Assembly (NCBI GenBank): GCA_945865565.1 | Contig: CAMBEK010000005.1 | Span: forward strand, 1 to 54,055 | Reading direction: 5' to 3' | Origin: Pseudobacteriovorax antillogorgiicola | GTDB lineage: Bacteria; Bdellovibrionota_B; Oligoflexia; Oligoflexales; RGVZ01 | Length of the DNA: 54,055 nt | In this document: one piece after another, positions 1-54,055 of the stretch | Numbering within the stretch: position 1 is the stretch's first letter | Layout: each line of letters opens with the position of its first letter | Position numbers and translations under genes: made by a program | Notes under the pieces: generated by a model | Seen by the model: the letters and a program-made list of their open reading frames with translations, nothing else | Databases searched by the model: none | What the model was told of the DNA's origin: nothing

Positions 1-853
1 GCAAGGCAACCGCAATGAACGTCAACAAATAAGGCAGCGCCTGGATCAGTTGCACTGGAACCTCAAGGCCCATCAGCGTGTGTTCGGATCCTTGAAGCCG
101 GATCTGCGCGGCGTCGGCACCAGCAAAAACCAAACAAACCACGGCTGCGACAATGGGACGCCAACCCGCAAAGATCACTGCGGCAAGCGCCATGAAACCG
201 CGCCCGCCGGTCATGCCACGTGCAAATGAAGACGACAGCAGCACCGACAACGTGGCGCCTCCCAAGGCAGCCAAGGCGCCACTTGCCACCACAGCCGCAG
301 CTCGAACGAAGTGCGGAGAAACTCCAGCGCTCTCCAGGGCACCTGGCTCTTCCCCCGCAAAACGCAAAAGCAGGCCGGGGCGAGTCCGCTCCAGAATCCA
401 CCAGATACCAAAAGGAGCAAACAATGCGAACGCAGTGACAAACGCCAACAAAAATCCGGTGAATTCTGTATTTTCCGCAGCGACATCCAATGCAGGAGTG
501 CCACCGGAGATCCCGTAAAGGGCTTTGGTGACAAACGGCGCGACACCGATAACCAACATGTTAAACGCAGCACCTGCAACGACCTGTTGGGCACGGCCAT
601 GAATCACAAATACGGCATAAATCCCGGCCGCGCCTGCACCGGCAACGATTGCTCCGGTAAGGCCCAGAGGCTGCGATCCTGTTGCAACGACAACAACGGC
701 ACCTGCAAGAGCACCGACGACCATGAAACCCTCGAGGGCAATATTCACAACGCCTGATCTTTCGCATACGACACCACCCATCGCTGCAAAAAGCAGCGGC
801 AGTGCTAGACGCAGGCTGGACATCAGCCATTCGAAATCAAAAATGGTATTCAT
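1..853 (-). CDS. ABC transporter permease, nucleoside/BMP type (partial)
   Basis: This is an inner-membrane permease subunit of a basic-membrane-protein (BMP) family ABC importer; characterised relatives (NupQ, BmpD) carry nucleosides. The reading frame runs open from the ATG to the window edge, so the C-terminus is missing after about 284 residues. The product is almost wholly hydrophobic. Near residue 30 it has the family's typical start, with an SGVVNIALEG segment followed by a chain of Gly/Ala-rich helices. The start ATG overlaps the stop of the upstream permease gene in an ATGA arrangement, which implies translational coupling and a heterodimeric channel. Family and role are well supported; the substrate is inferred from family and from the neighbouring binding protein. 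Confidence 0.85.
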   Translation of the reverse strand, partial: MNTIFDFEWLMSSLRLALPLLFAAMGGVVCERSGVVNIALEGFMVVGALAGAVVVVATGSQPLGLTGAIVAGAGAAGIYAVFVIHGRAQQVVAGAAFNMLVIGVAPFVTKALYGISGGTPALDVAAENTEFTGFLLAFVTAFALFAPFGIWWILERTRPGLLLRFAGEEPGALESAGVSPHFVRAAAVVASGALAALGGATLSVLLSSSFARGMTGGRGFMALAAVIFAGWRPIVAAVVCLVFAGADAAQIRLQGSEHTLMGLEVPVQLIQALPYLLTFIAVAL

Positions 854-1923
854 GATGACTTCTTCCGGTGAAACCAGCGCGCAGATGCAAAAAGAATAAC
901 GCACCCTTGAATGATCATCGCAAGGTCGCGGGTGACATGATCCGTCTCAAAATCAAGATCCAAAGCACCTTTGTGCAAAGCACCGAAGAGAAAAGCTGAT
1001 GCAATCACGGCCAGGGGACGTCCACCTGCCAAAAGAGCAACGGCAATACCGGTGAATCCGTAGTCCGACGAGAATCCGATCCGGTAACGGCCGGCTCCGC
1101 CCAAGATATCACCGAGACCAGCCAACCCGGCCAAGGCACCCGCAAGGGCCATGGCAATCATCATTTGCCGGCCTGTATCAATTCCCGAAAAAGTGGCCGC
1201 TACCGAATTTTCACCCGTAGCGCGCAAATGAAAACCCAAAAGAGTCCGGTCGAACACAATTGCAACAATCAAGGCCGAAAGAATCCCTGCCACAAACCAG
1301 ATGGTCACCGGAGCGCCGTCAAAGCCACCAAACGCAACTGCTTTAAAGGCTGCAGCAACAGGCCGTGTCTCGGGATTTTGAGTATCAACGCTGTGAAATT
1401 TTTCCAGGACCAACCAACTTGTGATTGCCGTGGCCAAAAAATTCAGCATGATTGATGTAACCACTTCATGGCTGCCGCGACGGGCCCGCAAATACCCAGT
1501 GATCAGTCCAGCGAGCCCGCCAATGAACGCAGCTGCGAGACCACACAGCATCATGCCAAGTGCCATGGGAGCGAAAGACGAGGACGATGCAAGTTGAGGA
1601 AACTGCGCTCCAAACCGTAACGCCAATGCTGTGGCAGCCATGCCACCCAAGACCAGCTGCCCCTCAGCGCCGATATTGAAAAGCCCGGCACGGTAAGCCA
1701 CCGCCACAGAAAGCCCACTGAAAATTAGAGGTGTTGTATAGACCAGTGTCATTCCCAAGTCATAGGGCGTCCCCACTGCGGCCAACAACATAATGCTCAT
1801 CACGTGAAAAGGATTTTCACCAGCCAGGGCTGCGGCAGACAACCCGAAAAAAAATCCCGTCAAGATCGCTGTAAGCCATGGCCAACGGAAAATAAAAGAT
1901 TTGAGGAGAAGTCCACGACTCAC
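850..1923 (-). CDS. ABC transporter permease, nucleoside/BMP type
   Basis: This is the second inner-membrane permease of the importer, 357 residues, resembling NupP/BmpC and the BPD_transp_2 family. It has about eight to ten hydrophobic segments. The segment around residues 78-90 (RAGLFNIGAEGQ) is the conserved motif of this permease class, and a cytoplasmic EAA-like loop (RARRGSHEVVTSIMLN) lies near residue 147. It starts with GTG, overlapping the ATPase gene's TGA by four bases, and ends in an ATGA overlap with the next permease. The order ATPase, permease, permease matches known nup/bmp operons. Length and motifs are normal for the family. Confidence 0.88.
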   Translation of the reverse strand: MSRGLLLKSFIFRWPWLTAILTGFFFGLSAAALAGENPFHVMSIMLLAAVGTPYDLGMTLVYTTPLIFSGLSVAVAYRAGLFNIGAEGQLVLGGMAATALALRFGAQFPQLASSSSFAPMALGMMLCGLAAAFIGGLAGLITGYLRARRGSHEVVTSIMLNFLATAITSWLVLEKFHSVDTQNPETRPVAAAFKAVAFGGFDGAPVTIWFVAGILSALIVAIVFDRTLLGFHLRATGENSVAATFSGIDTGRQMMIAMALAGALAGLAGLGDILGGAGRYRIGFSSDYGFTGIAVALLAGGRPLAVIASAFLFGALHKGALDLDFETDHVTRDLAMIIQGCVILFASARWFHRKKSS

Positions 1924-3458
1924 GATGCGCCTCCACCAGGCATCCCGCCCGTGGCACCGCCAAAGGATCCACTTTGAGCACCACTGACCATGGCCATGCC
2001 GACGGCTGGCACATCAAATCCTCCGTCTGGCCCCCTTTTGAATTCTTGCACGATTTTCCCGCGAACCATGACCATGATCCGGTCACTCAACTTGCAAAGC
2101 TCATCCATGTCGCTCGAGATCAACAAGACAGCAGCCCCGCGGTTTCGAGCAACCATGATTGTTTCGTGGATAGCCTGAGACGAACGAAAATCCACACCGC
2201 GGGTTGGATGTGCTGCCAGGACCAGTGCCGGCTCCTGTTCCATTTCCCGGGCCACGAGGAACTTTTGCTGATTTCCCCCGGACAAAAGGCGAACTGGCCC
2301 CGTCCAACCGGGAGGCAGAATGTCATATTTTGCAAAAAATTCCAGTGCCCGTAAACGCAATAAGCTCCACGGCAATACCCTTCGATATGACGACGGATTC
2401 ACCCCAGACAGCAGCAGGTTTGTCGCCGGATCTCCATCGAGCAGCAGGCCTTCACTGCGACGATCAAAGGGCAGCAGAGCAATACGCACGGCACGACGGA
2501 TTTCCCGCGCCGACAAATGCGTCAATTCCCGCCCTGACACTGAAATGCTGCCGGACTCGCTGCGCAGGCGGGGTGCGATACGTAAAATCACCTTGAACAG
2601 CCATTCCTGCCCGTTGCCCTCGACCCCTGCGATCCCCACAATTTCCCGCTCATTCACACCAAGGGACACATCGAGGGCCCCGCGGCCCGCAGGCAGGTGA
2701 TAGTCAGTCATTTTCAAAACAGGAATTGTCCCGGCTTCCATTCGTGATGTTTTGGCTTTGACCCGGGTTGTCCCCTCACCCATCATCGAACTGGCGAGTT
2801 CTTCCGCCGAAACACTGGCGGCATCATATATGCCGGTGACCCGACCTGAGCGCATCACAGCGATTCGGTCGCAGACCCGTAACACTTCATCCAATTTGTG
2901 GCTGATCAAAATAACGGCGTGCCCTGATTCACGGAGCCGGCGCAATCTCTCAAGAAACGGCTCGACTTCGACCGGGGTCAGAACTGCAGTAGGCTCATCA
3001 AGAATGATAACCCGCGCACCCTGACAAATTACTTTCAGAATTTCCAACTGCTGCTGCTGTCCGACAGACAGGTCTTCCACGCGCGCTGCGAGATCGAATT
3101 CAAACCCGAGGTCGCGCATCGCTTTCACTGCATGTGCCTTGGCCCCACGACCGGCCACCAGCTCCAGATGCTCAAGACCGGTCAGGGGCAGAGCCAAAAG
3201 AAAATGCTGATGCACCATGCCAATGCCAGCTTTTATGGATTCCTTGGGGCTGCGGAAACGTACTTCAGAACCATTGACCAGGATCGTACCGCTGTCGGGC
3301 ACAATATGCCCAAACAGCATGTTCATACATGTCGATTTACCGGCACCGTTTTCTCCGACCAAGCCCAGGATCTCTCCCGAGTCAACATGGAATGAAACAC
3401 CGTCATTAGCGGCAACGCTGGCGAAGGATTTCGTCAGGTCCCGCAACTCAATGCGCAT
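1920..3458 (-). CDS. ABC transporter ATP-binding protein, double-domain (sugar/nucleoside type)
   Basis: This cytoplasmic ATPase of about 512 residues has two fused nucleotide-binding domains, like NupO/BmpB or RbsA. The first domain has an intact Walker A (GENGAGKST, about residues 35-43), a signature-like LSVGQQQQ and Walker B VIILDEPT. The second has a degenerate Walker A (GVEGNGQEW) but a good LSGGNQQK signature, as is usual for this class where only one site is fully active. I chose the ATG directly before the ABC domain (MRIELRDLTK); a GTG 39 bases upstream would overlap the binding-protein gene. It lies 19 bases after the binding-protein stop and overlaps the permease start, so the four genes form one operon. 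Confidence 0.9.
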   Translation of the reverse strand: MRIELRDLTKSFASVAANDGVSFHVDSGEILGLVGENGAGKSTCMNMLFGHIVPDSGTILVNGSEVRFRSPKESIKAGIGMVHQHFLLALPLTGLEHLELVAGRGAKAHAVKAMRDLGFEFDLAARVEDLSVGQQQQLEILKVICQGARVIILDEPTAVLTPVEVEPFLERLRRLRESGHAVILISHKLDEVLRVCDRIAVMRSGRVTGIYDAASVSAEELASSMMGEGTTRVKAKTSRMEAGTIPVLKMTDYHLPAGRGALDVSLGVNEREIVGIAGVEGNGQEWLFKVILRIAPRLRSESGSISVSGRELTHLSAREIRRAVRIALLPFDRRSEGLLLDGDPATNLLLSGVNPSSYRRVLPWSLLRLRALEFFAKYDILPPGWTGPVRLLSGGNQQKFLVAREMEQEPALVLAAHPTRGVDFRSSQAIHETIMVARNRGAAVLLISSDMDELCKLSDRIMVMVRGKIVQEFKRGPDGGFDVPAVGMAMVSGAQSGSFGGATGGMPGGGAS

Positions 3459-3477
3459 CTTTCTGGCTTTTGTATGT

Positions 3478-4485
3478 TCATTTTTTAAAAGTGGCACGAT
3501 CAGTCTCTACGTAATAATCAGGTACTTTGATGGAACCATTTGAAATTTTCCGCTTCAGTTCCTCAAGCGTTGCCCGGATTTCAGGCGTCAAGACGCCCTC
3601 GTTATGGCGATCCACAGCATAGTCAATGCCGCCGTTGGCCACACCGAACTCGATTTTTCCACCTGTGAATTTCGCCCCTTGAACATCTGCAATGGTTTGA
3701 AATACCGCAACATCAATTCTTTTCAAAATGCTGGTCAGGATCAAACCAGGACGCATCCCATTTTGGTTTGAGTCGGTGCCGATGGCGAATTTTGATTTGG
3801 CTCCAGCCGCATCAAAAACACCGATATTTGATGCGCCTGCAGCCACATAGATGACGTCAGCTCCACCGTTGTACTGGGACAGCGCAAGTTCCTTGGCCTT
3901 CGGCGGGTTGTTCCAACTGTCCACGGTGATCCCGACAAAGTTCGCCACAGTAAGTGCGTCTTTTTTGATATGCCGTGCGCCCGCGCGGAAGCCGAGCTCG
4001 AACCTGCGAATCAGTGGAACATCCATTCCGCCGATAAACCCGACTTTGCCCGTGGTTGACTTCATCATTGCGGCGGCTCCAGCCAGAAACGCGCCCTCAT
4101 GGTCTGCAAAAAGGAGGGACCTGACATTCGACTGACTTGAAACTGCATCGACCAGGGCGAACCGCTGTTCCGGGAAATCGGCTGCCACCCGGGTCATCGA
4201 CTCTGCCTGGGAAAATCCGATGGCGATGGTCAGGTCAAATCTCTTTCGGGCAAAAGTCCGGATCGCTGGCTCGTATGCATTGTCGTCCATGGCCTCGACG
4301 TATTTGGCGTCGATTCCAAGGGTCTTTTTTGCCTCTTCCAGCCCGCGCCAGGCTGCGGCATTGAACGAACGATCATCCCGGCCACCCTTGTCAAAAACCA
4401 CGCCAACGCGGGTTTTGGGGCCAGCAGCCATGGCCGCAGACGCACCGGCCCACACAAAAAACGCAGCTCGAATCAAATGCCGCAA
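3478..4485 (-). CDS. BMP family ABC transporter substrate-binding protein
   Basis: This is a periplasmic solute-binding protein of the basic membrane protein/Med family, the first gene of the importer operon. The mature part opens with VGVVFDKGGRDDRSFN, the hallmark D-x-G-x(3)-D-x-SFN segment of the family, and continues with IGFSQAE, ALVDAVS and a late GIDYAVD segment. I chose the TTG start preceded by GAGG six bases upstream, which gives a compact signal peptide ending ASAAMAA. An ATG at 4533 is possible but has no visible ribosome site. Unlike many BMP proteins it shows no lipobox cysteine, so it is probably released into the periplasm by signal peptidase I. The ligand is likely a nucleoside, by family only. 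Confidence 0.85.
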   Translation of the reverse strand: MRHLIRAAFFVWAGASAAMAAGPKTRVGVVFDKGGRDDRSFNAAAWRGLEEAKKTLGIDAKYVEAMDDNAYEPAIRTFARKRFDLTIAIGFSQAESMTRVAADFPEQRFALVDAVSSQSNVRSLLFADHEGAFLAGAAAMMKSTTGKVGFIGGMDVPLIRRFELGFRAGARHIKKDALTVANFVGITVDSWNNPPKAKELALSQYNGGADVIYVAAGASNIGVFDAAGAKSKFAIGTDSNQNGMRPGLILTSILKRIDVAVFQTIADVQGAKFTGGKIEFGVANGGIDYAVDRHNEGVLTPEIRATLEELKRKISNGSIKVPDYYVETDRATFKK

Positions 4486-4586
4486 TGGAAACCTCGAATG
4501 TTTAAGGTGCAACGATACCCGAATCGCCTCCATCTGGTAAACTGAAGTAAAGCCAACCACCTTGAATGTCCCACTGGAGGAGCCTG

Positions 4587-5213
4587 ATGTTGAAATACCG
4601 GTCATTGACCAAGGAAATCCTCGACCGGCCGGTCGATGGCGTCAGTTTGAAATCTGGGACATTGCGCAATCAACTACATCCCTCAAAACCAGTTTTGATG
4701 GTGTTCTTGCGTCACCTCGGATGCCAGTTCTGCAAGGAGACCGTACGAGATATCCGGAATGCCCAAAATTTGGACCCGGAATATCCAAACGTTCTTTTCT
4801 TCTTTCAGGAGTCCGTCGAAGCCGGTCAGGCTTTTTTCAACCAGTTCTGGCCGCGAGCCAAAGGCATCAGCGATCCAGATCTTTTTTTCTACACCGAATT
4901 CGGAATACCGGCTGGCGGACTCCTCGAAGTTGCTGGACCCAGAGCATTATTGGCAGGCCTCCGTGCAACGGCAAAAGGAAACCTTCACAGTTGGCCGGGA
5001 GGGAATATCTGGCAGATGCCTGGATTCTTCATTGTCTCCGGGGGTCAGATTTTCTGGAGTCATCAATGCCAGCATGCAGGCGATCGCCCGCCGATAAAGC
5101 GCATGACGTATTTTCTTCATTCAATTAAGCTGAATCGTAGTGGGCATGCTGGAAATCAATCCGAAGCCTCTGGCAAGACCACGCGAATTAAACCTGCGGT
5201 GCGTGTCGGCTAA
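4587..5213 (+). CDS. Peroxiredoxin-like (AhpC/TSA-2) redox protein
   Basis: This 208-residue protein is probably cytoplasmic with a thioredoxin fold, resembling the AhpC/TSA antioxidant family that includes selenoprotein-L/PRXL2-like proteins. The strand VLMVFLRHLG is followed by C46-Q-F-C49, a CxxC active site at the position where the family has its redox pair. The segments DLFFYTEFGIP and WQMPGFFIVSGGQI match later strands of the fold (the cis-Pro is in QMPG). The ATG has GGAGG six bases upstream. It diverges from the transporter operon and precedes a small lipoprotein. The C-terminal tail after about residue 185 looks unstructured. The exact substrate is unknown. Confidence 0.7.
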   Translation: MLKYRSLTKEILDRPVDGVSLKSGTLRNQLHPSKPVLMVFLRHLGCQFCKETVRDIRNAQNLDPEYPNVLFFFQESVEAGQAFFNQFWPRAKGISDPDLFFYTEFGIPAGGLLEVAGPRALLAGLRATAKGNLHSWPGGNIWQMPGFFIVSGGQIFWSHQCQHAGDRPPIKRMTYFLHSIKLNRSGHAGNQSEASGKTTRIKPAVRVG

Positions 5214-5253
5214 TCCTGATAATTTTCTTGAACTGACTTTGGAGATTCTAAAA

Positions 5254-5472
5254 ATGAAGACTTCCCGCTTGGCAAAACTGATCGCCGTATCTTTAGGATC
5301 TGCCGCACTCGCCAGTCTTTTGACGAGTTGCAGCGGCCGAACGCCAGATGGCAAAACCTGCCGCCGCAACCTGTTGCGATTCATCCCTCAAACCACAACG
5401 GACATGTCCCAGACTTGCCCGCAAGACACGACCTATTACAAGGCTCCCGACCAATCCACACCAGGAACCTGA
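5254..5472 (+). CDS. Small lipoprotein, unknown function
   Basis: This 72-residue protein has an N-terminal lysine pair, a hydrophobic stretch and the lipobox LLTSC with Cys26, so it should be lipid-anchored and exported. The mature part is only about 47 residues, has three more cysteines (C36, C56 and others nearby) and ends in a short Pro/Thr-rich tail. A GGAG lies nine bases before the ATG. A terminator-like hairpin follows the stop. I do not recognise the family. Confidence 0.65.
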   Translation: MKTSRLAKLIAVSLGSAALASLLTSCSGRTPDGKTCRRNLLRFIPQTTTDMSQTCPQDTTYYKAPDQSTPGT

Positions 5473-5481
5473 GCCATTGCC

Positions 5482-5509
5482 CGCGTCGCCGTCTAGGAGG
5501 CGCGTTTTT
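5482..5509 (+). terminator. Rho-independent terminator candidate
   Basis: A nine-base imperfect stem (5482-5490 with 5496-5504, one G-U pair and one mismatch) with a five-base loop is followed by five T. It lies just after the small lipoprotein gene and overlaps the last codons of the opposing DUF4383 gene. Confidence 0.55.
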
Positions 5510-5984
5510 GTTCCGGCTTTGATTCACTGGCCACGCGTGGCTTCTCTCCGGAAACAAATTTATCAGCACGACGCACCAGCTCTGACGCCTGGCTGGCATA
5601 TCCAAACCACGCGGCAGTGATCGCCAGCACTGCATGAAACCCTATGTTGCTACCCTGAACAGGCATCAGGCCGAGCACCGTATTCAATACTGGAATGAAA
5701 CCGAAAACGGCCAAAATGGCCATCGTGATGGCTGTCGATCGCGCATAACTTCGCGACGCGTAGGACGACCCAAAGCAAGACGCGCCCCAGACCCCAATAA
5801 AAGTATGAAACAAGTTCGACATGATATTGACGGGAAATATTCCCCAAAGAAGACCAGACCCGTAAGTTATAGCCAACTTCGGTGCCGAATCCGGCATATT
5901 CGCCAGCATTGCGGGAAAAAACCCCGCAACTCCGATCACCATCAAAATGATTCCACTGATCAAGGAAAAGTATTTCAAGCTCAT
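5493..5984 (-). CDS. DUF4383 family membrane protein
   Basis: This 163-residue inner-membrane protein has four hydrophobic segments. It contains the DUF4383 pattern: a first helix ending in GVAGFFP, then GLLWGIFPVNIMSNLFHTFIG and a later GLMPVQGSNIGFHAVL, with the paired Asn/His positions typical of the family. The C-terminal tail is charged and probably cytoplasmic. I chose the second ATG because AGGAGG lies eight bases upstream. Function is unknown in the family. It stands alone between two opposing or separate units. Confidence 0.72.
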   Translation of the reverse strand: MSLKYFSLISGIILMVIGVAGFFPAMLANMPDSAPKLAITYGSGLLWGIFPVNIMSNLFHTFIGVWGASCFGSSYASRSYARSTAITMAILAVFGFIPVLNTVLGLMPVQGSNIGFHAVLAITAAWFGYASQASELVRRADKFVSGEKPRVASESKPEQKRAS

Positions 5985-6039
5985 GAGTAAACCTCCTCTC
6001 AAGGTTGTTTACTCACTTGCTCGATGTGTGCCAGTTGCT

Positions 6040-6068
6040 AAAAAAAAGGCGCCCGATGCCCTGGCGCC
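6040..6068 (-). terminator. Rho-independent terminator of the saccharopine dehydrogenase-family gene
   Basis: A perfect GGCGCC/GGCGCC stem (6048-6053 and 6063-6068) with a nine-base loop is followed, on the minus strand, by seven or more T (A-run at 6040-6047 on the plus strand). It sits a few bases after the stop of the upstream minus-strand gene. Confidence 0.8.
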
Positions 6069-6074
6069 ACTTTT

Positions 6075-7190
6075 TCAAGCGTAATAGCGACCAAAACGAT
6101 TGGCGAGGAAATCCTTGAGCGGGACGTCTTCCTGTCGGACGAATCCGCTCTTGGGAAGTTTTCCGCTGCGATGGATGTCGAGCACCGCCGTGATGCCCGC
6201 TGCCGTCGTAATTTGAATCGCTCCCCAATGCTCGTCTTGAATTGCCGCATTGTAGATTTTCTTGCAGTAAGACTTCTGGGAGAGCAGTCCATTTTTCCAG
6301 CCCGATACCGTCACAACGATCAAGACAACGTCCTGATGGGTATGAGGCAATGACTTCTCGAAAATTTTCTTGAGCAAGTCGCGGTCGTAATTGAGCTGCA
6401 GGTCGTTCATGAGCAAGGCCATGATATCGCGATGTCCGGGGTAGCGGACACTCCGGTAGTTCAGGTTGCGAACCTTGCCGTCATAAGTTTCCGCCAAACT
6501 GCCAAGCCCACCCGAGGTATTGAATGCCTCGTACTCGATTCCGTCGAGGCTGAATCGCTCGTAACCCTCAAGTGGTGCCACCAGGCTCAATTTTCCGTCA
6601 ACGACTGCCTCACACGGGTTGCCGTACTCGTTGATGAGTCCTTCGGTGCTCCACGTCAGATTGTACTTGAGCGCGTTATGCGGATACATCGGCAATGCAC
6701 CCACACGCATTTTGATCTCATCAACCTTGTCGAACTCTTCGGCCAGATTGTGGGCCGCGATCGTGATGAACCCCGGGGCCAAACCACACTGGGGGATGAA
6801 CGCCATCTTGCTGCCTTCAGCAATCTCGCGCACACCTTTGGTGGTCTGAACGTCTTCGGTCAAATCCAGATAGTTGACGCCGACTTCCTTGCAAACGCCG
6901 GCAATGCTGAGGTTCAAATGAAACGGAGCGCAAGACAGGGCATAGTCATGACCCTTGATGGCTTCCGCGATTTCCCGGGGATTACTCAAGTCGCAGGCCT
7001 TGGCTTCCACGTTTGAAACAATGCGCCCTGCGCTGGACTTGGTAGCCTTTTTGGCCTGATCCAAGTGGGCATCGATGGCGGTCACCGCATAATCACCAGA
7101 ATCAGCCAAAAGGTGGCATACAAGACGCCCAACCTTGCCAGAACCTAGTACCGCAACCTTCGTCAAACCGCCTTTTGTACCGTGAGCCAT
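6075..7190 (-). CDS. Saccharopine dehydrogenase family protein (lysine dehydrogenase-like)
   Basis: This 371-residue NAD(P)-dependent oxidoreductase belongs to the saccharopine dehydrogenase superfamily. A Rossmann motif (VAVLGSGKVGR) opens at about residue 12, and the Sacchrp_dh_C-like part contains QCGLAPGF and YNLTWSTEGLINEY. Length and these motifs resemble single-domain lysine 6-dehydrogenases and Lys9-type enzymes. The reaction could be oxidation of lysine or saccharopine; this cannot be decided from sequence. The ATG is preceded by GGGAG seven bases upstream. The gene is monocistronic, diverges from the two-component system and ends in a strong terminator. Confidence 0.85.
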   Translation of the reverse strand: MAHGTKGGLTKVAVLGSGKVGRLVCHLLADSGDYAVTAIDAHLDQAKKATKSSAGRIVSNVEAKACDLSNPREIAEAIKGHDYALSCAPFHLNLSIAGVCKEVGVNYLDLTEDVQTTKGVREIAEGSKMAFIPQCGLAPGFITIAAHNLAEEFDKVDEIKMRVGALPMYPHNALKYNLTWSTEGLINEYGNPCEAVVDGKLSLVAPLEGYERFSLDGIEYEAFNTSGGLGSLAETYDGKVRNLNYRSVRYPGHRDIMALLMNDLQLNYDRDLLKKIFEKSLPHTHQDVVLIVVTVSGWKNGLLSQKSYCKKIYNAAIQDEHWGAIQITTAAGITAVLDIHRSGKLPKSGFVRQEDVPLKDFLANRFGRYYA

Positions 7191-7338
7191 CAGCCATCTC
7201 CCAGGTTTTTCACAATGTTTTCAGGGCTTTTTAACCCGATAACCGGCCAGATGGTCAACTGATACTTAGACCCTTCACATCCTTCGCTTATTAGATTAGA
7301 AGCGACATGATGATTTTAAGGAATTTTAAGGGGATCCT

Positions 7339-8013
7339 ATGAGAATTCTTGTGGTTGAAGACGATGCTCCCTTGGCAAGCGTAGTCGTTCGCGCCCTCCG
7401 CGAAGAATCATACGCCGTGGACCTCGCACAAGATGGTCAAGAGGCTGAATGGTCTGCCTTTGAAAACCCATACGACCTGATCATCCTCGACCTTATGCTT
7501 CCCCGCAAAGACGGCTTGAGCGTCCTCAAGACCCTCAGACAGGCAGGCATCCACACGCCAGTTCTTATTTTGACTGCCAAAGACACCGCAACCGACGTGG
7601 TGGCTGGGTTAGACACTGGCGCAGATGATTATCTTAAAAAACCATTCAGCCTGGACGAACTCATGGCCCGCGTTCGCGCCCTGCTGCGCCGCCAGCCCTC
7701 CGACACCGGTGCAATCATTGAAGTCGGTCCGCTGAAAATTGATCCGGCACGTAAGGAAGTCAGCCGGGACGGCTCGAAAATCGAACTCACCGCAAAAGAA
7801 TTCGCCTTGCTTGAATATATGGCACGCCACGCCGGCACCGTTTTGACCAGGACCCAACTTTCAGAGCATGTCTGGGACATGAATTTTGAACCAACTTCAA
7901 ACGTCGTCGACGTTTATGTTGGTTACCTGCGAAACAAAATCGATAAGTCCTTTGACGCACCAATGATTAAGACCATGCGCGGTCACGGTTACATGCTGGA
8001 TGCTGCCAACTGA
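7339..8013 (+). CDS. OmpR/PhoB-family response regulator
   Basis: This 224-residue DNA-binding regulator has an N-terminal receiver domain (acid pocket EDD at 7-9, phosphoacceptor D51 in ILDLMLP, LTAKD near 82-86, Lys in LKKPF near 105) and a C-terminal winged helix (EVSRDGSKIELTAKEFALLEYM... GHGYML). AAGGGG lies six bases before the ATG. The stop overlaps the kinase start by one base (TGATG), so the two are co-translated partners. The layout resembles QseB/CusR/TctD-type systems. The signal and targets are not visible from the sequence. Confidence 0.93.
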   Translation: MRILVVEDDAPLASVVVRALREESYAVDLAQDGQEAEWSAFENPYDLIILDLMLPRKDGLSVLKTLRQAGIHTPVLILTAKDTATDVVAGLDTGADDYLKKPFSLDELMARVRALLRRQPSDTGAIIEVGPLKIDPARKEVSRDGSKIELTAKEFALLEYMARHAGTVLTRTQLSEHVWDMNFEPTSNVVDVYVGYLRNKIDKSFDAPMIKTMRGHGYMLDAAN

Positions 8014-9428
8014 TGTTACTTGACCGGATCCCAGTCCGATTGCGACTCACGTTGGGCCACGCCGTCTGGCTCGCGGTTTTTTTCGCTGTCATCGGACTTG
8101 GCATCCACCGTATCGTCGATCACAATCTCTACCAGCAGGTCGATGCGGCGCTCTTGGCTTCCGCAAAGTCGATCAATGACGCCAGGTATGCGAAGCCCCT
8201 GAGCCCACCTCTGATCCAGGAATTTTTGTCCCGCCACTTCGGCGAACGTCACACGCGCCCTTACGCCCAGCTCGTCGACCTCTCAGGAAAAGTCAGCGCA
8301 AGAACACCCAACATCCGGGTGAATCTGCCCGTCACTGCCCGGGCATGGCGCCGCGCAGAACGCGGCCTTGAAACCTTTGAATCTTTCGTCGGCAAACGAA
8401 CTGGTAATCCATTCCGTCAGGTGACCCTGCCTGTTCTGCAAAGTGGAAAATTCACCGGTGAGCTGATCCAAGTCGGAGCCCCGCTTGATTCAACCGTCCA
8501 TGCCCTTAATACGATCAGCCTGGTGCTATGGATTGCCCTGCCGACGGGAGTGTTTCTTTCCGCGATGCTCGGGTACTTTTTAGCCAAGCGGGCACTATTG
8601 CCGGTTCATGACATGCAGATTGCCGCAGCCAGAATGGGGGCGAAAGACCTTGAGCGTCGCCTGGATCTGCCGCCAGCGCACGACGAGTTGCGCGCTTTGG
8701 CTGAAACCTTCAATGGAATGTTGGCTCGCCTTGAGGATGCCTTCAAGCGCCTTCGGCGTTTCAGCGGAGATGTGTCGCATGAACTCCGCACGCCGGTAGC
8801 GGTATTGCAGGCCGAGGCTGAACTTGCCTTGCGCCGCGAGCGCACTCCCGAAGAATACCGTGATGCTCTGCGCAATATTTTGACGGAAACGGCGCAAATG
8901 TCCGGCATCATCGAGGACCTCTTGCTCCTCGCCCGCGCAGAAAGCAAGTCGGTTGCCATGCAATGGGCTGAAATCAATGCCGCGCACTTCATTGATACAA
9001 TTCGCGATGCCATGTTACCGGTTTTTGAAAAAAGAAATGTCGTGCTCGTCCTGCCTTCGGCTCCAACTCCGGAAAAATTTCGGGCCTCGGCTAATTATCT
9101 TTCGCTCGCGGTAAAAAACCTGCTCCTCAATGCCGTCAAACACTCTGCAGCCGGATCGACGGTCACTCTGGAATTCACCCAAGTCGGCCAGGATGTCATA
9201 TTCAAGGTTGTCGATCATGGCGAAGGCATCCCCGCAGAGAGTCTGCCTTACGTTTTCGACCCATTTTACCGCGCCGACACGGCCCGCAACCGTGCAAGCG
9301 GCGGAGCTGGTGTCGGCTTGAGCTTGACCAAGGCAATGGTCAGCCTGCATTCCGGGACGATCGACGTCACGTCGACTTTTGGTCAGGGTGCAACGTTCAC
9401 GATTCATCTGCCCGTGCAACAGGCCTAG
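8013..9428 (+). CDS. Two-component sensor histidine kinase
   Basis: This 471-residue inner-membrane kinase is the partner of the preceding regulator. Helix 1 is at about 13-32, followed by a periplasmic domain of about 130 residues, helix 2 at about 167-190 and a HAMP linker at about 191-245. The HisKA motif FSGDVSHELRTP carries the phosphoacceptor H256, and the HATPase domain has an N box (NLLLNAVKH), DHGEGIP, the F box and GGAGVGLSL. All catalytic motifs are intact. The periplasmic domain has no recognisable sensor family, as in CusS/QseC-like kinases, and no metal-binding cluster is evident. Confidence 0.93.
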   Translation: MLLDRIPVRLRLTLGHAVWLAVFFAVIGLGIHRIVDHNLYQQVDAALLASAKSINDARYAKPLSPPLIQEFLSRHFGERHTRPYAQLVDLSGKVSARTPNIRVNLPVTARAWRRAERGLETFESFVGKRTGNPFRQVTLPVLQSGKFTGELIQVGAPLDSTVHALNTISLVLWIALPTGVFLSAMLGYFLAKRALLPVHDMQIAAARMGAKDLERRLDLPPAHDELRALAETFNGMLARLEDAFKRLRRFSGDVSHELRTPVAVLQAEAELALRRERTPEEYRDALRNILTETAQMSGIIEDLLLLARAESKSVAMQWAEINAAHFIDTIRDAMLPVFEKRNVVLVLPSAPTPEKFRASANYLSLAVKNLLLNAVKHSAAGSTVTLEFTQVGQDVIFKVVDHGEGIPAESLPYVFDPFYRADTARNRASGGAGVGLSLTKAMVSLHSGTIDVTSTFGQGATFTIHLPVQQA

Positions 9429-9452
9429 AACCTTAAAGCGACCCTCACAGTC

Positions 9453-10637
9453 CTATCTCGCAAGGGGAAGCACAGGAAAAACCTGAACGACATGATTGGC
9501 GAAATAACTCAGCCAGTCATACTCCTTCAAAACAATCTTGCGGCTGTAGGGCGACTCGTCGCCAGTGGATTCAGGATCGTAATCGTAAACCGGACCATCT
9601 GCGTCTGGATAGATGCTGTCCCTGACATAAAACACACCGCGACTGGAACTGCAGCCACCACGTTGCGCCCATAAATCCTCAATTCGCTCTGATGAGCGCA
9701 CCGCACGGTCTGCGCGAACCTGCCAATAATCGTGTTCTTCCGGCGTACCGGCAACATCTGCATTTCGCTGAAACTCACCCGCCCGTTCACCGATGACCCG
9801 GCGATAATCTCGCGTCCACGCACAATCTCCGTTATCAATTTCATCGTTGAAACCAATAACGTAGACGCTATGCCAATACCCGTTGTGATTGTAAATGACT
9901 TGTACCGGCGCCTTGTTACTTCGAAGATGAGACTTGACCCGCTCCGCTATGTCTGGCGGAGCACTGCCGATCGCCCATTGATCGCGCGCCTGGTCCAAGT
10001 GAATGATGATCCTTTCAAACGGTGGCAATTGCACATGCCCATTTTGAATCTGTGCCCTCTGATCAATCCAATTGAAACTGGTGTCGTAAACAGCACCGGC
10101 ATCACCTTCGGTGGCTGGCATTGCCGTTCCATCGTGAAACGATCCCGTGTGCCACCCCTTCGTGAAGCGGTAACTGCTGTTTTGAACTGCCCTTCCACCC
10201 ATACGGTTGAAAAGATAAATGGCATCGATCCGCCAGTTAGGCAGGTGGGCTGCGTCTTCCTCGTAGCCTGCCTCGTTCATGGTTAATCGCTCGCTCAAGT
10301 CCAGCGGACCGTCGGGCTCGCGACTCATATTTGGAAACATTCTTGCCAACCACCATTCTGCAATGCCAGTGATCGACATATGCAGGCAGCTCCCCGCGTC
10401 GAGCTGATCCGGCGATGCCAGCACAAAGGGAAGGAGTTCATCAAAACCGCCAGGCCCAAAAGCCCCATCTTCGCTGCCCACCGGCAGATCGCGCACAAAA
10501 GGCCTCAGCTCCGCATTGTTCATCGCACGAAGGCCTTCACCCGATGGCATGTCCGACGCTGCCCATCCGGGCGTGGAAGAAACAGATATGGGGAGCAAGC
10601 CTAGAAAGATCATGACTGCACTTGAAAGTTTTCTCAT
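9453..10637 (-). CDS. Secreted papain-like (C1-type) cysteine protease candidate
   Basis: This 394-residue protein has a signal peptide ending near PGWAA. The sequence carries a diluted papain signature. Q78 and C84 lie in DQLDAGSCLHMS, where papains have QG-x-C-G-S-C-W. DLSERLTMN follows at the usual LSEQ position, and H256 lies in YWHSVYVIGF, matching the family's HAV-x-x-VGY. A D340-S pair in FYVRDS stands where papain has Asn-Ser. The propeptide is short (about 30-75). I chose the ATG after GGGGTCACG rather than one nine codons upstream. No family is certain; an alternative is a C39- or C58-like papain-fold protein. It faces the kinase gene convergently. Confidence 0.55.
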   Translation of the reverse strand: MRKLSSAVMIFLGLLPISVSSTPGWAASDMPSGEGLRAMNNAELRPFVRDLPVGSEDGAFGPGGFDELLPFVLASPDQLDAGSCLHMSITGIAEWWLARMFPNMSREPDGPLDLSERLTMNEAGYEEDAAHLPNWRIDAIYLFNRMGGRAVQNSSYRFTKGWHTGSFHDGTAMPATEGDAGAVYDTSFNWIDQRAQIQNGHVQLPPFERIIIHLDQARDQWAIGSAPPDIAERVKSHLRSNKAPVQVIYNHNGYWHSVYVIGFNDEIDNGDCAWTRDYRRVIGERAGEFQRNADVAGTPEEHDYWQVRADRAVRSSERIEDLWAQRGGCSSSRGVFYVRDSIYPDADGPVYDYDPESTGDESPYSRKIVLKEYDWLSYFANHVVQVFPVLPLAR

Positions 10638-10717
10638 CGTGACCCCGATCGCAACGTTGTCCATGGACTGCTTTATGCACCCAAGCCGGGATCATGGTGC
10701 CAGCAGGAGGAACCAAA

Positions 10718-11542
10718 ATGAAATCAAAATCGAATTGGGTGCATTATATCAGCGCAGGTGGCATTGCTTGGGCTGCTTTGGGGCTTTCGGCCACAAGCTT
10801 TGCCGGGCTGATCGCCGGGACGATCAGGGTCAACGGCTATGGCGAGGCCTCTGCCGAAACAGAGCTCGTCCGGATTGGAGTTAGAGTCTTTTCACGCTGC
10901 AATGAGACATCTGTTGCAGCAAAAAATGCAAACGCCGTTCTTGCGAACCAAATCCTCGACGTTTTGAAAAAATATGTCCCGGAAGGTTCTGAAAACGACC
11001 AGACTTTCCGGATCATCGCAAATCCAGGTGCAAACGTAAGCCAGACCGAAACCGAAGGTTATGGTGAACATGTAAAAATAATTTGCGAACACAAATGGCG
11101 CGCTTCCGAATCAATCTCGGCCACAATCAAGAAAATTGAGGATGTGCCAGCCTTACAAGATGAACTCTTGCAGGTCGTGGATGCCGCGTCGGGCACTTCA
11201 GCCGGAGTTGCCCAAACATGGGCCGAATTCGATGCGCCGGTTTTCGATTTGCTTCCGGCGACGTGGGAGAAAATCAAGGCCGAGGCTCAGTCCAACGCAC
11301 TGGCTGACGCCCGCAAAAAAGTTGCGGTATTTGATTCAGCTTGTTCTTTTACCGGAATACGTCTGGTGCGGGTCAGCGACCCAAAGTTTACCGAGACAAG
11401 GGTGTATGACAAAGTTGCATACGCAAGGATGTCGACGGACACTCCCATCATACCGGACGCCATCGAAGTCAGCAGCAATTGGGACTTTGTCTGGGCTTAT
11501 GACAAAGCCTCAACCAGCGGCGGACCGCAGTGCCTACACTAA
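10718..11542 (+). CDS. SIMPL domain (DUF541) exported protein
   Basis: This 274-residue protein has an N-terminal hydrophobic signal (about 10-32) and a SIMPL/DUF541 domain that begins with the typical IRVNGYGEASAETELVRIGVRV-like strand and spans most of the chain. Family members are periplasmic or membrane proteins of poorly known function (relatives: E. coli YggE, animal IRAK1BP1, Brucella BP26). GGAGG lies eight bases before the chosen ATG. Two extra cysteine positions in the mature part could form disulfides. It diverges from the papain-like gene, and its 3' end overlaps the opposing YihY gene by nine bases. Confidence 0.82.
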   Translation: MKSKSNWVHYISAGGIAWAALGLSATSFAGLIAGTIRVNGYGEASAETELVRIGVRVFSRCNETSVAAKNANAVLANQILDVLKKYVPEGSENDQTFRIIANPGANVSQTETEGYGEHVKIICEHKWRASESISATIKKIEDVPALQDELLQVVDAASGTSAGVAQTWAEFDAPVFDLLPATWEKIKAEAQSNALADARKKVAVFDSACSFTGIRLVRVSDPKFTETRVYDKVAYARMSTDTPIIPDAIEVSSNWDFVWAYDKASTSGGPQCLH

Positions 11543-12853
11543 GCAGGATGACAGGTTCGAAGGCCCCTTATGACCAGGGGCCTTGCCATTGATGGTCCGC
11601 ATTGTGGTTTGCAGATCGAAATCAAATTCGTGATGCCAACCGCTTAACCACTCTACGGCTGGCGCAGCCAAGCTTGTGTTCAATTCAGCAAGATCGACCA
11701 TCTCAGCAGGTTTAGCCGGAAGATAACCAGAGTTGATCGCGCCAAGCATCTCGCTTTTAGCATCAGGAACTTTGGCTTCAGCGATCAGACCCAACTGAAC
11801 TAGTGCCTCGCAGGCATCGACGATCCAGTCCTGGGGGAGCTTCGATTTTTGAACCATCTCCGCAACACCAATGGGATGTCCGCTGCCGGATGCGAAATTT
11901 CTGTGGATGATCACCAGCACGGCAAGCGGCAGCATTTCCTGGATCCTCAAATTACGAATGCGATCCAATGGATGAGTCACCTTGTCAACGGTATCGTTAG
12001 CCTCAGATTTAGGAAAACCCTGCTGAAGCCGCCAAGCGATCAGTGCACCAAAAAGAATTATCGCCCAACAAATATAAATCCAAAACAAAAAGACCGGGAC
12101 GGCTGCGAGCGCGCCATAGATGTTTTTGTAGTTGGTAAAATTGCTGGCGTAATACGTATAAAGTCGAGATCCCTGATGCAACAAGGTGCCGGCCACAAAA
12201 GCGCCGATCGTTGCCTCCCGACGCCCCACCGGGCAATTGGGAATGACCTTGTAGGCCAAAAAGAAAAATGACACCCAAACGCCCCAGGTAATCAGACTAG
12301 AAATCGTGAGGGTCACCCAACTTCTTTTGCCAACCACAGAAGCAACGTCGAACATCTCTTGGATCCGGTAGCCCGAGACAACGCCGATCACAATTGAGCC
12401 CGCAAAAACACCGAGGGTAAGAAAAGTCCAGAAGTACACAAAGCGGGTGAATACGTTCCGGTCCTGACGCACCAGCCAAATTCTATTCAGGGCCTGTTCG
12501 ATCTGGCGCAAAAGCAGGATCAGGGTGATCACGATCCCTGCAAAACTTGTAACCCCTATTTTTTTCAAATCCAGCTGGCCCAGAAACTGCTGCAAATAAT
12601 CAATAACCTGAGTCCCACTACCCGCCGCCAGGTTCTGCAGGATGAAGTCCCGCATGGAATTCATCAAATGACTATTCGAACCAAATAACGGAGTGAACAG
12701 GGAAATCAGCGTGAATACGGCTGCCAGAGATGGCACCAATGAAAACAGTGTGATGTAAGCCATGGCCGACGCCTGCTTCAGCAAATCACAGCGAACGATA
12801 TCCGACCAAATGACTGATGCAGCGTGACGGATCCTGATGTCTATCCCATCCAC
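11534..12853 (-). CDS. YihY/BrkB family inner-membrane protein
   Basis: This 439-residue protein has the YihY/virulence-factor BrkB core of six helices over about residues 25-275, with the family features AMAYITLFSLVPSLAAVF and the RxYTYYASNFTNYKNIYGALAAVPVFLFWIY region. A cytoplasmic tail of about 140 residues resembles the winged-helix extension seen in longer members. The start is GTG with a G-rich ribosome site (GGGGGG, six bases upstream). Once called RNase BN, the family is now thought to be membrane-transport or envelope related; the real role is unknown. A GC-rich stem-loop lies inside its last codons. Confidence 0.88.
   Translation of the reverse strand: MDGIDIRIRHAASVIWSDIVRCDLLKQASAMAYITLFSLVPSLAAVFTLISLFTPLFGSNSHLMNSMRDFILQNLAAGSGTQVIDYLQQFLGQLDLKKIGVTSFAGIVITLILLLRQIEQALNRIWLVRQDRNVFTRFVYFWTFLTLGVFAGSIVIGVVSGYRIQEMFDVASVVGKRSWVTLTISSLITWGVWVSFFFLAYKVIPNCPVGRREATIGAFVAGTLLHQGSRLYTYYASNFTNYKNIYGALAAVPVFLFWIYICWAIILFGALIAWRLQQGFPKSEANDTVDKVTHPLDRIRNLRIQEMLPLAVLVIIHRNFASGSGHPIGVAEMVQKSKLPQDWIVDACEALVQLGLIAEAKVPDAKSEMLGAINSGYLPAKPAEMVDLAELNTSLAAPAVEWLSGWHHEFDFDLQTTMRTINGKAPGHKGPSNLSSCLV
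11560..11584. terminator. Stem-loop in the overlap of two convergent genes
   Basis: An eight-base perfect stem AAGGCCCC/GGGGCCTT with a nine-base loop lies 18 bases after the SIMPL stop and inside the last codons of the opposing YihY gene. It lacks a T tract on the plus strand, so it is a weak terminator candidate; it may only slow transcription or protect the 3' end. Confidence 0.35.
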
Positions 12854-12903
12854 AACACACCCCCCTTGATCAGGCTCTGATGATGGCGTCGCCCGTTTTT
12901 ACA

Positions 12904-13575
12904 TCAATGAAGCGGCTTGCCCGCGCCATCCGATGCCGGCACATCCTGGCGGAACGCATCACGCTCAACGTCACGCCGCGCCTGTTCGTAACGTTTCTCG
13001 GCCCACTGGCGCATGACGGTCAGCTGTTGCGTCCACGAGTCTTCCATGCGCTCTTGCATGAACCCGGCAAACAACCCGTCCATCATAGCAAGAAAAGTTG
13101 TCATCAGGTCCAAACGAAGCCCAACGGGCTCCGCCAGTGCTGCGGTCTGCAAGGTCACATCTTTGGCATCAGCCTGTTGCGGAAACTGAACGGCGCGTGG
13201 ACTGAGATCTTTCGAAGACAAGGTACAGGAAAATTCGCCAAGTCCTTCGACATGAAAACCAACGCGCATGTCGCGGATGGTTTTTCCAGCAAGAATGCCC
13301 GCCGCAGCTTCAGGGGTCTGCGCCGGCGCTCCACCGCGCATCTGATGCACATGAACTCGGCCAGACTCGGCTTCAAGGGTCAAACGATCGTCTACCCAAA
13401 AACGCGCACGGCGTTTTTGACCGTTGAGAGGACAGGTGAATTCAAGGGGGTCATCGTTGGAATCCGAGCGGTGCCAAAGCCACACGAGAAACTCACGGGC
13501 CAGGAAGCGTTTCGCCTTGGTCAAGGCGGCCATCTGATCCAAACGGGCTGCCATCTGTGGATTAATCTGGGCCAT
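12904..13575 (-). CDS. RdgC-like protein, probable
   Basis: This 223-residue acidic, probably cytoplasmic protein has the segment FLAREFLVWLWHRSD at about residues 24-38. It resembles the LGREFLTWLW motif of proteins annotated as recombination-associated RdgC in deltaproteobacteria. It is followed by a region with FWVDDRLTLEA and GGAPAQTPEA, also known from those proteins. The C-terminal third is helical and charged. The chosen ATG starts MAQINPQMAAR; an in-frame TTG 87 bases upstream is less likely. RdgC of E. coli binds DNA and modulates RecA, but it is larger and the relation here rests on memory of motifs. A long frame on the other strand is a shadow. Confidence 0.45.
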   Translation of the reverse strand: MAQINPQMAARLDQMAALTKAKRFLAREFLVWLWHRSDSNDDPLEFTCPLNGQKRRARFWVDDRLTLEAESGRVHVHQMRGGAPAQTPEAAAGILAGKTIRDMRVGFHVEGLGEFSCTLSSKDLSPRAVQFPQQADAKDVTLQTAALAEPVGLRLDLMTTFLAMMDGLFAGFMQERMEDSWTQQLTVMRQWAEKRYEQARRDVERDAFRQDVPASDGAGKPLH

Positions 13576-13944
13576 GATTGGGAGTTCTCCGAAAAGATCT
13601 GTGATTTCGGTGTCTTGGAAATAGGAATCGATGGGGATAAGCTGTGGATAGACTGTTAGCAAAGGGTGGGTAACACACTTCGCGAACCGTCACACGGCTC
13701 CCCATAAAATCCGCCTGAGTGATTGTCGCTGGAGGCAAAGACCGAAGCCGGGTGGGCAGATCGTTAGGCCAAAACAGGGACGAAAATCTTCAAGGCACAC
13801 TTCAACACAACGATGTTCAAAACGATTAACAGAAAAAAGAGTTTTCATTTTCACGATCTACTTGTCAACAGCATCATGAAAAAAATTTTTAATATTTTTT
13901 CACAGCATGATACGCAAGGGTTTCAAGGTACTTGGAGCTATCCG
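13576..13944. other. Intergenic region between RdgC-like gene and smr
   Basis: These 369 bases separate two divergent genes. The left part holds a single near-DnaA-box (TGTGGATAG) and GC-rich inverted stretches. The right part (13840-13900) is AT-rich with runs of A and T, as expected for promoters of the smr-prmA-rsmE run. A frame continues upstream of smr to 13813, but its codons look non-coding. I see no known RNA or riboswitch. Confidence 0.5.
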
Positions 13945-14445
13945 ATGCGCAAAAAAACAGCAGATAAATCGATCAAAAATTCTGCATCGGGACACGGTGT
14001 GCGCTTTGAATTGGAATCTGATGCTGAAAATTTGTTCAAGACAGCGGTCGATGCCATGGGCAAAAGCTCCAGGCCGTTGAACAACAAGGATGACGATCGC
14101 AATGGCCAGACCTCCCATCAAGGCGCTAAATCACGAAAAAACAAGGCCAGCCCCACTAAAATCGATCTCCACGGAATGACCTTGGAAGCCGCCAGACGTT
14201 ACATTGACAACCGCATCAACGACATTCTGGCGCAGCTTTCCCCGGGAGCCAGCGCCGCCTTAGACATCGTCACTGGCAAAGGCCTGAACAGCGGCAGTGG
14301 TGGGGGCGTCCTGGCCCGTGAAATTCCTGAATGGGTTCGCCAGAGATTTGCGCGGCACATAGTTGATATGGACGAATCCCCCGCGGAAGTGCAACTTGGC
14401 GGAATACCCTTGCGGGGCAACTTTCGCGTGACCATCAAAGGCTGA
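13945..14445 (+). CDS. Smr domain protein
   Basis: This 166-residue protein has an unstructured Lys/Ser-rich first half and a C-terminal Smr domain: KIDLHGMTLEAA at 72-83 (the conserved LDxHG) and IVTGKGLNSG at 108-117 (the TGxGxxS motif), followed by VLAREIPEWV. Smr domains bind or cut nucleic acids; stand-alone SmrB-type proteins cleave mRNA on collided ribosomes, so a role in ribosome rescue is plausible here, next to two ribosome-modifying methylases. The ATG is preceded by GGAG at nine bases. Seven bases separate its stop from the next gene. Confidence 0.85.
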   Translation: MRKKTADKSIKNSASGHGVRFELESDAENLFKTAVDAMGKSSRPLNNKDDDRNGQTSHQGAKSRKNKASPTKIDLHGMTLEAARRYIDNRINDILAQLSPGASAALDIVTGKGLNSGSGGGVLAREIPEWVRQRFARHIVDMDESPAEVQLGGIPLRGNFRVTIKG

Positions 14446-14452
14446 GAACCGA

Positions 14453-15466
14453 GTGTCTAATCATCCATTAAAGAATCCGAACCATCCGGTCAAAACATAC
14501 GAACTCCGGATTACTTTTCATCCGGGCCCGGTCACGGCGATTGAGGTCAAACAGCGTACGATTGCACTATTGAAGTCGCTCGGCGTTGACTCCTTCGTCG
14601 AAGGAGCGATCGATGGCCTGGACATCGATAACGAATTCACTAACGAGCCGCGTGATTTCTACACCGAACTAGGCGGACTTGAACTACCCATCTCCGTTTA
14701 CAAATATTCGGCTGAGTACCTCGAAGACTTGCAGGCACGGATTGCCCACCACTTTGACACGCGCTATCCAAATCAGGTGTGCTGTTCCATGCACGACATG
14801 GACACGGCTGTATGGCTTGAAGGCTGGAAGGAAAGCTTCAAACCAATCATCACGGAGAGGTTTGCAATATTTCCGCCATGGGACAAACCAGGCGATGCCA
14901 TCCAGCAAGGCCGGCTTTTGCTCGAAATTGAGCCCGGGATTGCTTTTGGCACAGGCCAGCATGCAACCACCCAGCTGTGCCTGCGCGAACTTGAAACCAT
15001 CGCCAAGGAATTCGGTCAGGCAAGCCTCGCCTCATCATCATTGCTGGACGTCGGAACGGGAACCGGGATTCTTGCCCTTGGCGCAGCGAAACTTGGCTTT
15101 GGCCGCGTTGCCGGCACCGACATCGACCCCGATGCAGTTCTCGCCTCACGCAACAACGCCTTGGTGAATGGCATCGAATTGGCCGTCACCCAATCGACTG
15201 TTCCGTCACCGGCGGCTGCGGCACACCTTCCCCCCGATTTCAAACCACCGTTCAACTTTGTCGTCGCCAACATCCTTAAGGTTGTCCTGGAAAAAATCCT
15301 TCCGGACCTGGCTGGCGCGTTGGCGCCCGGCGGTTTACTGATACTTTCGGGCCTGCTTCATGAAGATGCCCAGGCCCTGACCGGTCAGGCCGGGGGTCTT
15401 GGCCTTTCATTCGTTCGGGAGTCTTTGCAAGACGACTGGGCATGCCTGGTGCTTCGACTGACATGA
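14453..15466 (+). CDS. prmA: Ribosomal protein L11 methyltransferase
   Basis: This 337-residue SAM-dependent methylase would trimethylate lysines and the N-terminus of ribosomal protein L11. The C-terminal half has the PrmA signatures: GTGQHATTQLCL, then motif I LLDVGTGTGILALGAAKLG, the acidic TDIDPDAV and the VVANIL catalytic-loop motif. The N-terminal half fits the L11-binding domain plus linker (WLEGWKESFKP matches the family's W-x-x-x-WK segment). It starts with GTG after GAGAA. It overlaps rsmE by four bases (ATGA); a prmA-rsmE pair is common in bacteria. Confidence 0.9.
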   Translation: MSNHPLKNPNHPVKTYELRITFHPGPVTAIEVKQRTIALLKSLGVDSFVEGAIDGLDIDNEFTNEPRDFYTELGGLELPISVYKYSAEYLEDLQARIAHHFDTRYPNQVCCSMHDMDTAVWLEGWKESFKPIITERFAIFPPWDKPGDAIQQGRLLLEIEPGIAFGTGQHATTQLCLRELETIAKEFGQASLASSSLLDVGTGTGILALGAAKLGFGRVAGTDIDPDAVLASRNNALVNGIELAVTQSTVPSPAAAAHLPPDFKPPFNFVVANILKVVLEKILPDLAGALAPGGLLILSGLLHEDAQALTGQAGGLGLSFVRESLQDDWACLVLRLT

Positions 15467-16305
15467 GCAAGCACGTCTTCCGTTTTTTCGCCTCCCCCAC
15501 TTCTGCCATCCAGTGGACTCTCGACGCTGAAGATGCGCATCATGCACTAAAGGTTCTGCGCCTGCCGGCCGGTGAAACCGTCGAAGCCACCGATGGCAAG
15601 GGAAACCTCATCCGCGGCACGCTCCTTCCAACGGGCAAGGAATCGGCAGACATCACGAATATATCCATCATACACACCGCTCACACTGCTGAGCCCGTCG
15701 CAGGTTCAGACACAATCAGCCGGATTCAATTGGAACTTGCGGTCGGAGCCCTGAAGCCAGGCGATCTTGATGATGTTATTCCTGCCCTGGTCGAACTTGG
15801 GGTCAACCGCATTTCGGTTTTCATCACCGAAGAAACCGGCAAAAATCGTATTGCAGACAAATCGGTCGAACGCTGGAATCGAATCATCAGGACTGCCACC
15901 AAGCAGTCTAAACGACTGTGGCTTCCAGAACTGGCGACCTATGACTCCATCAATGACTGGCTCGATAGCTTGCCTAAACCATCAGAAATTCTGGCTGACA
16001 ACGCCCGCTGGATGTTTGCCGAACCTGAACCAGATCATGGCCCTGATACTGAAGACAGAAAAACCAAATCTGGCTTCCAGGCGATTCAGGGCTTCTCAAT
16101 CCGGGGGGACGGCAAGTCCGCCGACTGGCCATTGATGCTGACCGGTCTTGTTGGCAGTGAACGTGGTTTTTCGGCAAAAGAGGTTCAGGCCGTGCTGGAG
16201 CAAGGATTTATGCCCGTATCCCTTGGGGCTCATGTATTGCGGGCCAGAACTGCGGCAATCGCAGCGGCTACGATGCTGGCTATGGCGGGCCATGCGGGGC
16301 AGTGA
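15463..16305 (+). CDS. rsmE: 16S rRNA (uracil-1498-N3)-methyltransferase
   Basis: This 280-residue SPOUT-class methylase modifies U1498 of 16S rRNA in the 30S subunit. The N-terminal PUA-like part has HHALKVLRLPAGE; the SPOUT knot is seen in KSKRLWLPEL (family: QSxR) and the C-terminal LVGSERGFSAKEV and SLGAHVLRARTAAI segments that bind SAM. An insertion around residues 185-215 (acidic, Lys-rich) makes it about 35 residues longer than E. coli RsmE. The start ATG overlaps the prmA stop. Its position next to prmA supports the call. Confidence 0.92.
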   Translation: MSKHVFRFFASPTSAIQWTLDAEDAHHALKVLRLPAGETVEATDGKGNLIRGTLLPTGKESADITNISIIHTAHTAEPVAGSDTISRIQLELAVGALKPGDLDDVIPALVELGVNRISVFITEETGKNRIADKSVERWNRIIRTATKQSKRLWLPELATYDSINDWLDSLPKPSEILADNARWMFAEPEPDHGPDTEDRKTKSGFQAIQGFSIRGDGKSADWPLMLTGLVGSERGFSAKEVQAVLEQGFMPVSLGAHVLRARTAAIAAATMLAMAGHAGQ

Positions 16306-16368
16306 TATGATTTTCAGCGTCTTTGAAGCGCAAACTCCATGCATCATGCTTCACGAAGGTAAAATGCC

Positions 16369-16959
16369 ATGAAAAAAATCCAAGGACGACGCGGGGGTTT
16401 GAAATCGCTCCTGGTTGAACCGTTTGAACAAATCAAACTCGGTTTGATTTTCCTCGGCCTCAACGTTGCATTTTCAATCATCTGCCTCACTGTTTTCGCT
16501 TACTACCTGTACGACATCTACAAAGCGATGGCGGTCTACTTCAGGCTGTCCGATCAAGAAAGTGTTTTGGCGGCCAGCAAGCTCGCAGTCCCTGCTGCCG
16601 TCGGCCTTGGATTATTTACTTTGTTCGTTGCCGCAACTCTTTTTGTTTCGATCCGTTACACCCACGCGATTTACGGCCCCCTGGTCTCGATCAACCGCTT
16701 TTTGGACGAACTCCTGTCGGGCCAGCGCCCCCACGTCATTGCCTTGCGGGAAACCGACCAGTTGCGGGATTTGGCGGACAAATTAAACCGGGTTGCCGAA
16801 CGCCTGGACACCGGACAACGCGCTGGCGCTCTCGTTGCCATCCACCGCTACCTTGACGAACTTGGAGCAGGAAAAAACCCAGCGCCGATTACTTTGCGTG
16901 ACGGTGACTCTTTTCGTGAACTCGCCGAAAAATTAAACAAGCTTGGATCGCGGCCGTAA
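16369..16959 (+). CDS. Inner-membrane protein with duplicated HAMP-like segments
   Basis: This 196-residue protein has transmembrane helices at about 24-48 and 73-96, followed by a cytoplasmic part. That part holds two copies, about 50 residues apart (107-141 and 157-191), of a segment with the pattern I-x-R-[FY]-L-D-E-L-x-x-G and L-R-[ED]-x-D-x-[FL]-R-[DE]-L-A-[DE]-K-L-N. The first copy follows the second helix as a HAMP domain would. No kinase, cyclase or methyl-accepting output domain is present. AAGG lies nine bases before the ATG. It lies between rsmE and the aconitase gene. Function is unknown; it may be a membrane adaptor. Confidence 0.6.
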   Translation: MKKIQGRRGGLKSLLVEPFEQIKLGLIFLGLNVAFSIICLTVFAYYLYDIYKAMAVYFRLSDQESVLAASKLAVPAAVGLGLFTLFVAATLFVSIRYTHAIYGPLVSINRFLDELLSGQRPHVIALRETDQLRDLADKLNRVAERLDTGQRAGALVAIHRYLDELGAGKNPAPITLRDGDSFRELAEKLNKLGSRP

Positions 16960-16985
16960 GCCGCATTTAAAAAGGAGATTTTCCA

Positions 16986-19268
16986 ATGAGCAACCAGCTA
17001 AAAAAATCCGTTTGCGCCACCACTCAGGCCATGGTGAAAAACAACTGCGAACGCATCGCAACCCGGTCAGAGAAATATCGCAACGAACTCGGCCGCAGCC
17101 TGACCCTTGCCGAAAAAATCCTATTTTCCCACTTGGACAACGACTCCAACATCAAAACTCAACAACGCGGCAAGAGCTTCATCATGCTCCGCCCCGACCG
17201 CGTCGCGATGCAAGATGCCACCGCCCAGATGGCGATCCTCCAGTTCATTCAATCGGGCCGCAAAAAAGTCGCGGTCCCCAGCACGGTGCATTGTGATCAT
17301 TTGATCCTGGCCCGCAAGGGCGTGACAGACGACATGAAGGTCGCCACCACCGAAAACGAAGAGGTTTACAACTTTCTTGAAACCTCCTCGAACAAATATG
17401 GCTTGGGCTTCTGGAAGCCAGGCGCCGGGATCATCCACCAGGTGGTACTCGAGAACTACGCCTTCCCTGGCGGCCTCATGATCGGTACAGACTCCCACAC
17501 CCCCAATGCTGGTGGCCTTGGCATGCTTGCAATTGGCGTCGGTGGAGCCGATGCGGTCGACGTCATGGCTGGAATGCCCTGGGAACTTCTCAACCCTAAA
17601 ATCGTGGGCGTAAAACTCACGGGTCAATTGAAGGGCTGGACTTCGTCCAAGGATGTCATCCTGAAACTTCTTGGCAAAATGACCGTCAAGGGCGGCACCA
17701 ACAAGATCGTTGAATACTTTGGACCCGGGACCAGATCGATCAGTTGCACAGGCAAAGCCACCATCACAAACATGGGCGCGGAACTTGGCGCAACCTGTTC
17801 CGTTTTCCCCTACGACGAACGCATGTCGGTCTACCTTCGCGGAACCGGTCGCGCCGACTTGGCCGACATCGCCGACAAGCACGCCGCTGACCTGCGGTGC
17901 GATGCTGATGTTGAGGCGAATCCATCGAAGTACTTCGATGAAGTCATTGAACTTGATCTTTCTTCACTTGAACCCCAGATCGTCGGACCGCACTCACCTG
18001 ACCTTGCCCGTCCAGTCTCGCAGATGCGCGATGAAATCAAAGAAAAGAATTATCCCGATCACATTTCCGCAACACTGATTGGCAGCTGCACGAACTCTTC
18101 GTATGAAGACATCTCGCGCACAGCCGCGGTTGCCAGATTTTGTCTGGATAACGGAATAAAGGCCAAAGCCCAGTTTCTGGTAACCCCTGGCTCCGAGCAA
18201 ATTTTCAACACCATCGAGCGGGACGGATTGCTGAAGACCCTCGTTGAATTTGGCGGAACTGTGCTCGCCAACGCCTGCGGGCCTTGCATTGGGCAGTGGC
18301 AACGCGACGACATTGAAAAGGGCAAACCAAATTCCATCGTCACGTCGTTCAACCGAAATTTCCGCGGCCGCAACGATGCGAATCCGGAAACCCTGAGTTT
18401 CATTACGGGTCCTGAGATGGTCGTCGCCTATGCTGCCAGTGGATCTCTCGGATTCGACCCCAACCGTGACACGCTAAAATCCGCCAGTGGCAAAGAAATC
18501 AAACTCTGCCTGCCGGAAGGCCCGGAACTTCCAAAGTCGGGCTTTGTCTCAGGTGATTCAGGCTTTGTTGAACCAGCTTCAGACGGCAGCAAAGTCAGCG
18601 TGGCTGTCAGCCCCACCAGTGAACGCCTGCAGATCCTCAATCCATTCACAAAATGGGATGGCCATGATTTCACCAGCCATCTTCTGCTGCTCAAAACAAA
18701 AGGAAAGACGACGACCGACCACATTTCCCCGGCAGGCAAATGGCTGCGCTTCCGTGGTCACCTGGACCGCATCAGCGACAACATGTTCCTGGGCGCGACC
18801 AACGCGTTCCAAACGGAAATTGGGAAAGCTAAAAATGCTCTCAACGGCGAGATCAAAAACATCAGCGACGTTGCCCGCGATTACAAGGCCAAGGGCAGCA
18901 GCTGGATTGTGATCGGTGACGAGAACTACGGCGAAGGATCCAGCCGCGAGCATGCCGCGATGTCGCCGCGCCTTCTCGGAGTCAGCGCCGTGATCGTTCG
19001 CAGTTTTGCCCGCATCCACGAAACCAACTTGAAGAAGCAAGGTGTCCTTGCCTTGACCTTTGCAAATCCCGCCGACTACGAAAAGGTTCGCGAGGACGAC
19101 AAGATCAGCGTGACCGGATTGACGTCCTTTGCTCCAGGCAAGTCACTCACCGTGACCCTTGAGCATAAAGATGGCTCCAAGGAGTCGATCGAGGGCAAAC
19201 ACTCTTACAATGCCGAGCAGATTGCCTGGTTCAAGGCTGGTTCTGCCCTGAATCTGATGAAAGATTAA
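16986..19268 (+). CDS. acn: Aconitate hydratase, mitochondrial type
   Basis: This 760-residue [4Fe-4S] enzyme of the TCA cycle interconverts citrate and isocitrate. All three cluster ligands are present: C368 in [11 protein letters not shown], and C431 and C434 in [10 protein letters not shown]. The substrate-binding motifs are [11 protein letters not shown] near 167 and [10 protein letters not shown] in the swivel domain near 648. Length and motif order fit the mitochondrial-like aconitases found in some bacteria rather than AcnA (about 890) or AcnB (about 865). AAAAGGAG precedes the ATG. It follows the HAMP-like gene closely and may share its transcript. A long antisense frame (17121-17882) is a shadow. 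Confidence 0.95.
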
Positions 19269-19313
19269 TCGTAAGCCTAAGGCAAAGCCTCGATTGGAAA
19301 TTGGTCGAACCCC

Positions 19314-21032
19314 TTGGCACGAAAAACAATCATCGCCTTGACCACAGTCCTCCTGATCAGGGGGCTGTGGTTGATTCCAGAGGGTTATTCCCTCACCCTC
19401 CATTCGGACCAGCAATTTCCCGGACATCTTGTGGATTTCGCTGCCGCCTTAAAAGCCGGCATCCTTTTTCCGCAATGGTCGGTTTTTGCGCGCAACGGTT
19501 TTGGAAGTCCGTACCTGGGTTACTACCAACCTGGATTCTATTACCTTGCGTCGATTTGCCTGTGGCTGACAAAAAGCCCACAGAATGCCATCGCCCTGGC
19601 GGCGACACTGCTGTCCATCACTGGTGCGGCAGGCATGTTTTGGCTTTCCCGTGAGATTTTTCGTTCCACGCCAAAAGCACTCCGCGACAATCTTTCCACC
19701 ATCGCCACGGCTGCCTTTCTTTGCCATCCCTATCACCTCGTAAACCTCTACCAGCGGGGGGATTATTCTGAATTTGGTTGTGCCATGGTTCTGCCATGGG
19801 CGATCTTGATGGCGCTTCGTTCCTCAAGCAAGCAACCCCGAAGATGGCTTGACCATCTTCCAGCAACCGCCGTGGCATTGGCGGCATGTGTGATCCTGCA
19901 CCCGCTGATTGCCTATCCACTGTTCCTCGTTTTGGGAGTCCTGTCACGGCGCCTGTGGCCTGCATTGGCCACCGCCAGCCTGGTGTCCGCATTTTATTGG
20001 GTCCCACTGCTGACAGAGATGCCATTCATCTCTGTCGCCAAGGCCTTTGTTCCGGAATTGCAACCGGCACGGCACTTGATGTCCCTTGCTCACTCTCTCC
20101 TGATCAATGATTTTGACACGGCACCCACCCCCTTCACTTATCAATCAAACTGGTGCCTCCTTGCATTGACGGGATGCGGCATGGTTCTCGCGTTACGACG
20201 CCGCGCACCTTTTCATCGGATTGCAACCCTCGCCACTGGAACCACCATCGGCTTGATTTTCATGATGACCCCGGCGAGCCTTTGGATCTGGGAGTTTTTT
20301 CCCTTGCTGTCCAAACTTCAGTTCCCATGGCGCCTGCAAAATTTTGCGGCAATCTCGACGGCGATCTTGGCCGTCCTTGGTGTTGTCCAGTTTCGCCGGG
20401 TTGGAACTTTTTCAGCCATCGTCATCATCAGCATGCTGACCATTCCGGTTGCATGGAACATGAATCCCTCCATTCATTCTGGCCGCCAGATCGAAAATAC
20501 GGATGACCTGATGAGGTCCAAGTTCCTCGCTGATTCCATGGACGAGTGGATGCCCAAGACGGCGACGATGCGCATGGGGGATCCCGATCAGCCTGCTTTG
20601 ACCTCCGGACCATGCCTGGCCGCCCCTTTACAGCGCAATCCCGGCCGAATCTCAATCCAACTAACGCCCATAGCCCCGAGCCCTGATGGCCCGCCAGACT
20701 TTTCTTTTTCTGGCAACTGCATCATCACGATCCCCCAGTTTTACTATCCCGTTGGCTGGCATTCCGTTTTAGTTCCCGGACAGGCATCGTCGCCCCGCGA
20801 ATCATCAAATTCCCAAGAACTGGAAATCAGGAATCAAGCTGGATTCATTCAAATTTCAGTGCCTGGATCCCGCCTGAGCCAGGAACCCCAACAGCTGGAA
20901 TTGTCTAATAAAATGACACCTTGGCGTCGTCTTGGAGTCGGCGTATCCCTGATCACTGCCATTAGCATCGCGGGCTTATCGTCATTTTCCCGCCGCCGGC
21001 GTTTTCAAACGGATGATTCGTTGACAAGTTGA
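19314..21032 (+). CDS. Multi-pass membrane protein (GT-C/PTPS-related type)
   Basis: This 572-residue inner-membrane protein has about nine hydrophobic helices. The first loop (DQQFPGHLVDFAAALKAG... GFGSPYLGYYQPGFYYL) resembles the luminal loop of GT-C-fold membrane proteins and the '6-pyruvoyl-tetrahydropterin synthase-related' membrane domain, where such Pro/Tyr-rich loops are typical. A periplasmic domain precedes the final helix. If it is a glycosyltransferase it would use a polyprenyl-linked sugar, but no substrate can be named. The start is a TTG 45 bases after the aconitase stop with no clear ribosome site; no in-frame ATG is near. Confidence 0.55.
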   Translation: MARKTIIALTTVLLIRGLWLIPEGYSLTLHSDQQFPGHLVDFAAALKAGILFPQWSVFARNGFGSPYLGYYQPGFYYLASICLWLTKSPQNAIALAATLLSITGAAGMFWLSREIFRSTPKALRDNLSTIATAAFLCHPYHLVNLYQRGDYSEFGCAMVLPWAILMALRSSSKQPRRWLDHLPATAVALAACVILHPLIAYPLFLVLGVLSRRLWPALATASLVSAFYWVPLLTEMPFISVAKAFVPELQPARHLMSLAHSLLINDFDTAPTPFTYQSNWCLLALTGCGMVLALRRRAPFHRIATLATGTTIGLIFMMTPASLWIWEFFPLLSKLQFPWRLQNFAAISTAILAVLGVVQFRRVGTFSAIVIISMLTIPVAWNMNPSIHSGRQIENTDDLMRSKFLADSMDEWMPKTATMRMGDPDQPALTSGPCLAAPLQRNPGRISIQLTPIAPSPDGPPDFSFSGNCIITIPQFYYPVGWHSVLVPGQASSPRESSNSQELEIRNQAGFIQISVPGSRLSQEPQQLELSNKMTPWRRLGVGVSLITAISIAGLSSFSRRRRFQTDDSLTS

Positions 21033-21062
21033 TGGCAGGCATATAAACCACACTCGATCTGT

Positions 21063-21139
21063 CGCGGGGTGGAGAAGTCTGGTATCTCGTCGGGCTCATA
21101 ACCCGAAGACCGCAGGTTCAAATCCTGCCCCCGCTACCA
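21063..21139 (+). tRNA. Initiator tRNA-fMet (CAT)
   Basis: This 77-base cloverleaf has anticodon CAT, three consecutive G-C pairs in the anticodon stem (GGG/CCC), T-loop GGTTCAAATCC and encoded CCA. Positions 1 and 72 (C and U) cannot pair in Watson-Crick fashion, the hallmark of initiator tRNA; most bacteria have C1-A72 here. It stands alone and is followed by its own terminator. Confidence 0.95.
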
Positions 21140-21149
21140 ACATAAGTAC

Positions 21150-21186
21150 CGGCTCTGATTGAATAAATCAGGGCCGTTTCTTTTTT
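21150..21186 (+). terminator. Rho-independent terminator after tRNA-fMet
   Basis: An 11-base stem (21150-21160 with 21166-21176, one G-U pair) and a five-base loop are followed by TTTCTTTTTT. It lies 10 bases after the tRNA CCA end. Confidence 0.85.
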
Positions 21187-21266
21187 AGTCCCCAGATCGA
21201 TAAAAAAAATGGCTGGCTCAAACCAATAAAGGAACATGATAAGCTGTTGTCGGAGGAAATCCCCCG

Positions 21267-21653
21267 ATGCCCACGATGTTCACCTGCCTTTTCATCGCCA
21301 TGCTGCTGCCGTTTGTTCCACGCATATTTACCTTTCGTGCACAGATGAAACGTGGGTTCAACAACCATGAACCGCGCCGCCAACAGGCAACCCTGACAGG
21401 CCTCGGGGCACGTGCCGTGGGTGCCCACCAGAACAGCTTTGAAGCACTGCTGCTATTCGCCTGCGCCGTCATGATCGCCTACGCGTCACAAGTGGATTCC
21501 ATCATCTCTGGTCAACTCTCGATCGTTTTTGTCGCGTGCCGAGTTTTTTATATCGCTCTGTACCTTGCCGACATGCCGAGCGCGCGATCTTCGATCTGGA
21601 TCATCGGATTCGGAGTCACCCTCGCTCTGGCCGGCGCCCGCTGGATTTTTTAA
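21267..21653 (+). CDS. MAPEG family membrane protein
   Basis: This 128-residue protein has four helices and the MAPEG pattern: RRQQATLTGLGARAVGAHQNSFEALLLFACAV, where the AxxAHxNxxE segment is the family hallmark, and a later RVFYIALYLAD. MAPEG proteins include membrane glutathione transferases and eicosanoid enzymes; bacterial small members are of unknown role. GGAGG lies ten bases before the ATG. It is nearly contiguous with the next gene (one base between its stop and that gene's GTG). Confidence 0.82.
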   Translation: MPTMFTCLFIAMLLPFVPRIFTFRAQMKRGFNNHEPRRQQATLTGLGARAVGAHQNSFEALLLFACAVMIAYASQVDSIISGQLSIVFVACRVFYIALYLADMPSARSSIWIIGFGVTLALAGARWIF

Positions 21654-21654
21654 A

Positions 21655-23217
21655 GTGCGCCTCGCTAAATTCATCAGATTTTCTGGCATCGGAATTGCGG
21701 CAGTCGGCAAGTCTGCCTTCTCGCGGGGCAGTGCCAAAAAATACCTTTTAGAAAGCCTGCTGCAGCAACCCGGATTACCAGCCAAAATTGCCCAACTGAT
21801 TTCCATGCGAACCGAATTGGATTTACACCACGCCAAATCGCCACAACTTTCCATTGAGGAAATAAAGGCACGTATCAGCGAGGACTCTCCTGCACTGGCA
21901 GCGGAAATGGAATCTCTCAGTGATGCGCCAAAAGTTGCATCCCTGTCCCAAGTTCACGAGGGCAGACTAAAATCAGGCCAACGCGTCGCGATCAAAGTGC
22001 AATTCCCCAGACTTTCTGGCGAGCTCGCGGAACAGGTAGATGATTTCGTAAACCTGGCTGCACGCAGCCCTGCGAAAATTTATGGCTTCACCCAAGATTC
22101 CTGGGGAAAATTCCTCAAGGAAAAGCTCCTGGAGGAAACCGACTATCGCTGTGAGGCCCGCTACCAAAACGAATTCAGCAAAAGCTTCCATGGAACGGGG
22201 ATTATCGTCCCCCAAGTGATTGACAAGCTCTCGACAAAGAACATTCTTGTCCAATCGTGGGAAGAATCGGTCCCACCGGGAGACCTTCAGGCATGGCGCA
22301 GCAGCGTGGGACAAGGATCGTTGGAGACGGCGGCTGACCTGATGGTGCAATTGTTGGCCCGAAGCCTGTTCCAGGCAAACTTAATCCACTGCGATTTAAA
22401 CCCTGGCAACTATGGATTTCGCTTTGATCGCGCACGCGAAAAAACGGAACTCGTGCTTTATGATTTTGGCGCCATGCAACGCCTCTCACAGGAAAAAGTG
22501 AAACTCATCGCCCGTCTGATTGCACGGGCATCAGATCATGTCGATGACAATTGGGGCGACCTGTTGCAGGCACTGGGCTTTGATGAAGAGAAATTGAGGC
22601 CAGTCTCTGCGCAATTGCAAAAAATCATGCCGGCGCTGCTCCTGCCATTTTGTCAGGGGTCAAACGGTCATCCAGCAAAGTGGAACCCAGCAACGTGGAA
22701 CCCCGGCCAAGTCATGGACGAGATCCTTGGCGCCGAAAAATGGTGGTTTCGCACCGCAGGTCCGCCGTGGTTTCTCTATCTCATGAGAACCATTCAAGGA
22801 TGGCACCACGGAATGAAACTGATCGGCGAGCCGGTTGAAACGTGGCGCATCTTCCGTGAAATGATGCCTCCGGCGCTGGCTCCGGCGCTGAATTCGGCGC
22901 TGGCTCCGGGGCTGCCAACTGGCCTTGTGCGCAAAAGAGAAGATCGCATGTCAGACCAGATCGCCAGCCCGTTGCTATCAAAGCACCTTCGCGTCAACGT
23001 CACGGAGGGACAGGACACTGTTGTTTCTTTGGAATTGCCGGCGGCAGCGATCGAAAATCTTCCCGATCTTGTTCCGGATGACGTCGCACAAAAAATCCTA
23101 GCGCAGGGCATGAACCTGCGACAGATAGCTGATGAAATTCTTGCACGTCGGGCCCCTCAGGGCCCCGTATTTGAAATGAATCAAGGCACCCGGCATTACC
23201 GGGTCTGGCTGGACTGA
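21655..23217 (+). CDS. ABC1/AarF/UbiB-type atypical kinase, divergent
   Basis: This 520-residue protein has an ABC1/UbiB core. K114 is in VAIKVQFP, the catalytic loop is HCDLNPGN (D247, N252), and D270 is in the DFGA metal-binding motif. The family's KxGQ motif reads KIAQ (44-47) and the Ala-rich loop reads VASLSQVH (94-101), both altered. A Pro/Ala-rich linker (ALAPALNSALAPGLP) near residue 405-420 leads to an extra C-terminal domain of about 90 residues that I do not recognise. UbiB proteins serve coenzyme Q or lipid metabolism. The start is GTG with no strong ribosome site, just after the MAPEG stop. The core call is firm, the role open. Confidence 0.8.
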   Translation: MRLAKFIRFSGIGIAAVGKSAFSRGSAKKYLLESLLQQPGLPAKIAQLISMRTELDLHHAKSPQLSIEEIKARISEDSPALAAEMESLSDAPKVASLSQVHEGRLKSGQRVAIKVQFPRLSGELAEQVDDFVNLAARSPAKIYGFTQDSWGKFLKEKLLEETDYRCEARYQNEFSKSFHGTGIIVPQVIDKLSTKNILVQSWEESVPPGDLQAWRSSVGQGSLETAADLMVQLLARSLFQANLIHCDLNPGNYGFRFDRAREKTELVLYDFGAMQRLSQEKVKLIARLIARASDHVDDNWGDLLQALGFDEEKLRPVSAQLQKIMPALLLPFCQGSNGHPAKWNPATWNPGQVMDEILGAEKWWFRTAGPPWFLYLMRTIQGWHHGMKLIGEPVETWRIFREMMPPALAPALNSALAPGLPTGLVRKREDRMSDQIASPLLSKHLRVNVTEGQDTVVSLELPAAAIENLPDLVPDDVAQKILAQGMNLRQIADEILARRAPQGPVFEMNQGTRHYRVWLD

Positions 23218-23230
23218 AGTTGCGCAAAAT

Positions 23231-24079
23231 TTAAAAAATTTGTTCAGCCGCATCTAAAAACAATTCTTTTGTCCATTGTTCCACCACATGTTGATCTTTA
23301 ACAAACGGAAGAACATCAGCCTTAGCACCTGCAAGATTTAGGACTCTAATCCGCTCCCTCATCATTTGCTTTACATCAGCGATCGTGACCGGCGCGTTAT
23401 CGGACCACTTGCCGATCTGCATAATTCGGGCCTGAAAATGCGCTATATTTAATTTTGTTCCGCGCGATATGTACCAAAGAAAATCATACCAATCCCGACC
23501 CTTGGTATTGAACTTGTATGGCCTAAAAAGAACCGCGGCCAGCTTCCCCGCAAACATCGAAGGCAAATCAAACGACTTAACAGTAAATGGAATGGGGCTA
23601 AAAATGCTAACTGCTTGCGTGAGCGCTCCTCCCGGGGGATCAGTATCCACCTCGAGCTTGATTTTAAGAAGTTGGGATTTATGGGTGGTGATGGGGGCCT
23701 GTATCTTCATTAGATGGACAAGGGTGTTTGCTTTAATGAAGGCGGATTCGATTGATGAGTCATTCGCTTTAATTTTCTTTTCCACAGACACTTCAAATTC
23801 AAAAGCAGCTAACTCTCTCGCGAGGCTTTTCTCATAAGTTGAAATATCAAAACTTTTGTCGGGCATAAGCAAAGAAAAGTCTAAATCCTCTGAAAATCGA
23901 TCCAGTCCATATAAAATTCTCAGAGAAGTTCCGCCATAAAAAGCGCCCACTTCAAAAAATTTAGCGCGCCAAAGCCCAAGTAAAGCAATCTCTTGAATGA
24001 TTTCCTTCAACGCGTTTTCGTAGTCCGAAAGAGATTTGCATTCATATTTTTCAATCATGTTCTTGACGATTTTATTCAT
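23231..24079 (-). CDS. abiEii: AbiEii-type nucleotidyltransferase toxin
   Basis: This 282-residue toxin belongs to the AbiEii/AbiGii nucleotidyltransferase family. It has the polymerase-beta-like motif GGTSLRILYG followed by SEDLDFSL (D65, D67). A later acidic strand (KIKLEVDTDPPGG) and the GRDWYDFLWY segment also match family motifs. In type IV AbiE systems the toxin acts on nucleic acid targets, in some relatives by adding nucleotides to tRNA, and gives phage resistance by abortive infection. The ATG lies eight bases inside the upstream antitoxin gene, so it is translationally coupled. The region is AT-rich compared with its neighbours, suggesting transfer. Several Lys/Arg residues follow the core. 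Confidence 0.88.
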   Translation of the reverse strand: MNKIVKNMIEKYECKSLSDYENALKEIIQEIALLGLWRAKFFEVGAFYGGTSLRILYGLDRFSEDLDFSLLMPDKSFDISTYEKSLARELAAFEFEVSVEKKIKANDSSIESAFIKANTLVHLMKIQAPITTHKSQLLKIKLEVDTDPPGGALTQAVSIFSPIPFTVKSFDLPSMFAGKLAAVLFRPYKFNTKGRDWYDFLWYISRGTKLNIAHFQARIMQIGKWSDNAPVTIADVKQMMRERIRVLNLAGAKADVLPFVKDQHVVEQWTKELFLDAAEQIF

Positions 24080-24704
24080 TTTTAGCCTTTCGAACGACCG
24101 TGATGACGTAGTCCACAAGTCGTTGTGGCAGAACCTTGCGAATCTCCTTTAGCTCTGTCAACCGAAGTACTGGAAGGCAGTCGGTGTCGATACGCATGGA
24201 AGCCAGCCAATCCTCGACGTCCTCGGAAGATTCTATACCCTCGACCTTTTGCAAAAGTTCGATGATAGCCTTCTCGCGGCTAGCAATCAAAAATGAACGT
24301 TTTTCATCAAGCGCCACTTTCTCCACAGAAACGCAGTACTGCCGCATGGGCAATACATCGTAGATAAATCGACCTATAGGTGTGTCAAAAACCTTATTTC
24401 GATTTGGCGTACGCGAGTACGTAACTTCCGTACGTTCGGGAATTAAATTATAAAATGAGAGCGCCGAAAGGCCGCTGAGATATGATGGGCCGAAAATCAT
24501 ATTTGCAAGGATTGCATCCGAATATGGCTTTTTAAATTCCGGACCAAGTATGTAAATACCCTTCTTAATACGAATAATTTTTTTTGAACGAAGAAGTTTT
24601 GTCACTTGCTCGCGCGGCCGTGCATAATGACCTAGCAAACCCATTAATTTAACGTAGTCAAATTCGGGTGTTAGATCATAAAAATCAATTGATGGCAGGA
24701 TCAT
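24072..24704 (-). CDS. abiEi: AbiEi-type antitoxin / transcriptional repressor
   Basis: This 210-residue antitoxin has an N-terminal winged helix (KLMGLLGHYARPREQVTKLLRSKKIIRIKKGIYIL, the usual HTH and wing layout of AbiEi proteins), followed by a core with PSYLSGLSALSFYNLIPE and TYSRTPNRN. In AbiE modules this protein represses its own promoter by binding inverted repeats; here a perfect inverted repeat lies over the promoter directly upstream. GGGGG precedes the ATG by four or five bases with a very short leader. It is encoded upstream of, and overlapping, the toxin gene. Confidence 0.88.
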   Translation of the reverse strand: MILPSIDFYDLTPEFDYVKLMGLLGHYARPREQVTKLLRSKKIIRIKKGIYILGPEFKKPYSDAILANMIFGPSYLSGLSALSFYNLIPERTEVTYSRTPNRNKVFDTPIGRFIYDVLPMRQYCVSVEKVALDEKRSFLIASREKAIIELLQKVEGIESSEDVEDWLASMRIDTDCLPVLRLTELKEIRKVLPQRLVDYVITVVRKAKNE

Positions 24705-24711
24705 TTAACCC

Positions 24712-24753
24712 CCAGTATGTCGTCATTATAACGACATACTGGAGAATACTCAA
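24712..24753 (-). promoter_or_regulatory. abiE promoter with overlapping operator
   Basis: On the minus strand there is a sigma-70-like promoter: -35 TTGAGT (24748-24753), a 17-base spacer and -10 TATAAT (24725-24730). A perfect 12-base inverted repeat (24712-24723 and 24731-24742, seven-base spacer) spans the -10 box and part of the spacer. Its centre is the -10 box, so a bound AbiEi dimer would block RNA polymerase. The leader to the abiEi ATG would be only about 14 bases. Confidence 0.85.
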
Positions 24754-24786
24754 CTAGCGATTTTATTGCTGCGAGAAGGTTTAAAG

Positions 24787-26127
24787 TCAGTTTGTCAGTA
24801 GTGCAAGAGCCCCGGCATTCATCTTCAAAATCTCATGGGCGAGTTCTGGTGTGAGCTTATCCGGTGTGTCGGTAGAACGGTGATAGTGACCGTACCGGTT
24901 CCAATCGGCATCGATTGCGAGAATGGCTGGCAACCCGGCATCCAGGAACGAGACATGATCACTGCCAAATGGATTATAGGACGTACTGACCTGCAGCTTT
25001 GTTACCGCAGCGGCGGCGTCGGTGAAGTTCCTGGCAAAGGCCGCATACTCACTTTCCGTTTCGATCAAAACTCCTAGCGGGCCGCCATTGCCGCCCTTCG
25101 CATAGGCAATCATGTCCATCGTCAAGACGCCTCGAATCCGCTCTTTTTCCAAATCTGGCAATTCGTCAACAAATGCAGCAGAACCGTAAAGACCCTGCTC
25201 CTCGCCTGAGAAGGCGACAAAGATAATATCTTGGGAATGTGGTGTTTCAGCCATGACACGGGCCAACTCAATCACGCCAGCCGCGCCGCTGGCATTGTCT
25301 TCGGCGCCGGGCGCGGCAGAGGATGTCCTTTCTGATGTGGAATCAAAATGCCCACCAACAATAAGCAAACCTCGGTCTCCGGCAGCAGGAACACCGGACT
25401 CCTGCGCCAAGCGTTCACCGGTGAGAATTCCAACAACATTCCAGGCTGACCGACCCTGTACTTTAAATTCCTGGACGGTCACTTCCATACCAGGAAGAGA
25501 CGCCAGTCTGGACTTGATCCAGTCGCGGGCCTGAATATTTCCCGCAGCAGAAATGTGTCGGTTCCAACCGGCAAGCTTTTGAACGTCCCCCCACCAGCGC
25601 TCGCGACTGACTTTCCCCGCGACGTCCGACACCATCGCAGAATGGCGCGATGACATTTTTGAAGACGGGTTCTGATTCGCCTGCAACTGCAAAACAACAT
25701 GGCCTGCTTCAACAGGAAAAATTCCCAAGGCTGGAGATTTCTCACGAGCAAGTTGATCCAGCACTGCAATCGCACCAGAGTCGCCTTCGACAAGACGAAT
25801 GCGTCCTTCGTCAACCAACGTGACACTACCTGCGGGCAGGGGTTTCGATTCATGGCCAGCAACAATCACACGAAGATTGTCAGCTGCGATTTCAGGTCCA
25901 AGAATATTTGTCGCAAATCCAACTCGCTTGACATTCACAAGTCCGGCGGGAGTTGCCGAAACAAGCAGGCTGCCTCCAATTTCAGTCCACCACGAAACCC
26001 CAGCGAGCTTCTTCACACTGTTCAGTTTGGATGGACCTGCGGTCGCAACGTTCACAATAGCGAGCCGCTCAGCAGGGGTCGCCGACACCATGGATAACGC
26101 CAAAATGGCTAGAATAAAGTTTCTCAT
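24787..26127 (-). CDS. Secreted M28 family aminopeptidase
   Basis: This 446-residue zinc exopeptidase has a signal peptide ending near VSATPA. The metal and catalytic residues of family M28 are present: H260 in VGGHFDST, D277 in GAEDNASG, E309/E310 in SGEEQGLYGS, D338 in LTMDMIAY and H416 in YHRSTDTPD. The first 170 residues form a pro- or N-terminal domain typical of secreted members. The enzyme probably removes amino acids from peptides outside the cytoplasm. I chose the ATG (an in-frame TTG lies six bases upstream). It is separated from the abiE promoter by about 30 bases with no clear terminator. Confidence 0.9.
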   Translation of the reverse strand: MRNFILAILALSMVSATPAERLAIVNVATAGPSKLNSVKKLAGVSWWTEIGGSLLVSATPAGLVNVKRVGFATNILGPEIAADNLRVIVAGHESKPLPAGSVTLVDEGRIRLVEGDSGAIAVLDQLAREKSPALGIFPVEAGHVVLQLQANQNPSSKMSSRHSAMVSDVAGKVSRERWWGDVQKLAGWNRHISAAGNIQARDWIKSRLASLPGMEVTVQEFKVQGRSAWNVVGILTGERLAQESGVPAAGDRGLLIVGGHFDSTSERTSSAAPGAEDNASGAAGVIELARVMAETPHSQDIIFVAFSGEEQGLYGSAAFVDELPDLEKERIRGVLTMDMIAYAKGGNGGPLGVLIETESEYAAFARNFTDAAAAVTKLQVSTSYNPFGSDHVSFLDAGLPAILAIDADWNRYGHYHRSTDTPDKLTPELAHEILKMNAGALALLTN

Positions 26128-26268
26128 CTTCAAATGATTCCACGCCCGACATTCGCTGGCAACTCATTGTTTGGCCATATCTTTCATCTCATCCAACAAA
26201 GTCCACCAAATCAGAAAATTCAAGGCTGCCCGCCAAGGTGACGATCCCTGCTTCACGCAGGAGGCGCC

Positions 26269-26634
26269 ATGAAACGCTCACAAAATTTAGCAATAAAAAT
26301 GAACCGGTTGCTGGAGATCCTTTCCGCCGGGATATTTTTAACCCTGATCCTCGTTGGTTTGGCAGCAGCAGCTTCTGCTGCGCAGCAAGATGATGGCCTG
26401 GTCCGCGCCGCGCCCACTCTTCCCGTGCGCGTTGCGGTTCCCTCTTCAGAAGCAGGCGCCACCACCGGCTGGGACATTGATGGAGACGGCATCGCTGACA
26501 TGATTCAAGTCGTAGAACATGGCGCTGCAGCTGCAAGCGCCCGCGTCGACACGGCGTATGACTTTGATGGGGATGGAAAACCAGACCTTGTACGAACAAG
26601 AAACGAGGCCAATGGGCCAGCCCAGAAGCATTAA
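26269..26634 (+). CDS. Small exported protein with two DxDGDG calcium-binding repeats
   Basis: This 121-residue protein has an N-terminal hydrophobic segment (about 10-36, ending ASAAQ) and two copies of the D-[IF]-D-G-D-G-x-x-D loop (WDIDGDGIADMI and YDFDGDGKPDLV) about 30 residues apart. Such loops occur in FG-GAP/VCBS beta-propeller blades and dockerins and bind calcium. It is too short for a propeller. GGAGG lies five bases before the ATG. It is followed 12 bases later by a cNMP-domain gene, so the two probably form an operon. Function is unknown. Confidence 0.6.
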   Translation: MKRSQNLAIKMNRLLEILSAGIFLTLILVGLAAAASAAQQDDGLVRAAPTLPVRVAVPSSEAGATTGWDIDGDGIADMIQVVEHGAAAASARVDTAYDFDGDGKPDLVRTRNEANGPAQKH

Positions 26635-26646
26635 GGGGTTCTGACA

Positions 26647-27087
26647 ATGACGGTCGAAGGCCAAACAATTCGCTTTGCTCCGGGTCAATTGATCTTCAAG
26701 GCAGGCGACAAGGGCGATGTGATCTTTCACATAGAACGGGGAGTTGTCGAAATTTTTGTCGGCGAAGGAAATGGCATTGTCGTGCTGACCGAGATGAACG
26801 CCGGCGAGATTGTGGGAGTCATGGCCGCAGTCACTGGGGAACCCAGGCTGGCGTCGGCTAGAGCCAAAACGGAAGTCATCAGCAAAAAGATTCCTTCTCA
26901 ATCCATCACCGAGCAAGTCAAGACCCTACCCAACTGGGTTAAGGCAGCTTTCAAGGACTATCGCGGGCGCCTGGACCACGTGAACAAAACGGTCCAGGAC
27001 CAAGCCCGCGAGATAAAAAAACTCAGAAAAAAACTTCAACCAGACGCCGAAAAACCGGCTGCAGAAAAAAAGACTGAAACTCCATAG
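26647..27087 (+). CDS. Cyclic-nucleotide-binding-domain-like protein
   Basis: This 146-residue protein has a cNMP-binding-type beta-roll (FAPGQLIFKAGDKGDVIFHIERGVVEI... EMNAGEIVGVMAAVTGEPRLASARA). It lacks the full RxA phosphate-binding pattern of true cAMP sites, so it may be a degenerate fold. The C-terminal third is a charged coiled coil (VNKTVQDQAREIKKLRKKL). There is no DNA-binding helix, unlike CRP. GGGG lies eight bases before the ATG. It may act with the preceding exported protein, though one is exported and this one has no signal. Confidence 0.7.
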   Translation: MTVEGQTIRFAPGQLIFKAGDKGDVIFHIERGVVEIFVGEGNGIVVLTEMNAGEIVGVMAAVTGEPRLASARAKTEVISKKIPSQSITEQVKTLPNWVKAAFKDYRGRLDHVNKTVQDQAREIKKLRKKLQPDAEKPAAEKKTETP

Positions 27088-27120
27088 GTCGGAAACACGG
27101 ATTTACTTCAGCGCAAGGAA

Positions 27121-27675
27121 TCAATGGCAGCGCGAGCGGTCGGTCGGCCCGAATCCCCGGTAATACTTTTTTCCCATGAGCTCACAGACTTTCAATCCGA
27201 CCTGTTGTTCCTGAACCTGAGACAGCGAGGGACTCACCTCGTCACAAGCAATGCCCTTCAGACCAAAGGCCAAGATTGACATCGTCGCACTGCCAACGGC
27301 ACTCACAGGCAGCCCGACTTGCATGACCCCGGGAAAAGAACAGACGACACTGATTGTTCCAAACACGACACCAGCCCCCTCAAAAAGCCTGATCAGATCT
27401 GGCTTTCCGCGGCAGAGCAAGGCATCTGGCGGCAGGAACGACATGAAACCACTGTGCCCGCTTTCATTCAAAGAATTTTGTCGCTGGCAAAGCTCGATAT
27501 CAATTATTTCAACCGGAACTTCAGCCAAAGCTTCATCCCGAAGTTCAGTCTCCTGTTTCAGGTGCGCGCCGGGCTGAGACCCACAGGCCGAGATCAAGCC
27601 GAACGCAAACATGGCAGCGAGCCCTTTGCAGAAAGCGTTGATTCCATTTCCATCATTACTGTTACTTTGAAACAT
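27121..27675 (-). CDS. Lipoprotein, unknown function
   Basis: This 184-residue protein has a lipobox (LISAC, Cys31) and so is probably anchored in the envelope. The mature part contains seven further cysteines and a hydrophobic Gly/Val-rich segment (about 95-135) that could insert in a membrane, and it ends in Cys-His. AAGGAG lies five bases before the ATG. It is convergent with the cNMP-domain gene and alone on its strand. I do not recognise the family. Confidence 0.6.
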   Translation of the reverse strand: MFQSNSNDGNGINAFCKGLAAMFAFGLISACGSQPGAHLKQETELRDEALAEVPVEIIDIELCQRQNSLNESGHSGFMSFLPPDALLCRGKPDLIRLFEGAGVVFGTISVVCSFPGVMQVGLPVSAVGSATMSILAFGLKGIACDEVSPSLSQVQEQQVGLKVCELMGKKYYRGFGPTDRSRCH

Positions 27676-27861
27676 GCTGACTCCTTTATGGCGGCAGTGC
27701 CTTCAACGCTAATTCACGGATCGCGCCATCGTTCAACTGGCGTAAGTCTATTGATTACGGGTACTTATAACTAACTACATCGACCCCAATTGAACCCTGG
27801 CCTATATTCTGACCACCGGAAGCCACGTTATTCAGCCACACGCCTGCTATGATTAAAAACG

Positions 27862-29178
27862 ATGCCACGCCTTTTAAAAAAAATCGCAGTCCGTACGGGC
27901 CTCGCCAGACTTGATCCCGGTGTTCAAAAACGCCTTGGTCGGGACTACTTTTACCTCAGGACATACAGCAGCGACGTCCTTTCGGCACCAGTCAAGGAAC
28001 TTGAGTTGCTTGAGGAAGTGGAACGCGCAGCGCACGAAGCGAAATCACAAAACAATGATACCGGTGCAAGCGACGGCATCATTGACTTGTCCCAAGGCAT
28101 GCCTGACCTTTCGACTTTCTTTCCCCTGCCGGCGATCCTGCAGGAGGCTTCCCTTCGCAATGAAGCGATGGTCAATCTGCAAAAATATCCACGGGCTTTT
28201 GGCCAACCAGCTGCCCTTTCGTCCGTGGCTCACAAGATCACAGCAGATACGGGCGTCGTTTACGATCCCGCCCATGAAATTCTTTTGTGCAACGGAGCCT
28301 CTCAAGGCTTGGCTCACGCCCTGGAGTGTTTCGTCGATCCGGGCGAAGCCGTGGTCCTGTTTGATCCTTGTTACATGTTTTACCAGTGGCTGGCCCAGAC
28401 CAGGGGATTGAGGGTGCGACGCGTTGGCAGGTCCAGAAATGACATCGCAGGTCGCGACCCCGCAATAAAGGATCGCATCAATCAGCGTGATCTTGAGCGG
28501 GCCATGCGCGGCGCCAAAGCCATCATCATCAACAGCCCGTCAAATCCCGATGGCAGCATGATTCACGTCGAGGATTTGAAACTGATTGCTGCCCTGGCTG
28601 CGCGCCATAATTGCATCATCATCAGCGACGAGGTCTATTCGGGATTTTGCTGGTCTCAAAAATTCACTAGCATTGCCAGCATACCGGCGGCACGCTCGCG
28701 AACCATTGTCGTCTCAAGCTTGAGCAAATCCCACGGCCTGCCGGGACTGAGGGCTGGATGGTGTGCGGGTCCAGCCGCCCTCATTCGCCCCCTTGGCATG
28801 TTGATGTCAATCCGTGTGCCATGCGTCAGCGCGATGGTTCAAGAAGTATTGCCCGCGTTGATTGAGGCCGAATCTAAATTTTCACTTGAACGGCACGATC
28901 GATTTATCTCGCGTCGTGATTCTGCGTTATTTCACGCTAAAACAACTGGATTCACGCCAAATGCACCCGATGGAGCATTTTATTTGTGGAGCAAAGTCCC
29001 CGATGGATTTTCATCGGGATACGATTTTGCCCGCTGGTGCCTTGAACAATGCCGCGTCGTGGTAATGCCCGGAGAACCCTTTGGCCCTTCCGGCAAGGGA
29101 ATGTTTCGATACAGCTGGGGCGGACCGAAGGAGTCTTTTACAACGGCAATGCAACGGATTCAGGCATTTGAGCCCTGA
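27862..29178 (+). CDS. Pyridoxal-phosphate-dependent aminotransferase (class I/II)
   Basis: This 438-residue fold-type I PLP enzyme has a Schiff-base lysine K289 in SSLSKSHGLPGLRAGW. D256 and Y259 are in SDEVYSGFCW, and NSPSNPDG (about 224-231) is the conserved Asn-Pro region. The N-terminal extension of about 60 residues is longer than in AspC-type enzymes. The substrate cannot be told. The ATG has no strong ribosome site. Its 3' end overlaps the opposing enolase-superfamily gene by 41 bases. Confidence 0.88.
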   Translation: MPRLLKKIAVRTGLARLDPGVQKRLGRDYFYLRTYSSDVLSAPVKELELLEEVERAAHEAKSQNNDTGASDGIIDLSQGMPDLSTFFPLPAILQEASLRNEAMVNLQKYPRAFGQPAALSSVAHKITADTGVVYDPAHEILLCNGASQGLAHALECFVDPGEAVVLFDPCYMFYQWLAQTRGLRVRRVGRSRNDIAGRDPAIKDRINQRDLERAMRGAKAIIINSPSNPDGSMIHVEDLKLIAALAARHNCIIISDEVYSGFCWSQKFTSIASIPAARSRTIVVSSLSKSHGLPGLRAGWCAGPAALIRPLGMLMSIRVPCVSAMVQEVLPALIEAESKFSLERHDRFISRRDSALFHAKTTGFTPNAPDGAFYLWSKVPDGFSSGYDFARWCLEQCRVVVMPGEPFGPSGKGMFRYSWGGPKESFTTAMQRIQAFEP

Positions 29179-30412
29179 ACGTCTGAAAACGGATCATCTG
29201 CGATCGCATGGCCCCCTCATCAAGGTCAAACCCAAGACCGCGCCGGGCATCGGGCGCCAGCGAGGCCACTGATTTTTTCAATCGATCGGATCGAAATACG
29301 CTACGCGCGAGTATCATCCCCGAAAATGACTCTTCCATCCACAGGTTTGAAACCTGGGTGCTGAGAAGATTGGCTGACGCACCCAACACACGATCTTCAC
29401 CAACAAGTGCACCAAAGGCAACGCGGGCACCCGCCCGGCTGGCTTGATCCACCGCCATCAGGGCACCGGTGATTCCACCGCACTTGCCAACGCGGATGTT
29501 CCAAATCGAAACTTCAGGACAGAGGGCGAACGCACGACAGGATTCTTCGCCTGACAGCACCTCATCCGCCATGATGACGACCCCTGTATTACGCCCAAAC
29601 AAGGCCAACGATTCAGCATCGGCTGGACACACGGGATCCTCAAAGGCTGCAAGACGCTGACGCAAAACCGAATGCTGTTGAAATATCAGGTTCAAAAATT
29701 CATGCGCTGCTGCTGCGGAGTATCCCTGATTTGCATCAAGCGTGACATCGGCACGTGGCCCCATGCATCGAATCACCATGCCAACGCGTTGAATGCTTTG
29801 AGGGTCACCCACCTTTACCTTGAAGTGTTTGAAGCCGAAGCACCTGTATCCAAAGGTCAGCATCGCCGCCAACCAGGGACGGACCATTGGAATTGTGGCG
29901 CGCCTTGCCACGGCATTATCCGCAAGAAAAAGCGGATCTTTCGTGGACCGGGAATGACTGCCGTACCGCGATTCAATTTTAGACCGCGTTTCGTGCAGAA
30001 GGCGCTCAGGTGAAAGATCCAGGGCTTTGGACACCCAATCAAACAAGGCCACATCGAAGGCGCTCCACACCGCAAGTTGGTTTGTAGACGATACGGTCGA
30101 CCAAGCATCAATCAGCAGGTCAATCGCCCCCTCAAGACGTCCGCCCCCAGAAGTTGCCGCCGCCATCACTGGTACAGCCAGTTTTTCAAACAAGGCCTGG
30201 CAGTGCGCGAGAGATCCATCGACGGTCTCACCTGTGACATAGGAGCGCGGCAGGGCTTCTCCCAAACCAAAAATTCGGCGACCATCAACAACACCGGAAA
30301 TCCGGATCACCAACCCCTCGTTGGCTGACCTTTCGCCGTGTGCATGGCGAATCCGAAAGCGAAACGGACTGCGCCGGTGAAACACCTCCAGCTGAAACGA
30401 CGGACCATTCAT
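29138..30412 (-). CDS. Enolase-superfamily enzyme (MLE/epimerase type)
   Basis: This 424-residue protein carries the full catalytic set of the muconate-lactonizing-enzyme subgroup: KxK bases K198/K200 in FKHFKVKVGD, metal ligands D226 (TLDANQ), E258 (FEDPV) and D283 (MADE), and the second-side base K310 in VGKCGGITGAL. The enzyme should form an enediolate from a carboxylate and could be a dipeptide epimerase, o-succinylbenzoate synthase or racemase; length and the KCGG motif do not settle it. The ATG overlaps the upstream hydrolase stop (ATGA), and GGGAGG lies seven bases before it. The hydrolase next to it suggests a shared pathway. Confidence 0.8.
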   Translation of the reverse strand: MNGPSFQLEVFHRRSPFRFRIRHAHGERSANEGLVIRISGVVDGRRIFGLGEALPRSYVTGETVDGSLAHCQALFEKLAVPVMAAATSGGGRLEGAIDLLIDAWSTVSSTNQLAVWSAFDVALFDWVSKALDLSPERLLHETRSKIESRYGSHSRSTKDPLFLADNAVARRATIPMVRPWLAAMLTFGYRCFGFKHFKVKVGDPQSIQRVGMVIRCMGPRADVTLDANQGYSAAAAHEFLNLIFQQHSVLRQRLAAFEDPVCPADAESLALFGRNTGVVIMADEVLSGEESCRAFALCPEVSIWNIRVGKCGGITGALMAVDQASRAGARVAFGALVGEDRVLGASANLLSTQVSNLWMEESFSGMILARSVFRSDRLKKSVASLAPDARRGLGFDLDEGAMRSQMIRFQTFRAQMPESVALPL

Positions 30413-31311
30413 GGAATGCCTCCCGCTTTTGATTTCTGACAGGCCATCGCCTTGGCGAGCAAATCGGGATGCTGCAAAAGCAGGCCGTGGCGACGCGAAT
30501 CGTAGTGAATAATATCGGCTCCACTCTGCTGAATAAGTGATTTTGTTCTTGGTAAATCAATCACCGGATCTTCAGATGGTACATGAAATGAAACTATCGG
30601 ACGTGCATTGGTCGAGTCAGGCACGAGGCTTCCCGGGATGACCCGGTTGCGCACAATTTTTTGAAAGGCTGCAGTTACCTTCAAAAAATCAAGAGAAACA
30701 TGAGCATTTCGGAGTGCGTCTGCTGCAATCCAGGAAATGATTTCCGGTTGTTCTGAAAAATCAGAGGGCACTAAAGTCAGTGGCAGGCGCCCGGAAATAA
30801 ATCCGCCACCGGTAAAAGAATCAGCAACAGTGCGCCACAGGATTCGGCGTTGCAATTTCTTATGGGGAAAAATGCCTGGGGCAACAAGATGCAGGGATTC
30901 GACTTGTCGCCAGGATTCGACCGGTCCATCAAAAAAGAAAGCCAAAGCCGCAAGGGCACCCCACGAAGTGGCAACAACATCAATTTTGGAATCACTTCTA
31001 CGATCAATCCTGGAAAGTGGCTCAGACCCGGCGCCTCCAGATGATCGGGCACGTTCAAGGCAGGCCTGGATCCACGAAAATCCGGAGTCCATGGATCGGA
31101 CGTCACCGCGCCAACCTTCGCGGTCCGTGGCAAAAACTTTTTCCCAAACACCGGTGGCGAGGGCATGACGAGCAAAAGGGCCGAACCACCCTGAATGGCT
31201 TTCGGCCCCATGAAGGCAGACTATATGTCGTGAAATTCCGCCGGTGGTTCCGGCAAAAGTTCCTGGGGGAATAGATTCTCTATTTGATTGCGTCCAAACT
31301 TGCCCCAACAC
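30409..31311 (-). CDS. Alpha/beta hydrolase
   Basis: This protein of about 300 residues has an alpha/beta hydrolase fold: an early HIVCLHGAES (oxyanion region), the nucleophile elbow ATSWGA (Ser of S-W-G) and RRHGLLLQHPD with the catalytic His near the C-terminus. I chose a GTG preceded by AGGAAGG at eight bases; two ATGs slightly upstream (31338 and 31332) have no such site. Its start lies inside the preceding lipoprotein gene (overlap of about 32 bases) and its end overlaps the enolase-superfamily gene, so the three are probably translationally linked. The substrate is unknown; MenH-like, lipase-like and esterase roles are possible. Confidence 0.75.
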   Translation of the reverse strand: MLGQVWTQSNRESIPPGTFAGTTGGISRHIVCLHGAESHSGWFGPFARHALATGVWEKVFATDREGWRGDVRSMDSGFSWIQACLERARSSGGAGSEPLSRIDRRSDSKIDVVATSWGALAALAFFFDGPVESWRQVESLHLVAPGIFPHKKLQRRILWRTVADSFTGGGFISGRLPLTLVPSDFSEQPEIISWIAADALRNAHVSLDFLKVTAAFQKIVRNRVIPGSLVPDSTNARPIVSFHVPSEDPVIDLPRTKSLIQQSGADIIHYDSRRHGLLLQHPDLLAKAMACQKSKAGGIP

Positions 31312-32743
31312 GAATCCAACCTTCCTCGGCATGCGCAAACTTGAGGCGCATGCGCTTCAACGCCGGAATCACCGACGACAAGTCCGGAAGTGGCAGGGCA
31401 AAACTCTGATGCAAGCCAGGCTTCAATACCTCGTCCGAAAACTGGACGAGGAGCTGTGACGGATCGAGACGGCTGGAAGCTGCTTTTAAAACTGGTTCGC
31501 CCACGCGCACAAACTCAATGGATTGATCGTCGGCCATACGCGGCTCGTATGTCAACTCCAGCGAGCTTGCCGTCTGACGAATCGCGTGCTGGCTGACAGC
31601 CTCAAAATTGGCGGTCAGCGTCATGCGTCCGTCAGTAAATTTGATTGAAATCGGCTTTTTCTGGGCGAATACAAGACTGACGCCAGCGTACTTGAAGGTC
31701 GTCCAAACCGGCGGAACCGCCGATGCGCCTAAGGCGACAAACAATTGGGAAAGGGCCGCTGCAGGAATGGTTTTGCCACCAATGGCTTTTTCTGCGGCGT
31801 ACTCTGCCGCCTCTTGCGTCACACCAATCATCAACGGAGCTTGCTGTTCACCGGTCAAAGCCACGGAATCCACCGGAGCCCGGACCACCGTCGTATCTTC
31901 AAAGGTCTCATCGCCGAGGCTACTGAACCACATGGCTTCCGTCGTGCTTTGAAACAGCTGCTTGCCCGGCAGGTAACCACTATCGACAAACCACTCCCGG
32001 AAAGTCCGGACCAGGGTTGCATTGAAATTCAAAATGAATTCACCGGCGCGCTCGTCCACGACGTTGCCAATTTCTTTTGAGACGCGCTGCCCAATGGCGA
32101 TCTGCTGTTTAGGCAATTCACGGTTCACCGTGGCCCATGCCTCTTCTGCGGCGCGCGCACGTTTGTAGCCGGAGAACCAACCTGATGCCGTCACATCGAG
32201 GCCCGTGACCTCAAGCAAAGATTCAAAGGTTCCTTTGACGGGCTTGCCCGCGGCTGATTTAAGACTGATATGCATGGGTTTGATGCTTTGAGTTTTAACG
32301 TCTGCCGTGCCAGTCATTTCAATGTGAATGTCAGAACGGGGATCGTGAGCACCGCTGATGTCAATGTGGGTCTGGGCATCAATGAATGTCGTGAGCTGAG
32401 TATCAATGTCGGACGGCACTAGTTCTATGGTGAGCTTGCCATTTGTCGAGGCGTTGGCCTGAATGGCAACCCCGTTAAAGTTGTCCTTTATCGTCCGCTT
32501 GTCCGTGATCGGGACCCGGATCATTTCCTCAAGGGCTGACTTGGAGATCATGAGAAACGCGTTGCGTTCCGGCTGATTGCCGGACGGCTCATCTAATGCC
32601 GCGTCTGATGTCACGTCTGATGAAGTGCCTGCCAGGCCGAACAACGTTCCAGCTTTCTGATCCGCGCGGCCACAGGCGCTAACGGATCCGAGAATTGCAA
32701 GAGCGACCGCAGCGGCTGCGCTTCCAGTCAAGTTGCGTTTCAT
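31280..32743 (-). CDS. Large lipoprotein, unknown function
   Basis: This 487-residue protein has a lipobox (SVSAC, Cys24) and should sit in the periplasm or on the outer membrane. The N-terminal mature part contains a Lys/Thr-rich beta segment (ISKSALEEMIRVPITD, then LTIELVPSDIDTQL... ARAAEEAWATVNRELPKQ). The layout recalls proteins annotated as hypothetical in planctomycetes and other envelope-rich bacteria, but I recall this only loosely. GAGGAG lies six bases before the ATG. A 12-base palindrome (GGTATCGATACC) sits directly upstream. It is the first gene of the operon with the hydrolase and the enolase-superfamily enzyme. Confidence 0.6.
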   Translation of the reverse strand: MKRNLTGSAAAAVALAILGSVSACGRADQKAGTLFGLAGTSSDVTSDAALDEPSGNQPERNAFLMISKSALEEMIRVPITDKRTIKDNFNGVAIQANASTNGKLTIELVPSDIDTQLTTFIDAQTHIDISGAHDPRSDIHIEMTGTADVKTQSIKPMHISLKSAAGKPVKGTFESLLEVTGLDVTASGWFSGYKRARAAEEAWATVNRELPKQQIAIGQRVSKEIGNVVDERAGEFILNFNATLVRTFREWFVDSGYLPGKQLFQSTTEAMWFSSLGDETFEDTTVVRAPVDSVALTGEQQAPLMIGVTQEAAEYAAEKAIGGKTIPAAALSQLFVALGASAVPPVWTTFKYAGVSLVFAQKKPISIKFTDGRMTLTANFEAVSQHAIRQTASSLELTYEPRMADDQSIEFVRVGEPVLKAASSRLDPSQLLVQFSDEVLKPGLHQSFALPLPDLSSVIPALKRMRLKFAHAEEGWIRVGASLDAIK

Positions 32744-32933
32744 GGAGCCTCCTCAGGTATCGATACCGTGAACAAATTGGCCAAGCGGCCAGCATCATTC
32801 TTAATAAATTTTAATGTTTTTATCAAACGATAAATTTAATTATTATAATCAATAATAACAAACGGTTGCGGTCGCTTTTCGGGCGCATCGCCTTTTTACA
32901 TTGCCCACCAAAGGTGCAAAGATCACCGGAATC
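32744..32933. promoter_or_regulatory. Divergent AT-rich promoter region
   Basis: These 190 bases lie between the lipoprotein operon (minus) and the GH3-like gene (plus). The core (32785-32875) is strongly AT-rich with a TATAAT at 32844-32849 on the plus strand, though its -35 is poor. A perfect 12-base palindrome GGTATCGATACC (32756-32767) lies just upstream of the lipoprotein ribosome site. No terminator is seen. Confidence 0.4.
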
Positions 32934-34652
32934 ATGCTTTACCGCCGCCCCATAGGGTCATTGCTGCTGGCTCTGAAGAGACCCCAACTGAGGGCCTTTC
33001 AGCAGGCGTTGGAGGATTTTGAAGCTGCCCAGACGGCCGTCCTGGCCCGGGCGATGAACCAGATCAGGGGCAGCCAGTTCGCCTTGGCGCACGGATGCGG
33101 CAGGACGCAGCCAAAGCTCGAGGCCTTTCCCATTTGCGACTACGAGGATCTCCGCCCTTGGATCGAACGTTTCGCCGCCGGTGATGCTGGCGCGTTATTT
33201 GGTCCAGATTCCGGGATCACTCCCCGACGCTGCCAATTCGTCACGACAAGTGGCACCACCGGCCTTCCCAAGTTGATTCCAGTGACTCCGACATCCTTTG
33301 CCGTTCAGGCTGCCAGTTGGCAGGCATGGGGGCTGTCAGCCTTTGAGGCGCATCGGGATGCCGCCTTCTGGGATGTGCTTCCGATTTCTTCACCGGCTCC
33401 ACGTTCGATGAGCGGGCTTGCAACCTGGGCCATGCAATCCTCCAGTTTCAAAACCTTATATGCGGTGCCGGACCAGGCACAAAAGATCACCCCCTTTGAA
33501 TTAAAGATTAAAGCCCTGCTGCGTCTGACCATTGGCAACCCCAACATCGGAATGCTGATGACCGCCAATCCATCGACCTTACTTATGCTGGTGCAGCAAC
33601 TCGATGCCCACGCCTTTGACTTGGTTCGCGACTTGCGACAGGGAAGTTTTTTCGCCGGCGACCCGGCCCAACTCGGGGTCCCTACCCTTGGCCGCCGGAA
33701 TGCGGCCGCCGCAAAACGCCTGGACCGTATTTTAACGCAACGTGGACGCTTGACCCCGATTGATGTTTGGCCGCACCTGAAGCTCATTGCCATGTGGCTC
33801 GGCGGAACCCTGTCGCATTACAGCGAGGCTCTGCGTCCAACGCTGGGCCACGTGCCATGGCGCGACCATGGTCTGGTGGCGTCAGAGGGACGCTTCACGG
33901 TCCCTTTGGGTGACGGATCCCCAGACGGCGTTCTGGATCCCCGCGTGGCTTATTACGAGTTTCTGCCGGTCGAGTCCGGAGGTTTTGACTCCGCTGAAAA
34001 CCGGCACGATCCGATTGCGCAAACCAGTAAATTGATTCGCGGACGGGACTTGATTCAAGGACAAAGTTACCACCTCGTGGTCACGACCCTCGGTGGCCTT
34101 GTCCGCTATGACATGCACGACATCATTGAGTGCCGCGGCCACATCGGAGGCAGGCTTGGGACGGCCCCCATCGTAAGGTTTCTGCGCAAAAGCAGCCAAT
34201 TTGCCAACATCACGGGCGAAAAACTGTCAGCATTCCAGGTCGCAGAGGCATTGACCCAACTGGGGAATGCCCGTGATGGACGTGATGGACGCCCTGGATG
34301 CGATGACACGATAAAAACCAGCCATTTCATGACCCTCGCCCCAAACCGGGACGGATATCCTCCACACTACGTTTTGTATGCCGAGTCCACGCGTCAAGTC
34401 CGAAGCGAATGGGAGTCGGTGGCGCGGGCGCTCGACGAACGCCTATCCAGCCTGAACTGTGAATATCAGGACAAACGTGCTTCGGGTCGCCTCGGGACGG
34501 TCACGGTCGCTTTCCTCCGCCCAGGCAGTTTAGAACAATTGCGGACTCGTCATCTGGACCGCGCGCCCGGCGCGACGGCCGAGCAATTCAAGCAACCTGT
34601 TCTATGGGATGACCTCACAAGTCCCTTGAGGGACATGGCTTTTGAGGTGTAG
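32934..34652 (+). CDS. GH3-family acyl-adenylating enzyme
   Basis: This 572-residue enzyme is of the GH3 (auxin-responsive) family of acyl-acid-amido synthetases. The ATP-binding P-loop-like motif TSGTTGLPKLIPVT is at 105-118, and further family segments are FYEFLPVE-like YYEFLPVESGG, YHLVVTTLGGLVRYDMHDI and FLRKSSQFANITGEKLSAFQV, in normal order. Such enzymes activate a carboxylic acid with ATP and join it to an amine, usually an amino acid. The chosen ATG lies 33 bases after an upstream in-frame TTG. It starts a run with a zinc peptidase and an ATP-grasp ligase. The acid and amine partners are unknown. Confidence 0.88.
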   Translation: MLYRRPIGSLLLALKRPQLRAFQQALEDFEAAQTAVLARAMNQIRGSQFALAHGCGRTQPKLEAFPICDYEDLRPWIERFAAGDAGALFGPDSGITPRRCQFVTTSGTTGLPKLIPVTPTSFAVQAASWQAWGLSAFEAHRDAAFWDVLPISSPAPRSMSGLATWAMQSSSFKTLYAVPDQAQKITPFELKIKALLRLTIGNPNIGMLMTANPSTLLMLVQQLDAHAFDLVRDLRQGSFFAGDPAQLGVPTLGRRNAAAAKRLDRILTQRGRLTPIDVWPHLKLIAMWLGGTLSHYSEALRPTLGHVPWRDHGLVASEGRFTVPLGDGSPDGVLDPRVAYYEFLPVESGGFDSAENRHDPIAQTSKLIRGRDLIQGQSYHLVVTTLGGLVRYDMHDIIECRGHIGGRLGTAPIVRFLRKSSQFANITGEKLSAFQVAEALTQLGNARDGRDGRPGCDDTIKTSHFMTLAPNRDGYPPHYVLYAESTRQVRSEWESVARALDERLSSLNCEYQDKRASGRLGTVTVAFLRPGSLEQLRTRHLDRAPGATAEQFKQPVLWDDLTSPLRDMAFEV

Positions 34653-34677
34653 GACTCTCCCGTGACCATCATGGGGA

Positions 34678-35466
34678 ATGCCTGCAATGAAGAGCCAGCG
34701 GCCAGGAATATTTTCACGACTGCCATTTGCCTTGCGTCGGCTAATGAACGAACGCATTTGCGATGTGCTGGAGAAACTCGGCGCGTCGAGTGAACGAAAT
34801 CCCATCAAGCGTCACGTCGAAAACCTCTACGAGGAACTCCACGACGCCGGTGTAAAACACTTGCGTCCCGACGTGTACCTTGGCGACGAGTGGTTCAGCC
34901 CCGGTGGGATTCCCGCAATTGCTGTTCCATTTTACCTTGCCCACACGGACCTGAAGGAAATTGAATTTCTACTGACTGGATCCGTCGAAGGCGGAACGCC
35001 AGCCAAGATGCGAAAACTGCTGCGTCATGAGGCCGGCCATTCTTTTGACCACGGCTATAAAATTGCCCGCGATATGCGCTGGCGAAATACTTTTGGACGG
35101 GCGCCGACAATATACCGCCCGGAAGTCTACATGCCAGACTCAACGAGTTTGAATCACGTGACGCATTTGCCGGATCATTATGCCCAGTCACATCCTGATG
35201 AGGATTTCGCAGAAACCTTTGCCGTCGCGATCACCCCGGGCCTTGACTGGGAAACACGCTACGCTGGACGCCGAGGGGCATTGGGCAAGCTGTATTACGT
35301 CCAATCGCTGATCCGCCGCCACGGCAGCCAGCGCCCCCGGGAACGTGAGATCGTCCGCACCTACGATGCACGGCGCATGCGAATGACCCTGGCGCGATAC
35401 TACGATCTACGTCTTGTCCGCGAGGCAAGATGGCAACGCATGCAATCGCGCCTCATCGAAGCATAA
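34678..35466 (+). CDS. Putative zinc metallopeptidase (HEAGH)
   Basis: This 262-residue protein has a gluzincin-type motif HEAGH (H117, E118, H121) and the downstream DEDFAETFA (E179), which fits a third zinc ligand in the 'putative zinc-binding metallopeptidase' family. The N-terminal 30 residues include a hydrophobic-basic segment without a clear signal peptide, and the C-terminus is strongly basic. It follows the GH3-like gene by 26 bases and precedes an ATP-grasp ligase by about 80, so the three look functionally linked; peptidase plus ligase pairs of this type recur in proteobacteria. The substrate is not known. Confidence 0.75.
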   Translation: MPAMKSQRPGIFSRLPFALRRLMNERICDVLEKLGASSERNPIKRHVENLYEELHDAGVKHLRPDVYLGDEWFSPGGIPAIAVPFYLAHTDLKEIEFLLTGSVEGGTPAKMRKLLRHEAGHSFDHGYKIARDMRWRNTFGRAPTIYRPEVYMPDSTSLNHVTHLPDHYAQSHPDEDFAETFAVAITPGLDWETRYAGRRGALGKLYYVQSLIRRHGSQRPREREIVRTYDARRMRMTLARYYDLRLVREARWQRMQSRLIEA

Positions 35467-35549
35467 TGTCAAAAAATTGACGCGTTCCTTGCGGCACTAA
35501 ATTTTCTGCGGAATCTGGCGATACCTCTAACAGGAGGAATCGCAAAGCC

Positions 35550-36620
35550 TTGACCGCCAAGCTCAACATCATGTTGCTCTATGACCTTGCCTGCGCGCCA
35601 GACAATCGGGCCGGTCATGAGCGCTGGTTTATGACCGGAGACGATTTCCGCGATGAACGCCATGTGATGAAGGCATTGCGGCGCAATGGCCATACGGTGG
35701 AACCATTTGGCCTTTACAATGACCTCAACCCACTTTTGACAAAACTTTCCGGCATGCGCCCCGACGTCGTGTTCAACATGTGTGAATCGTTTTCGAGTCG
35801 CCGGCGCCACGAGGCTGATGTGATGTCTGTCCTGGAAATGCTGGATGTTGCGCATACGGGGGCCAGCGCCGAAGGGCTAAATCTTTGCAAAGACAAAGCC
35901 CTGTCAAAAAAAATCGTAGCCTTCCACGGGGTCAGCATTCCCAAGTTTGCAGTAATTAAGCAATCGCAAGATGGAAACCTTTCAAGCAAACGAGGAACGG
36001 TTGATACGGCAAGTCAACTAAGTTCACTAAAGTGGCCCGCCATCTGCAAACCACTGGACCGCGACAGCAGTGAAGGCATCAGCAAATCATCGGTCGTCCG
36101 CGACAGCGCATCATGCCTGCGTCATGTTGCCCGTCTGCAAAAAAAATATCAGACAGGAGTCATCGTCGAAGAGTTTATCGCGGGACGGGAAATTTATGTT
36201 GGCATGGTCGAACTGCCGGGCAGAAAAAATCTGGTCGTGCTCCCGCCCCGGGAACTTTATACGGGGACAGGCCCCGGCTTCGTCACATGGCGGGCCAAAT
36301 GGGACAAGGACTACCGCATCCGGCATGGAATCGACAGCGGCCGCGCCAGAAAAATAGAACAGACCGTCATGCGCCGCCTTGAAGAAGTCGCCCGAGAGAC
36401 CTTCCGAGCCTTGGAACTGTCAGGATATGCGCGGCTTGACTTACGTCTGCGAGAAAATGGGGACCCGGTTTTCATCGAAGCCAACCCCAACCCATCCATC
36501 CGCCGGGGCGATGATTTTGCCGCAGCAGCCCTTGCCGCAGGAATTGATTACGATGATCTGATCGAGGCCATTGTCAAAACGGCCCTGGCCCGCCATGAAC
36601 GCAGCAAAATCGCTGCCTGA
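35550..36620 (+). CDS. ATP-grasp ligase (D-Ala-D-Ala ligase-like)
   Basis: This 356-residue ATP-grasp enzyme has DVVFNMCESF (N-domain), ICKPLDRDSSEGISKSS and VEEFIAGREIYVGMV (ATP-binding), and the Mg-binding end ARLDLRLRENGDPVFIEANPNPSI. It would form an amide or peptide bond from a carboxylate and an amine, as D-Ala-D-Ala ligase does; the N-terminal domain is too divergent to claim that substrate. I chose the TTG start, preceded by AGGAGG 12 bases upstream; an ATG lies seven codons later. Its stop is eight bases from the end of the convergent hydrolase gene. Confidence 0.82.
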   Translation: MTAKLNIMLLYDLACAPDNRAGHERWFMTGDDFRDERHVMKALRRNGHTVEPFGLYNDLNPLLTKLSGMRPDVVFNMCESFSSRRRHEADVMSVLEMLDVAHTGASAEGLNLCKDKALSKKIVAFHGVSIPKFAVIKQSQDGNLSSKRGTVDTASQLSSLKWPAICKPLDRDSSEGISKSSVVRDSASCLRHVARLQKKYQTGVIVEEFIAGREIYVGMVELPGRKNLVVLPPRELYTGTGPGFVTWRAKWDKDYRIRHGIDSGRARKIEQTVMRRLEEVARETFRALELSGYARLDLRLRENGDPVFIEANPNPSIRRGDDFAAAALAAGIDYDDLIEAIVKTALARHERSKIAA

Positions 36621-36627
36621 AACGCGT

Positions 36628-37509
36628 TCAATTTCCCAGATGACGAATAAAAAAATCACGCGCCGCAGTGGCTGCCGCCTGGCGCGAATTCGTTAATTCA
36701 TGTTGATCTGGAAAATTCTTTTTTTCTGCATTAGCGCCAGCATTGTCGCACACTGATCTACCAAGTGGATCACCGTCGGCCATGATGCACAACAGGGGAC
36801 GAGGCGCGATGCCACGAATCGCTGATTCGGGAGCAGAAGACCCCCACAAAAGATTAGGAAGGGGCACCATTGCCACCATGGCTTTGACCCGCGCATCGCC
36901 CTTCGTAAAGACAATGCCCGTCATCGCACCCATGCTGGCTCCCGCGTAACCCAAGCGATCGGAACGGACTTCTGGTCGCGATGCCAACCAGGTTAGTGCC
37001 GCACCGTAATCTGCAACGGTCCATTGCATGACGCGGTCCTTGTTGGTCACCCGGTCTGCCTTCGAAATCGCTGGCAACCGCTCGCCTGTTCCAGGCCAAT
37101 CCATGGTCATCACGACGAAGTTGGCCGCGGCCAGAATGCGTGCCGCCTCGGCGACACCGCCATCGTCTTTGTTGCCTGTAATGCCATACATGAAAATCAA
37201 TCCAGGCAGCTTTTTTTGCCCTCGATTCGCCGGAACCCAAAGGTATCCAGGAACCTGATCCGAGCGGCTCCCGGTAAACTGAATCCTCTGACGCGTTGCG
37301 CCACTGCTTGCGGGCGGGACTGTTGTTGGATTGCCTGAACCTGGCGTCGAAGCCGAAGCCGAAGCCGAAGTTGCCGCAGATGATCCGGATGCGGGACCGG
37401 CAGGAAGAGCCTTGCCCGTCACAGTGTATTCCTGGGAGCAGCCTGCAGACAGTAACGCCACCGTAAAGCCGATCAGCCCCAGAGAATGATTTTTTTTTGC
37501 GCCACGCAT
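36628..37509 (-). CDS. Lipoprotein alpha/beta hydrolase
   Basis: This 293-residue exported hydrolase has a lipobox (LLSAGC, Cys24), a Ser/Ala/Thr/Pro-rich linker (about 35-70) and an alpha/beta hydrolase domain with the nucleophile motif GYAGASMGAMTG (G-x-S-x-G). It resembles dienelactone hydrolase or acyl-transferring enzymes, with LIFMYGITGNKDDGG at the oxyanion site and a C-terminal DQHELTNS where the catalytic His fits. An ATG at 37557 with AGGAGG 15 bases upstream is an alternative start. It converges on the ATP-grasp ligase and diverges from tcdA. Confidence 0.75.
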   Translation of the reverse strand: MRGAKKNHSLGLIGFTVALLSAGCSQEYTVTGKALPAGPASGSSAATSASASASTPGSGNPTTVPPASSGATRQRIQFTGSRSDQVPGYLWVPANRGQKKLPGLIFMYGITGNKDDGGVAEAARILAAANFVVMTMDWPGTGERLPAISKADRVTNKDRVMQWTVADYGAALTWLASRPEVRSDRLGYAGASMGAMTGIVFTKGDARVKAMVAMVPLPNLLWGSSAPESAIRGIAPRPLLCIMADGDPLGRSVCDNAGANAEKKNFPDQHELTNSRQAAATAARDFFIRHLGN

Positions 37510-37520
37510 AAGGGGATATC

Positions 37521-37539
37521 GGAATAATCCGGATATTCC
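37521..37539. promoter_or_regulatory. Inverted repeat in the hydrolase-tcdA divergent region
   Basis: A six-base inverted repeat GGAATA/TATTCC separated by seven bases (centre ATCCGGA) lies upstream of both the lipoprotein hydrolase (minus) and tcdA (plus), within a 70-base divergent spacer. It could be an operator. Confidence 0.35.
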
Positions 37540-37578
37540 TTGAGTGAAAACAGGCATTCGATTAAGAGTCGGCCTCCT

Positions 37579-38457
37579 ATGCTCGTAAACGGATACATTG
37601 ACCGACGATTTGAGCGACTTGGCCGTTTGGTCGGGGAAGACGGCGTGCGCCGGCTTCACGATTCTCATGTCCTGGTGGCTGGGATGGGAGGGGTTGGGTC
37701 GTGGGCTTGCGAAGCCCTTGTCCGATCCGGTATCGGTCGCATAACCCTGGTCGACATGGACCGGGTTTCCTTGACGACCATCAATCGGCAGATGCCGGCA
37801 CTAGAAGACACCATCGACCGTCCAAAAGTCGAGGTTGTCGCCGAACGCCTGAAGCAGATCTCGCCGCGGGCAAAAATCTGTCCGCTCTTCGAACACATCA
37901 ATCCTGACTCCTTGCCGGCTCTGCTCGACCCGAAATCCCACGACGGCAAGCCAATCGATTTTGTGATCGACGCGATCGATCAGCTTGGCAACAAATGCGC
38001 CCTGATTGTCGCCTGCAAAAAAAATGGAATCCCAATCATAATCTCCACCGGTGCCGGTGGACGCATGGATCCGACCCAGGTCCGAATTGCTGATCTGGCC
38101 AAGACCAGCATTGATCCCCTGGCTCGAATGGTCCGCGTTTACCTGCGAAAAAAACACGGCTTCTCGACAAACTCGACCTTCAAAATTCCCGCGGTTTTCT
38201 CTGCGGAGATTCCGGTCGAACCAATTCCCCCATCCCACCCCGATGCAGAGCGCGGGCGCAGTGAAATCACTAGCGCCGAAGGCTTCGATCCACAGGCCCC
38301 CCTGAGTGAAGAAGACTTGGCCAACAAGCGCAATGTCATCATGGGCACCATGGTGGGCGTCACATCCGTTTTCGGAATGGCTGCCGCCTCCCATGTGCTG
38401 CGGGAACTATTGGCAAAGCCGACAGGTTTTGCGGAAAATTCAAGTCCGCAAGTTTAA
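37579..38457 (+). CDS. tcdA: tRNA threonylcarbamoyladenosine dehydratase
   Basis: This 292-residue ThiF/E1-like enzyme cyclises t6A37 to ct6A in tRNAs that read ANN codons. It has the ATP-binding GMGGVGSWACEALVRSGIG, TLVDMDRVSLTTINRQ and the IVACKKNGIPIIISTGAGG segment, and a C-terminal hydrophobic helix (GVTSVFGMAAASHVLREL) as in E. coli TcdA/CsdL. I chose the ATG; an in-frame TTG lies 39 bases upstream. There is no linked cysteine desulfurase gene here. Confidence 0.9.
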   Translation: MLVNGYIDRRFERLGRLVGEDGVRRLHDSHVLVAGMGGVGSWACEALVRSGIGRITLVDMDRVSLTTINRQMPALEDTIDRPKVEVVAERLKQISPRAKICPLFEHINPDSLPALLDPKSHDGKPIDFVIDAIDQLGNKCALIVACKKNGIPIIISTGAGGRMDPTQVRIADLAKTSIDPLARMVRVYLRKKHGFSTNSTFKIPAVFSAEIPVEPIPPSHPDAERGRSEITSAEGFDPQAPLSEEDLANKRNVIMGTMVGVTSVFGMAAASHVLRELLAKPTGFAENSSPQV

Positions 38458-38517
38458 AGCCCCTCATCCATGCCCTCCAAACATCCGAAAAGGATTCTGG
38501 AAAAGTAAAAGGGCAGC

Positions 38518-40626
38518 ATGGAAAAAATCCCGCAAAAGCGAAGGCTGACTGACGTCGACGACAGCGTGTTCACGCTGCGACGGCGCAGCAAGTTTTCGCT
38601 TTTTATTGCGCTGATCTGTGTGCTTTTCCCGGTTCTCTTTATTGGCAGTCAGATCAAGGAACTCTTGTCGCCTGCGACTGATATTTACCGCGACCCCTCA
38701 TTTGAAAATTTGACCCGCGAAGGGATTGAATGGGACGTTTTTTACGGTGCGTCAGAAATGTGCGGAGGCATTGAATGCCATCTGACAGCCGATTATCCTG
38801 CCGCGAAGTTCACCAAACAAATGGTACTGCCCGCTAGGGAGTTCCCACTGACCGGCTATCAGCCAGGTCAAACCATATACCTTCGCACCAGGATTAAAAT
38901 CCCGGAGCGCCTTCTCAGTGAACCCAAGCCAATCGCCCTGCATTCGCTCTACGTTTGGGCAAAAAAATACGAATTTTTTGTCAACGGAGTCCAAATCGAT
39001 GAAGGCGAGGCAGAAACCCTGAACCTGACAATTCCCCGTCGCTTAATCGCCAGCGACGGGATGGCGAACCTCGCCGTCCGGATCGATCCAGGCAGTCTTC
39101 CATATCAAGGAATCGCAAACAGGAAGGATCTCTTGATTGGTGATCGCGCGGCCCTGACTGCCACAGCCTTCAAACCGCGCGAATTGAAAACCACATATTA
39201 CCTCTGGTTCCTTTTACCGCGCCTGACGTTCTGCTTCATCTTTGCGTTTCTTTACGTGTTTCTTGCGCAGAACCGGGAACTTTTCTCATTCATCCTCTAT
39301 ATCCTGGTCTCCTCTGTCGGGATCCATCTAGACTCTGGATACTCTGAATGGCTCGAGGCATGGGGCGTCAATCGTGGCATCATGGCTCCAGCAGTTCAGT
39401 CGTTCACCGACTTGTTTCTAATATTGTTCATCCATGATTTTTTCCGCATGAAAGTCCCAGGATTTTTCAAACGTTTCCGCATTGGGATATTTGTCCAGGC
39501 CAGTCTGATTGCCATCGCATGGGCAATCTTGCCAGCGAAGGCTACGGTAAATTTAACTTTTGCTTTTGCGATTCTGGCCCGGACGTTTGCCGTCGTTTAT
39601 GGGCTCTATGCCTCATGGACCACCATGGTGCTGTTGAAGAAAAACAAAAAAAGTCCTGGCCGGATCGTCACCGCCAAAATCCTGTTTACCTTCTTTGTTG
39701 TAGCTCTGGTTCCAATGTTTCTGGAAAACCGGCGCCTCCTGGCTGACGTACTCAACCTGAATCCGAGCGGATTTCCATGGACGTTTGCGTTTGATTTGAT
39801 TTTGTTCGCCGTCCTGGCATCGATCACGGCCTATGATTACGGAGTGACTGCAAACGCGAAAATGCGCGTTGAACGCGACTTGAAGGTGATGGAGGACAGG
39901 CTGGAACTTGGAAGATCTGTTCAGAACATGCTCCTTCCGACAGAACGATCTGGTACCTCTGGCGACCTTCAATACCAGTTCTACTTTGAGACCGCACAAA
40001 CGATGGCAGGTGATTGGTACTACGTCTGGCATGCCGCCGATGGCTCGACCCGGCTGTTCGTCGGAGATGTCACCGGGAAGGGTCCGCAAGCTGCGCTTGC
40101 TGTGGCTGCGATCATCAGCGCCTTAACCCGCCACCATGAAAACCAGGACACCGTTGTTTCAACAATCGAATCGCTCAACCATCATCTGTTCAAATTATTT
40201 GGCGGAAGGGTCATGTCAACCATGAGCGTAACGATCCTCGCGGAATCAGGCAATCCAGGCATGGTAACCTTAGTCAATTGTGGCACTCCAGGCTGGGTCA
40301 CGAGTGCCGCATGCCCCGCGAAAGCGCGCTACCTGCCCCTAACCTCTCAACAGCTCGGGACCCAGGAAAGTGTGCGAATGAACACCCTGACATTACGCCT
40401 AGAACCCGGTGAGTTTATCGGAACATTCACCGACGGTTGCATCGACGGCAGCCGGGCCACCAAAAAATTTATAGACCTGATTGGCACCCACAGGCCCACG
40501 GACCAAAATTTCATCTATCGGCTGATGATCGATGCTGGAAAAGAAACGGTCCAGTCAGATGACCGGACCGCGCTGGTGATTACCAACAATGTCAACCTGG
40601 CTTTTTTGCGTCGAGCGCTTCCCTGA
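38518..40626 (+). CDS. Membrane-anchored SpoIIE-type PP2C serine phosphatase
   Basis: This 702-residue inner-membrane protein has helix 1 at about 27-45 and a periplasmic beta domain at about 50-225 (jelly-roll like, as in 7TMR-DISM sensors). A seven-helix module follows at about 225-450, then a short coiled linker and a SpoIIE/RsbU phosphatase. The PP2C metal ligands are present: AGDWYY, VGDVTGKGPQ, GTFTDGCIDG and SDDRTALV. It probably dephosphorylates an STAS-type anti-anti-sigma factor in response to an external signal. No partner kinase or sigma factor is adjacent. Its end overlaps the caspase-like gene on the other strand by 35 bases. AAAAGGG lies about six bases before the ATG. Confidence 0.85.
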   Translation: MEKIPQKRRLTDVDDSVFTLRRRSKFSLFIALICVLFPVLFIGSQIKELLSPATDIYRDPSFENLTREGIEWDVFYGASEMCGGIECHLTADYPAAKFTKQMVLPAREFPLTGYQPGQTIYLRTRIKIPERLLSEPKPIALHSLYVWAKKYEFFVNGVQIDEGEAETLNLTIPRRLIASDGMANLAVRIDPGSLPYQGIANRKDLLIGDRAALTATAFKPRELKTTYYLWFLLPRLTFCFIFAFLYVFLAQNRELFSFILYILVSSVGIHLDSGYSEWLEAWGVNRGIMAPAVQSFTDLFLILFIHDFFRMKVPGFFKRFRIGIFVQASLIAIAWAILPAKATVNLTFAFAILARTFAVVYGLYASWTTMVLLKKNKKSPGRIVTAKILFTFFVVALVPMFLENRRLLADVLNLNPSGFPWTFAFDLILFAVLASITAYDYGVTANAKMRVERDLKVMEDRLELGRSVQNMLLPTERSGTSGDLQYQFYFETAQTMAGDWYYVWHAADGSTRLFVGDVTGKGPQAALAVAAIISALTRHHENQDTVVSTIESLNHHLFKLFGGRVMSTMSVTILAESGNPGMVTLVNCGTPGWVTSAACPAKARYLPLTSQQLGTQESVRMNTLTLRLEPGEFIGTFTDGCIDGSRATKKFIDLIGTHRPTDQNFIYRLMIDAGKETVQSDDRTALVITNNVNLAFLRRALP

Positions 40627-42058
40627 GGGAGTTTGAAAAGAACCTTCCGATGGGCAGCGTTCCGTAATTCACGGTCTCATACTGGAGACCTTTTCGGTCA
40701 GAGAAATAAACCGACTCGACACCGGTAGATCCATTGAATCTTTGCGCAGTGTTTAGCAGATCGTAGGTCAAGCCTTCGCCCAGATCACTGTCGCAGGATT
40801 CGAAAAAAACAAGCGGCAGTGCCACACTAAATTCCTGCAGCAAGGCAACCATGGCGGTCTTGGTTATTCCCGGGGTTTCCAGAGGGCGTGCCTCCGATGC
40901 AAGATCGTTCTTGAGGTCACCGGTCTTGAGGTCGCCGGTCTTGAGGTCGCCCACTTTAAGATCACCGACTTTGAGGTCACCGGTTTTCAGTTCACCGACC
41001 TTGAGATCACCAACCTTGAGATCCCCACTTTTCAGGTCACCGACTTTGAGATCCCCAACCTTTAAATCACCAACCTTGAGATCACCGATCTTCAAATCAC
41101 CAACCTTCAAGTCTTTCAAGAATGCTTCCGCCGAATCACCGAGCCCCAGATCACCGACCTTCAAATCGGATACCTTCAGATCACCAAACGATGCGTTTAC
41201 GGACGAGAGATCGATATCCTCCAGTCGGGTTCCTTTCAGGATCAATTCACCAATGCGAGTTCCGTTAGGCAGGACGAGATCAACAAAACGCATCTCCCTG
41301 ATGGAAACCGTCGACGCAATTTCGACGTACCTGGCCGCGAGTGCATTGTCATCGAGAAGGTCAGAGCGATAAGAGAGCTTCGGCGCAACGACGTAATCTC
41401 CACCGCCGTGCGACTTGGAAATCAGGACATAAGCAAAGTCGGAGGAAGCGATATTTTTTGCCATCAAGATGGATTTTACAGTATTCTGCATTGCCTCAAA
41501 TGCCTTTTGAGATGATAGAGGCATTTCTCCGTAACGGAAGTCCTGAAGTTCTTCCGCAGACAGGTCCACCTTGAAATCAACTTCCTCAACCTTGCCCTGA
41601 TAGTCCCCAGGCAAGCAGAAACGCACCTTGCCCAGGCGAGTTAGTTTGTTCGTGAAAATAAAAAGCCCTGTTTTACGGCCATTGATGTCCGGACGACAAA
41701 TTTGGCTTTCGAGGCCATTGGCGTCTTTTTGAACTTGAACTGCAAATCTGCTCAAGTCGTTTTGGTAGGACATCGCAATGCGAGCAAGGGTGGCTTTGCC
41801 AGTTGGAGAAGTGATGCTGCTTCGCTCTGCCGCGGCCAACGCGTTTCCAATCCGCGCGTATTGATCTGCGATGACGGGCGTGGGGGGAGTCTCGTTGGCA
41901 TAGAATATGACCATTTCGCCGTTGCCCTTGCGAACAGCCATCCCCTCGGCGCCGTCAATATCCTTAGCCTTGGAATACTGGAACTGACAGGCGCTAACGC
42001 CCGGCACTGCCATCATCACGAAAAAGGAAAACAGAACCTTGCGGATTGACAAATTCAC
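40592..42058 (-). CDS. Lipoprotein with split caspase/clostripain-like protease and GDLKx pentapeptide array
   Basis: This 488-residue exported protein has a lipobox (SAC, Cys24). A strand ending in SKSHGGGDYVV (His217) looks like the His-Gly motif of clan CD (C11/caspase-fold) peptidases. About 205 residues later the strand LPLVFFESCDSD holds Cys422 in the matching D/E-[SA]-C position. In clostripain relatives these two lie 40-50 residues apart. The insert between them carries about 13 consecutive GDLKx repeats plus degenerate copies before them, a pattern like A[DN]LXX pentapeptide repeats that fold into a beta-helix. The GTG start has AAGGGGG five bases upstream; a GTG 21 bases upstream is an alternative. 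It is the last gene of the three-gene operon. Confidence 0.65.
   Translation of the reverse strand: MNLSIRKVLFSFFVMMAVPGVSACQFQYSKAKDIDGAEGMAVRKGNGEMVIFYANETPPTPVIADQYARIGNALAAAERSSITSPTGKATLARIAMSYQNDLSRFAVQVQKDANGLESQICRPDINGRKTGLFIFTNKLTRLGKVRFCLPGDYQGKVEEVDFKVDLSAEELQDFRYGEMPLSSQKAFEAMQNTVKSILMAKNIASSDFAYVLISKSHGGGDYVVAPKLSYRSDLLDDNALAARYVEIASTVSIREMRFVDLVLPNGTRIGELILKGTRLEDIDLSSVNASFGDLKVSDLKVGDLGLGDSAEAFLKDLKVGDLKIGDLKVGDLKVGDLKVGDLKSGDLKVGDLKVGELKTGDLKVGDLKVGDLKTGDLKTGDLKNDLASEARPLETPGITKTAMVALLQEFSVALPLVFFESCDSDLGEGLTYDLLNTAQRFNGSTGVESVYFSDRKGLQYETVNYGTLPIGRFFSNSLREALDAKKPG
40907..41101 (-). repeat. 15-base tandem array encoding GDLKx pentapeptides
   Basis: Thirteen contiguous 15-base units encode GDLK[IVST/N] (one GELKT). 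The units are diverged at third positions while the protein sequence is nearly constant, so selection acts on the protein. Three degenerate copies lie just before, up to 41185. Confidence 0.9.
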
Positions 42059-42126
42059 TGTGACCCCCTTAGAAGTCACATCTCTTCGGTAATTAGTAGT
42101 TGAAACTGAAGTGTAGTGTGAATTTT

Positions 42127-42142
42127 GCTGTGATTACAGCAT
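42127..42142. promoter_or_regulatory. Small inverted repeat between operon genes
   Basis: TGCTGT and ACAGCA (42127-42132, 42137-42142) flank a four-base loop just after the beta-barrel gene. No T tract follows on the minus strand, so it is more likely an mRNA hairpin for processing or stability than a terminator. Confidence 0.3.
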
Positions 42143-42144
42143 CT

Positions 42145-43413
42145 TCAACGAGGATCCAAAAAGCTTGTCAGGCTGAACTCATAATATTCAAAATTGGGGC
42201 TATTTAATCCCGCAACCGGAAAACTGGCAGTCAATTTGGCTATGTACGGAATCACAAACTCTTTGCGCTGAAAGGCTTCAACCGTGTTCATGGAGAAGCC
42301 GATTTCTTGCGTGATTAATTCCGTGTCAGAATTTGCAGAGATTTTTGAATAGTTGCCTACGATACTTCCCGTATAGCGATCGCCAAAATGGCGATGGTCC
42401 GCAAATCGTAGATTGCCTTTGAACATGCCGGTTCCAAATTCCAATGCAGCACCGAGTTCATAGTCATCACCTGGATTATGAAGAACATTTGTTTTACGGT
42501 CCGCAGCGACAATGGATTCGCTATCCTCGGGGACCCGACGCTTAACCCTTGCATCCATGTTATAAGCGTACATCTGATCAAATGAAGCACTAAAGTACGG
42601 TGTGAATTGAATACGTTGCGACAGAGACTGTCCGACCGAAACATAGCCCTTTCCAAGTCCGATATCGTTTATGAGATCTGGGTCGTCGGCATGACCAGTC
42701 GGCAGTGACAGGGACGGGCTGTATTCAAATGCGATTGGCATTCCGTCCATTAGTTCAATATTGAAAGCCGTCTTGAGGCCGACTTGAAGATCACCGATTC
42801 CTGAATATTGCCACCGGTCGATCGGTCCGTACCCCTCGGATTCGATTGAATTTCGAATCGTTGCAACGTCCAGCAGACTGGCCTGCTCCAGGCCCTGGCG
42901 CAATTCGTCAAAAGCGATGTTCCCAAGTCTTTCGAGAATGGATTTGGCGTTATTTATGCCGCTAAACACGATCCTGTTTTTAACCAGGGCAGTCGTCCAG
43001 GGAGCACCGACGAAAACCGTCATGTCCTTGCTTGCGCCATAGGCAAATCCGAAAACGGAAGCCGAAATATCCGCAGATACGTGTTGCTGCAAGACTCCAA
43101 GATCAAGAGCCGTCTCGGAAGGATCGCCAACCGTTTGCAAAACAGTGGCGAGGCGCTGGAGATCCTTGCCTCCCCTGCCACTCAAGAGCATTTCGTTGTC
43201 GAAACGCATGGTGTAGTCAGCACCAATCGGACGCAGCTGAAAATTCGAATCAAACGCGTTTTCCTGGCTTTTATAAGAACGGTAACCGACCTGCCACGCA
43301 ACAATACCCTCAGGAAGAAGGCCCTGTGCAGCCGCAGTCCCGGGTAGCATCGCTGCTGAAATCGCCGCGAGCAATCCAGTGAAAATGGTTAGATTGCTGC
43401 TGCTGCGTCCCAA
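42145..43413 (-). CDS. Outer-membrane beta-barrel-like protein
   Basis: This 422-residue protein has a signal peptide ending GTAAAQ. The mature part is rich in alternating polar/hydrophobic strands with Tyr/Phe girdles, and the last residue region (EYYEFSLTSFLDPR) ends near an aromatic residue as in barrels. Motifs such as YSPSLSLPTGHADD, IGLGKGYVSVG and DDYELGAALEFGTG recall the 'MetA-pathway' transporter/OMP superfamily. It starts at TTG with AGGA eight bases upstream and its first codons overlap the preceding lipoprotein gene by 25 bases, so the two are coupled. The transported substrate, if any, is unknown. Confidence 0.65.
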   Translation of the reverse strand: MGRSSSNLTIFTGLLAAISAAMLPGTAAAQGLLPEGIVAWQVGYRSYKSQENAFDSNFQLRPIGADYTMRFDNEMLLSGRGGKDLQRLATVLQTVGDPSETALDLGVLQQHVSADISASVFGFAYGASKDMTVFVGAPWTTALVKNRIVFSGINNAKSILERLGNIAFDELRQGLEQASLLDVATIRNSIESEGYGPIDRWQYSGIGDLQVGLKTAFNIELMDGMPIAFEYSPSLSLPTGHADDPDLINDIGLGKGYVSVGQSLSQRIQFTPYFSASFDQMYAYNMDARVKRRVPEDSESIVAADRKTNVLHNPGDDYELGAALEFGTGMFKGNLRFADHRHFGDRYTGSIVGNYSKISANSDTELITQEIGFSMNTVEAFQRKEFVIPYIAKLTASFPVAGLNSPNFEYYEFSLTSFLDPR

Positions 43414-45197
43414 GCGTTAATTCCTGCGTCAATGGTTTGAATCAAGGCGGCAATTTCCGATTCGTTGACGCTATAACTCTTCAGGCGGAAAAGAGCCTCA
43501 CGGCACCAGATCGCTTCTTCCGGCGAGAGATCCAGTTGGGAGTTCGCGTTCAGCTTTTCAGAAAGATTATTAATCAATTTTTGGCCCAGAGATGCAATCC
43601 GACGACGGACAAATCCACTACGCATCATCTGCTGTTCGACTCTGGCAAGGGTGGCAATCAACTCTGCCTGCCTGGCCACGGGCAATGCCGTGACTCCGGA
43701 TTCAAATGCCTGCCAATCAGAACTTCTGCGAAGTGAGCGCAACACACTCAGACGAAGGGCATCCTGCAGTTTTGGGAGTGCATCACGGACGATCGTCTTG
43801 TCCGACTCGGAAAGGCCTGAGGAATCAATCGATTGAATTTCTTGGGTCCATGCCGTCAGCACGTTGGCCACGCGAACCATGCTGATCAAATTCGTTTCAC
43901 TGCGCTCTACCCTTTGTTCTGGAATCGAATAAGAATCACCAATGGTCATCGTATCAAGTGCTACCATTTCTTCGCCCAGAAGGACCTGCATCCCCTGCAA
44001 AAACGCCAACCCGAGGCGTTGCGAGTCCGCGGGAAAAAGATTTGAATCGCCAGATCCGAATAATGCAGCGGGATATTTCCGGGATTCGGCCCTTAAACTT
44101 TTGAAGATCGCGGCCCCAGCGCGCCAAACCCGGACTTGCTCAGACAAATCAATTGAGCCGGGCTGTCGTTGCCATTGCTCTTTACCGTTAACAATCAATT
44201 TTAGTGAGGACATTGGCTGATACGCAATTTTGAGTCGACCCGACATCCCAAGAAGTGGCGCCCCAGTTGCCGGAAGCATCTCAAAACCGAGAAGATTTCC
44301 CGAAGGATCGCGGGGATTCAACATGAGGCCACCGTATATGCGTCCGTCAAAGCCGCGTTTGACACCAAGGACATAATTAATCTCTGCCATCATCCGCGCC
44401 CAACTAACTAGTTGGATGTCTTGCTCCAGAGGCAGGTTTTTACGGCTGCGACCCGGCCCGGTTGTCCAAGGTGCTGGAGCGCTTGCAACAAGGAGCCAGC
44501 GGGACGCGATACTTCCGACATCAAAACCATCAGGACGCACAGAGTTTCCGGTGGACCGGGCTGGAATTTGCCACGGAAGGGGAGCAAATCCGTCAAAATA
44601 AAGTTTCTGCGATGACCCAATTTTCAACGGATTTTGCCATGCGTTCTGAATCAGGGCCAACAGATTGGAGTGGACCGTGCTTTCAAGTTGGGAGTCACTC
44701 GCAAAAATCCTGGAAATCATCCCGTCAGCACCACCAGGCAGCTGTAGAACGGCCTGAATCCGTTTGTCTTTGAGGATAGCCTCACGAACTTGTGGAACGA
44801 GTACCTGCGGAAGTGAACCGTAAGTTTCAAGGGTTCTTGTCAGGACCCTGTGCGACCAGCGAGGAGCACATTCGCAATCCGAAACAGCCCACAGCAGTTC
44901 ATCGTAATCCATGGCCTGAAATCGTTCGCGAACCGCGGAGCCTTTAAGGATATCAACGCCACTGAAAGTAACGCGGATTGAATCGTTTTCAAGAGGCAAC
45001 GTGGCATCCTGAGCGATTCCCTGCCCATTGGATTCCAAGGATCCATTCTCATAAAGTTTCGGTAGATCGCTACTCGACCGGGGCGTGTCCTGTGCACCGT
45101 CCTCGGAACCCATAAAATTTCCAGGAAAAATCCACTGGCAACCCGACAAGGTCTGAGCGATCAGTAGAACGGCAACGATTTTAAATATTCGACGCAT
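43389..45197 (-). CDS. Large lipoprotein, unknown function (first gene of the surface operon)
   Basis: This protein of about 602 residues has an N-terminal lipid site (TLSGC, Cys20) and should be in the outer membrane or exposed at the surface. No known domain is recognised. The first 150 mature residues are charged, with DCECAPRW holding a Cys pair; the central part has beta-rich Gly segments (FDGRIYGGLMLNPRD) and the last 200 residues look alpha-helical. I chose the ATG (MRRIFK); a TTG three codons upstream has a better-spaced GGAGG. It overlaps the beta-barrel gene by 25 bases and is divergent from the Pro-rich lipoprotein. Confidence 0.65.
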   Translation of the reverse strand: MRRIFKIVAVLLIAQTLSGCQWIFPGNFMGSEDGAQDTPRSSSDLPKLYENGSLESNGQGIAQDATLPLENDSIRVTFSGVDILKGSAVRERFQAMDYDELLWAVSDCECAPRWSHRVLTRTLETYGSLPQVLVPQVREAILKDKRIQAVLQLPGGADGMISRIFASDSQLESTVHSNLLALIQNAWQNPLKIGSSQKLYFDGFAPLPWQIPARSTGNSVRPDGFDVGSIASRWLLVASAPAPWTTGPGRSRKNLPLEQDIQLVSWARMMAEINYVLGVKRGFDGRIYGGLMLNPRDPSGNLLGFEMLPATGAPLLGMSGRLKIAYQPMSSLKLIVNGKEQWQRQPGSIDLSEQVRVWRAGAAIFKSLRAESRKYPAALFGSGDSNLFPADSQRLGLAFLQGMQVLLGEEMVALDTMTIGDSYSIPEQRVERSETNLISMVRVANVLTAWTQEIQSIDSSGLSESDKTIVRDALPKLQDALRLSVLRSLRRSSDWQAFESGVTALPVARQAELIATLARVEQQMMRSGFVRRRIASLGQKLINNLSEKLNANSQLDLSPEEAIWCREALFRLKSYSVNESEIAALIQTIDAGINAWDAAAAI

Positions 45198-45274
45198 GGA
45201 TATCAACAACATGCCTCCAACACGGACGATGAGCAATTCGCACACCAAGCGTAACCCATTGTAATGCTGAAGGC

Positions 45275-45324
45275 TGTCGATAAATAAGACGACATAATCC
45301 AGCCAAATGTCAAAATATTCGACA
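45275..45324. promoter_or_regulatory. Paired TGTC...GACA inverted repeats in a divergent promoter region
   Basis: Two inverted repeats share the half-site TGTC(G)/(C)GACA: TGTCG-N10-CGACA (45275-45294) and a near palindrome TGTC...GACA (45308-45324). Their centres are about 31 bases apart, close to three helical turns, so two regulator dimers could bind the same DNA face. On the minus strand a TTGACA -35-like sequence lies inside the second repeat. A plus-strand -10-like CATAAT follows the first repeat. Confidence 0.5.
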
Positions 45325-45442
45325 CTTTATCAAGCGCCCAAGACTGATCTGCCCTTTTCTCGACGAGAGATTCGGGACTTGCATCGCCAAAGCCTTGGTG
45401 GCTCGGGACTTGCAGAGTTTCCAGCAAACCCGGAGGAAAAAA

Positions 45443-46237
45443 ATGAAACGTATACAGGCCATCAGCATGTCGACACCGAAGATCAAGTTGCCCATGCAGG
45501 CACTCGCCGCACTGGCCCTGCTCTCGATCAACATCGGGTGCGTTTCAAAGGCTCCGAGCGTCGATGTCGCGCCGGGGTCACAGCGGAACCCCAACGCCAC
45601 AGGGACGATCCCAGGCAATGGATTTGATCAGACCATGGACACGGGCTCACTGAGCGCCGTACTCGATGAACGGATGCTAAAAGATCAGTTCAATATAAAC
45701 ACCGCAAACCTGAACTACAAATTTAGTTACCTCGGCAAGTCCGAATCAGGGGCCATTCGTTTTAGCTCCGGAAAATCACGAGTGAGCCTCTCCAAACTGA
45801 AATCGGGTCAGTCTGGAACCGTCTCTCTGGAAATTTCTGAAGGAGCTACGTTGCGCCTTAAAGGTGAACAAACCAACGTAACCCTGCGCCCGGGGCAAAA
45901 TGAGATGTCCCTGAACCTTCGTAGCGTTAGCCCCCCGACCCCACCGCCAGGTACGAATCCGGGAACAGGTCCAGGAACAAACCCAGGGACGAATCCAGGC
46001 ATAATTAACAACGGGATCACCCCGCCACAGGACACAAGCTTGTCGATCAATGTGACGATGGATGGAGCGACCCCGCCGCCAGCGCAGCCTAACGTTCAGC
46101 CTAACGTTCAACCTAACGCGCAGCCCAACGTTCAGCCAAATATCCAGCCGAACGTGACGCCACAGACACAACCTCAGGCGTGGAATGGAGTCGGTGACCG
46201 CGGTAATGAAAATTGGAGCATTGAGTCAATAGAGTAA
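45443..46237 (+). CDS. Proline/glycine-repeat lipoprotein
   Basis: This 264-residue exported protein has a hydrophobic stretch ending in NIGC (Cys33, an imperfect lipobox). A compact domain of about 100 residues (LNYKFSYLGKSESGAIRFSSGKSRVSL... LRPGQNEMSLNL) is probably a beta sandwich. It is followed by a flexible tail of GTNPGTGPG and QPNV repeats that ends in an acidic WSIESIE motif. GGAGG lies seven bases before the ATG. It diverges from the surface operon across the paired inverted repeats and ends in a strong terminator. The tail suggests an extended, surface-exposed anchor or adhesin-like stalk. Confidence 0.65.
   Translation: MKRIQAISMSTPKIKLPMQALAALALLSINIGCVSKAPSVDVAPGSQRNPNATGTIPGNGFDQTMDTGSLSAVLDERMLKDQFNINTANLNYKFSYLGKSESGAIRFSSGKSRVSLSKLKSGQSGTVSLEISEGATLRLKGEQTNVTLRPGQNEMSLNLRSVSPPTPPPGTNPGTGPGTNPGTNPGIINNGITPPQDTSLSINVTMDGATPPPAQPNVQPNVQPNAQPNVQPNIQPNVTPQTQPQAWNGVGDRGNENWSIESIE
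46085..46156 (+). repeat. 12-base tandem repeat encoding QPNV
   Basis: Six 12-base units encode QPNV, QPNV, QPNA, QPNV, QPNI and QPNV in the tail of the Pro-rich lipoprotein. The first two units are identical at the DNA level; the others diverge mostly at silent or conservative positions. Confidence 0.9.
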
Positions 46238-46264
46238 ACTACCGTACGAGAATCGATCCGAAAA

Positions 46265-46292
46265 GGGACCCAATATGGGTCCCTTTTTTTTT
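46265..46292 (+). terminator. Strong Rho-independent terminator
   Basis: A perfect seven-base stem GGGACCC/GGGTCCC with loop AATAT and nine following T (with an A-run before it) lies 27 bases after the Pro-rich lipoprotein stop. Confidence 0.92.
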
Positions 46293-46418
46293 GCCCAACC
46301 CCGTAACAGATGAGCCGATTCCAGATTTATTATGTAAGGGCCAAAACCATACCAACCTCACACCCCCGCGTTCTTTGTCGATGGACAATCAGAACAGCCC
46401 TCAGACACGGGAGACCTT

Positions 46419-47393
46419 ATGGTCGCGCAGGCTCAAACGATGCAAAGAAGTCGGAACGCCGAAGAAACGATTATTTCACCTCAGGTTTTCGAAAGCCTTA
46501 GGCTACTTCGAAAACAAATGGAACTTCTTGTCCCCGAAAAACCACTGGTGTCATCGGTTTCCCTTTGCGCGATTCTGGCACAGGCTCACGTCTTGCTCGA
46601 AGACGTCCCCGGAATTGGCAAAACAACCTTCATCAAATCCATCGCAAAAATGTTGGGACTGGACTTCAAGCGCGTTCAGTTCACCAATGACGTTCTACCG
46701 AGCGATGTGATTGGGGTTGAAGTTTACAACCAGGAGAAACATAAATTTGAATTCCACAGGGGACCGATCTTCACCCATATTGTCCTGGCCGATGAACTGA
46801 ACAGGGCATCACCACGCACCCAATCGGCTCTTCTCGAAGCGATGGGAGAAGGATCCGTTACCACCGAGGGTAAGTCACAGATGCTGCCCCGCCCCTTCAT
46901 TGTCTTTGCCACACAGAACCCAAACGAAAGCATTGGAACCTATCCACTGCCAGAAAGCCAATTGGATCGATTCGCAGCCAAAATCAGGCTGGATTATCCA
47001 TCCAAGGCCAAAGAAATAGAAATTCTGAGGGTTGCCACCCTTGATCCACTGTCGACAGTTCCAGAAAAACTACTCGCCATGGAAGACCTCTTTAAAACAC
47101 AAGCAGCCCTAAACGGAGTTTTCGTTGCGGATCGCGTCTTATCCGTCGCTAAGCGTGTTATTGACGCATCCAGGCATGCTGAAAGCATCAAGCTCGGAAT
47201 ATCAACACGAGGCGGAGTCTCATGGATCCGGATGGCAAAGGCCAGGGCATTACTCGAAGGCCGAGACTACGTGATCCCCGACGATCTCATTCATCTTGCG
47301 ATCTCATGCCTTGCCCACAGGATTATCCCACGCGCAGGTCTTGATAACTCCGAGGCCATTAAAAACATTCTTGCGCAGGTGGAAGTCGATTGA
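46419..47393 (+). CDS. MoxR-family AAA+ ATPase
   Basis: This 324-residue cytoplasmic AAA+ ATPase has Walker A DVPGIGKTT (about 62-70), Walker B IVLADELNRA and sensor 1 FATQNPNESIGTYPLPESQLDRF, the classic MoxR signature. The usual role is a chaperone for assembly or activation of partner proteins, often together with DUF58 and transglutaminase partners, as here. GGGAG lies five bases before the ATG. It is followed by the DUF58 gene within 31 bases. Confidence 0.93.
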   Translation: MVAQAQTMQRSRNAEETIISPQVFESLRLLRKQMELLVPEKPLVSSVSLCAILAQAHVLLEDVPGIGKTTFIKSIAKMLGLDFKRVQFTNDVLPSDVIGVEVYNQEKHKFEFHRGPIFTHIVLADELNRASPRTQSALLEAMGEGSVTTEGKSQMLPRPFIVFATQNPNESIGTYPLPESQLDRFAAKIRLDYPSKAKEIEILRVATLDPLSTVPEKLLAMEDLFKTQAALNGVFVADRVLSVAKRVIDASRHAESIKLGISTRGGVSWIRMAKARALLEGRDYVIPDDLIHLAISCLAHRIIPRAGLDNSEAIKNILAQVEVD

Positions 47394-47424
47394 TGCCGTC
47401 CAGGCAGGACCGGAGCATAGAACG

Positions 47425-48506
47425 ATGTATTATAAATCCGTAAACAGGGGACTGTCCCTGACCACACCCGGTGTCTATGCCTTGGTGTTGGTCTTTGTGT
47501 CTGGACTAATCGCAGTAAACACGGGAACAAACGCGCTATTTCTCTTCCTGGCCTGCGGATTGAGCTTAATCCTCATCTCCGGAATTCTGTCGGAATCCGC
47601 GATAAAAAACTACGAAATCGACGGATATTTGCAGCATACTGCTGAAACAGGAAAACCATTTGAATTACTCATCATCGTCAAGAACCAGCATCGATACGCA
47701 CCAATTTACGGATTCGAAAATTACGCCGTAAAGAAGATCCCAAACTCGCTTATTCTGCCGGCCAAGCCAAAAGAGACCTACGGGCACGGTAACGTCCTGA
47801 GCCTTCCTGCAAAGGCATCAAAGACCATCGGAATGCAAATGGAGTCGATGGAGAGAGGTCAATACAGCTCCATCAAGTTTCTTCTTCGAACAAACTTTCC
47901 TTTTGGACTCATCGACAAATTCAAGATAACCGAAGCCAAGGGCTTCCTCATCGTCCTCCCAAAAATAATCCCTGATCTCTATGAAAATTTAAAACGAGAT
48001 TATCGGCGCCGCGTTGCCAACAGGGACGATGAACGAGAGTTTTTCTCTCACCGCCCCCACTCGACACAGGATTCAACCCGCCACGTCGATTGGAAAAAGA
48101 GTGCAGGGAAACCCACCAGACACTGGGTACAAAAGGAATACCGTTCCGAAGTTGCTGAGTTTGGGATTCTGTTACGGACGAACTGGAGCATCATGCTCCG
48201 GACATCGACCGCTGAAACATACGAACACATGATCAGTGTGCTGAGAACCGCCGCAGAGGTGGTAAAAGAGGCGTCGCGTGAGCTGGTCTTACTGCATCAG
48301 GACGGGACATACACGGTTGGTTACGACGCAATCAGTCAGCATCTGGCTTCGATACCTCAGTTTGACGAGAAAAACACCAAGTGGCGACACCCCGAATCCA
48401 AGTCCGAACTGAAGGGCATTTTCCTTGAGCTTGAATTGTCTGCTGATGGATATGAATGGGGTGAATACATCAGCCCTGCATCCATCATGCCCACAGGAAG
48501 CGCGAC

Positions 48507-48510
<4 letters not shown>
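47425..48510 (+). CDS. DUF58 domain protein
   Basis: This 361-residue membrane-associated protein has two N-terminal helices (about 12-55), then a cytoplasmic region with the DUF58 motif STQDSTRHVDWKKSAGKPTRHWVQKE (the DxxRxxxWxxSA core). I chose the ATG preceded by GGAG at nine bases; an earlier frame overlaps the MoxR end and is not needed. DUF58 proteins work with MoxR ATPases and are linked to envelope or secreted protein complexes. The following transglutaminase gene starts in its last codons (ATGA). Confidence 0.88.
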
Positions 48511-52447
<3,937 letters not shown>

Positions 52448-52451
<4 letters not shown>

Positions 52452-53746
52452 TGTTGGGCTTCTATGAGAGCAGCATCGAAGACCTGGCTTAGCGCTGCGG
52501 CGCTACGGTCCCCGTCGTAACGCACGCCATTGATAAACAGACTTGGTGTGCCCGTGACACCAATCCTGTCTGCCACTGCGACATCGTCCTTCAATTTGTT
52601 TACGAGGTCTTGAGACTTGCGGCAGACTTCGATGGCATCGGAAGAGAGACCAACATCCTTGGCCCATTTAACGGCATTTTCGGCAGATGCCTCTGATTGC
52701 CTGGAAAAAGCCATGTCCGCGTATTCCCAAAATTTTCCGTATTGCCCCGCACAACGGGCCATGGCTGCGATCGCACAAGAATGTTCGTGCATGCGGCCAT
52801 GAATATTTAGATTGCAGGATTGGTCCAGCGGGTAATTGCGAAAAACAAATAAAACTCTCGAACCGTACTTTGCTTTTAACCCTTTGATCGTAGCAGCCAA
52901 AACGGCGCAACCGGGACACTGAAAGTCAACAAATTCATGAATGATGACTTTCGCCTGTTCGTTTCCGTACCGGTAATCTTCTCCGGCGCCGGCGTATGCA
53001 GAGCGCGACAGCGGAATCACTTGGACGGACTGAGCGGTCTTTGGCGGCAGCTGGGATCCTGGTTGAACGATCGACTGGGCCGACAGGGGATTCAATGCCG
53101 CAGCGCGCGGGGAAATTGCACTTGAGAACTGGGTGTAGCTATAAGCGGAAACCGCAGTGATCATGAGGGCAAGCAAACCACCAATCGCAACCGCATCCTT
53201 TCGAAACGGTCGTGCGAGCTGGGCCCGGCCGTAATGCAACGAGGCGGCCAATAGAAGGCACACCAGGTAAATGCCAGCACACGCCAGGCAAAATGCTTTG
53301 ACGACAGTCAATACTAGTGCACCGAGCACCACGGAAACAACAACACCAATGATCACCAAAACCGCGTGGGTTTGGGAAGCCATTCGTCCGGCAAATCCGC
53401 TGCGCGCAGAAGCAGCTCGCATCACATTGAACACGAGCAGCGAAATAAAAAAGGCAATCCCAAAGATCCCAAGGGGCACACCCCAGATTTCGCTGTAAGA
53501 ACTCGCCGCAACGGCATCACAACTGATCGTTTCATTGACGTTACAAAATGCGTTGGTGGCACCGGTAGTTTTAAACGCAAGGTGGTGGCGCAGTGCGTAC
53601 ACAGAAAGTGAGAGCCCCAAAAGGCCCAAAGCAGCGTCAGCGAAAAGGCTTAAAGAAAACGAAAGTCCGCCAGATTCTGGCGCCAGGCGCTTGGATTGTG
53701 CGGAATGTCCGCTGGACCCGTGGCCCGATGAGGTGTGCGTCGTCAT
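52448..53746 (-). CDS. VKOR-DsbA fusion, disulfide-bond formation protein
   Basis: This 432-residue inner-membrane protein fuses a vitamin K epoxide reductase domain (four helices; loop Cys C68 and C76 in FCNVNETISC, active-site C153-L-A-C156) to a DsbA-like thioredoxin domain at about 255-430 (active site C277-P-G-C280, cis-Pro in VTGTPSLF). The VKOR part would reoxidise the DsbA part with quinone, replacing DsbB. The N-terminus is Ser/His-rich. I chose the ATG after GAGG; an upstream frame is longer without support. The many exported Cys-rich lipoproteins in the window are likely clients. Confidence 0.9.
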
Positions 53747-53875
53747 GATTTTAAACCTCGTTATATCACCGAAAGCATTGATGAAACCGGGGGCTAAAGG
53801 TACGACCTTAGCCGGAGATTTAGCGGTTGACAAGCCAATGCCATTCCAGCAAATTCCCCGTCGGCCAACAGATGT

Positions 53876-53951
53876 GGGGCATTAGCTCAGTTGGTAGAGC
53901 GCTGCCATGGCATGGCAGAGGTCAACGGTTCGACCCCGTTATGCTCCACCA
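53876..53951 (+). tRNA. tRNA-Ala (GGC)
   Basis: This 76-base cloverleaf has anticodon GGC in the loop ATGGCAT, stem CTGCC/GGCAG, T-loop GGTTCGACC and encoded CCA. The acceptor stem contains the G3-U70 wobble pair, the main identity mark for alanyl-tRNA synthetase. The remaining 104 bases of the window show no gene. Confidence 0.95.
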
Positions 53952-54055
53952 CCTCCTCTGCTGGTCCGACCCAATCCGTCATTCTGAACCAAACGAAGCA
54001 CAAAGCAATCCCGGCGGCTGTCTGCTGGATCTGTGCGGAAAATTTCCAAAGTAGA

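Follow-up and report, generated by a model that had tools for sequence, protein, structure and literature searches.

What kind of protein carries a candidate catalytic His and a candidate catalytic Cys on either side of a long tandem repeat array, and what might it do in the cell envelope? The question is raised by one gene in the window, i.e. the whole stretch of DNA analysed here (54,055 nucleotides; positions 1-54,055, forward strand, of contig CAMBEK010000005.1, assembly GCA_945865565.1, Pseudobacteriovorax antillogorgiicola, Oligoflexales). In the initial annotation its product was described as a lipoprotein with the motif SKSHGGG, the motif FFESCDSD about 205 residues further on and at least 13 GDLKx repeats in between, and each of these points was confirmed. 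A signal peptide and a lipobox are present, the spacing between His217 and Cys422 is exactly 205 residues, and between the two lie 15 [GS][DE]LKx units, of which 13 form an unbroken run; the array DNA was picked up as a tandem repeat by TRF, which together with the ORF comparison and the pS and pN values given below rules out chance. Residues of the window protein are numbered by the 488-aa form, while an alternative upstream GTG start at 42079 would give 495 aa. The locus comprises:

38518..40626 (+): partner protein with one TM helix, a periplasmic domain, about seven TM helices and a SpoIIE/PP2C phosphatase domain; tail-to-tail with the lipoprotein gene, 35-base overlap
40592..42058 (-): gene of the clan-CD-like lipoprotein, 488 aa (ORF call and orthologues)
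40793..40795 (-): putative catalytic Cys422 (FFESCDSD), invariant in alignments A1 and A4; in the model at the C-terminal end of strand 391-398
40799..40801 (-): Glu420, at Cys-2, where PmC11 and clostripain have their S1 Asp (A4; PMC4850288)
40907..41185 (-): GDLKx repeat region, residues 292-384 (TRF and unit counts); the 13 contiguous units occupy 40907-41101
41408..41410 (-): putative catalytic His217 (SKSHGGG), invariant in A1 and A4; in the model at the C-terminal end of strand 185-193 (mature-protein numbering)
41987..41989 (-): predicted lipidated Cys24, lipobox VSAC (fully conserved as column 1 of alignment A2)
41990..42058 (-): signal peptide, residues 1-23, NLSIRKVLFSFFVMMAVPGVSA-C (every relative has a lipobox)
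42145..43413 (-): outer-membrane beta-barrel-like protein with a weak Phenol_MetA_deg match, beside the family gene only in the window's genus
43389..45248 (-): lipoprotein of unknown family, beside the family gene only in the window's genus
45395..46237 (+): lipoprotein with PGTN and QPNV repeats; its orthologues in L036 and L038 retain the protein but differ in the repeats
46291..50717 (+): consecutive genes for a putative MoxR-type ATPase, a DUF58-like protein and a transglutaminase-like membrane protein (names given from the sequence)

The window protein ends 66 residues past Cys422, and a C-terminal domain of the C11 type is absent. The predicted location of the family proteins is the outer membrane, to which they would be lipid-anchored.

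Orthologues of the window protein were found in all four genomes of its genus (identity 91% to 65%) and more distant relatives, with 24-32% identity, in the same family and order; the named matches are Oligoflexales MAGs. Altogether 13 genomes of the order contain a relative, 12 identified by sequence and one (G017) by synteny. KSHG and ESCxS[DE] are invariant in the nine members found first. The four further genomes were reached via the neighbouring SpoIIE gene: the G035 member is matched by the original family profile, that of G007 is linked through similarity to the G035 member, and that of G013 is matched by a profile including both, while membership of G017 rests only on synteny, the lipoprotein signal and the motifs NGHGG and LNSC. 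Alignment A4 has only ten invariant columns, among them those of the putative catalytic His and Cys. The residue at Cys-2 is Glu in nine of the ten A4 rows and Asp in the other (Asn in the synteny-only member G017), and a Lys two residues before the His is invariant; His-Gly is replaced by His-Ala in the G007 member. The relatives keep both residues and differ in their repeats. No relatives were found among viral contigs or among plasmids, and a scan of genome contigs with one motif pattern returned the same close relatives only; the searches beyond the order were narrow. One genome carries a family paralogue as well (G011 contig 5, L088, 2698-3549 (+)); the contig ends inside its identical IKGGDD units, and no SpoIIE gene adjoins it on the contig sequence examined.

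AlphaFold2 models of the window protein and of a relative whose repeats are LDKDG were built, each from an alignment of nine natural sequences. The window protein reached a mean pLDDT of 64, with a confident core and values of 25-36 in the array, and the LDKDG relative a mean of 72, with about 25-32 in the array. In both models the putative catalytic His and Cys each end a core strand, and C11 peptidases were the best structural matches of both (VIA comparison; Z 12.8/12.7/12.4 for the window model and 13.0/12.7/12.0/11.6 for the relative), including iotapain (6n9j; Z 12.8, rmsd 3.6, 199 residues) and clostripain (9cip; Z 12.7 and 13.0). Caspases ranked after C11 with Z 8-9, legumain was matched by the model of the LDKDG relative only (Z 10.3), and unrelated proteins in the same comparison scored about 7-8. 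Foldseek also ranked C11 first, at a level that was not significant (no E below 0.007). The caspase/clostripain-like fold originally proposed, with the array between His and Cys, is upheld by the models, and a clan CD caspase-like fold with an alpha/beta/alpha core and a conserved His/Cys dyad is supported for the family.

Profile searches against C11, C14 and C25, the peptidase families to which the initial annotation had pointed, left the window gene unplaced, and neither Pfam nor NCBIfam holds a peptidase profile that matches its product. The C11 profile (PF03415) matches neither the window protein nor anything else in the window's genome, the C25 profile (PF01364) has no match in this genome, and the only match of the C14 profile (PF00656) lies on another contig (C3). 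By hhalign, KSHG was aligned on DHGGG of local C11 sequences (probability 4%, E 0.01), and ESC fell on a DxC of C14 (E 0.034); C25 (E 0.45) and SpoIIE (E 0.47) served as comparison figures. This register with C11 and C14 is weak and suggestive, short of proof. In terms of sequence the family is outside C11, despite the C11-like fold of its models. We infer that its members are active peptidases. A basic P1 residue, as in C11, is at most possible for the family: the invariant Lys close to the His could offset the charge of the Glu at Cys-2, and the arrays of four members contain no Lys.

A tandem array occupies the same site between His and Cys in 13 of 13 genomes. We count eight motifs that are unrelated to each other; their periods are 4, 5, 6, 7 or 9 residues:

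GDLKV, period 5: the window's genus
LDKDG, period 5: G004, G005, G006 and G009
LKG[QE], period 4: G011
IKGGDD, period 6: G011 paralogue, at the contig end
GLNADI[PV], period 7: G035
DGLTIA, period 6: G013
TQGVDGTSS, period 9: G007
SG[ED]SG[ND]T, period 7: G017

In the 165 distinct ORFs of 200 aa or more from the loci compared, strong protein tandem repeats were detected in just two families, the present one and one other lipoprotein family, by a filter that missed the G017 array. The units of the window array differ from each other with pS 0.75 and pN 0.14. Over the 13 arrays compared, pS ranged from 0.37 to 0.95 (ten arrays at 0.57-0.95, three short arrays at 0.37-0.40) and pN from 0.02 to 0.29; identical DNA units were seen only in the array of the G011 paralogue. 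Since silent divergence is near saturation and the protein is conserved in most arrays, the units of these arrays are old and selected and not the product of recent slippage. The place of the array, its presence in every relative found, the exchange of its motif and the selection on its units are thus established at the level of sequence comparison. The retention of an array at one site at which at least eight motifs occur is unusual, even without a mechanism.

The initial annotation had interpreted the array as a rigid pentapeptide beta-helix. As a general explanation this did not hold, in view of the other periods and of the array pLDDT of about 25-36. Periods of 4, 5, 6, 7 and 9 residues at one site do not allow a single quadrilateral helix for all members, and the motifs and periods of the relatives rule out such a helix as a family-wide feature; A(D/N)LXX units are not conserved across the family and are confined to the window's genus. 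A beta-helix is possible for the GDLKV array of the window protein: there are weak, below-cut-off matches to pentapeptide proteins, and AlphaFold2 gives an EHHH pattern (pLDDT 45-59) at mature residues 230-275, before the array.

A linker cleaved at Lys was attractive because the C11 loop is cut at Lys and Glu is found at Cys-2 here. Units of the window's genus, of the G004-type relatives and of G011 have one Lys and no Arg each, as counted with a pattern that requires Lys and so cannot by itself show that Lys is conserved. The array units of G007, G013, G017 and G035 have no Lys, and these rule out a Lys-specific self-cleaving linker as a general rule. Within the Lys-bearing groups, Lys-specific self-cleavage is possible.

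The second constant element of the locus, the pairing with a SpoIIE phosphatase, was absent from the initial annotation. A gene for a SpoIIE-type 7TM phosphatase adjoins the family gene in 13 of 13 genomes, convergently (tail-to-tail) in seven of them and on the same strand with the phosphatase upstream in six. The nine genomes in which the protease was found first, and no others, have full-length orthologues of the window phosphatase (E below 1e-100). Eleven of the 13 partner phosphatases fall into one clade (support 91/93), the other two being on long branches. No neighbour besides SpoIIE is common to different genera. Gene order and homology thus establish the pairing of the two genes, and the constant SpoIIE neighbour, together with the fold and the exchanged repeats, suggests a new kind of signalling protease.

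Further neighbours were considered as constant members of the module, namely papain, C25 and outer-membrane proteins, and were ruled out, as SpoIIE alone is common to all. In G007 (L099), a papain-type lipoprotein (1311-2579 (+); Peptidase_C1, E 5e-10) is followed by a further, second SpoIIE-7TM phosphatase of this genome (2717-4741 (+)), as if cysteine proteases were recurrent partners of such phosphatases. In G004, and in this genome only, the family gene directly adjoins that of a gingipain-like C25 peptidase of 1012 aa with a P-domain (L041, 2632-5667 (-)). In G017 (L087, 2318-2779 (+)), a small lipoprotein with GGDGDV repeats and without a protease motif adjoins a second SpoIIE relative.

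The reading that we prefer, tentatively and with a probability of about 0.4, is a module of a lipid-anchored clan CD cysteine peptidase and an inner-membrane SpoIIE sensor phosphatase, in which the array is an exchangeable, lineage-specific activation loop of a periplasmic signalling protease. The loop between the His strand and the Cys strand, which in C11 gates the active site and has to be cleaved before the enzyme is fully active, would have been replaced by a long tandem array. As long as it is uncut, the array would restrain the active site. The cut could be autocatalytic, or it could come from a different protease, with the numerous equal units as bait; the enzyme would then open and cleave a periplasmic target. 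Target cleavage would change the state of the phosphatase and thereby alter a partner-switch pathway. The motif would be exchangeable between lineages, having to match a local cutter or ligand and not a fixed fold. Cleavage of the array and signalling to the phosphatase are the steps that we infer. Several observations speak against this reading: the lack of a peptidase-family match by sequence, the Foldseek and hhalign values given above, the missing C11-type C-terminal domain, the units without Lys and the Lys near the His that could neutralise Glu at Cys-2. Besides, one cut opens a loop, so selection on every unit exceeds what the model needs.

Such selection would fit a repetitive fold or multivalent binding, and the main rival explanation regards the array as a ligand-binding or adhesive module, in some lineages a beta-helix or another solenoid, so that binding and not cutting would control or target the enzyme. 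The weak resemblance of the window array to pentapeptide proteins and the low-confidence EHHH pattern are in line with it. We nevertheless consider it unlikely: the five different periods are incompatible with one solenoid, two unrelated array types are modelled as disordered, and in a pentapeptide helix made of LDKDG units the inward-facing i-2 position would be taken by a charged Asp. Another explanation, in which the arrays bind a metal such as Ca2+ through Asp/Gly-rich units (DKDGLD, IKGGDD, GVDGTSS), fold and unite the two half-sites, draws on the Gly and the Asp, Asn or Glu present in nearly all motifs and on the activation of clostripain by Ca2+; LKGQ units without an acidic residue, the single Asp per GDLKV unit, paired with Lys, and the lack of any match to an RTX or EF-hand family make it very improbable.

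Equally small is the chance that the array is an insertion-tolerant loop filled with meaningless repeats by replication slippage. The free exchange of motifs and the identical DNA units of the G011 paralogue are what slippage would leave behind, but every one of the 13 genomes has the array, in contrast to a single other repeat family among some 150 further ORFs, and in most arrays the protein is conserved at near-saturated silent sites. Improbable, too, is a fold without peptidase function, i.e. a pseudoenzyme or a co-receptor displaying the array to the SpoIIE sensor; while the missing peptidase-family match and the His-Ala of G007 would agree with it, His and Cys are invariant in an alignment with just ten invariant columns, and Glu or Asp stands at Cys-2 in every A4 row.

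If the exchangeable activation loop is the correct reading, a protease switch would be retargeted in a modular way, with enzyme and output kept constant and the array between the catalytic residues exchanged. It would also provide a concrete candidate for envelope sensing in the little-studied Oligoflexales, and the family would allow repeat exchange at a fixed structural site to be followed. We regard as doubtful a more far-reaching claim, namely that these proteins form a new family of signalling proteases of the envelope, with an activation loop that acts as a replaceable 'bait' or 'fuse' and is exchanged as the trigger while the catalytic core and the SpoIIE reader are kept.

Compared with known systems, the family resembles the C11 peptidases (clostripain, PmC11, iotapain, globupain) in its modelled fold, in His-Gly, in the acidic residue at Cys-2 and in having an additional stretch between His and Cys. 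In C11 this stretch is a short activation loop that can be cleaved (PMC4850288, PMC11296011, PMC10315481). Full activity of PmC11 depends on cleavage at Lys147, which lies between His133 and Cys179; the S1 residue of this enzyme is predicted to be Asp177, at Cys-2, and its C-terminal domain starts at Lys250 (PMC4850288). Globupain is cut at K137 and K144, by which a 7-residue linker is lost from the His-Cys loop, and in clostripain, which is activated by Ca2+, the linker gates the pocket. The family differs from C11 by the lack of a sequence-family match, by the tandem array, by the absence of the C-terminal domain and by being a lipoprotein paired with SpoIIE; the His-Cys distance is 119-205 residues in its nine first members versus 46-55 in C11. 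The initial statement that no protein with this arrangement had been described stands in part: in the open-access papers searched we found neither a tandem-array insert of this type nor a pairing of a clan CD lipoprotein with SpoIIE, but C11 has its short cleavable loop at the same position (PMC4850288, PMC11296011).

Legumain (C13) and the caspases and metacaspases (C14) belong to the same fold class as the family. The family motif ESCxS is similar both to EACES of legumain and to DSCHS of metacaspases. The cleaved or extended loops of C14 come after the Cys, whereas the array of the family comes after the His. GDLKV loosely fits the A(D/N)LXX consensus of pentapeptide-repeat proteins (HetL, Alr5209, Qnr types), but unlike these the family includes relatives with periods of 4, 6, 7 and 9. 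True pentapeptide repeats (A[NI]LxG) occur at the C-terminus of a large protein of G031 (L010/L012), which was matched through its repeats alone and is unrelated to the family; a cation-efflux-like protein of G048 (L011, 906-2090 (+)) carries a long His-rich array of (G[ED]HHH) units. Metacaspases of cyanobacteria that have pentapeptide domains do combine a caspase fold and pentapeptide repeats in one protein; there the repeats form a separate domain, in one architecture between NACHT and WD40, whereas the array of the family lies inside the catalytic core (PMC3501461). The likeness to partner-switching phosphatases of the RsbU/SpoIIE type lies in the adjacent gene, whose product combines a periplasmic domain, about seven TM helices and, following them, the SpoIIE domain.
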